Shown one piece after another: positions 1 to 38,207 of a DNA stretch of 38,207 bases. The stretch is from Prolixibacteraceae bacterium. Its GTDB lineage: Bacteria; Bacteroidota; Bacteroidia; Bacteroidales; Prolixibacteraceae. A program made the position numbers and the translations under genes. Every line of letters begins with the position of its first letter. Position 1 is the first letter of the stretch. The notes beneath the pieces were generated by a model. That model ran no database searches, was not told the DNA's origin, and saw only the letters and a program-made list of their open reading frames with translations. Location: the NCBI GenBank assembly GCA_029265875.1, contig JAJUGS010000004.1:1-38207 (forward strand). Reading direction: 5' to 3'.

Positions 1-3
1 AGA

Positions 4-462
4 ACCACCTTCTTTCTAATGGTAATCGTGACTTAAAAGGTGAATAGAAAGAAAAGAACAAGAAATGCGAATAATGAAAAAGCAGCTGATGTACAACCCT
101 GAAAGGGTTTGATTATAATAGCCCGGGGTAAGTGAGGCACGAACGCCACCCCGGGACGAAAGGAATCAAAAAAGCAACCGTCCGCGAAGTGAGCAGGATT
201 GAAAAACAAAACCAATTGCGGACGGAACAGAAAGACCACCTTCTTTCTAATGGTAATCGGGATGTAAAAGGTGAATAGAAAGAAAAGAACAAGAAATAGC
301 GAATAATGAAAAAGCAGCTGATGTACAACCCTGAAAGGGTTTGATTATAATAGCCCGGGGTAAGTGAGGCATGAACGCCACCCCGGGACAAAAGGAATCA
401 AAAAAGCAACCGTCCGCGAAGTGAGCAGGATTGAAAAACAAAACCATTTGCGGACGGAACAG
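4..462 (+). repeat. Two tandem direct copies (period ~231 bp) of a palindrome-bearing intergenic unit
   Basis: accaccttctttctaatggtaatcg...gcggacggaacag is present at ~4-230 and again at ~235-462 with few mismatches. Confidence 0.9.
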
Positions 463-660
463 AGATTTCGCTCCTCTGGAGCTTCGGATTATTGGGTGTC
501 TCGCTTTGGCTACAAAGATTGCGCGACGCTGTCGCTGAAAATGAAAAAATTTAATAAAACGAAACAGCGCCGAATGTTCAAAATAATAATAGCCCGGGGT
601 GAGTGAGGAACTTTTTGAATAAGGAATAACGAATATCAAATAAGGAATGACGAAGTATAA

Positions 661-782
661 AAAAGCCTTTAAGGCTTAAATATGAATAACCCGGGGTTTC
701 AACCCCGGGAAAATGCCAAGGACAAAGCACCCGTCCGCTAAGAAAGCAGATTGAAAATCGAACCTTGTTGCGGACGGAACGG
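661..782 (+). repeat. Composite intergenic repeat: CCCGGGG hairpin followed by a CCGTCCGC...GCGGACGG hairpin
   Basis: gaataacccggggtttcaaccccggg then cccgtccgc...gattgaaaa...gcggacggaac; same layout at 30336-30449 and 36396-36514. Confidence 0.8.
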
Positions 783-836
783 ATTAAAGGTTGAAAACAG
801 AGTAGAAAACAGATTAAAACGAGAAAAATATTCAAT

Positions 837-2618
837 ATGATTCAAAATAAACGACTTTTTAAAACTCTGGTTTTTATTGTTCTGGCAGGTTTCGTGGCAA
901 CGCAGTTTGCCTGTACTTCATCCGATACCCGTTCGGTAAAACAGGTAATGGACAGCAAGGTAACTGATTTGTATGCGACAAAAACAGAGACAGAATTGAC
1001 CGCTCTCACCTACGACCAGGCAAAGGCACTTTTTTCGCCTGAGGAATTGAATATTCTGGCAACCCGTCACTGGATGTTCGATGTGAATGTTCCGGTTACC
1101 GTTTCGGTTTTCAGAAGCAAAAAACAGGAAATTGTACCGTGGTGGTTGTTAGAAAACGGCTTCACCAAAACCAATCTTTCCGTAAAAAACGAAATGACAG
1201 AATATGAAATCTGGCAAAAAGCTTTTCCTGCCGGAAAAGTCGGATTGGGTATCAACGGTTTTGAAAACTACGGACTGCACTATTTTGTCGCTGTTCAACC
1301 TCAAAAAAAGGAAGACCAGCTTGCACTCACCAACTCTTTCCCTGAAAACCAGTTTGTGGGCGTTTTACAGGATGGCGCTTTTACCTACCACGACTGGGAC
1401 GAACTGGTTTTAACCGGAATTCCTGAAGAACTGAATGGGGCACAGTTGCTCACAACCGTCCGTGGCCGAGGAACCGAATCACATTTGGTGGGCGCTTTCC
1501 GGAAGACTGAAACCCCCTCGTCAGAAAAACCCGACCAGGTAATGCTGACCTGGAGCAGCGATCCGTCAACATCGGTCGATATTCAATGGAGAACCGATAC
1601 AACCGTAAATTCAGGAAAAGTAAGTTACCGCAAAAAAGGTGACAGCGTGGTTCGTTCGGCCGGGGCTCACAAATTCAGGCTCGAAGACCGCCTGCTGATG
1701 AACGACAGGTTTATCAACCGGTTTACCGCAAAAATATCGGGTCTTGAACCGGGAACTGTTTACGAATACCAGGTTTCACCAGATACGATCTGGAACCCGG
1801 ATTTTACTTTTACCACGGCTGCATCCAACGACACTTTTTCGTTTGTCTGGTTTGGTGACACGCACTTTTCACCCCAATTTGGCCAGTTGCTGAACCGTGC
1901 CGATTCTCTTCATCCCGATGCTGCATTTTTTTCCATTGCCGGCGATTTGGTGAGCGATGGTTTGTACCGCGATCAGTGGGACGCCCTTTTTTCTTATGTA
2001 CCTGGTGCAATTTCACAAAAACCTTTGATGTGTGTTCCGGGAAACCACGATAACAGGGCTGGTTTGGGAGCCGGAATGTACAGGGCCATGTTCAGTTATC
2101 CTGAAAATGCACCAGCCGGAGTGCCAACTGAGCAAACTTATTCTTTTACATACAAAAACACCTTGTTTCTGATGATTGACGCCACTTCGCCTGTTGATGC
2201 GCAAACCGGCTGGATTGAGGAACAGTTGAAAAACAGCACAGCAACCTGGAAAATTGCGGTGTTCCATTTTCCACCCTACAATTACGAAGAGCCTTATTTC
2301 GACATACAAAAAACCTGGGTGCCGCTGTTCGATAAATATCATGTTGACATGGTTTTTGGAGGTCACATCCACTATTACATGCGCTCAAAACCGATGAATG
2401 GCGGTGTGGTAACCGATTCATACAAAAACGGGACTGTTTACGTGATTTCCATCGGAATTCCTTCCCGTCACAAAAATATAGGGGAAGAACCTTATGCAGC
2501 AGTTCGTTATGGAGAAGGACAGTTTTACCAGTATCTGAAAGTGGAAGGAAATAAACTCATTTTCACAACTTTTAATGCTGAAGGAAAAGTAGTCGATTCG
2601 TTTACCATCAAAAAGTAA
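837..2618 (+). CDS. Secreted metallophosphoesterase, purple acid phosphatase-like, with N-terminal FN3-like domain (lipoprotein)
   Basis: Lipobox-like FVATQFACTSS; motifs GDTHF, GDLVSDG, GNHDNRAG, GGHIHYY. Confidence 0.85.
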   Translation: MIQNKRLFKTLVFIVLAGFVATQFACTSSDTRSVKQVMDSKVTDLYATKTETELTALTYDQAKALFSPEELNILATRHWMFDVNVPVTVSVFRSKKQEIVPWWLLENGFTKTNLSVKNEMTEYEIWQKAFPAGKVGLGINGFENYGLHYFVAVQPQKKEDQLALTNSFPENQFVGVLQDGAFTYHDWDELVLTGIPEELNGAQLLTTVRGRGTESHLVGAFRKTETPSSEKPDQVMLTWSSDPSTSVDIQWRTDTTVNSGKVSYRKKGDSVVRSAGAHKFRLEDRLLMNDRFINRFTAKISGLEPGTVYEYQVSPDTIWNPDFTFTTAASNDTFSFVWFGDTHFSPQFGQLLNRADSLHPDAAFFSIAGDLVSDGLYRDQWDALFSYVPGAISQKPLMCVPGNHDNRAGLGAGMYRAMFSYPENAPAGVPTEQTYSFTYKNTLFLMIDATSPVDAQTGWIEEQLKNSTATWKIAVFHFPPYNYEEPYFDIQKTWVPLFDKYHVDMVFGGHIHYYMRSKPMNGGVVTDSYKNGTVYVISIGIPSRHKNIGEEPYAAVRYGEGQFYQYLKVEGNKLIFTTFNAEGKVVDSFTIKK

Positions 2619-2623
2619 ATCCA

Positions 2624-3625
2624 ATGAAAAGAATTTTCCTGTTCATTATTACCGTTTTTGCTTTTTTCAGTCTGAATGCACAAACTACCCCAAAACTTCA
2701 GTTTAAAAGCGGTGTGCTGAAAATCGTTCAGTTTACCGACACACACATCAATTTAAAAGAAAAGAAGAACCTTGAAGTTTACACCACGGTTGAAAAAGTG
2801 ATGGAGGCTGAGAAACCTGATCTCGTGGTGTTCACGGGCGATATTGTTACTGAAGACGATCCGCAGGAAGCCTACAAAAAACTTTTTGAAATAGTTGAAA
2901 TATACAAAACACCCTGGACGATGGTTTTCGGGAATCACGATTCGGAACACAATTTTTCACGGAAGGAACTGGCTGGTTTTCTGCAAAAGTTTCGCTATTG
3001 TCTGAACAACGACAAAGAAGAAACTTATGGTTATTCCAATTTTGTATTGCCGGTTTTGGGCAACGACGGAAAACCCGCTGCCCAGTTGTATTTTATGGAT
3101 TCGAACATGTACAGCACACTCCAGCCGCAAGTGGATGGCTGGGGATGGTTTACACACGAGCAGGTTGGCTGGTACCGCGAAAAAAGCCGTAAACTGACTG
3201 CTTCAAATAATGGGTTGCCTTTTCCGGCGCTGGCATTTTTTCATATTCCGCTTCCTGAATATACCGATGCATGGAACAACACTTTAAATCTGCCGGTTGG
3301 CGTAAAAAACGAGGATGAATGCAGTCCCGAAATCAATACCGGAATGTTTGCAGCGATGCTCGAAAGCGGCGATGTGATGGGCACTTTTGTGGGGCACGAC
3401 CACATTAACGACTATATCGGTGTTCATTATGGAATTGCACTGGCTTATGGCAGGATAACCAAAACAATGCCCGAGGCTGTTGACCCGAAGGCGGGTGGCA
3501 GGGTGATTCTTTTAAAAGAAGGTAAACGCGAATTTGATACCTGGATGAGGGAAGCAAACGGAAGTAAAGCACTGGAATGCAACTACCCGGGGTCGTTCAG
3601 CAAAGTGCCTGAAAAAAAGAACTAA
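2624..3625 (+). CDS. Metallophosphoesterase (calcineurin-like), secreted
   Basis: Signal peptide MKRIFLFIITVFAFFSLNAQ; QFTDTHIN, FTGDIV, GNHDSEH, GHDHINDY. Confidence 0.85.
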   Translation: MKRIFLFIITVFAFFSLNAQTTPKLQFKSGVLKIVQFTDTHINLKEKKNLEVYTTVEKVMEAEKPDLVVFTGDIVTEDDPQEAYKKLFEIVEIYKTPWTMVFGNHDSEHNFSRKELAGFLQKFRYCLNNDKEETYGYSNFVLPVLGNDGKPAAQLYFMDSNMYSTLQPQVDGWGWFTHEQVGWYREKSRKLTASNNGLPFPALAFFHIPLPEYTDAWNNTLNLPVGVKNEDECSPEINTGMFAAMLESGDVMGTFVGHDHINDYIGVHYGIALAYGRITKTMPEAVDPKAGGRVILLKEGKREFDTWMREANGSKALECNYPGSFSKVPEKKN

Positions 3626-3630
3626 AAATC

Positions 3631-3875
3631 ATCTGAAGTTATGTTAAAATTTGATTTTCGGGCTGAAAGCCCAATTTATTTCAAATTAATGCAATCCCGG
3701 TTAATGCCGGGAGTCGCATTGGGATTGAACAGGAAATTTCAGATAGCGCCCTGAAAGGGCAAATTAATAATAGGGAAGTTGCCCTTTCAGGGCGTCTTTT
3801 CGTTTATTGTTAAAATTACCCAGGGTGTCGCTTCGCTTTACCACTGGGCTGAATTAAATTACCGCGTCGCGGTAT
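3631..3875. repeat. Cluster of nested intergenic palindromes
   Basis: ATCTGAA/TTCAGAT, GGGCTgaaAGCCC, CAATCCC/GGGATTG, GCCCTGAAAGGGC / GCCCTTTCAGGGC, ACCGCgtcGCGGT. Confidence 0.7.
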
Positions 3876-3913
3876 AAGAATTGGAGAACTTAAAATACTA
3901 AATCAATAGAATC

Positions 3914-5266
3914 ATGAAAGATTTTTCTCGCAGAATGTTCCTGAAATCGGCAACTACCGCAACAGCAGGAGTAATTATTCTTCCAAATCTTTTGAGTTGT
4001 TCGCCCAACAACAAATTGAATATGGCACTGATTGGTGCTGGCGGACGGGGCGAAGACAACTGGGAAAAACTGATGAACGAAAACATTGTGGCGATTGCCG
4101 ATGTGGACGACAACCGTGCTGCCAATGCTTTCAAAACCTTCCCGAAAGCCAAACGATACAAGGATTTCAGAAAAATGCTGGATGAAATGCAGCATGAAAT
4201 TGATGCCGTGGTGGTTTCAACACCCGACCACACACATTTTGCTGCCGCAATGGCAGCCATGCAACTGAAAAAGCATGTGTATGTTGAAAAACCGCTGGCC
4301 CACAATGTGTGGCAACTGCGCACGCTCAAAAAAGCGGCAAAACATTATGGAATTGTTTCGCAGATGGGCAACCAGGGACACACCACCAACGGAATCCGAC
4401 TGATCAAAGAATGGTACGATGCAGGCATTTTGGGGCAGGTAAAGGAAGTACACGCGTGGTTTGGTCCGTTTGAATTCAAACCTGGTGGTTACTGGACAAA
4501 ACCCGAAAGTTTTCCGCCACCTGCTCATCCGGTTCCCGCCACACTCGACTGGGATGTTTGGCAGGGACCGGTTGCTGAACGACCTTACAACCCGGTTTAT
4601 GTACCCAAAGCCTGGCGCGGTTTTTACGATTATGGCAACGGTTTGCTGGGCGACTGGTCGAACCACACCATCGATGCCCCTTTCTGGGCGCTGGAACTGG
4701 GGAACCCGCACACCGTGGAAGCAACAGTTCCGAATCCGGTGCCCGACCACAGTTTTATCCCCGAAGAATCGGTGGTGAAATTTCAGTTTAATGCCCGCGG
4801 CGACAAAGCCGCAGCAGAACTTTACTGGCACGAAGGTGGCTCAAAACCCGAAATCAGACCCGAGTGGGGTGTTGATAAACTTCCCGATTCGGGAATGGTG
4901 ATGATAGGCGAAAAGAAAACGCTCATTACCGGCGGACGGCCTAACAACCCGCGTTTGATGGTGTCGGAAGAGGAGTGGAAGGAATTTCTGAAAAATGCAC
5001 CGGCCCAGACGATTCCGCGTGTGGGCGAAGAAATGCCGCAGCAGGAGTGGGTGGATTGTATCAAAAACGGCACTTTGCCCGGTTCAAATTTCGATTATGC
5101 CGCATCGCTCAACGAAATGGTAATGGTGGGCGTTATTGCCCAGCGTTTTGCCACCCGAATTGAGTACGATGGCGAAAAAATGCAGATTACCAATCAGCCT
5201 GAACTGAATGCCTATATTAAAGAACCCGTTCGCGAAGGATGGTCGTACGGTGAAGATTTATGGTAA
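3914..5266 (+). CDS. Gfo/Idh/MocA family oxidoreductase with Tat-type signal
   Basis: N-term SRRMFLKSATTATAG; GAGGRGEDNW nucleotide-binding region; YVEKPLAHNVWQ (EKP motif). Confidence 0.9.
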   Translation: MKDFSRRMFLKSATTATAGVIILPNLLSCSPNNKLNMALIGAGGRGEDNWEKLMNENIVAIADVDDNRAANAFKTFPKAKRYKDFRKMLDEMQHEIDAVVVSTPDHTHFAAAMAAMQLKKHVYVEKPLAHNVWQLRTLKKAAKHYGIVSQMGNQGHTTNGIRLIKEWYDAGILGQVKEVHAWFGPFEFKPGGYWTKPESFPPPAHPVPATLDWDVWQGPVAERPYNPVYVPKAWRGFYDYGNGLLGDWSNHTIDAPFWALELGNPHTVEATVPNPVPDHSFIPEESVVKFQFNARGDKAAAELYWHEGGSKPEIRPEWGVDKLPDSGMVMIGEKKTLITGGRPNNPRLMVSEEEWKEFLKNAPAQTIPRVGEEMPQQEWVDCIKNGTLPGSNFDYAASLNEMVMVGVIAQRFATRIEYDGEKMQITNQPELNAYIKEPVREGWSYGEDLW

Positions 5267-5299
5267 TTTCACATCAGCTGCGCATTTTATTTTTGGGAA

Positions 5300-5340
5300 G
5301 TCCCCCTTTTCTAAAGGGGGTGGCGAAGCCGGGGGATTTA
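5300..5340. repeat. Short intergenic palindromic repeat (GTCCCCCTTTTCTAAAGGGGG...)
   Basis: cccccttttctaaaggggg inverted repeat followed by tggcgaagccggggga. Confidence 0.6.
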
Positions 5341-5396
5341 GTAATTTTAGGGAATAAACATTTATTCAATTTTAAACCAACAAAAAATGTAAAACT

Positions 5397-6551
5397 ATGA
5401 CAGCAAAACAAACCAGCTGGAGCAAGCTGCTCCCCGCTTTCTTTGCCTTTATTGTAATGGGTTTTGTGGATATCATGGGAGTTGCCATCGGTTACGTGAA
5501 ACATGATTTTGGCGTATCCAATGTGATGGCGCAGTTCCTGTCAACAATGGTGTTGCTCTGGTTTTTTGTGCTGTCGGTGCCGGTGGGCATTTTGCAGGAT
5601 AAGTACGGGAAAAAGAACATGTTGATGTTAGGGATGGTGATTCAGGCGGTAGGTTTGGTATTGCCGTTTGTAAGCTATTCTTTTGAAATGATGTTTGCCT
5701 CTTTTATGTTGCTGGGAATGGGAAATACCTTTATCCAGGTTTCTGCCAACCCGTTGCTGCAGGATGTTTCGCCGGGAGATAAACTTGCCAGTTACCTGAG
5801 TACCTCGCAGTTTGTAAAAGCCATCGTTTCCATGTTGGGGCCCATCATTGCCGGAAAAGTAATGGCAACCTTGTTTGGCGATTGGAAACTGGTTTTGATT
5901 GTTTACGGAATAACTTCTATACTCGGTGCCTTGTGGTTGTTCTCCACGCCAATTCAGGAATCAAAACCCGACAGAAAACCGGCGTCCTTTGGTTCCTGTT
6001 TCGGATTATTGAAAAACCCGTTTATTGCTTTTATGGCCCTGTCAATCTTCCTGATTGTGGGTGCCGAAGTGTCCACCAATACCAATATTTCGAATGTTTT
6101 AATTTCGAAATTTGAAATATCCATTGAAAATGCGGCTTATGGTATCAGTGCCTTTTTTGCCGGCGAAACCATTTCGCGTCTGATAGGGGCAATTATTCTG
6201 AGTAAGATTAAACCACGCGTTTTTCTTTTGCTTACAACCCTTACTTCGCTGTTGGGAGTGGCGGGTGTGTTGATGGCACCTTCCTTTTATGTGGCATTGG
6301 CCGCCATTTTTATCATCGGACTCGGAGCTGGCAGTATGTTCCCGGTTATTTTTTCGCTGGCACTTGAAAAAATGCCCGATCGTGCCAACGAAATTTCAGG
6401 ATTGCTGATTATGGCTGTTTCAGGAGGTGCTTTTATTCCGCCGCTGGCTGGCTGGGCAAGCGACATTGTTTCGCCAGTTGCCAGTATCGGGGTAATTGGA
6501 ATTTGTTTCCTGTATATCCTGTGGGTTTCGTTTTATGTAAGAAAGATTTAA
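5397..6551 (+). CDS. MFS sugar transporter (FucP-like)
   Basis: ~12 hydrophobic segments; NTFIQVSANPLLQDV motif typical of FucP-like MFS; DKYGKK loop. Confidence 0.8.
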   Translation: MTAKQTSWSKLLPAFFAFIVMGFVDIMGVAIGYVKHDFGVSNVMAQFLSTMVLLWFFVLSVPVGILQDKYGKKNMLMLGMVIQAVGLVLPFVSYSFEMMFASFMLLGMGNTFIQVSANPLLQDVSPGDKLASYLSTSQFVKAIVSMLGPIIAGKVMATLFGDWKLVLIVYGITSILGALWLFSTPIQESKPDRKPASFGSCFGLLKNPFIAFMALSIFLIVGAEVSTNTNISNVLISKFEISIENAAYGISAFFAGETISRLIGAIILSKIKPRVFLLLTTLTSLLGVAGVLMAPSFYVALAAIFIIGLGAGSMFPVIFSLALEKMPDRANEISGLLIMAVSGGAFIPPLAGWASDIVSPVASIGVIGICFLYILWVSFYVRKI

Positions 6552-6646
6552 AGGTTAAAACCTTTACTGCAGGAATAATTTTACACCGGCTTAAGCCCGG
6601 TGTAAAGAACATTGATTAAATCAGGCTTTAGCCATTAATTTTAAAA
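6551..6646. repeat. Multi-hairpin intergenic element
   Basis: aaggttaaaacctt, TTACACCGG/CCGGTGTAA, ggctttagcc; same layout as 25710-25809. Confidence 0.65.
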
Positions 6647-6651
6647 ATGAG

Positions 6652-7842
6652 ATGAAGAAACTATTTATAATTTTTTCCCTGTTTTTGTTGACAATCACTG
6701 TTTTTGCCCAGCAAAAAAACGTCTATAATTCAATTCTGAAGGAGGAGTTAATATTTCCCCCGCAATCAGAACATTCGCATGGCAGCAGCATTGTTGCCCT
6801 GCCCAACGGCGATTTTCTGGCGGTATGGTTCCAGGGTAGTGGCGAACGCACAGCCGACGATGTGCGGATTATGGGTGCCCGGCTCGAGAAAGGCAAAAAA
6901 GAATGGGGCAAACCCTTTGTGGCAGCCGACACGCCCGGGTTGCCCGATTGTAACCCGGTTGTTTTTCTGAACGGAAAAGGAAAGCTTTTCCTGGTTTGGA
7001 TTGCAGTGCAGGGCAACCAGTGGGAAGTGTCTATTCTTCGTACACGCACCTCAACCCATTACAACAACCCGGGAGCGCCGGTGTGGGATTGGCAGGACAA
7101 CATCCTGATCAAACCCGGAAAAGAATTTGAAGAGGAAATAGAAAAGCAATTCAAGGAAATGCCCGAATTGCAGCATGGATGGGCTGGTTATGCACCGCTT
7201 TACGACGATATGATTAAAGAGGCCAGCAAAGACAAAGTCAAACGAAGTATTGGCTGGATGACCCGCATCAAACCACTGATTCTGCAATCTGGCCGGATCA
7301 TTCTGCCATTGTATCATGATGGTTTTAACCTGTCGATTTGCGCCATTTCGGATGATGACGGCGAAACCTGGAAAGCTTCAAAACCCATTGTTGGCCGCGG
7401 GCCTATCCAACCGGCGCTTGAAGTTCGCAAAAACGGTGACATTGTGGCTTTTATGCGCGACAGTGGCGATGCTCCCGCCCGCGTTCACAAAGCCATTTCG
7501 AAAGATAATGGCGACAGCTGGAGTTATACCGTAAAAACCGATATTCCCAACGAAGCCAGCGTTGAACTGCTGAAGCTGAAAGATGGCCGCTGGGCTTTCC
7601 TGGGAAATGATATCGACGATGGCCGCTACCGCGTGGCACTAATGCTCTCGGACGACGAAGGCGAAACCTGGAAATGGAAAGAATATCTCGAAAACGACCC
7701 CAAACAGGGTGGGGGCAGTTATTCTTATCCCTGCCTTATCCAAACTGCCAATGGTTTGTTGCATATTACTTATTCATCCCGAACAGGTGAGTCAGAAAAA
7801 TCGATTAAACACGTGGTGGTTAATCCCGATAAAATCAGGTAA
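6652..7842 (+). CDS. Sialidase-like BNR-repeat protein, secreted
   Basis: Signal peptide; Asp-box motifs SDDDGETWK, SKDNGDSWS, SDDEGETWK. Confidence 0.85.
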   Translation: MKKLFIIFSLFLLTITVFAQQKNVYNSILKEELIFPPQSEHSHGSSIVALPNGDFLAVWFQGSGERTADDVRIMGARLEKGKKEWGKPFVAADTPGLPDCNPVVFLNGKGKLFLVWIAVQGNQWEVSILRTRTSTHYNNPGAPVWDWQDNILIKPGKEFEEEIEKQFKEMPELQHGWAGYAPLYDDMIKEASKDKVKRSIGWMTRIKPLILQSGRIILPLYHDGFNLSICAISDDDGETWKASKPIVGRGPIQPALEVRKNGDIVAFMRDSGDAPARVHKAISKDNGDSWSYTVKTDIPNEASVELLKLKDGRWAFLGNDIDDGRYRVALMLSDDEGETWKWKEYLENDPKQGGGSYSYPCLIQTANGLLHITYSSRTGESEKSIKHVVVNPDKIR

Positions 7843-8173
7843 TTTATTAGCAGTTAAAGATTCCATTTAAACCTGAATTTGCCGACTTTTTTATTACTCT
7901 TTACTGACTTTGGGGCTTCATTCTGGGCAATTTCTTTGGGTAAGATTCAAAAAAAACGGTTTCATTTTTTTGCTGATGTAATGAAGAAAAATTTAACTGG
8001 GTTTAAAATAATAACATAAAAATTTACCTGGCTCAGCAAATCAGTTTTGCAGATTATTACGAGTATCAAAATCACTCTGCTTGACAACAATGGTGGCTTC
8101 TTTAAATCGTTTTCCTGAAACGGTGAATTTCCGGCTGGATTTACCTGCGACTGTTTTTTTTGCTTTGAAACCG

Positions 8174-8960
8174 TCACTTCACTTTCATCCCGAAAACAAA
8201 CCGGAGTACAGTTGATTTTCTGATTACCAGGAACAAAAGCAGCGAAAACGGAATGGCAGGCGCTGCCAGCATCAGAAATTTCATTCCCGGACTTGCTGAA
8301 ATGTTGATGATAAAATACCCGAAAACCACAATTACAGACTGGTGCAGAATATACACCGGTAAAACAGCCTGGTTGGCGGTTTGCAGGTATTTGTGACTGA
8401 AATTCAGCTTTGATGCAGCCAAAGCTGTAAAAAACATGACCCAGCTAAACTCAATTGAAGCGGTAACCAGGCTCGTAATCAGCGGCTCCAGCCCGTATGC
8501 TGCGGTCTGGCTGGTCGGCTTGTACTGAGAATAAGCCCGATGTTCAGGAACAGCTATTTCCGTTGTTTTAAAACATCGATAAACTTCGCCTCTTTTATCA
8601 ACAGAAATCCATAAACAAACAGCCCCAGATAGGCAAAAAAACCGGCCCAGCCGGTGTATTGTGGAAACAAAGGATTCAGGGCAAACCGTGTTAACCAGAT
8701 TGGAACTACCAGTAAAAACACACCTCACCGATGTTGGATAATCGGCTTCAAACGGTCAAATCCTGATGGCTTGTTCTTCAGGATTTTATACAGAAAAACA
8801 ACCGGGATTGTCATTACAAAAAGGTAAGGCAGGCAGTAAATGTGTGGCCCGGGATGGCCAACCCAAAGCAAAAAGCTTTCCCGAAATTAGATGAGTAAGT
8901 AATCCGGGGCCATTCAGCCAGAAAATCGGGGTAATTTCATATTGCTACTCCGGTTTTTGA
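8174..8960 (-). pseudogene. Acyltransferase-3-like membrane protein, degraded (frameshifts/stop)
   Basis: NQAVLPVYILHQSVIVVFGYFI in one frame; FAYLGLFVYGFLLIKEAKFIDVLKQRK* and PYLFVMTIPVVFLYKILKNKPSGFDRLKPI in others. Confidence 0.65.
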
Positions 8961-9156
8961 GCAGCAAAAATATAAGAAACCCAGATAATATCTTTTTATG
9001 GGAAATATAAACAGTTCAGAATAATATCGGGCAGCAAATATTTACCATTTTAAAAGCTTCAATCTGCTGGCAAAAAGGTAATTAAATGGATAAGACAAAA
9101 AAATCGTACCCGGCAATCCGGATACGATTTCTATCAAATTTTAAAAATTGTCAGTA

Positions 9157-9606
9157 TTAGTTTTGTGGGCCACCAAATCCGCCACGCTGGCGCATTCTTT
9201 CGCGGCGTTCAGCCTGAATCTGTTCGTATTTTGCAAATTGTTCTTCAGAAAGAACGGCTTTCAATTTCTGGTTTTGTTCATCGCGCATGGCCTGCATTTT
9301 TTCGCGCATAGCTTCGCGGTCGCCTCCGCCATCCATCATTTCTTCCCTTGATTTGCGCATGGTTTCAAAACCGGCAGTAATAATTTCGCGCACTTGTTTT
9401 TCCTGTTCATCTGAAAGCTGTAACCCTTCTTTTAACTCTTCCATCTGGCGATCAATGAATACCGAGGGGTCAAAATTGCCACCTCCCATGCCACCGCCCG
9501 GGCCCATTTGCGGCTGTTCCTGCTGTTGGTTATTTCTTTGTAACTTATCGCAACTCATTGTAAAAAAGGCCAATAAAGCGATCAATAATAGACTGAATTT
9601 GTTCAT
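9157..9606 (-). CDS. Spy/CpxP-like small periplasmic lipoprotein
   Basis: Lipobox LAFFTMSC; heptad-rich LQLSDEQEKQVREI and LKAVLSEEQFAKYEQ motifs. Confidence 0.65.
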   Translation of the reverse strand: MNKFSLLLIALLAFFTMSCDKLQRNNQQQEQPQMGPGGGMGGGNFDPSVFIDRQMEELKEGLQLSDEQEKQVREIITAGFETMRKSREEMMDGGGDREAMREKMQAMRDEQNQKLKAVLSEEQFAKYEQIQAERRERMRQRGGFGGPQN

Positions 9607-10012
9607 TTTTTCAATTTTTGGATTTAATTATAGAAGTATGTTTATTTAAAATCCAAATATGCTAATAAATTTATTTTGTTGATTAACTGTCGTGGATTTC
9701 TCAGGATTTTCAACCTTCATTTCATCAGTGCAAATTATTAAAGTTACTGATTGGTTGTCGGTTATGCATTGTCGCTTTTTCCGGCATTTTCACCCGATGG
9801 AACCTGCCTGACAGCAAGGCAGGCGCATATGAAGTTTGTTTTTAACTGTTTGTGTTTATCTGCAAACATGTTTGTTTCATCCTATTTTTTGCAATTTCCT
9901 CCCTTGCCGGATGTTGGGATTGGTCTGTTTTTCATGAAAAAAAATACCACATTTGCATAAACCTTTACCAATAATATCCGGGGCAGTAAAATGTCAGGTA
10001 AAACTGAAAAAT

Positions 10013-10783
10013 ATGAAGATAATCGGAATACTGTTTTTTCTATTTGTCGCATTTCAGGTGATTTCGGGACCAACAAAACCGGCGACGCAAACAGAGAAAA
10101 TTAAAATTCTCATTTTAACCGAGCGGGGCGGCCAGCACGAAAGTTTTACGGCCGCAGCAATTGAATGGCTCGAAACTGAAAAGAAAAATCTGGATATTGC
10201 CTTTACTGAAATCAACACCACTAAACCAGTAAATGAAATGTTTCTGCAACAGTTTCAGTTAATTTTGCAACTTGATTATCCGCCCTATTCATGGACAAAA
10301 GAAGCAGAAAAAGCTTTTATAAAATACATTGATGCTGGTTTGGGCGGCTGGATTGGTTTTCATCATGCCACACTTTTGGGCGATTTTGATGGTTACCCGA
10401 TGTGGAACTGGTTTTCTGAATTTATGGGAGGCATCCGTTTTCAGAATTATATTGCCCAACTTGCCGACGGCACTGTTTGTGTTGAAGACCGCTCTCACCC
10501 CGTTATGAAAGGTGTTTCGCCGTCGTTTGTGCTTTTCGCCGACGAGTGGTACACCTTTAATCAATCACCGCGGCCCCATGTTCATGTTCTGGCCAACGTT
10601 GATGAGACAAGTTATAAACCTGCCACCGATATTAAAATGGGCGACCATCCGGTTGTTTGGGTAAATGAGAATAAAAAAGCCAGGAATGTTTATTTCCTGA
10701 TGGGACACAGCAATAAACTCTTTGAATCAATGGATTTTAAAACCATGTTAGCCAATGCAATAAAATGGGCCGGAAGTAAATAA
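10013..10783 (+). CDS. ThuA-like domain protein, secreted
   Basis: Signal peptide at internal Met (MKIIGILFFLFVAFQ); GGWIGFHHATL, ADEWYTF, HPVVWVNE, FLMGHS. Confidence 0.8.
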   Translation: MKIIGILFFLFVAFQVISGPTKPATQTEKIKILILTERGGQHESFTAAAIEWLETEKKNLDIAFTEINTTKPVNEMFLQQFQLILQLDYPPYSWTKEAEKAFIKYIDAGLGGWIGFHHATLLGDFDGYPMWNWFSEFMGGIRFQNYIAQLADGTVCVEDRSHPVMKGVSPSFVLFADEWYTFNQSPRPHVHVLANVDETSYKPATDIKMGDHPVVWVNENKKARNVYFLMGHSNKLFESMDFKTMLANAIKWAGSK

Positions 10784-10867
10784 TTCTTTAGTTACACGAA
10801 GCAAAATGGATATGCATAAAATCATTCTTCGATTTCGTTACCAATGAAAGTTTTTTTTTGCTGTCAC

Positions 10868-10980
10868 CTCGGCGACAGGAGAGGTCTGTTTGTACGAAGA
10901 GATTTAGCTCCGCTGATTTTCAATTCTCCTCGCATACTCGTCGAAATGACAGCATTAATGGGGCTTTCTGTCATCCTCAC
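10868..10980. repeat. Intergenic repeat (TGTCATTTCGACGA...-type, on - strand)
   Basis: tcctcgcatactcgtcgaaatgacag resembles abundant Bacteroidota intergenic repeats recalled from general experience. Confidence 0.45.
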
Positions 10981-11068
10981 ATTGTGCCCAACAAAAATTG
11001 GTTTCCACTCAGATTAACTTGCAAATAAAACTTAACAAACGGATTATAACTATCAACATCAATAAATA

Positions 11069-11881
11069 ATGAAACTTAAAAACATTTTTCTCAGCCTGTT
11101 ATTTTCAGTATTAATGTTCCATTTAAATGCGCAGGAACCTGAAAGCTATCCGGCAAATTATGCAAGTGCACCCCGTTTTAAAGCATTATTGTATTATACC
11201 ACTCATGCCGAAGAAGCGCATGTTCAGTTTGCCCGGCAAACCGTTGATTTTTTTAAGCGGCTAACCTGGGGAGAAGGCTACATTCTGGAAGTGACAACCG
11301 ATTTTTCGCAATATTCTTATGAAAAGCTGAAAGAGTTTGATGTCATCATCATGCCGGATGGCAGTCCGGGTAGTGCAGATGAGCGAAAAGCGCTTGAACA
11401 ATATATGGAAAACGGGGGCGGTTGGATTGGTTTTCATGCATCGGCCTATAACGACAAAAACACCAACTGGCCGTGGCTGGTGAATTTTTTGGGAGGTGGT
11501 GTTTTTTACTGCAACAACTGGCCACCACAGCCAGTTTTGGTAAATGTTGACAATCAAAAGAACCCGGTAACAAAAAACCTCCCGGGTTCATTTATTGTTC
11601 CGGCCAGCGAATGGTACCAGTGGAACCCAAGCCCGCGGAAAAACCCTGATGTGGTGGTGCTGGTTTCTATTGCCCCTGAAAATTATCCGCTCGGTATCAA
11701 AGATGTTGTCAGTTTTGGCGACTGGCCCATTGTGTGGACCCACAGAAAATACCGGATGGTTTACCTGAACATGGGGCATGGCGATGAAGCGTACACCGAT
11801 GCCACGCAAAAGTTGCTTTTTATTAATGCTTTCCGTTGGGTGGTGAGTCAAAGCCCGAAAGGAGATCCTTTCAGAAAATAA
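11069..11881 (+). CDS. ThuA-like domain protein, second tandem paralog
   Basis: Signal peptide; GGGWIGFHASAY, ASEWYQW, DWPIVWTH, YLNMGHGDEA. Confidence 0.85.
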   Translation: MKLKNIFLSLLFSVLMFHLNAQEPESYPANYASAPRFKALLYYTTHAEEAHVQFARQTVDFFKRLTWGEGYILEVTTDFSQYSYEKLKEFDVIIMPDGSPGSADERKALEQYMENGGGWIGFHASAYNDKNTNWPWLVNFLGGGVFYCNNWPPQPVLVNVDNQKNPVTKNLPGSFIVPASEWYQWNPSPRKNPDVVVLVSIAPENYPLGIKDVVSFGDWPIVWTHRKYRMVYLNMGHGDEAYTDATQKLLFINAFRWVVSQSPKGDPFRK

Positions 11882-12142
11882 GTCGTTGCGTTTTATTTCT
11901 TTTGATAGACCCTGACGTAATCCACCATGAAAACATTGGGACGGGGTTATTATAATTTAAGCCTTACAGGCTTTGCTTCCGGATTTCACTTTTTTATTTG
12001 TCATTCCCTGCCCGTCCCTGCCCGGCTTCGTCATTCATGCGGGCTTATCCGATATTCTTTATTTTTCTTAATCCTTCCCCCTGCGTGAGAACAGGAGGGG
12101 GGCTTTATTTGTACCTTGCTTTATCAATCAACATTTTCAAAT

Positions 12143-12610
12143 ATGGAAGTAGCCGGAAAAACAACCATCAACCCCATTCTGTTTTACACAGGAAAAACAG
12201 CCGGATATCTTACGTGGATGGTTTGGTGGCGGACAACCCGGGTGATTGTCGGCAATAACCAAATGCGCTACAACCATCAGATAGCAAGGGTATTTCTGGC
12301 TGCCGGACTGATTTTTATTATTATCAGCCTGATTAATCTCGGAAAATCGGTTCGTTTGGGACTGCCTTCTGACCAAACTACTTTTAAAAGCCATGGAATT
12401 TATAAAATCAGCCGCAACCCGATGTATGTCGGGTTACACCTGCTTACCCTATCTTCGATGATTTTTTCGCTGAACTGGATCATTATTCTGATGGGCGTTT
12501 ACAGTTTCGTCATTTATCATTTTATCATCATAGGCGAGGAAAATTTCCTGAGAAACCGTTTTGGAGAAGCTTATCTCGATTACCAAAGTAAGGTGCGGAG
12601 ATATTTATAG
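12143..12610 (+). CDS. Isoprenylcysteine/phospholipid methyltransferase-like membrane protein
   Basis: GIYKISRNPMYVG and IIGEENFLRNRFGEAYLDYQSKVRRYL motifs. Confidence 0.85.
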   Translation: MEVAGKTTINPILFYTGKTAGYLTWMVWWRTTRVIVGNNQMRYNHQIARVFLAAGLIFIIISLINLGKSVRLGLPSDQTTFKSHGIYKISRNPMYVGLHLLTLSSMIFSLNWIIILMGVYSFVIYHFIIIGEENFLRNRFGEAYLDYQSKVRRYL

Positions 12611-12707
12611 AAAAAACTTCCGGATTTGTTCAAATCAATCCCTTAATAAACAACCGGGAATGGTTTGAATATGAATAACAACATTGAAAAATAAATCAAG
12701 CTCCTGA

Positions 12708-13538
12708 TTAGCTTGCAATCAGGTTGGCAGCTTCATTCAGTATTTTTCTGACCTGGAAACCGGTGGCTCCCATTTCTTTTAATAAGTCCTTGTTTTCCTC
12801 TAATTGACTGCACAAAACAATCCCCCTGTCAAGCAGGAATTGCTTATCTTTTTTGGTAAGTGAAATCAGCGAAGTAACAGGTTGCAGCCCGGTTTTATCG
12901 ATCCAGTATTTCAATCCTTTGTCCGACGGATAATCCCACGAAATCAGCACCAGTCCGGCACAATTGCCATATTGTATGGCATCTTCACTAAAACGCGTGT
13001 TGGTGACCACCCCACCGCGGTAATGCAGGTTGGTCCCGTATTGTTTTTCCCAGGCAGCTTTTACATCAAGATAGCGCGACTGAATATACAATGGCACCTG
13101 AACACCACTTTTCGAGCTGCTTTCCATGTGAAATTTGCATTCAATCATGATCATTTCGCCGGGTTTACGGGCAATCACATCCACTTCGTGCTGCACGCAT
13201 TTTCCCTGCACAATCACACCCGTTTCCACTTCGTACCCCATGGTTTCGAAAATTTTCCCCACAAAAACTTCAAACGGGAATCCTGTTGGCCCCATTTCCA
13301 TGATGGCATTTTTTAACTTGTAACGACCTGCATTCCGATAAGATTCTTTTTTCAGTAAGTCGAAGGCCATCTGGTAAATTCGTTTGGTGGGGATGCCGTC
13401 ATAAATACGCGATTCCACCATCAAGGCTATTTTTTCCTGCTCTTCTGGTGCTGCCCCCGAAAAACTCAAAGCCTGCTTCAGTTTCTCCCTGTCGAAAATT
13501 ACTTTATCTCCGTTGACTTTTTTTACATGAATTGCCAT
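12708..13538 (-). CDS. ATP-cone domain fused to Mrr-like PD-(D/E)xK restriction endonuclease domain
   Basis: N-term MAIHVKKVNGDKVIFDREKLKQALSFSG...IYDGIPTKRIYQMAFDLLKK (ATP-cone); HEVDVIARKPGEMIMIECKFH (D...ExK). Confidence 0.8.
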   Translation of the reverse strand: MAIHVKKVNGDKVIFDREKLKQALSFSGAAPEEQEKIALMVESRIYDGIPTKRIYQMAFDLLKKESYRNAGRYKLKNAIMEMGPTGFPFEVFVGKIFETMGYEVETGVIVQGKCVQHEVDVIARKPGEMIMIECKFHMESSSKSGVQVPLYIQSRYLDVKAAWEKQYGTNLHYRGGVVTNTRFSEDAIQYGNCAGLVLISWDYPSDKGLKYWIDKTGLQPVTSLISLTKKDKQFLLDRGIVLCSQLEENKDLLKEMGATGFQVRKILNEAANLIAS

Positions 13539-13593
13539 GGCGAATGATTTGAAGCTAAAAATAGCTTTTTAAACCATCAAAACACATCCTTAA

Positions 13594-15837
13594 TTAGTTA
13601 AAAATTAAAGCCGACGGTGGCGCATCTTCCGGTGCCGAGCCCCACTGTTTGTTTGGCTTCGAACCCATTTCGAGTTCCAGTGTGGCGCCGTTCATCAGTT
13701 CATCGTGGGTAAACCAGGTTTTGGTGAGCGGCTTTCCGTTCAGTTTTGCCGACTGGATGTATTTGTTCACCACCGAACAACCGGGCGCTTTTATGGTAAA
13801 TGTTTTTCCGTTTTCGAGCTGAATTTTTACCTCTTCAAAAACCGGACTACCGATTGTATAAATTGGCAGACCTGGTGTTACCGGATAAAATCCCATCGAC
13901 GAAAAGACCACAAAAGCGCTCATGCCACCGCCATCTTCATCGCCGGGAATACCAAAAATGTTGTCTTTGAACCACACATCGAGCAGAAAACGGATGCGTT
14001 TTTGGGTTTTCCAGGGTTCGCCGGCATAATTGTACAGGTACGGTATATGAAAACTGGGTTCGTTGCCCATGGAATATTGCCCCACATTTCCGGTGGCATC
14101 GGGGAATTTGGCCCAGAATGCGTAACGGCTTCTCCCCAGTGGTTCGCGGAAAAGCTGGTCTAAAGTTTTGGTGAATTCCTCACGTCCGCCCATCAATCCG
14201 ATTAATCCCTGAATATCCTGCTGTACATGCCACTGGTAGGTGAAAGCGTTGTTTTCGTCGTAGTAATCGCGGCCGCCGGGGCCTCCGTCAAATTTCGGGT
14301 CGATTTCAATCCACTCTCCCTTTTCATTTTTAGGCCACATCAGTTTGGTTTCGGGGCGGTACAAATTGCGGTAGTTGGCAGCCTGCCCGTTGAAATATTT
14401 GTAATCATCTTCTTTGCCAAGTTCTTTGGCCAGTTGTCCCAGCGCCCAGTCGTCGTAGCTGTGCGCCAGCGTGATGGCCACACTCTGCCGTTTTTCAAAA
14501 CCGTGTACTTCAGGATACGTTTCCTTTTCATCGGGAGCCAGTGCCGGGAAAAATCCTTTTTCGCGATAAAACACATCCAGCGCGGTTTTTGGGCCGTTTC
14601 TCCAGGGTAACATGGTGGCGTCGGTGGCGTTCTTTTTCACACCTTCGTAAGCTTTCTGCACATCATAATCACGCAGGTTTTTACGGTAGGCATCCAGAAA
14701 AACGATGGTGGAATGAAAACCGTGCATGGCGGGATTGTCCATAAAAAGTAAGGGAAACTGCGGCATCCAGCCACTTTGTTCGTACATTTTTACATACGAA
14801 TTGAGCATGTCGTTTTCCTTTTTGGTATCGAGAATCATCCGCAGCGGGTGATGTGCCAGGTAGGTATCCCACACCCAGTCATCGACATAAAACGGGCGGT
14901 CGGTTTCGTGAACCTGGTGGTCGTAAGCGCTGTAATATTTCCCGTCTTCGGTGATGTCAACCATGCGTTCGTAACAGCGGTAAAGGGCCGTGTAAAAACT
15001 GCGCTTCTGCGCTTCGGTGCCCCCCTTCACCTGTATTTTTCCCAATGTTTCCTCCCAGACAGCTTTTCCATGGTCGGCCAGTTTTTCAAACTCCCAGCCA
15101 TCAATTTCGTTCTTCAGGTTCTTTTCTGCCTGCTCGGCGCTGATAAACGAAACGGCGTATTTTAACTGAACCACCGGGTTTTTGCTTTCCGAAAAATCAG
15201 CCCACAAAACGGGTTTTCCTACCGGTTGTTCAGGAGTTCCGTTTTCTTCAATCAACACTTTTGGTTCGGTGTCGAATTCAGCATAAACAAAGGCTTTCAT
15301 CCCCTGAAACTCTTCCACTCCTGTAAATACTTTGGCCGAAACAGGTTCCCATTTCCCGGTATTTACAAGATTGAAACGCAGCCGTTTTTCGCCATTTTCA
15401 GGAAAGGTAAAGCGAAAAATGGCGCTTTTATTGCCGGGAACAAATTCGGTTGTGATTTCGTCGTCGATTAAGTAGGTTGAATAGAAAAAAGGGCGTGTAA
15501 CTTCCAGTTGATGGTCGTATGTCTGGCGATTTTTCCAGGTTCTTTTTTCAGGATTTCCGGTTCCGGGCAAAACGCCAAACAACTCGCCGTTGCGGTGCGA
15601 TGCAATGGTGAGCGGAAAAAACCGGATCTGGTCGTCGACAAAATCGGCCCGCACCGGGTACATTCTTATTACCTGGTTGGGTAATTGCGCGGTTGGCCGC
15701 GTGGGTTGCAGCAAAACGCTTACATTCCCGATGGTCGGGTCAACATACTGTGTCAGCGATTCGGGCTGTTCTTTGGTTTTGCAGGAAACTAACAGAAGTG
15801 AAACGGCTGTAAAGATGATGAAGATTTGAATTTTCAT
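13594..15837 (-). CDS. GH92 family alpha-mannosidase-like lipoprotein
   Basis: YVDPTIGN start, DDWVWDTYLAHHPL, GGREEFTKTLDQLF, GIPGDEDGGGMSAFVVFSSMGFYPVTPG; lipobox LLLVSC. Confidence 0.9.
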   Translation of the reverse strand: MKIQIFIIFTAVSLLLVSCKTKEQPESLTQYVDPTIGNVSVLLQPTRPTAQLPNQVIRMYPVRADFVDDQIRFFPLTIASHRNGELFGVLPGTGNPEKRTWKNRQTYDHQLEVTRPFFYSTYLIDDEITTEFVPGNKSAIFRFTFPENGEKRLRFNLVNTGKWEPVSAKVFTGVEEFQGMKAFVYAEFDTEPKVLIEENGTPEQPVGKPVLWADFSESKNPVVQLKYAVSFISAEQAEKNLKNEIDGWEFEKLADHGKAVWEETLGKIQVKGGTEAQKRSFYTALYRCYERMVDITEDGKYYSAYDHQVHETDRPFYVDDWVWDTYLAHHPLRMILDTKKENDMLNSYVKMYEQSGWMPQFPLLFMDNPAMHGFHSTIVFLDAYRKNLRDYDVQKAYEGVKKNATDATMLPWRNGPKTALDVFYREKGFFPALAPDEKETYPEVHGFEKRQSVAITLAHSYDDWALGQLAKELGKEDDYKYFNGQAANYRNLYRPETKLMWPKNEKGEWIEIDPKFDGGPGGRDYYDENNAFTYQWHVQQDIQGLIGLMGGREEFTKTLDQLFREPLGRSRYAFWAKFPDATGNVGQYSMGNEPSFHIPYLYNYAGEPWKTQKRIRFLLDVWFKDNIFGIPGDEDGGGMSAFVVFSSMGFYPVTPGLPIYTIGSPVFEEVKIQLENGKTFTIKAPGCSVVNKYIQSAKLNGKPLTKTWFTHDELMNGATLELEMGSKPNKQWGSAPEDAPPSALIFN

Positions 15838-16129
15838 AAAACAGGCTATTGTTGATGTCCTTTAATATTTCGTTCCTACGGAACTTTTAATCAATTTGTT
15901 ATCAATTTGCTACCCATATTATGTCCCTATAGGACAGTTCCGTCAGGAACTAAATATGGGTAGAAAAATTCATTTAACCGAGTATTTTAAGTCCCTTTAT
16001 GGACGAGATAATATTTTTTACAAAAAATACGATTTAGTTATCTATAATTTCCTTAATCCTTTATTCTCCAATAACAAAATCAAAATTTCAGGTTCATCGG
16101 TTTGAATGATGTTGGCGCCGTTTTTCAGC
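15760..16129 (-). repeat. Donor-like copy of inverted duplication (GDPD tail + intergenic + GH92 head)
   Basis: Reverse complement aligns with 23014-23381; ~16 differences counted by eye. Confidence 0.9.
15910..15963. repeat. Multibranch palindromic element: outer 11-bp stem enclosing two hairpins
   Basis: CTACCCATATT/AATATGGGTAG enclosing GTCC-N5-GGAC and GTTCC-GTCA-GGAAC. Confidence 0.75.
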
Positions 16130-16914
16130 AGGTTTGCAAGCGCCTCTTCCGTTTTCCCCGACCTGATTAATTCGTCCTGTTTGCCAAGCGCGTTTATCCA
16201 GATTCTTGCGTCTTTCTTTTTCAGCAGGTTTGTTAACTCTGGTGTATAAAACGATTCGTCGATGTGCACCACTTCGGGCGCAAAAACCCGCAGAGCCGAA
16301 TCGGCCATTTCATACGAGTAGGCGCGGGGCATCAGAATGGCTTCGGGTAACATGGTCAGCACTTCTTTCAGTGCATCGTAGTCGTTGTCGAAGAAGAAAA
16401 CCTGGTTTTGGGTGCCGGTTTTTTTAATTGCATCCACCACCGGTTTCAGGTTGCCTGTTTTTATGTCGATATCGATAAGCGCTTTCCCTTTGGCAATCAA
16501 AAGCGCCTCCTCAAAAGTGGCCAGTTTTTCGTTTGTCAAAGTTCCGTCGGGCATTTCGAGCCTGAATTGCTGCAACTCTGCCCAGGTATATTTTTCGGGG
16601 TCACCGGTGCCGTTGGTGGTGCGGTCGATTTTTCCGTCGTGATTCAGCACCACCACGCTGTCTTTGGTTACTTTCACATCGAGTTCAATAATATCGACGC
16701 CAATTTCGATGGCATGTCTGATGGCTGAAACAGAATTTTCGACATACATTTTATTAGATGCACGGTGTGCGGCCACCATCACATAACCCGATTTTCCGTT
16801 GTGAAATGCAGCCAGAATTTTGCTGAATGGCTGGTCAGCCTGAAAGGAAAAAAGTAAGAGGGAGGCGAAAAAAAGAGGGGAAATTTTCTTTATGCTAATC
16901 ATTATTTTGGCCAT
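16042..16914 (-). CDS. Glycerophosphodiester phosphodiesterase (GDPD) family protein
   Basis: VAAHRASNKMYVENSVSAIRHAIEIGVDIIELDVKVTKDSVVVLNHDGKIDRTTNGTG. Confidence 0.9.
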   Translation of the reverse strand: MAKIMISIKKISPLFFASLLLFSFQADQPFSKILAAFHNGKSGYVMVAAHRASNKMYVENSVSAIRHAIEIGVDIIELDVKVTKDSVVVLNHDGKIDRTTNGTGDPEKYTWAELQQFRLEMPDGTLTNEKLATFEEALLIAKGKALIDIDIKTGNLKPVVDAIKKTGTQNQVFFFDNDYDALKEVLTMLPEAILMPRAYSYEMADSALRVFAPEVVHIDESFYTPELTNLLKKKDARIWINALGKQDELIRSGKTEEALANLLKNGANIIQTDEPEILILLLENKGLRKL

Positions 16915-16929
16915 ATATTTTTATGTTTC

Positions 16930-17120
16930 GGTGCGCTGCACCTTTTTTTTGATGTTAATGTTCTTTCTACAAATATTTTGGTGTGCTGCACCTTCATTGC
17001 CACAATTTTTGTTAACGAAACAAATATCAGGATTTTAGTTTCCGTTTCTCGCAGAAGCAGCAGCGCTGCGAAATATTTGTAGCATATTTCATCTCAGTTG
17101 CATAAAAGGTGCAGAGCACC
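16930..17120. repeat. REP-like palindromes flanking the Y1 transposase
   Basis: GGTGCgctGCACC (16930-16942), GGTGTgctGCACC (16980-16992), GGTGCagaGCACC (17108-17120); GCAGCGCTGC plus AAATATTTGTAG blocks. Confidence 0.75.
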
Positions 17121-17134
17121 GGAATCTTACCTGG

Positions 17135-17605
17135 TTATTCAGTTTCATCAAAATAATCAAACAAATAATCTTTGTTGTAAGTCACATCATTCTTTTCCAG
17201 CATTTCAAGATATTCTTCCCTGAAAGATTTCTTTTTGTGATGTTTTTCCTGGTTCAGAATGTATTTAACAACTGTATCGATTTGAGAATGAGAATGGGTA
17301 AAAGCACCGTATCCTTTTTGCCATTCAAATTTAAATTTGGTGAATCCCTGGCTTTTTATCCAGGAATTAGTTGATGTTTTTATTTCTTCAATCAAATCAG
17401 GAATTAAATGATTTACATTGTAACCGATCAGGATATGAACATGGTCATGCATACAAAACACAGCCAACATTTTATGTTGATGATTTTGCACAATTCCGGT
17501 CATATATTTTTCAAGCTCTGATTTCCATTCATTTTTAATTAAAGCCTCACGGTTTTTTACTGCAAAAACCAAATGAAAATATGATTGTGTGTATGTATTT
17601 GCCAT
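17135..17605 (-). mobile_element. Y1 (HUH) transposase, IS200-like / REP-associated (RAYT-like)
   Basis: SYFHLVFAVKNR, HDHVHILIG (HUH motif), VVKYILNQEKHH (catalytic Tyr region). Confidence 0.85.
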
Positions 17606-17622
17606 GGAGTCTTTGTTTTTAA

Positions 17623-18609
17623 CTATTTTTTGTCATTAAATCTTTTCATGATTTCGGTCCAGTTGGTCAGTTGAATGTTGTTGTCTTTAAAAAACTGTTT
17701 GATAACCGGATCGGAGAACATTTCTGCTTCCCAGGCACGTTGTTGTGCGGAGGCTGTTATACTTTTCAGGTTTTCAGTCAGAATGGAAGGATGAAAAATA
17801 ATCTCGGTCAAACCTGGTTTCAGCGACTGTACCAGCTTGATAAAATTCTCGCGTTTGTCTTCGTAGGTTTTCCCATCGGGAGCGCTGGTGAAATTGTCGA
17901 GTTTCGGAAGCGGATATTTTTCGAGATACTGAATCATTTCGTCGTTGATGGGATAGCCGGCTTTTCGGTAGTATTCGGCTACTTCCTTGTTCGAGAGGTC
18001 GATGGCGTTGGCCGGGATGTTATATTTTACCGCGGTTTCGAAGAATACTCTGGCAAACTCCGGCGAGCCATACAAGGTCCCCATGTGGGTGTCGATGTGC
18101 GAAGGTTTGTGCCCCAAGGCCAGCATCGCGTCAATCTGGGCACGGATTTCGGTTTCCACTTCTTTGGCAGTGGCGTGTTGCACCACATCCGGTACTTCGT
18201 GCCACATTTTGCCTTCGGGGTCAATCAGTCCGGGAACTTTTGCGGGGTCGGAGAGGGTCGTCCAGCGGTATTTTTTCCATTCGCTGGTGAGTGTGAGGTG
18301 AACACCAATATCGGCTGTAGGGTGTTTTTTTGCCCACTCCACCATGTCGGCCGCATACGGACAAGGCATCATCACGGCAGCCGAAAGTACATCGCCTTTC
18401 AGTACATACGATTGCACTGCAATGTTGGCTTCTTCGCACATACCGGCATCATCGCAGTGCAGCAGCAGGATTTTTGTTCCTTTCGGGAACCCCAGTTTTT
18501 CGGCGTTGGTTAATTTTTCCTGTGCTTTTGCAGAAAATACTATGATTGCCAGCGAAATGACAGCCAAAATTTTAACACTTTTAAAAAAAAGACAAGCTGA
18601 AGGTTTCAT
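17623..18609 (-). CDS. ChbG/HpnK (YdjC-like) carbohydrate deacetylase, secreted
   Basis: HCDDAGMCEEAN, VHLTLTSEW, PSHIDTHMGT, EIIFHPS. Confidence 0.85.
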   Translation of the reverse strand: MKPSACLFFKSVKILAVISLAIIVFSAKAQEKLTNAEKLGFPKGTKILLLHCDDAGMCEEANIAVQSYVLKGDVLSAAVMMPCPYAADMVEWAKKHPTADIGVHLTLTSEWKKYRWTTLSDPAKVPGLIDPEGKMWHEVPDVVQHATAKEVETEIRAQIDAMLALGHKPSHIDTHMGTLYGSPEFARVFFETAVKYNIPANAIDLSNKEVAEYYRKAGYPINDEMIQYLEKYPLPKLDNFTSAPDGKTYEDKRENFIKLVQSLKPGLTEIIFHPSILTENLKSITASAQQRAWEAEMFSDPVIKQFFKDNNIQLTNWTEIMKRFNDKK

Positions 18610-18620
18610 GATAAATTGAA

Positions 18621-19706
18621 TTAATTATTGGGCCATTTGCCATTCACAATTGGTTTTGTCTGAATTTTTGCCGGGTCAATCACCACATGTTTTATCAGTT
18701 TACGGTTCCAGGTGTAAGTGATGTGAACCATCCCGTCGTTTGCCTGAATAACCGCGGGATAAGAATATTCACTGTCTTTGTCGGGATCATTTTCAAGTAA
18801 AACAGCCGCTTTCCAGTTGAATCCGTCCTCAGAAACTGCCACATTCAGCACATTTCTGTCACCCCACGTTTCAGAACTTACAATATGGTTGTAAACCAGT
18901 AAATGTCGTCCATCCCGGAGTGTTACGGCATCGATGCCTGAATTCGGGTTCGGCAATTGTATCGGTTCCAGTGCGGTCCATGTTTTTCCGTTGTCATCCG
19001 ACCAGGTTGAAAGAACTTTTGTACCCCGGCTTCTGCACAATGCTTGTAGCCTTCCGTTTTTGTGGATCAGAATGGTTGGCTGAATAGCGCCCACTTCTTT
19101 TCCGTCGTTCAGGCTGGGTGTGCGTTCCCATGTTTTGCCAAAATCAGGGGTGATTTCGAAATGTACCTGCCAGCCGGTAAGTTCGGTGCTCGATGGGCAA
19201 AGCAGGTCGCCATTTTTCAGCAAAACAGGTTTATTTTTGATGGGGCCCCAGATTTCTTCGGGCAAACGAACCGGTTGCGACCATGATTTCCCGTTATCAG
19301 CCGAGGTGATTAATTCTCCCCACCAGTCGCTGCAGTTGGGGCCTTCTTTATAATAGAGCTGGATTTCTTTCCCGGTATTAAAAAGCACCGGGTTCCAGGT
19401 TGGGTAGCGCAGGTTTTTGTGCTGAATTCCGTTGGCAACTTCCACCGGAATGGTCCATTTCCCGTTTTCAAACCGGCTTACCCAGATTCCCACATCCGGG
19501 TGTTTTTCGTACTGTCCTCCAAACCAGGCAGCAATCAGCCCGTCTTTTGTCTGTTCAATGGTTGAAGCATGGCAACTCGGGAATTTTACATCTTCTTTCT
19601 GATAAATAAACTCCGATTTTACAACGGCATTTTCTCCGGTAAATGGTTTTTGCGACCAACCGGTTGCAACAAAAAGGAGAAATGCAATAACAACTGACCG
19701 TTTCAT
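18621..19706 (-). CDS. Sialidase-like BNR-repeat protein, secreted
   Basis: Start chosen at MKRSVVIAFLLFVATGWSQ; SCHASTIEQTKDGLIAAWFGG; Asp-boxes SADNGKSWSQ, SDDNGKTWT. Confidence 0.85.
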   Translation of the reverse strand: MKRSVVIAFLLFVATGWSQKPFTGENAVVKSEFIYQKEDVKFPSCHASTIEQTKDGLIAAWFGGQYEKHPDVGIWVSRFENGKWTIPVEVANGIQHKNLRYPTWNPVLFNTGKEIQLYYKEGPNCSDWWGELITSADNGKSWSQPVRLPEEIWGPIKNKPVLLKNGDLLCPSSTELTGWQVHFEITPDFGKTWERTPSLNDGKEVGAIQPTILIHKNGRLQALCRSRGTKVLSTWSDDNGKTWTALEPIQLPNPNSGIDAVTLRDGRHLLVYNHIVSSETWGDRNVLNVAVSEDGFNWKAAVLLENDPDKDSEYSYPAVIQANDGMVHITYTWNRKLIKHVVIDPAKIQTKPIVNGKWPNN

Positions 19707-19928
19707 AAAATTAGTATCAATGTTTAACAATGGTTTTAAATTTCCTGCTTATGTAAAAGCTGAATATAAATTTTTAGTTGGTATTTGTCAAGCAAAAAAA
19801 TACCGGAACCTCATGTTGTGATATATTACGCATTGATTCCGGTAACTTATATCCGTCATTTACGGATTGTTCCCTTTCTGAAAAAACAGCGAAACCTGAT
19901 AAACCCAGAAAATAAATCCCACAATAGT

Positions 19929-20849
19929 TTATCGGGCCTGAACAGTTTCCGGCATCTCCATTTCTTTCAGATGCTGCTGAATTTGCTGCTGTTTTGCATC
20001 ATGAAACTTTCTGAACGGATAAGCCACATAATCGTTGCAAATTCCCATTGCATGAAGGGCCGATTTGATAGTTTTGATGTATTTTGAAGAATAGGCCCCC
20101 ACATTGTAGATTTTTTCCTCAATCAACAGCAATTTCTTTTTCAGCCTATCAATTCGTTCAAAATCTTTTACCAGTGAAGCTTCATACAATTCCACGAAAA
20201 CGGATGGGAAAAGATTTGCCCCGCCGGCTACAGCTCCATGTCCACCGGCAATAATGGTTTCAGGAATGAATATTTCACTTCCGGCAATTACCGCAAACTC
20301 CGGAGAACTTTTGAATTCTTCGGCAAGAGCAAGCAGATAAGGAAGATTTCCTGAACTGTCCTTAATTCCAATGGCTCCGAGCTCTTTGGCTTTTTTTACT
20401 GTATTAATTGTCATGTGCATTTTGGTACACGATGGCATATTGTACAACATAAATGGCAACGGAAGAAGCGGTACAAGTTCCTCGAGATAAATAATAAACT
20501 CATTTTGCGAGATTGGCAGGTAATAAGGCGTGGAAACAACCAGTGCATCAACACCGGCGTTTTTTGCAGCTTCGGCAATTTCAAGCGACCCCTCAAAACA
20601 GGTGTCGGTAATACCAGCCACAACCGGAACCCTGCCTTTCGTAAATTCACAAACACGGTCCAGAAATTCCTTCCTGATTTCATAGCTCAGATTGGTGGCT
20701 TCACCGGTGGTCCCTAAGGCAAAAATTCCATGAACACCTCCATTCAGAATATGATTGATAAGATTTTTTAAACCTGCAGTATCGAGTTTGGTATTGCTGA
20801 CCAACGGAGTTACTATTGGTGGTATTATCCCTTTTAAAGGCAGCTTCAT
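19929..20849 (-). CDS. Dihydrodipicolinate synthase / N-acetylneuraminate lyase superfamily aldolase
   Basis: Start chosen at MKLPLKGIIPPIVTPL; FALGTTGEATNL, LYNMPSCT, IGIKDSSGN (Schiff-base Lys). Confidence 0.85.
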   Translation of the reverse strand: MKLPLKGIIPPIVTPLVSNTKLDTAGLKNLINHILNGGVHGIFALGTTGEATNLSYEIRKEFLDRVCEFTKGRVPVVAGITDTCFEGSLEIAEAAKNAGVDALVVSTPYYLPISQNEFIIYLEELVPLLPLPFMLYNMPSCTKMHMTINTVKKAKELGAIGIKDSSGNLPYLLALAEEFKSSPEFAVIAGSEIFIPETIIAGGHGAVAGGANLFPSVFVELYEASLVKDFERIDRLKKKLLLIEEKIYNVGAYSSKYIKTIKSALHAMGICNDYVAYPFRKFHDAKQQQIQQHLKEMEMPETVQAR

Positions 20850-21016
20850 AAAATTTATATTTTGAAGATTATTTCTGATGTTATACTCTGTGTTGACAAA
20901 GGAAAACCAATGGCACCTTATATGCTTATTGTAATTTGTTTTTTTTACATTGAATTTTGACCGCATTATTTCAGTTTTCCTTTTATATTTGCCTTGACCG
21001 GTTAAAAAAGTGTATT

Positions 21017-21868
21017 ATGGAATTTGTTTATGAAAAAATATTTGTTCCCAACAAACACTCTTTTATAACTCGTCAGCTTAAGATGGACCCTAATTCAGAA
21101 AAGATACACTCCCACAAAAATTACGAACTGAACCTGATTACATCGGGTTCGGGAAGAAGAATAGTAGGGAACCATATTTCGAGTTACACTCCGGGTGACC
21201 TTGTATTGTTAGGTCCGAACATCTCGCATTGCTGGGAGGTTTTGGAGTTGGATAAAGACCATGAACCCGAGTGTATCGTGACCCATTTTTACGAGAATAT
21301 TATCAGTTCCGACTTTTTTAATATTCCTGAACTGGAAGACGTGATTGACTTGTTGAAACAAGCTGACAGCGGAATCCTGTTCAAAGGCCCAAAAACAGAA
21401 AAAGTGGCTCAGTTACTAAGAAAAATGGTTGATTTAAAAGGTCTTGAACAATACATTGAGTTACTCAAAGTTTTTAATAACCTGTTAAAAATCGAGGACC
21501 GCGAATACCTCGCACTACCATCATCAATGCCCGACAGTTACGAAAAAGACCGCGACCAGATTGACAAAATTTACGAATATGTTTTCCAGAATATCCAGGA
21601 AGGAATCAACCTGAAAGACGCCTCCAAGCTGGTTTTTATGGAGCCCAGCTCGTTTTGCCGCTATTTTAAAAAGAAAACCGGACAAACCTTTATGGAGTAT
21701 GTTAAAAGCGTCCGGATCGGGATTGCTGCCAAACTGCTGGCTGAAACCAACAAACCCATCACCCATATTTGCTACGAATGCGGATATAACAACCTGGCCA
21801 ACTTCAATTTCTATTTTAAAAATATCATGAAAAAAACCCCTTCTGATTACCGAAAAGATTTTAAATAG
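21017..21868 (+). CDS. AraC-family transcriptional regulator with cupin-like sensor
   Basis: HSHKNYELNLITSGSGRRIVGNH cupin; C-term SSFCRYFKKKTGQTFMEYVKSVRI...ICYECGYNNLANFNFYFKNIMKKTPSDYRK. Confidence 0.9.
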   Translation: MEFVYEKIFVPNKHSFITRQLKMDPNSEKIHSHKNYELNLITSGSGRRIVGNHISSYTPGDLVLLGPNISHCWEVLELDKDHEPECIVTHFYENIISSDFFNIPELEDVIDLLKQADSGILFKGPKTEKVAQLLRKMVDLKGLEQYIELLKVFNNLLKIEDREYLALPSSMPDSYEKDRDQIDKIYEYVFQNIQEGINLKDASKLVFMEPSSFCRYFKKKTGQTFMEYVKSVRIGIAAKLLAETNKPITHICYECGYNNLANFNFYFKNIMKKTPSDYRKDFK

Positions 21869-21964
21869 TTTTTTTCGTATTCAATCAATATTGTATTAAT
21901 ATCAGCCAACAAATGTTTTGCTGAATCGATTATTCCGCCGTTATTTTGATGGAATCTTGATTTT

Positions 21965-22627
21965 ATGACCATGAATAAACCACAAGCGGTGATTTTTGAT
22001 ATGGACGGGGTGTTGGTTGACTCCGAGCCTTTTCATTTTGAAAACGAATCCCGGATGTTTCGAAAACTGGGGCTCGATATTTCGGATGAAGAACACAGCC
22101 ATTTCACCGGTGTGGCCACCGATGTAATGTGGCGGCAAATCAGTGAAACCCATGAATTACCCTTGTCAGTTGCCGAATTAACCGAACTTACCGTTCTCGA
22201 AAGCAATCAATATTTTGGTTCGCTCGAAAAAATTGAGCCACTTCCGGGGCTGGTTGATTTACTCGAAAAGCTGGTAGCCGCCGAAATACCACTGGCAGTG
22301 GCAACCTCATCGGACACTGTGACCATGAAAAACATCCTGGAGAAATCGGGATTGCGGAAATATTTCCGGTTTACTGTTTGTCGCGATGATGTGGCAAACA
22401 GCAAACCCGAACCCGATGTTTTTCTGCATGCGGCAAAATTGCTTGAGGTTCCTCCTGAGAACTGTCTTGTTTTTGAGGACTCGAAAAACGGAATTAAAGC
22501 CGCAAAAGCCGCCGGAATGTTTTGTATTGCATACAGCGGAGGCAATTCGGGGCACCAGGACCAAAGCCAGGCCGACCGCCGGATTGCGCATTTTAATGAA
22601 CTTGAAATTGACCATTTTTTGAAATAA
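21965..22627 (+). CDS. HAD-superfamily hydrolase (beta-phosphoglucomutase-like)
   Basis: VIFDMDGVLVDSEPFHFENE; ATSSDT; KPEPDVFLHAAK; VFEDSKNGIKAAKAAGM. Confidence 0.9.
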   Translation: MTMNKPQAVIFDMDGVLVDSEPFHFENESRMFRKLGLDISDEEHSHFTGVATDVMWRQISETHELPLSVAELTELTVLESNQYFGSLEKIEPLPGLVDLLEKLVAAEIPLAVATSSDTVTMKNILEKSGLRKYFRFTVCRDDVANSKPEPDVFLHAAKLLEVPPENCLVFEDSKNGIKAAKAAGMFCIAYSGGNSGHQDQSQADRRIAHFNELEIDHFLK

Positions 22628-22635
22628 TCATTACC

Positions 22636-23100
22636 ATGAATCAGACTACTTTAGCTGGAAAAATCAGCGCGGGCAAAACGGTTTACGGAACCTGTATTTC
22701 TTCTGCAGCGCCACTCTGGGGAAAAGCTGCCCTTATTGCAGGCCTCGATTTTGTATTTCTTGATACCGAGCACATTCCGCTTGAATGCATGGAAGTGGCG
22801 ACGCTTTGCCAGTTGTATAGTGCCATGGGAATTGCACCCATCGTTCGCATTCCTTCGCCCGACCCGTTCCGTGCCTGCCAGATGTTTGATGCCGGTGCAA
22901 CCGGGGTGGTGGCGCCTTACATCGAAACTGTTGAGCAGGCGCAGGAAATGGTGGGCGCCATCAAATACAGGCCCTTAAAAGGGAAACGTTTGCAAAAAGC
23001 GCTGCAAAACCCGCTGAAAAACGGTGCCAACATCATTCAAACCGATGAACCCGAAATTTTGATTCCATTATTGGAGAATAAAGGATTAAGGAAATTATAG
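22636..23100 (+). pseudogene. Chimeric ORF: N-terminal ~120 aa of HpcH/HpaI-type aldolase fused to the C-terminal ~30 aa of the GDPD
   Basis: ...FLDTEHIPLECMEVATLCQLYSAMGIAPIVRIPSPDP...YRPLKGKRLQKALQNP then LKNGANIIQTDEPEILIPLLENKGLRKL*, matching the GDPD tail. Confidence 0.85.
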
Positions 23101-23381
23101 ATAACTAAATCGTATTTTTTGTAAAAATATTATCTCGTCCCTAAAGGGACTTAAAATGCTCGGTTAAAAAAATTTTTCTACCCATATTTAGTTCCTGACG
23201 GAACTGACCCATAGGGACATAATATGGGTAGAAAATTGATAACAAATTGATTAAAAGTTCAGTAGGAACGAAATATTAAAGGACAACAACAATAGCCTGT
23301 TTTATGAAAATTCAAATCTTCATCATCTTTACAGCAGTTTCACTTCTGTTAGTTTCCTGCAAAACCAAAGAACAGCCCGAA
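23014..23381 (+). repeat. Inverted second copy of the 15760-16129 segment
   Basis: Direct comparison with reverse complement of 15760-16129; ~95% identity by eye. Confidence 0.9.
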
Positions 23382-23906
23382 GCGCTGGCGCAGCTGGGTC
23401 GGCCCGATGCAGTGTGGGATTTGATAAATCAAAAAACTTATCCAAGCTGGAACAGTATGATGGAAAAATACACCACCGTCTGCGAGTTCTGGACACTGAA
23501 ACAATCGAAAAACCATGTGATGATGGGCAGCATCGACGCGTGGTTTTACAAGTACATCGCCGGAATCCGGCTCAGTGAAGAGGCTCCGGCTTTCAAATCG
23601 TTTGTCATTCAGCCAAACTTGCTGAAAGACCTTGACCACGCATCGGGCGGCACAGAAACCATCCGGGGAAAAGTATCTTCTTCATGGAAAACTGAAAATG
23701 GTAATTTCAGTCTGAATGTGGAAATCCCCTTTAACACGACCGCTGATGTATTTGTTCCCGCTGCCGAAAAATCAGCAATCTTTGAGGGCAATCAGCCTGC
23801 CGAAAAGGTGAAAGGAATTCAATCGCTGGGTTTTGAAAACGGTTTTCATCATTTCAGGGTTGGCTCGGGGAGGTATGGTTTCTCCTGTAAAAAGAATAGC
23901 AATTAA
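23304..23906 (+). pseudogene. Chimeric ORF: GH92 lipoprotein signal fused to C-terminus of a GH78 alpha-L-rhamnosidase
   Basis: MKIQIFIIFTAVSLLLVSCKTKEQPE is identical to the 13594..15837 gene N-term; then AVWDLINQKTYPSWNSMMEKYTTVCEFW...SIDAWFYKYIAGIRLSEEAPAFKSFVIQP, typical of GH78 C-termini. Confidence 0.85.
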
Positions 23907-23918
23907 TTGATAATAACA

Positions 23919-24509
23919 ATGATAAACGATGAATTAATCAAGTATTACTGGCTAAATCAGCCAAAACGTTCGGTTTTGGAATTGAATCAATTGATTATTG
24001 AAACCGAACCCGGCACCGACCTGTGGCAGCGCACCTATTACGGTTTTCAGAATTGCAACGCCCCGGCGTTTCTGCAGGAAGTGGAAGGTGATTTTTCGTT
24101 TGTGGTAAAAACCGAATTCGAAGAGAGCAGCTTTTTGTACGACCAATGCGGGCTGCTGCTATTTATCGATAACGAAAACTGGGTAAAAGCTGCGGTGGAG
24201 TTTGAAAACGAACAGTTTTCAAGATTGGGTTCGGTAGTTACAAACTTGGGATTTTCCGATTGGGCCACCACCGATATCGCATCAGAAACTTCTGAAATGT
24301 GGTACCGGGTCAGTCGCCGTGGCCAGGATTTTTATCTCGAAAACTCGGCAGATGGGAAAAACTGGCAGCAAATGCGGATGTTTCATTTGCACAAAGTCGC
24401 TGAAAAAGTGAGCGTGGGTGTGTATGCCTGCAGCCCGCTGCAATCCAGTTTTAATGCTGTTTTCTCATTGTTCGGGATTCTGCCTTGTCAGTGGCCTGAG
24501 TACAAATAA
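23919..24509 (+). CDS. DUF1349-like concanavalin A-fold protein
   Basis: GTDLWQRTYYGFQNCNAPAFL, DFSFVVKTEF, YDQCGLLLFIDNENWVKAAVEFEN, VGVYACSPLQSSFNAVFSLF. Confidence 0.8.
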   Translation: MINDELIKYYWLNQPKRSVLELNQLIIETEPGTDLWQRTYYGFQNCNAPAFLQEVEGDFSFVVKTEFEESSFLYDQCGLLLFIDNENWVKAAVEFENEQFSRLGSVVTNLGFSDWATTDIASETSEMWYRVSRRGQDFYLENSADGKNWQQMRMFHLHKVAEKVSVGVYACSPLQSSFNAVFSLFGILPCQWPEYK

Positions 24510-24531
24510 ACAACCAATAAACAAAAATAAA

Positions 24532-25704
24532 ATGAGTTGCAGATTGATTACCACAATTTTAAGCATTGTTTTGCTTTCCTCATTTTGGCAGAATGCAAGA
24601 ACCCAGAATACAATGTTGTGTCAGGGGGCTTACTGGACCGAAGACGAAGGAGCTGCGATGCTGAAAAAATGGGCTTCGGAATGGACTAACCGCGCCGACT
24701 GGGAAAGGCGTGCTGAAATCATCCGGCAAGGTTTGATAACCGGGATGAAGTATGACCAAATGCCAAAAGCAGGTAACGATTTCAAAACCATCATCCACAG
24801 CACCCGCGAAATGGACGGTTATATTGTTGAAAATATTGCTATCGAAAGTTTTCCTGGTTTTTACATCACCGGCAATTTATACCGGCCATTGAAAACCAAC
24901 AAAAAGTGTCCGGCCATTCTGAATCCCCACGGGCATTGGGAAGACCGCCGCATGAGTGAGGATGTGCAGAAACGATGCGCCAGTTTTGCCAAAATGGGAG
25001 CTGTGGTTTTTGCCTACGATATGGTGGGTTACGGCGACTCGAAACAGGTTACGCATAAAATTCCGGTTGCTTTGTTGTTACAGACTTTCAACAGCAAAAG
25101 GGTTATCGACTACCTGGTTTCACGACCAGATGTTGACGCTGAAAAAATGGGGGTTACCGGTGAATCGGGTGGTGGAACGCAAACCATCATGATTACAGCC
25201 CTTGATAACCGCATCAGGGTTTCGGTGCCTGTGGTAATGGTTTCGGCGTACTTTTTTGGCGGCTGTACTTGCGAAAGCGGGATGCCGGTTCACAAAAGCG
25301 ACCATCATCAGACCAACAATGTTGAAATAGCCGCGCTGGCTGCCCCGCGTCCGATGTTGTTGATTTCTGACGGTGGCGACTGGACAAAAAATGTTCCGCG
25401 CATCGAAATGCCTTACCTGCAAAAGGTTTATGCATTGTACGGCGCCGAAAGTAAAATCGACAACGCCCATTTCCCGGGCGAACGGCATGGTTACGAGGCT
25501 TCAAAAAGGTTCCCGGTGTACAATTTTTTCGATGAATACCTGGGACTCGATGCCGGTAAGATTTACAGCGAAAAAGGTTTTGACGAAAGTTTTGTAACCG
25601 TTCTTTCAAAAGATGAATTACGGGTTTTCAATGCTGAACATCCTGTTCCTGCCAATGCATTGCAGGGCGATGAAGCTGTGATGAAATATCTGAATCTGAA
25701 ATAA
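24532..25704 (+). CDS. Alpha/beta hydrolase, acetyl-xylan-esterase-like, secreted
   Basis: Start chosen at MSCRLITTILSIVLLSSFW; PAILNPHGHWEDRR, MGVTGESGGGTQTIM (nucleophile GESGG), PGERHGYEASKR. Confidence 0.85.
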   Translation: MSCRLITTILSIVLLSSFWQNARTQNTMLCQGAYWTEDEGAAMLKKWASEWTNRADWERRAEIIRQGLITGMKYDQMPKAGNDFKTIIHSTREMDGYIVENIAIESFPGFYITGNLYRPLKTNKKCPAILNPHGHWEDRRMSEDVQKRCASFAKMGAVVFAYDMVGYGDSKQVTHKIPVALLLQTFNSKRVIDYLVSRPDVDAEKMGVTGESGGGTQTIMITALDNRIRVSVPVVMVSAYFFGGCTCESGMPVHKSDHHQTNNVEIAALAAPRPMLLISDGGDWTKNVPRIEMPYLQKVYALYGAESKIDNAHFPGERHGYEASKRFPVYNFFDEYLGLDAGKIYSEKGFDESFVTVLSKDELRVFNAEHPVPANALQGDEAVMKYLNLK

Positions 25705-25709
25705 ATACG

Positions 25710-25809
25710 ATTAAGGGTTAAAACCCAAAATCATTGTGTTTTTGCTTTACCCCAGCCTTAAGGCTGGGGTTAAGCAAAATAGTCTTTAAATAGGGCTTTA
25801 GCCCTTAAT
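25710..25809. repeat. Multi-hairpin intergenic element with 38-nt near-perfect palindrome
   Basis: ATTAAGGG/CCCTTAAT outer arms; TTTGCTTtACCCCAGCCTTAAGGCTGGGGTtAAGCAAA at 25741-25778. Confidence 0.75.
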
Positions 25810-25810
25810 T

Positions 25811-26794
25811 TTGAAATTTATGAAGTCAATTGTTTTAACAATGATTTTGTCTGTTGTTTTATTTCTCGGAAATGATATTTCAGCGCAAAAATACAACACC
25901 GTAAAAATTGGAATGTGCACCGATGTGCACCTGCCTACCATGCACGACGCGGAATACAGAATAACTACTTTTATCGATGCCATGAAAAAGGAAAAACCCG
26001 ATTTCATCATCGAACTGGGCGATTTCGGAACGCCAAAGGAAAACTGTGTCCCGTATTTTAAAATCTGGGATTCTTCTCCGGGCGATAAATATCATGTCAT
26101 CGGCAACCACGAAATGGACGGCGGCACAACACACGAAGAGGCATTGCAATACCGGAACCTGAAAACCGGTTATTATTCGTTCAATAATTACGGGTTTCAT
26201 TTTATCGTGCTCGATGGCAACGACAAGAAAGACCCGAATGCAAAGGGATACAAACAGTTTATCGGTCCTGAACAGGTGGAATGGCTGAAAGCCGACCTTG
26301 CAAAAACCACCACTCCGGTTGTAATTTTCTCGCACCAGGGACTGGCACATTACAGCAGTGCCGACGAAGAGTATGGCGTTGAAAACTACAAGCAAATGCA
26401 GGAAATTCTGGAAACACACAATAAAAACAACCCACATGCAAAGGTAATCGGTTGTTTTAACGGGCACACGCATTACGATTATGCTGAAAATATCAACGGA
26501 ATCTGGTACATTACCATCACGTCCATGTCGTATCATTGGCTGGGCAAAAAGTATGAACACATTCGATACAGTCCCGAAGTGGATAAAAATTTTAAATGGA
26601 TAAAATACACAGCCCCTTTCAAGGAGCCGCTTTTTACCACGGTTGAAATCTCTTCAAAAGGGACCATCAAAATTGCCGGAAAGAAAACCGAATGGGTGGG
26701 ACCAACTCCCTGGGAACTGGGCTACCCGGTTGAACTGAAAAAATACATGCGCCCGGCCATCTCAAAACGAAATTTGAAATTCAGTTTGAAATAA
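25811..26794 (+). CDS. Metallophosphoesterase (calcineurin-like), secreted
   Basis: MCTDVHLP, IELGDFG, VIGNHEMDGG, VIFSHQGLAH, CFNGHTHYDY. Confidence 0.85.
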   Translation: MKFMKSIVLTMILSVVLFLGNDISAQKYNTVKIGMCTDVHLPTMHDAEYRITTFIDAMKKEKPDFIIELGDFGTPKENCVPYFKIWDSSPGDKYHVIGNHEMDGGTTHEEALQYRNLKTGYYSFNNYGFHFIVLDGNDKKDPNAKGYKQFIGPEQVEWLKADLAKTTTPVVIFSHQGLAHYSSADEEYGVENYKQMQEILETHNKNNPHAKVIGCFNGHTHYDYAENINGIWYITITSMSYHWLGKKYEHIRYSPEVDKNFKWIKYTAPFKEPLFTTVEISSKGTIKIAGKKTEWVGPTPWELGYPVELKKYMRPAISKRNLKFSLK

Positions 26795-26796
26795 AC

Positions 26797-26861
26797 AAAA
26801 CCACATAGCCACATAGAACATATAAGAATTTACTATTGTGCCCTATGTGACTATGTGGTTT
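26797..26861. terminator. Inverted repeat / possible terminator or REP-like element
   Basis: aaaccacatagccacatag ... ctatgtgactatgtggttt. Confidence 0.55.
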
Positions 26862-26875
26862 AAAGAATATGCTGT

Positions 26876-27215
26876 ATGAAAAGTCTGGTTTACATTCTGG
26901 CATTTTTACTTCTGATTTCCTGCAATTCAGATAAAAATGAATTCAAAGCAATTGATTTGCGTTGCGAATACCTCGAAAACCCGCTGGGCATTGATGCCAC
27001 AAATCCTTGCCTTTTCTGAAAAATGGATAAACGGGCAGAGGTATGATGCAAACAGCTTACGGGATTCAATCCGCTTCGTCGGCACAGTTGCTAACAAAAG
27101 ATTCAGCCGATTTGTGGGATTCTGACGTCGTGGAATCTGACCGTTCAATTCAGGTTAAATAGGCAGGAAAACCCTTAAAATCAGGCGACGAAGTATTCTG
27201 GCGTGTAAAAAGAGG
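26876..27215 (+). pseudogene. N-terminal remnant of a GH78 alpha-L-rhamnosidase lipoprotein
   Basis: MKSLVYILAFLLLISCNSDKNEFKAIDLRCEYLENPLGIDATNP(c)L(f)* then frameshifted MMQTAYGIQSASSAQLLTKDSADLWDSDVVESDRSIQVK*AGKPLKSGDEVFWRVK. Confidence 0.8.
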
Positions 27216-27394
27216 ACGAAAACAATACAGTTGGAATATTCCGGACCCGGCGTCCGGCAATATAAGATTTCAACTCTGGTTTTGTTCAGAAAATGAACTA
27301 AATGGTTATGTTAATTTTCCCAGATTTCATTAGTTTGGGTTAAAAATCTATATTCAAGGCTAAATCATTTAGCTTATATTTGAGTTTTTAAAAA

Positions 27395-27408
27395 CGTTGT
27401 TAGCAACG
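27395..27408. promoter_or_regulatory. Candidate LacI-family operator palindrome
   Basis: CGTTG-TTAG-CAACG about 45 bp upstream of the LacI-family ATG. Confidence 0.35.
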
Positions 27409-27453
27409 ATTTTGAGTTCTTTATACTGAAATATTAATACCGAAATCAGCCGT

Positions 27454-28473
27454 ATGAAGAAAACATCATTAAGCGACATTGCACGCCAGCTTGGAGTATC
27501 AAAAACACTTGTTTCATTGGTTTTAAATGGAAAAGCCAAAGAACACCGGATAAGTGATGAAATGAGCAACAAGGTAAAAAAACTTGCAAAAGAGTTAAAT
27601 TATAAGCCCAATCAAATTGCAAAAGGACTGAGAACCGGGCGTACCAATACAATAGGACTGATAATTGCCGACATTGCTAACCCGTTTTTTGGAAAACTCG
27701 GACGCGAAATTGAAAAAGAAGCAGCCGCTCATGGCTACCGGATTGTTTTTTGCAGCTCCGACGAAAATCCGGACAATTCACAAAAACAGATCGAAATGCT
27801 TCAGCAAGGCCAGGTTGATGGTTTTATTATTGCACCGCCAGCCGGTAGCGAAAACCAGATTCTTTCACTCAAAAGAAATAAAATTCCATTTGTACTTATC
27901 GACAGAAACTTTCCGGATATTGACACAAACTACATCGTGGTCGATAACATACAGGCCGCTTTTGAAGCCACCGACCACCTGGTCAAACAAGGATACAGCA
28001 AAATTGCCTGTGTTACCCTGAATGTACATCTTAACAACATGAACCAACGGGTCCTGGGATACAAACAGGCATTAATAGAAAATAACATTCCGGTGGATGA
28101 AGAGCTCATAAAAATGATGCCTTTCACCCACGAAAAGGATGATATCGCGGAGGCGGTTAAACAGCTCGAACCGGGCAACAAATCAAAGGTGGAAGCCATT
28201 TTTTTTGCCACCAGCAAGCTCGGTATTATGGGCCTTGAAACTTTGCATTCATTGGGTTTGCACATCCCCGGTGATATTGCTGTTGTTAGTTTTGATGACC
28301 CGGATGCTTACAAAATCAGTCAGCCACCGGTTTCTGCGATTGCCCAGCCTTTGCAGGAAATTGGCCGTGAATCGGTAAAAGTCCTGCTTGACATGATTCA
28401 TGATCGTAATGCTGAAACAAAAAAAATCGTATTGAAGGCGAAATTTATCCCCCGCAAATCAAGTGGCTTTTAA
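27454..28473 (+). CDS. LacI-family transcriptional regulator
   Basis: TSLSDIARQLGVSKTLVSLVLNGKAKEHRIS HTH; NTIGLIIADIANPFFGKLGREIE. Confidence 0.95.
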   Translation: MKKTSLSDIARQLGVSKTLVSLVLNGKAKEHRISDEMSNKVKKLAKELNYKPNQIAKGLRTGRTNTIGLIIADIANPFFGKLGREIEKEAAAHGYRIVFCSSDENPDNSQKQIEMLQQGQVDGFIIAPPAGSENQILSLKRNKIPFVLIDRNFPDIDTNYIVVDNIQAAFEATDHLVKQGYSKIACVTLNVHLNNMNQRVLGYKQALIENNIPVDEELIKMMPFTHEKDDIAEAVKQLEPGNKSKVEAIFFATSKLGIMGLETLHSLGLHIPGDIAVVSFDDPDAYKISQPPVSAIAQPLQEIGRESVKVLLDMIHDRNAETKKIVLKAKFIPRKSSGF

Positions 28474-28514
28474 TTATTTGCAATTTGCTAAAACGGTAAA
28501 TCCAAAAATCAATC

Positions 28515-29495
28515 ATGGATATCACAAAAAGCTATTATTTGGGAATCGATATTGGCGGCACCAAATGTGCTGTGGTTGCCGGCGACAGTGAGTTTAATAT
28601 TTACGATAAAATACAGTTCGATACCAGAACAGCAGAAAGAGGCTGGCACGAAGTTTTTGAAGATTTTTTTGCAAACATCAACTCAATCTTTTTGAAATAT
28701 CCCAAAGAAAATCTGAAAGCAATCGGAATCAGTTGCGGGGGCCCGCTTGATTCAAAAAAAGGAATTATTTATTCGCCTCCCAATTTGCCGGGATGGGACA
28801 ATGTGCCGATTACAAGGATTTTTACTGAACGTTTCGGAGTTCCTGTTTCGATTCAGAACGATGCCAACGCCTGTGCATTGGCCGAATGGCTCATGGGCGC
28901 CGGAAAAGGAACACAGAACATGATATTCCTGACCTTTGGCACCGGGATGGGTTCAGGGTTGATTCTGAACGGTAAATTATACGCCGGAACCAATGATTTG
29001 GGTGGCGAAGTCGGTCATATCAGGCTGGCAGATGATGGCCCCGTAGGTTTTGGAAAAGCAGGCTCCTTCGAAGGGTTTTGCAGCGGTGGGGGTATTGCTC
29101 AACTGGCTGCTTCGTTTGTTATCAATAAACTGAAACAAGGTATAAAAGTTAATTTTTGCGATAATATTGAATCGGCACGGAAACTGACTGCCAAAATTGT
29201 GGCCGAAGCGGCTTTGACCGGTGATGCCGATGCTCTCGAAATTATCAGGATTTCAGGCGAATACCTGGGGCGGGGACTTTCCATCCTGATCGACATCCTG
29301 AATCCGGAATGCATTGTAATCGGGAGTATTTATGCCCGAAACCAGAATTTATTCAAACCTCATATTGAAAGAATAATCGAACGGGAAGCCATTCCTTCGG
29401 CGGTGCAGGTTTGTACCATAAAACCTGCCTTGCTGGGCGATAGCATCGGCGATTACGCCGCTCTTTGCGTTGCTCTTTACGAAAATCAGTTTTAA
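28515..29495 (+). CDS. ROK-family sugar kinase
   Basis: LGIDIGGTKCAVV; NDANACALAEW; TFGTGMGSGLI; GGEVGHI. Confidence 0.9.
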   Translation: MDITKSYYLGIDIGGTKCAVVAGDSEFNIYDKIQFDTRTAERGWHEVFEDFFANINSIFLKYPKENLKAIGISCGGPLDSKKGIIYSPPNLPGWDNVPITRIFTERFGVPVSIQNDANACALAEWLMGAGKGTQNMIFLTFGTGMGSGLILNGKLYAGTNDLGGEVGHIRLADDGPVGFGKAGSFEGFCSGGGIAQLAASFVINKLKQGIKVNFCDNIESARKLTAKIVAEAALTGDADALEIIRISGEYLGRGLSILIDILNPECIVIGSIYARNQNLFKPHIERIIEREAIPSAVQVCTIKPALLGDSIGDYAALCVALYENQF

Positions 29496-29507
29496 AAATG
29501 CAGAAAA

Positions 29508-30146
29508 ATGAAGGGAGAAACTATTTTAACCGATTTGCTAAATCGATACAGTGAATTGCAACCCCTAAAAGAACAGATTGTTGCCGCAACCGAAATAATG
29601 ATTGACACCTACAAAAACGGAGGAAAAGTTTTGGTTTGCGGAAATGGTGGAAGTTGCTCCGATGCCGACCACATTGTGGGGGAGCTGATGAAGAGTTTTG
29701 AAGGACGCCGTCCGCTGTCAAAAGAGCTGCAGGAAAAACTTATCAACCTATCACCAGAAACCGGAAAAATGTTAGCCGAAAAACTGCAACAGGGGTTACC
29801 GGCTATTTCGTTAACAGTCCACCAGTCTTTGATAACGGCCATTGCCAACGACATCAGCGGCGAGGTGATTTATGCGCAGCAAGTGGTTGGCTGGGGAAAC
29901 AAAGGCGATGTGCTGATTGGCCTGAGCACTTCAGGAAACTCGCAGAATGTGATTGATGCCATGATTGTAGCCCGGGCAAAAGGACTCAAAACAATCGGGA
30001 TGACCGGCGAAACCGGTGGAAAAATGCGCGAATGGAGCGACGTTCTGTTAAATGTTCCTGAATGCCGTACCGCTTATGTACAGGAGTTGCATCTTCCTGT
30101 ATATCACGCAATTTGTATGATGGTGGAAATCGAATTTTTCGGATAG
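29508..30146 (+). CDS. SIS-domain phosphosugar isomerase, GmhA-like
   Basis: VCGNGGSCSDADHIVGEL, GLSTSGNSQNVIDA, VQELHLPVYHAICMMVE (GmhA-like metal-site His/Glu/Gln/His). Confidence 0.85.
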   Translation: MKGETILTDLLNRYSELQPLKEQIVAATEIMIDTYKNGGKVLVCGNGGSCSDADHIVGELMKSFEGRRPLSKELQEKLINLSPETGKMLAEKLQQGLPAISLTVHQSLITAIANDISGEVIYAQQVVGWGNKGDVLIGLSTSGNSQNVIDAMIVARAKGLKTIGMTGETGGKMREWSDVLLNVPECRTAYVQELHLPVYHAICMMVEIEFFG

Positions 30147-30335
30147 GATTATAAATGAATGACCTTTCAGCGTCGAAAGACCTGAAAGCGTCATTTTATG
30201 GTTGGAAGAAGATAAAATTGGAATAATGCTATTTAGGTTAAAAAAATTGAAATAAAGTTTTTATGAAAAAGGTTCTTATTCGGAATGCCATTTCCAAAAC
30301 CTATTGATTCAAATAGTCAGTTAGTCCTGCTGACA

Positions 30336-30449
30336 CCGCAGGGGTTGAATATGAATCACCTCCGGTTTTAACCGGGGGTAAATAGGAAAGAGGAAAAACC
30401 GTCCGCGAGGAGGCATTGTTCAAGGCAAAAACCTCGTTTCGGACGGAAT
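30336..30449 (+). repeat. Composite intergenic repeat, same family as 661-782
   Basis: gaatcacctccggttttaaccgggggt ... ccgtccgcgagg...tttcggacggaatgg. Confidence 0.75.
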
Positions 30450-30557
30450 GGCACAATCCTCCCAAAAAGTAGTTATAAAAGGGGAATACACGATGCGAGA
30501 AATTTTAAAATATTAGTATTCAAATAAATAGATATTGCTAAAACAAAAAATAAATCA

Positions 30558-33107
30558 ATGAATAACTACAATAGAAAATCATCGCTTACCCGCAGACAAT
30601 TTATCAATCGAACTGCGCTTGGTACTGCTGCATTGGCAGTCGCACCTGCCGGAGCACTTTTTGCCCGGCAAACATCCTGGCCTGAAAATGCAAAAGACTT
30701 AACTTTTCACATGATTGGCCATGCCCACATCGACCCGGTTTGGCTGTGGCCCTGGACAGAGGGAGTTTCCATCGTTCACAGTACGTTTCAGTCGGCATTG
30801 GACAGGATGAACGAAAATCCTGACTTCTGTTTTATCAGCAGTTCGGCCCAGTTTTATCATTGGGTGGCTGAAAACGACCCCGAAATGATGGCAAAAATCA
30901 AAAAACGGGTGGAAGAAGGCAGATGGTGCATCATGGGTGGCTGGTGGGTGGAACCCGATGTAAATATTCCTTCAGGCGAAGCAATGGTTCGTCAGGGTTT
31001 GTATGGCCAGCAAACTTTCCAGAAACTTTTTGGCAGAAAGGCAACCATCGGTTTTAACCCAGATTCGTTCGGACACACTTCTACTTTGCCGCAGATTATC
31101 AAGAAACAGGGCATGGACAAATACATGTTTATGCGTCCCGGCCCGCACGAAAAAACTTTGCCAACCGACCTTTTCTGGTGGCAGGGTGCCGATGGTACCA
31201 AAGTGCTTACCTATCGGATTCAGGAAAGTTATAACGACACCACCCTGAATGGCGACCGGATGAAAAGGGTGGCCGGCAAGGCGACCGAACAACCCATGAA
31301 AGACTTTATGTACTTTTTTGGCGCGGGCGATCATGGCGGCGGACCCACCAAAGAGAACATGAAAACTATAACGAAATTTCAAACCGAACAGGGAGCGCCA
31401 GTCATCAAATACAGCACTCCTGAAAGATATTTCAAAAAGATTGAAAGTGACAAAAATCTGAACCTGCCCACAGTAAACGACGATTTGCAACACCATGCAG
31501 TGGGTTGTTATACAGCCGAATCGGAAATAAAAAAGGGAAATCGCCACTCGGAAGCAGCGCTGGTCACTGCCGAAAAAATTGTAACCATCGGCGCAAAAGC
31601 CTGGGGGGCAAAATACCCGAAAAACGAACTGACCACAGCATGGCAAAGGGTGTTGTTTCTGCAGTTTCACGATAGCATGGCCGGCACATCACTGGTGGAA
31701 CATTCGCAGGCCGCCCGCGAAGGGTATGGTTTTGCGCTCGATACCGCCCATCAGGCAACTACCATGGCGGTACAGAAACTCGAATGGCAGATTGCTGCCG
31801 AAGACCCGGAATCTCAGTACCTCGTGGTGTTCAATCCACACGCCTGGGAAGTGGAGGAAAATATTGAATACGATTTTAACTGGGGTACCATGCACAAAGG
31901 TTCGCGGGTGGAAGATGAAACCGGGAACCCGCTCCCACACCAATGGACAGCCGGTTCAACAGAAACAGGCAGCCGCAGAAAACTGATTGTGAGGGCAAAA
32001 ATACCCGCCATGGGATACCGCCAGTTCAGGCTGCATGACGGAGATTCGGGGATGGCACCCACGCAGGTGAAAGCTGAAGAAAACAGGCTCGAAAACGAAT
32101 TCTACAGGCTGAGTTTTTCATCTGACGGCACCCTGAGTATTTTTGATAAAGAGCGCGGAAAGGAAGTTTTTGCCGGCGGACAAACCGGATGCAGAGCTTT
32201 GATTATTGACGACCCGAGCGATACCTGGAGCCACGACATCAAAACCTTCGATAAAGTAATTGGTCATTTCGAAAGGGCCGACATCAAAATACTTGAAAAT
32301 GGTCCTCTTCGTGCAACATTAAGAGTGTCCACAATTTACGGCAATTCAGCTTTGACCATCGATTGGTCGGTGGTGGCAGGTTCGCGCCACATTGACGCCA
32401 AAGTAACGCTCAACTGGCACGAGCACCTGAAAATGCTGAAGTTCTCGTTCCCTGTCGATAGCGAAAATCCGGTGCCCACTTACGAAACACCTTACGGGCA
32501 TATTGTCCGCGAGGCAAACGGCAACGAAGACCCGGGTCAGTGCTGGATTGACATTGCCGGGGCACAGGGTGGAAAATTGTTCGGTCTGTCAGTTTTAAAT
32601 GATGCAAAATATGGGTACAGTGTTCATGGAAACGACCTCCGGATTTCGGTGGCAAGGGCCGCTGTTTATGCACACCACAACCCGAAAGTGCTCGATATGA
32701 ATGCCGAGCATTACTGGATGGACCAGGGAATCCAGACTTTCAGGATGAAACTGGTGCCGCACACCGGAAGCTGGAAAGAAAACAACATTGCCCGGATCAC
32801 AGAAGAATTTATGGCTCCCGCAGTTGTCCTATACCAGGGAATACATAGCGGCAAACTGCCCAAATCGGGTTCCTTCCTTTCGTGCGACAAACCCAATGTA
32901 ATTGTTACATCTCTAAAGCAAGCCGAAGGAAATGACGATATCATCATTCGTTGTGTTGAAACAAGTGGGATTGCCACCGATGCAAAACTCGACCTGAAAT
33001 TTGCCGGTACCCAATGGGATGGCAGTTTTGGCCCTTGCGAAATCAAAACCCTCAGGATGAACAGTAAATCAAAACAAATCAAAGAGGTGAATCTTCTGGA
33101 ATCCTGA
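30558..33107 (+). CDS. GH38 alpha-mannosidase with Tat-type signal
   Basis: SLTRRQFINRTALGTAALAV; HMIGHAHIDPVWLWPW; GFNPDSFGHTSTLPQI; AGDHGGGPT; LFLQFHDSMAGTS. Confidence 0.92.
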   Translation: MNNYNRKSSLTRRQFINRTALGTAALAVAPAGALFARQTSWPENAKDLTFHMIGHAHIDPVWLWPWTEGVSIVHSTFQSALDRMNENPDFCFISSSAQFYHWVAENDPEMMAKIKKRVEEGRWCIMGGWWVEPDVNIPSGEAMVRQGLYGQQTFQKLFGRKATIGFNPDSFGHTSTLPQIIKKQGMDKYMFMRPGPHEKTLPTDLFWWQGADGTKVLTYRIQESYNDTTLNGDRMKRVAGKATEQPMKDFMYFFGAGDHGGGPTKENMKTITKFQTEQGAPVIKYSTPERYFKKIESDKNLNLPTVNDDLQHHAVGCYTAESEIKKGNRHSEAALVTAEKIVTIGAKAWGAKYPKNELTTAWQRVLFLQFHDSMAGTSLVEHSQAAREGYGFALDTAHQATTMAVQKLEWQIAAEDPESQYLVVFNPHAWEVEENIEYDFNWGTMHKGSRVEDETGNPLPHQWTAGSTETGSRRKLIVRAKIPAMGYRQFRLHDGDSGMAPTQVKAEENRLENEFYRLSFSSDGTLSIFDKERGKEVFAGGQTGCRALIIDDPSDTWSHDIKTFDKVIGHFERADIKILENGPLRATLRVSTIYGNSALTIDWSVVAGSRHIDAKVTLNWHEHLKMLKFSFPVDSENPVPTYETPYGHIVREANGNEDPGQCWIDIAGAQGGKLFGLSVLNDAKYGYSVHGNDLRISVARAAVYAHHNPKVLDMNAEHYWMDQGIQTFRMKLVPHTGSWKENNIARITEEFMAPAVVLYQGIHSGKLPKSGSFLSCDKPNVIVTSLKQAEGNDDIIIRCVETSGIATDAKLDLKFAGTQWDGSFGPCEIKTLRMNSKSKQIKEVNLLES

Positions 33108-33150
33108 ATTTTTAAGAAATCAATCAGTTGAAAATATAAAATGAAATAAA

Positions 33151-35055
33151 GTGAAAAAGGAACAACTTCAAAAAATACTGAATGACATCAGCTCGGTGAA
33201 AATTGCTGTTTTAGGTGATTTTTGCCTCGACGCCTATTGGTTTATCGACGAATCGAAAAGTGAAATTTCCATCGAAACCGGACAGATGACAAAACCGGTT
33301 AAACAACAACGCTACTCTTTGGGTGGTGCCGGAAACGTAACCAATAACCTCACTGCTTTGGGAGTAAAAGATGTTCGCGCTTTTGGAGTTATCGGCCCCG
33401 ATCCGTTTGGGTACGAAATGGTGAAAGTGATGAAGCAAAACGGCATCAACCCCAAAAACCTGTTGGTTCAGGAAAAAGACTGGTCAACGCATGTTTATAC
33501 AAAACCGTATGTGGGCGATACCGAGCAAAGCCGCATCGACTTCGGAAATTTCAACAAACTTTCGAAACATACAGCCGACAAGCTGATTAACAACCTCATT
33601 ACTGAAATTCCGGAGGTGGATATCATCATCATCAACCAGCAGGTTTTATCAGGAATCCATACCGAATATTTCAGAAAGGAAATAACAAAAGTGATTCAGC
33701 GTTTTCAGGATAAAAAATTTATTGTTGACAGCCGGAATTACAGTGCATCGTACGAAGGAGCATACCGGAAAATGAACGATACAGAGGCTGCCATACTGGG
33801 CGGTTATAAAAAAGAGGCGACCGATGTGGTTTTGTATTCCGAAGTAAAGGAAGCTGCCCTGAAACTATTTGAAAAATTTGGGAAACCCCTGTTTATCACA
33901 CGAGGTGCGAGAGGGTCGTTAATTGTTAGCGAAAACGGAATTACCGATATTCATGGCTTGATGATTATTTCGAAAGTGGATCCGGTTGGTGCAGGCGACA
34001 GTTATCTGGCTGGTGCCGCTTCGGCGCTGGCCGCGGGTTACAGCATGGAAATCGCTGCCGAAATAGGGTCTTATGTGGCGGGTGTTACCGTGCAGAAATT
34101 ATTCCAGACCGGTACGGCAAGTCCTGAAGAAATTATGAGCATTGGTGCTGACCCCGATTTTGTTTACAGTCCCGAGCTGGCTGAAGATATTCGTCACGCC
34201 AATTACTGGAACGGCACCGAAATTGAAATCATCAACAAATGGCCTCAGCCACTGAATATTAAACATGCCATTTTCGACCACGACGGTACCATTTCAACCC
34301 TTCGCGAAGGTTGGGAGCACATCATGCAGCCCATGATGATGAAGGCCATTCTGGGCGACCATTTTCAGGATGCCGACGAAGCACTTTATCATAAAGTACA
34401 TACCCGCGTGGTTGATTTTATCGATAAAACAACAGGAATTCAGACACTTGTGCAGATGAAAGGGCTGGTTGAACTGGTGAAGGAATTTGGTTTGGTCCCG
34501 GCTGATAAAATTCTGGATGAATTTGGCTACAAAGCCATTTACAATGAAGAGCTGCTGAAAATGGTGAAAGTGCGCGAAGCCAAACTCACACGTGGAGAAC
34601 TGGCGTTGGAAGATTTTACCCTTAAAAATGCGGTTTTGCTGCTCGAAAAATTGTACAAAGCCGGTGTAAAATTATACCTCGCCAGCGGTACCGATGAGGA
34701 AGATGTTAAAAACGAAGCCCGCATTTTGGGTTACGACCACCTTTTTGAGGGCGGAATTTACGGTGCGGTGGGCGATGTAAACAAAGAGGCCAAGAAAATT
34801 GTGCTCGACAGGATTCTGAACACCATTGGCGATTCAGGAAACGGACAGGTGGCTGCTTTTGGCGATGGCCCCGTTGAAATCCGCGAAACACGCAAAAGGG
34901 GCGGAATCACAATCGGTATTGCCAGCAACGAACTCAAACGCTACAGTTTGAACGAAAGTAAACGCTCGCGTCTTATCAAAGCCGGCGCCGATGTGATTGT
35001 TCCCGATTATTCGCAACTGCCAGAACTGCTCGAATTGTTGAATGTAAAAAGCTAA
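33151..35055 (+). CDS. PfkB-type carbohydrate kinase (HldA/RfaE kinase-like) fused to C-terminal HAD phosphatase (GTG start)
   Basis: VLGDFCLDAYWF, SLGGAGNVTNNLTALG, DPVGAGDSYLAGAASALAAG; HAD: IFDHDGTIS, LASGTDEEDV, AAFGDGPVEIRETRKRGG. Confidence 0.88.
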   Translation: MKKEQLQKILNDISSVKIAVLGDFCLDAYWFIDESKSEISIETGQMTKPVKQQRYSLGGAGNVTNNLTALGVKDVRAFGVIGPDPFGYEMVKVMKQNGINPKNLLVQEKDWSTHVYTKPYVGDTEQSRIDFGNFNKLSKHTADKLINNLITEIPEVDIIIINQQVLSGIHTEYFRKEITKVIQRFQDKKFIVDSRNYSASYEGAYRKMNDTEAAILGGYKKEATDVVLYSEVKEAALKLFEKFGKPLFITRGARGSLIVSENGITDIHGLMIISKVDPVGAGDSYLAGAASALAAGYSMEIAAEIGSYVAGVTVQKLFQTGTASPEEIMSIGADPDFVYSPELAEDIRHANYWNGTEIEIINKWPQPLNIKHAIFDHDGTISTLREGWEHIMQPMMMKAILGDHFQDADEALYHKVHTRVVDFIDKTTGIQTLVQMKGLVELVKEFGLVPADKILDEFGYKAIYNEELLKMVKVREAKLTRGELALEDFTLKNAVLLLEKLYKAGVKLYLASGTDEEDVKNEARILGYDHLFEGGIYGAVGDVNKEAKKIVLDRILNTIGDSGNGQVAAFGDGPVEIRETRKRGGITIGIASNELKRYSLNESKRSRLIKAGADVIVPDYSQLPELLELLNVKS

Positions 35056-35073
35056 ATACTAAAATAAGTTATA

Positions 35074-35170
35074 TGGTTATTAACGATTTGTATGACTCCG
35101 GAGGAGTCAAATGTTTATAGAAAAACACGTTTATATGTAAACATACGACCCCAGTGGGGTCGAATAACCA
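35074..35170. repeat. Cloverleaf-like intergenic element
   Basis: TGGTTATT/AATAACCA closing stem enclosing GACTCCggaGGAGTC, ATGTTTA/TAAACAT and CGACCCCagtGGGGTCG. Confidence 0.8.
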
Positions 35171-35225
35171 AATAAAAAAAGACTTTAAATAGTAAATCGT
35201 AAATAATAAAATAGTAAATCTCAAT

Positions 35226-36329
35226 ATGCCTTATCCAAAATTCGACCGTAACCTGCTCGATGTTAAACAACTGGCAAACCGCAAAAACAAGGTTTACATC
35301 GAAAGAGACCATATTCCGGTAACAGAAAAACCAAAAAACCTTTCAGAAAAGGGAGTCAGCCTCATTGAAAAAACGGCTGAAAGAATAAAAAAAGCCCGTT
35401 CGCTGAACCGTTCGGTGATGCTCACGTTTGGCGCACACACCATTAAAAACGGAATGGCTCCGACGCTTATCGCGCTGATTAAAGAAGGCTGGGTGACCCA
35501 TCTGGCCACAAACGGCGCCGGAATTATCCACGACTGGGAGTTTGCCTATCAGGGAAAATCAAGCGAAGATGTGCGTGAAAATGTCAATCTCGGGCAATTC
35601 GGAATTTGGGACGACACCGGGTTTTACATCAACCTCGCGCTGGTTGCCGGCGCTTACGAAGGACTGGGTTATGGCGAATCGGTGGGGAAAATGATTCATA
35701 CCGAGGGTTTGGATATTCCTGAACTTTCGGTTTTGTATGCCACCGCCCGCCAGAAAATGGAAACAGGACCGGTCACTGCTGCCGCTGCCATCGATTTCGC
35801 AGGCGTCATCAAACATTTCGGTTTGACGCCTGGAAGAATGAACATTCCACACCCGCACAAAAAATTTTCGGTACAGGCAAATGCTTATGAATTGGGTATT
35901 CCGTTTACCAGTCATCCCATGTTTGGGCACGATATTATTTATAACCACCCGATGAACCACGGCGCTGCCATTGGCCGCACCGCTGAAAACGATTTTCTGG
36001 CTTTTGCCAAAAGCGTGAGCAACCTCGATGACGGTGTTTACCTTTCGGTGGGTTCGGCAGTAATGTCACCCATGGTTTTCGAGAAATCGCTTTCGATGTC
36101 GCAGAACCTCGAAATACAGCGGGGCAGTCACATCGACAGGCATTACATGCTGATTGTGGATTTGGCGGAAGCCGAGTGGGACTGGTCAAAAGATGGCGAA
36201 CCACCCATGGACAACCCGGCTTATTACCTGCGTTACTGCAAAACATTTAACCGCATGGGCGGCGAAATGCACTACCTCACCGCCGATAACCGCGACTTTC
36301 TACTGGCCTTGTACCAGCAATTGCACTAA
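35226..36329 (+). CDS. Deoxyhypusine-synthase-fold-like protein of unknown function
   Basis: SVMLTFGAHTIKNGMAPTLIALIKEGWVTHLATNGAGIIHDWEFA; GIPFTSHPMFGHDIIYNHP; resemblance to DHS layout by eye. Confidence 0.55.
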   Translation: MPYPKFDRNLLDVKQLANRKNKVYIERDHIPVTEKPKNLSEKGVSLIEKTAERIKKARSLNRSVMLTFGAHTIKNGMAPTLIALIKEGWVTHLATNGAGIIHDWEFAYQGKSSEDVRENVNLGQFGIWDDTGFYINLALVAGAYEGLGYGESVGKMIHTEGLDIPELSVLYATARQKMETGPVTAAAAIDFAGVIKHFGLTPGRMNIPHPHKKFSVQANAYELGIPFTSHPMFGHDIIYNHPMNHGAAIGRTAENDFLAFAKSVSNLDDGVYLSVGSAVMSPMVFEKSLSMSQNLEIQRGSHIDRHYMLIVDLAEAEWDWSKDGEPPMDNPAYYLRYCKTFNRMGGEMHYLTADNRDFLLALYQQLH

Positions 36330-36395
36330 AAGCCACCTTTCCGTTCCCCTGAGTAAGTCCCTGTCCCGTTCACCAAAAGGGGTAAAGCGAAAGTA

Positions 36396-36514
36396 AAAGC
36401 CTGTAAGGCTTAAATTTGAATAACCCCAGGTTTTAACCTGGGGACTGATAGCTAAATAGACAATCCGTCAACGATGAAACCCGGATTGAAAAGCAACTGT
36501 GGTTGCGGACGGAA
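36396..36514 (+). repeat. Composite intergenic repeat, same family as 661-782
   Basis: aaagcctgtaaggcttaaatttgaataaccccaggttttaacctgggg ... gattgaaaagcaactgtggttgcggacggaa. Confidence 0.75.
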
Positions 36515-36644
36515 AATCCATGCTTGCTTTTCCATAAAGGCAATGATTTGAAAGAAAATGGGATGATCAGAATCGCTAATAACTTTCAAATGATTGATGG
36601 CTAATTTATCGTTGTTAGTAATCAGAAAAAGATTTGCATTAAAT

Positions 36645-37579
36645 TCAAGTTGTAATATTAAGCTGTTCTCTTACTTCAGCAATGGTTTTTCCTGTATCAG
36701 TTTTCCAGGAAGTCCATCCATTTACTGTTTTTCTCTCGCTACCAGCATCCTGAATTCCAGCAAGTGCGGCATAACTTGGACTAGAATAAATCTGACCCAT
36801 TAATTGAAGAGAACCATCTTCTAAAATAATAGCCGTATATTTCTTTTGTGCTCCGCCATTTCGCGGTTTATAAATCATAGTCAGTTTTTGATTTACTGAT
36901 AGTAACCTAGAATTTATCAGGTCAAGAATACCGATATCTGAACGAGAGATTCTTCCCACTTTATTATTAGAAATACTTATTTCTTCTTCCGTATCTAATT
37001 CAGGTTTAAATTCTTCAGGAAATTCATATGCAATATTTTTAGAATTATTAAAATCGACATATTTTGTTATTACCCAAAGCTTAACATTATATTTTAAAGT
37101 TCTTGCCCATTCTTTTAAGTCGTTTGTAATGGCGTCAATTGGAACTCCAACGATTGGTTCTTTATCTAAAATCTCAGCTAAATGTTTTCGAATATTTATT
37201 TCCTTAATACCTAATTCATTAAATTTTTCTCTGGCCGTTTCATCTTTTTGATAAATATCCACGGCCAGATCTTCAAGTGTTTTCTTGGTTATATTTTGTT
37301 GAGAAGCAATCATTTGTTTTGTAACCTGCGGAGCAATATGCGACCAAACATTGTGCTGTATTAGTTCAGCTTCAACTAAATACCACTTTTTTGCAGCTAA
37401 ATCAATAGCAAAACCGTCAGGGATTGTTCCTACTCCATCACTCGTTTTTATTAGTGCTTTGGGTAGATATATTGAACTTGGCCCAAAAATATATTCATAA
37501 TTGTTATGACAACATTCTCAATTTCACTTTCATTTATAAATGGAGCTTTTATAAATTTTTTGTCAGTTGTAATTATCAT
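36645..37579 (-). pseudogene. PD-(D/E)xK-like nuclease domain + C-terminal RAMA-like domain; frameshift near 37498-37512
   Basis: ORF 36645..37313 extends upstream in frame as NYEYIFGPSSIYLPKALIKTSDGVGTIPDGFAIDLAAKKWYLVEAELIQHNVWSHIAPQVTKQ; start MIITTDKKFIKAPFINESEIENVV is in another frame; C-term GSLQLMGQIYSSPSYAALAG...NGWTSWKTDTG. Confidence 0.65.
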
Positions 37580-37605
37580 TTTGATTAAGTTTTATTTATA
37601 ACTTC

Positions 37606-38207
37606 CTACTTCACCTTATACGCCATCAATACTTCGCCGTGCCGGATGTACAGAACGCCATTGGCAAGTACCGGGTGGGCAAAATGTTCCTTGCTGCCCT
37701 GGGTAATTTTAAAAGTGCCGCCGGGAGTGAGTTTCCCGCCGGTGAGGTTAAAAAGGCTTACATCGCCGTTGTTGCCATAAACAATGAATTTGTTGTCGGC
37801 AAAGATGGTTTGCCCGTAAGGCGCCCTTGTTTTTTCGGCAATGGTTCCGGTACTCAGGTCGAGCGCGTTGAGGTTTTTATTTTCTGTGGTGGTGTAGAGT
37901 TTGCCGTTCAAAACAACGAGGCCGCCCATGCTGTTGCGCACCGGCGGGTTGGTCCAGATTTCCTTCACGCTTTTCCCGTCAGCGGCAATTTCGAGTTTCA
38001 CGGCGCCGCAACTGTTTTCGTCGCCGGTAACCCAATACACAAATGGAGCCTGGTAAACCGGGGTGTTTACATGGTCGCCGTCGTATTTAAACGCAATAGG
38101 ATATTTCCAGAGCAGACTGCCGGTTTTTGCATCAATCCCAAAAACATAATGCCTTGATACCGAAACCAGCATTTTTATACCGTTATGGTTCACCAGGATG
38201 GGTGAAC
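37606..38207 (-). CDS. PQQ-like beta-propeller repeat protein (C-terminal part; continues beyond window)
   Basis: YVFGIDAKTGSLLWKYPI, LYTTTENKNLNALDLSTGTI, GVLYIRHGEVLMAYKVK*. Confidence 0.8.
   Translation of the reverse strand, partial: SPILVNHNGIKMLVSVSRHYVFGIDAKTGSLLWKYPIAFKYDGDHVNTPVYQAPFVYWVTGDENSCGAVKLEIAADGKSVKEIWTNPPVRNSMGGLVVLNGKLYTTTENKNLNALDLSTGTIAEKTRAPYGQTIFADNKFIVYGNNGDVSLFNLTGGKLTPGGTFKITQGSKEHFAHPVLANGVLYIRHGEVLMAYKVK

Follow-up and report, generated by a model that had tools for sequence, protein, structure and literature searches.

An inverted 370-bp copy of a GDPD-GH92 junction between truncated aldolase and GH78 genes in a Prolixibacteraceae contig

Double illegitimate recombination during natural transformation is reportedly known from Acinetobacter baylyi, and no open paper was found for the phrase 'short-patch double illegitimate recombination'. 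A signature of replicative template switching described in human rearrangements is microhomeology at the joins (PMC6902434). Among the chimeras formed in multiple displacement amplification, more than 85% are inverted, and in most of these the joined segments lie within 10 kb of each other (PMC1855051). The locus described below, in which a short inverted segment lies between the remaining parts of an aldolase gene and a GH78 alpha-L-rhamnosidase gene, two genes of sugar breakdown, was compared with each of these.

The inverted copy and its source

The window, meaning the whole stretch of DNA that was analysed, is a complete contig of 38,207 bp (C322) from an uncultured bacterium of the Bacteroidota, whose draft genome of 420 contigs and 4.26 Mb is 94.4% complete with 2.74% contamination. 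Comparison of the window with itself by BLASTN exposed only one long inverted pair, 22999-23393 against 16143-15748, with 373 of 396 positions identical (E ~1e-174). The outer 14-15 bp at each end of this pair were recognised, by comparison with the nearest relative (G008), as aldolase or GH78 sequence lying outside the repeat: window positions 22990-23017 are 100% identical to the G008 aldolase, and at the right end the GH78 of G008 reads GCCCGAAGCGCTGG. The pair was trimmed at the crossovers, within GCTGA on the left and within GCCCGAA on the right (Table 1), which left 370 alignment columns between the copy and the reverse complement of its source; the two are 95.7% identical, the differences being 15 substitutions and a single gap of 1 bp. 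The sequence-only reading had placed the copy at 23014-23381 with about 16 differences, and the alignment returned almost the same coordinates and differences. As in a templated insertion, the segment copies DNA from elsewhere, here about 7 kb away, and the source has been retained, with the donor GDPD and GH92 genes both full length according to Pfam. The two copies form 370-bp inverted repeats around 6.9 kb, and homologous recombination between them would be expected to invert the 6.9 kb, with GDPD and GH92 intact either way. Repeats of another kind were observed at the start of the contig, a repeat-rich end where two tandem copies of ~229 bp (97% identical) occupy 4-463, with weaker relatives at 661-783 and 36395-36514.

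Table 1. Coordinates of the copy, its source, the interrupted genes and the joins in the window
Feature	Position	Strand	Details
Inverted copy	23013..23381	+	Last 28 codons of GDPD, spacer containing the palindromic element, signal-peptide region of GH92
Source copy	15760..16129	-	GDPD end, palindromic element between the genes, GH92 start
GDPD-family phosphodiesterase, intact donor gene	16042..16914	-	PF03009; orthologue in G008 C13/C343
GH92 lipoprotein, intact donor gene	13594..15837	-	PF07971, PF17678; G008 C343 orthologue, 83% DNA identity
HpcH/HpaI aldolase N-terminal half, codons 1-127, C-terminal half missing	22636..23017	+	PF03328 profile positions 7-111/221
GH78 alpha-L-rhamnosidase C-terminal 176 codons, ~770 N-terminal codons missing	23376..23906	+	PF17389, PF17390
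Chimeric ORF 1, aldolase N-half and GDPD tail (28 codons), 154 aa	22636..23100	+	Open across join
Chimeric ORF 2, GH92 lipoprotein signal and GH78 C-terminus, 200 aa	23304..23906	+	Open across join
Left edge, 18-bp microhomeology	22999..23017	+	Aldolase GCGCTGCAAAACCCGCTG / GDPD GCGCTTGCAAACCTGCTG, 14/18; crossover in GCTGA 23013-23017
Right edge, 18-bp microhomeology	23375..23393	+	GH92 CCCGAATCGCTGACACAG / GH78 CCCGAAGCGCTGGCGCAG, 15/18; crossover in GCCCGAA 23375-23381

The differences between copy and source comprise nine substitutions and one gap in the spacer, and, in the coding parts, three synonymous single changes and one codon with all three bases changed. At this codon (23065-23067) the copy has CCA (Pro), the source TTG (Leu) and the outgroup G008 CCT (Pro); G008 and the copy share the proline, so the source is the derived one at this position, and the copy, being independent of the source in its present form, is no read-level duplicate of it.

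Two interrupted genes and their intact counterparts in relatives

Both edges of the copy fall inside genes, as had been proposed from the sequence, and fuse the aldolase to the GDPD tail and the GH92 signal to GH78 in frame. Aldolase and GH78 were also said to have each lost the part facing the other, which agrees with the partial domains found by Pfam and with the full-length orthologues of G008; the second chimeric ORF contains the last 67 of the 339 positions of Bac_rhamnosid6H (PF17389, 273-339) together with Bac_rhamnosid_C (PF17390). A suggested comparison with related loci revealed the intact arrangement in G008, where aldolase and GH78 are adjacent, full length and set in the same neighbourhood, the order GH92, GDPD, ..., DHDPS, AraC, HAD, aldolase, GH78 being that of the window. 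This locus extends over four contigs with terminal overlaps of 20 to 57 bp; its aldolase orthologue has 270 aa (L030:6367-7179), and its full GH78 spans contigs C289 and C116, where the junction corresponds to about residue 774 in the open frame. In G001, G002 and G006, too, a GH78 frame of full length was observed close to the aldolase. Relative to G008, ~2.75 kb (about 2,751 bp), made up of the last 431 bp of the aldolase, the spacer and the first ~770 GH78 codons, has been replaced by 370 bp. The missing aldolase and GH78 parts were searched for across the genome's own assembly and were not found elsewhere, the search with the aldolase returning residues 1-128 only, and the single match over all 154 residues of ORF 1 among the relatives was the full aldolase of G008, which is no fusion. 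Judging from their domain content, both fusion products are very probably without function, since one would comprise half an aldolase barrel and the other a GH78 devoid of nearly all its catalytic barrel. Next to DUF1349, G008 carries two genes that are absent from the window (23906-24531), a second GH92 on the upstream side and, downstream, one for a protein of 789 aa; G002 and G006 likewise showed no second GH92, and the content of this catabolic locus thus differs from species to species.

The order of the copied parts (GDPD tail, spacer, GH92 start) would also be produced if a second GDPD-GH92 pair had once been located between aldolase and GH78 and had been whittled down by deletions, an origin that had been raised from the sequence. 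It found no counterpart in the relatives, as such a pair or its remnants are absent between the two genes in every relative whose locus was read, and the one GDPD-GH92 pair of G008 is syntenic with the source in the window. At least two independent deletions would moreover be required, both ending in frame at homeologous motifs, and we regard this origin as extremely improbable.

Stops and frameshifts were looked for in the broken fragments and none was present. In the aldolase fragment, one strictly conserved site is changed, R51C at codon 51 (22786-22788), where all 80 homologues carry Arg, and at least one change at conserved sites occurs in 6 of the 80 other aldolase rows; the GH78 fragment shows no changes in 44 conserved columns, and the intact genes of the window carry as many conserved-site changes as the broken fragments. 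This pseudogene drift test was based on leave-one-out conserved columns and has low power. In relation to the near-identity expected of a templated insertion, an identity of 95.7% was observed with fragments lacking clear decay, which calls for either an old event or a donor other than this source. The same two observations argue for a recent event whose donor had diverged beforehand, or for an assembly chimera; within the low power of the test, either of these would seem to fit the fragments better than 4% drift in place. The donor was probably an allele or strain with slight divergence (about 4%), or else the copies have had time to drift since the event.

Short matches at the joins and the origin of the rearrangement

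Microhomeology, as described for templated insertions, is present at both joins (Table 1). Matches of at least 14/18 have a frequency of 1.3e-5 among all aldolase x GDPD 18-mer pairings, and 15/18 was reached by 0 of 278,778 control pairings of GH78 x GH92 18-mers (<4e-6). The four edge stretches encode KALQNPL, EALANLL, EALAQLG and ESLTQYV, all in the same frame. Each match being an in-frame coding motif, the reading frame runs on through each fusion; as the positions of the matches fix the frame, the in-frame fusions would be no sign of selection for a fusion protein. With both edges in imperfect matches of 18 bp, strand switching at microhomeology is indicated. It had also been considered that homologous conversion was seeded at palindromic elements common to both intergenic regions, with its ends resolved illegitimately, and a palindromic intergenic element is indeed contained in the copy and has weak relatives elsewhere in the genome. 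The element, however, lies in the middle of the segment, away from the joins, so that seeding by it is not needed; the coding microhomeology explains the edges with no palindrome as anchor, and by eye no such element is apparent in the intact aldolase-GH78 spacer of G008, a relative that is only about 75-83% identical to this genome. Palindrome seeding is accordingly very unlikely. A short palindrome-like repeat was separately observed at 26783-26868, matched on both strands in contigs C26, C353, C340, C393 and C368 with 74-85% identity, and probably represents a dispersed intergenic element.

We favour, with modest confidence, one rearrangement in vivo, which would most likely have been a double template switch or a double illegitimate recombination at microhomeology. 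A DNA end in the aldolase would have annealed at the imperfect 18-bp match in the GDPD tail, ~370 bp would have been copied or taken in with inverted orientation, and rejoining in GH78 at the second imperfect 18-bp match would have removed ~2.75 kb. An in vivo event is favoured because G008 has an intact HAD-aldolase-GH78 order in the same synteny, including the GH92-GDPD donor, because full-length GH78 near the aldolase recurs in three further relatives, and because the missing parts were not found elsewhere in the assembly. It is further favoured by the rarity of the edge matches, by a donor only 7 kb away, for which ~0.3% would be expected if joins were random over 4.26 Mb, and by the outgroup Pro in the copy where the source has Leu. 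The inverted pair is also the sole non-tandem within-contig repeat (>=150 bp, >=90%) in the 617 kb sampled, where cross-contig strain duplicates of >=95% were absent as well, and join-point microhomeology is a described template-switching signature (PMC6902434). That the rearrangement is real, all real readings taken together, appears fairly probable.

The principal rival is an assembly or amplification chimera, in which the genome would really be intact and a 370-bp GDPD-GH92 piece of a co-occurring strain would have been joined between aldolase and GH78, either through amplification chimeras or through an assembler step tolerant of mismatched short overlaps. The edge overlaps of 14/18 and 15/18 are such as mismatch-tolerant overlap joins would leave, although a de Bruijn graph can join only by an exact k-mer, and here the bases shared exactly number only 5 and 7; no usable paper was found on mismatch-tolerant gap closing in assemblers. 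The metagenome-type draft assembly, with its 420 contigs and its contamination, counts against an in vivo event, as do the fragments, which lack clear decay and sit awkwardly with 4% drift in place. The missing 2.75 kb, as a contig, would be close to the shortest lengths in the bin (1.8-2.5 kb). Nearby inverted chimeras formed at short complementary sequences, with joins at 2-21 bp, are a hallmark of multiple displacement amplification artefacts (PMC1855051), yet a plain amplification product would match its source fully and not at 95.7%, and two joins would be required, the donor's position 7 kb away being a coincidence. Other chimeras and strain duplicates, which are expected of an artefact and not strictly defining for it, numbered none in the sample of 617 kb (about 14% of the genome); near copies of this region were also not found in the same genome, the matches being short repeat elements and paralogues, and the exact pattern of the left join was absent from viral contigs, as expected. 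The sequence-only reading had taken the divergence of the copies to exclude an artefact; this holds for the same read used twice and does not extend to a strain-mixture chimera, which we consider quite possible, though not probable.

Comparison with known systems

The in vivo rearrangement, if real, would provide a clean natural example of imperfect 18-bp matches steering an illegitimate join while frames are kept open, and hence a route to chimeric genes. The two apparent 'fusion proteins' are by-products, whether of a rearrangement or of the assembly process, and do not deserve annotation as novel domain architectures. An ordinary accident of DNA copying or repair, and thus an ordinary gene-breaking rearrangement, is most likely, and no new kind of system is implied.

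The locus resembles templated insertions of the MMBIR/FoSTeS type in its short inverted templated segment from nearby, the deletion at the target and the imperfect short matches at both joins; it differs in that the segment measures 370 bp and is 4% diverged from the present source, in that the event is a reconstruction from sequence, and in that the papers found describe eukaryotes. It shares with multiple displacement amplification chimeras the inverted orientation, a donor less than 10 kb away, an intervening deletion and exact matches of 5-7 bp at the joins, whereas two joins and a 4% diverged donor set it apart from them. With the double illegitimate recombination of A. baylyi it has in common that a short segment replaces resident DNA via two short matches, and in that process the donor may be another strain, and the 4% divergence would then be explained. 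With regard to such a foreign donor, the copy keeps the outgroup Pro where the source has Leu, and the three single coding differences are synonymous. A real and recent event in an environmental member of the Bacteroidota, with the segment drawn from a diverged strain and placed inverted by two microhomeology joins so that two in-frame fusion ORFs arose, would represent double illegitimate recombination in a natural population, an account that we put forward as a tentative and rather unlikely one.
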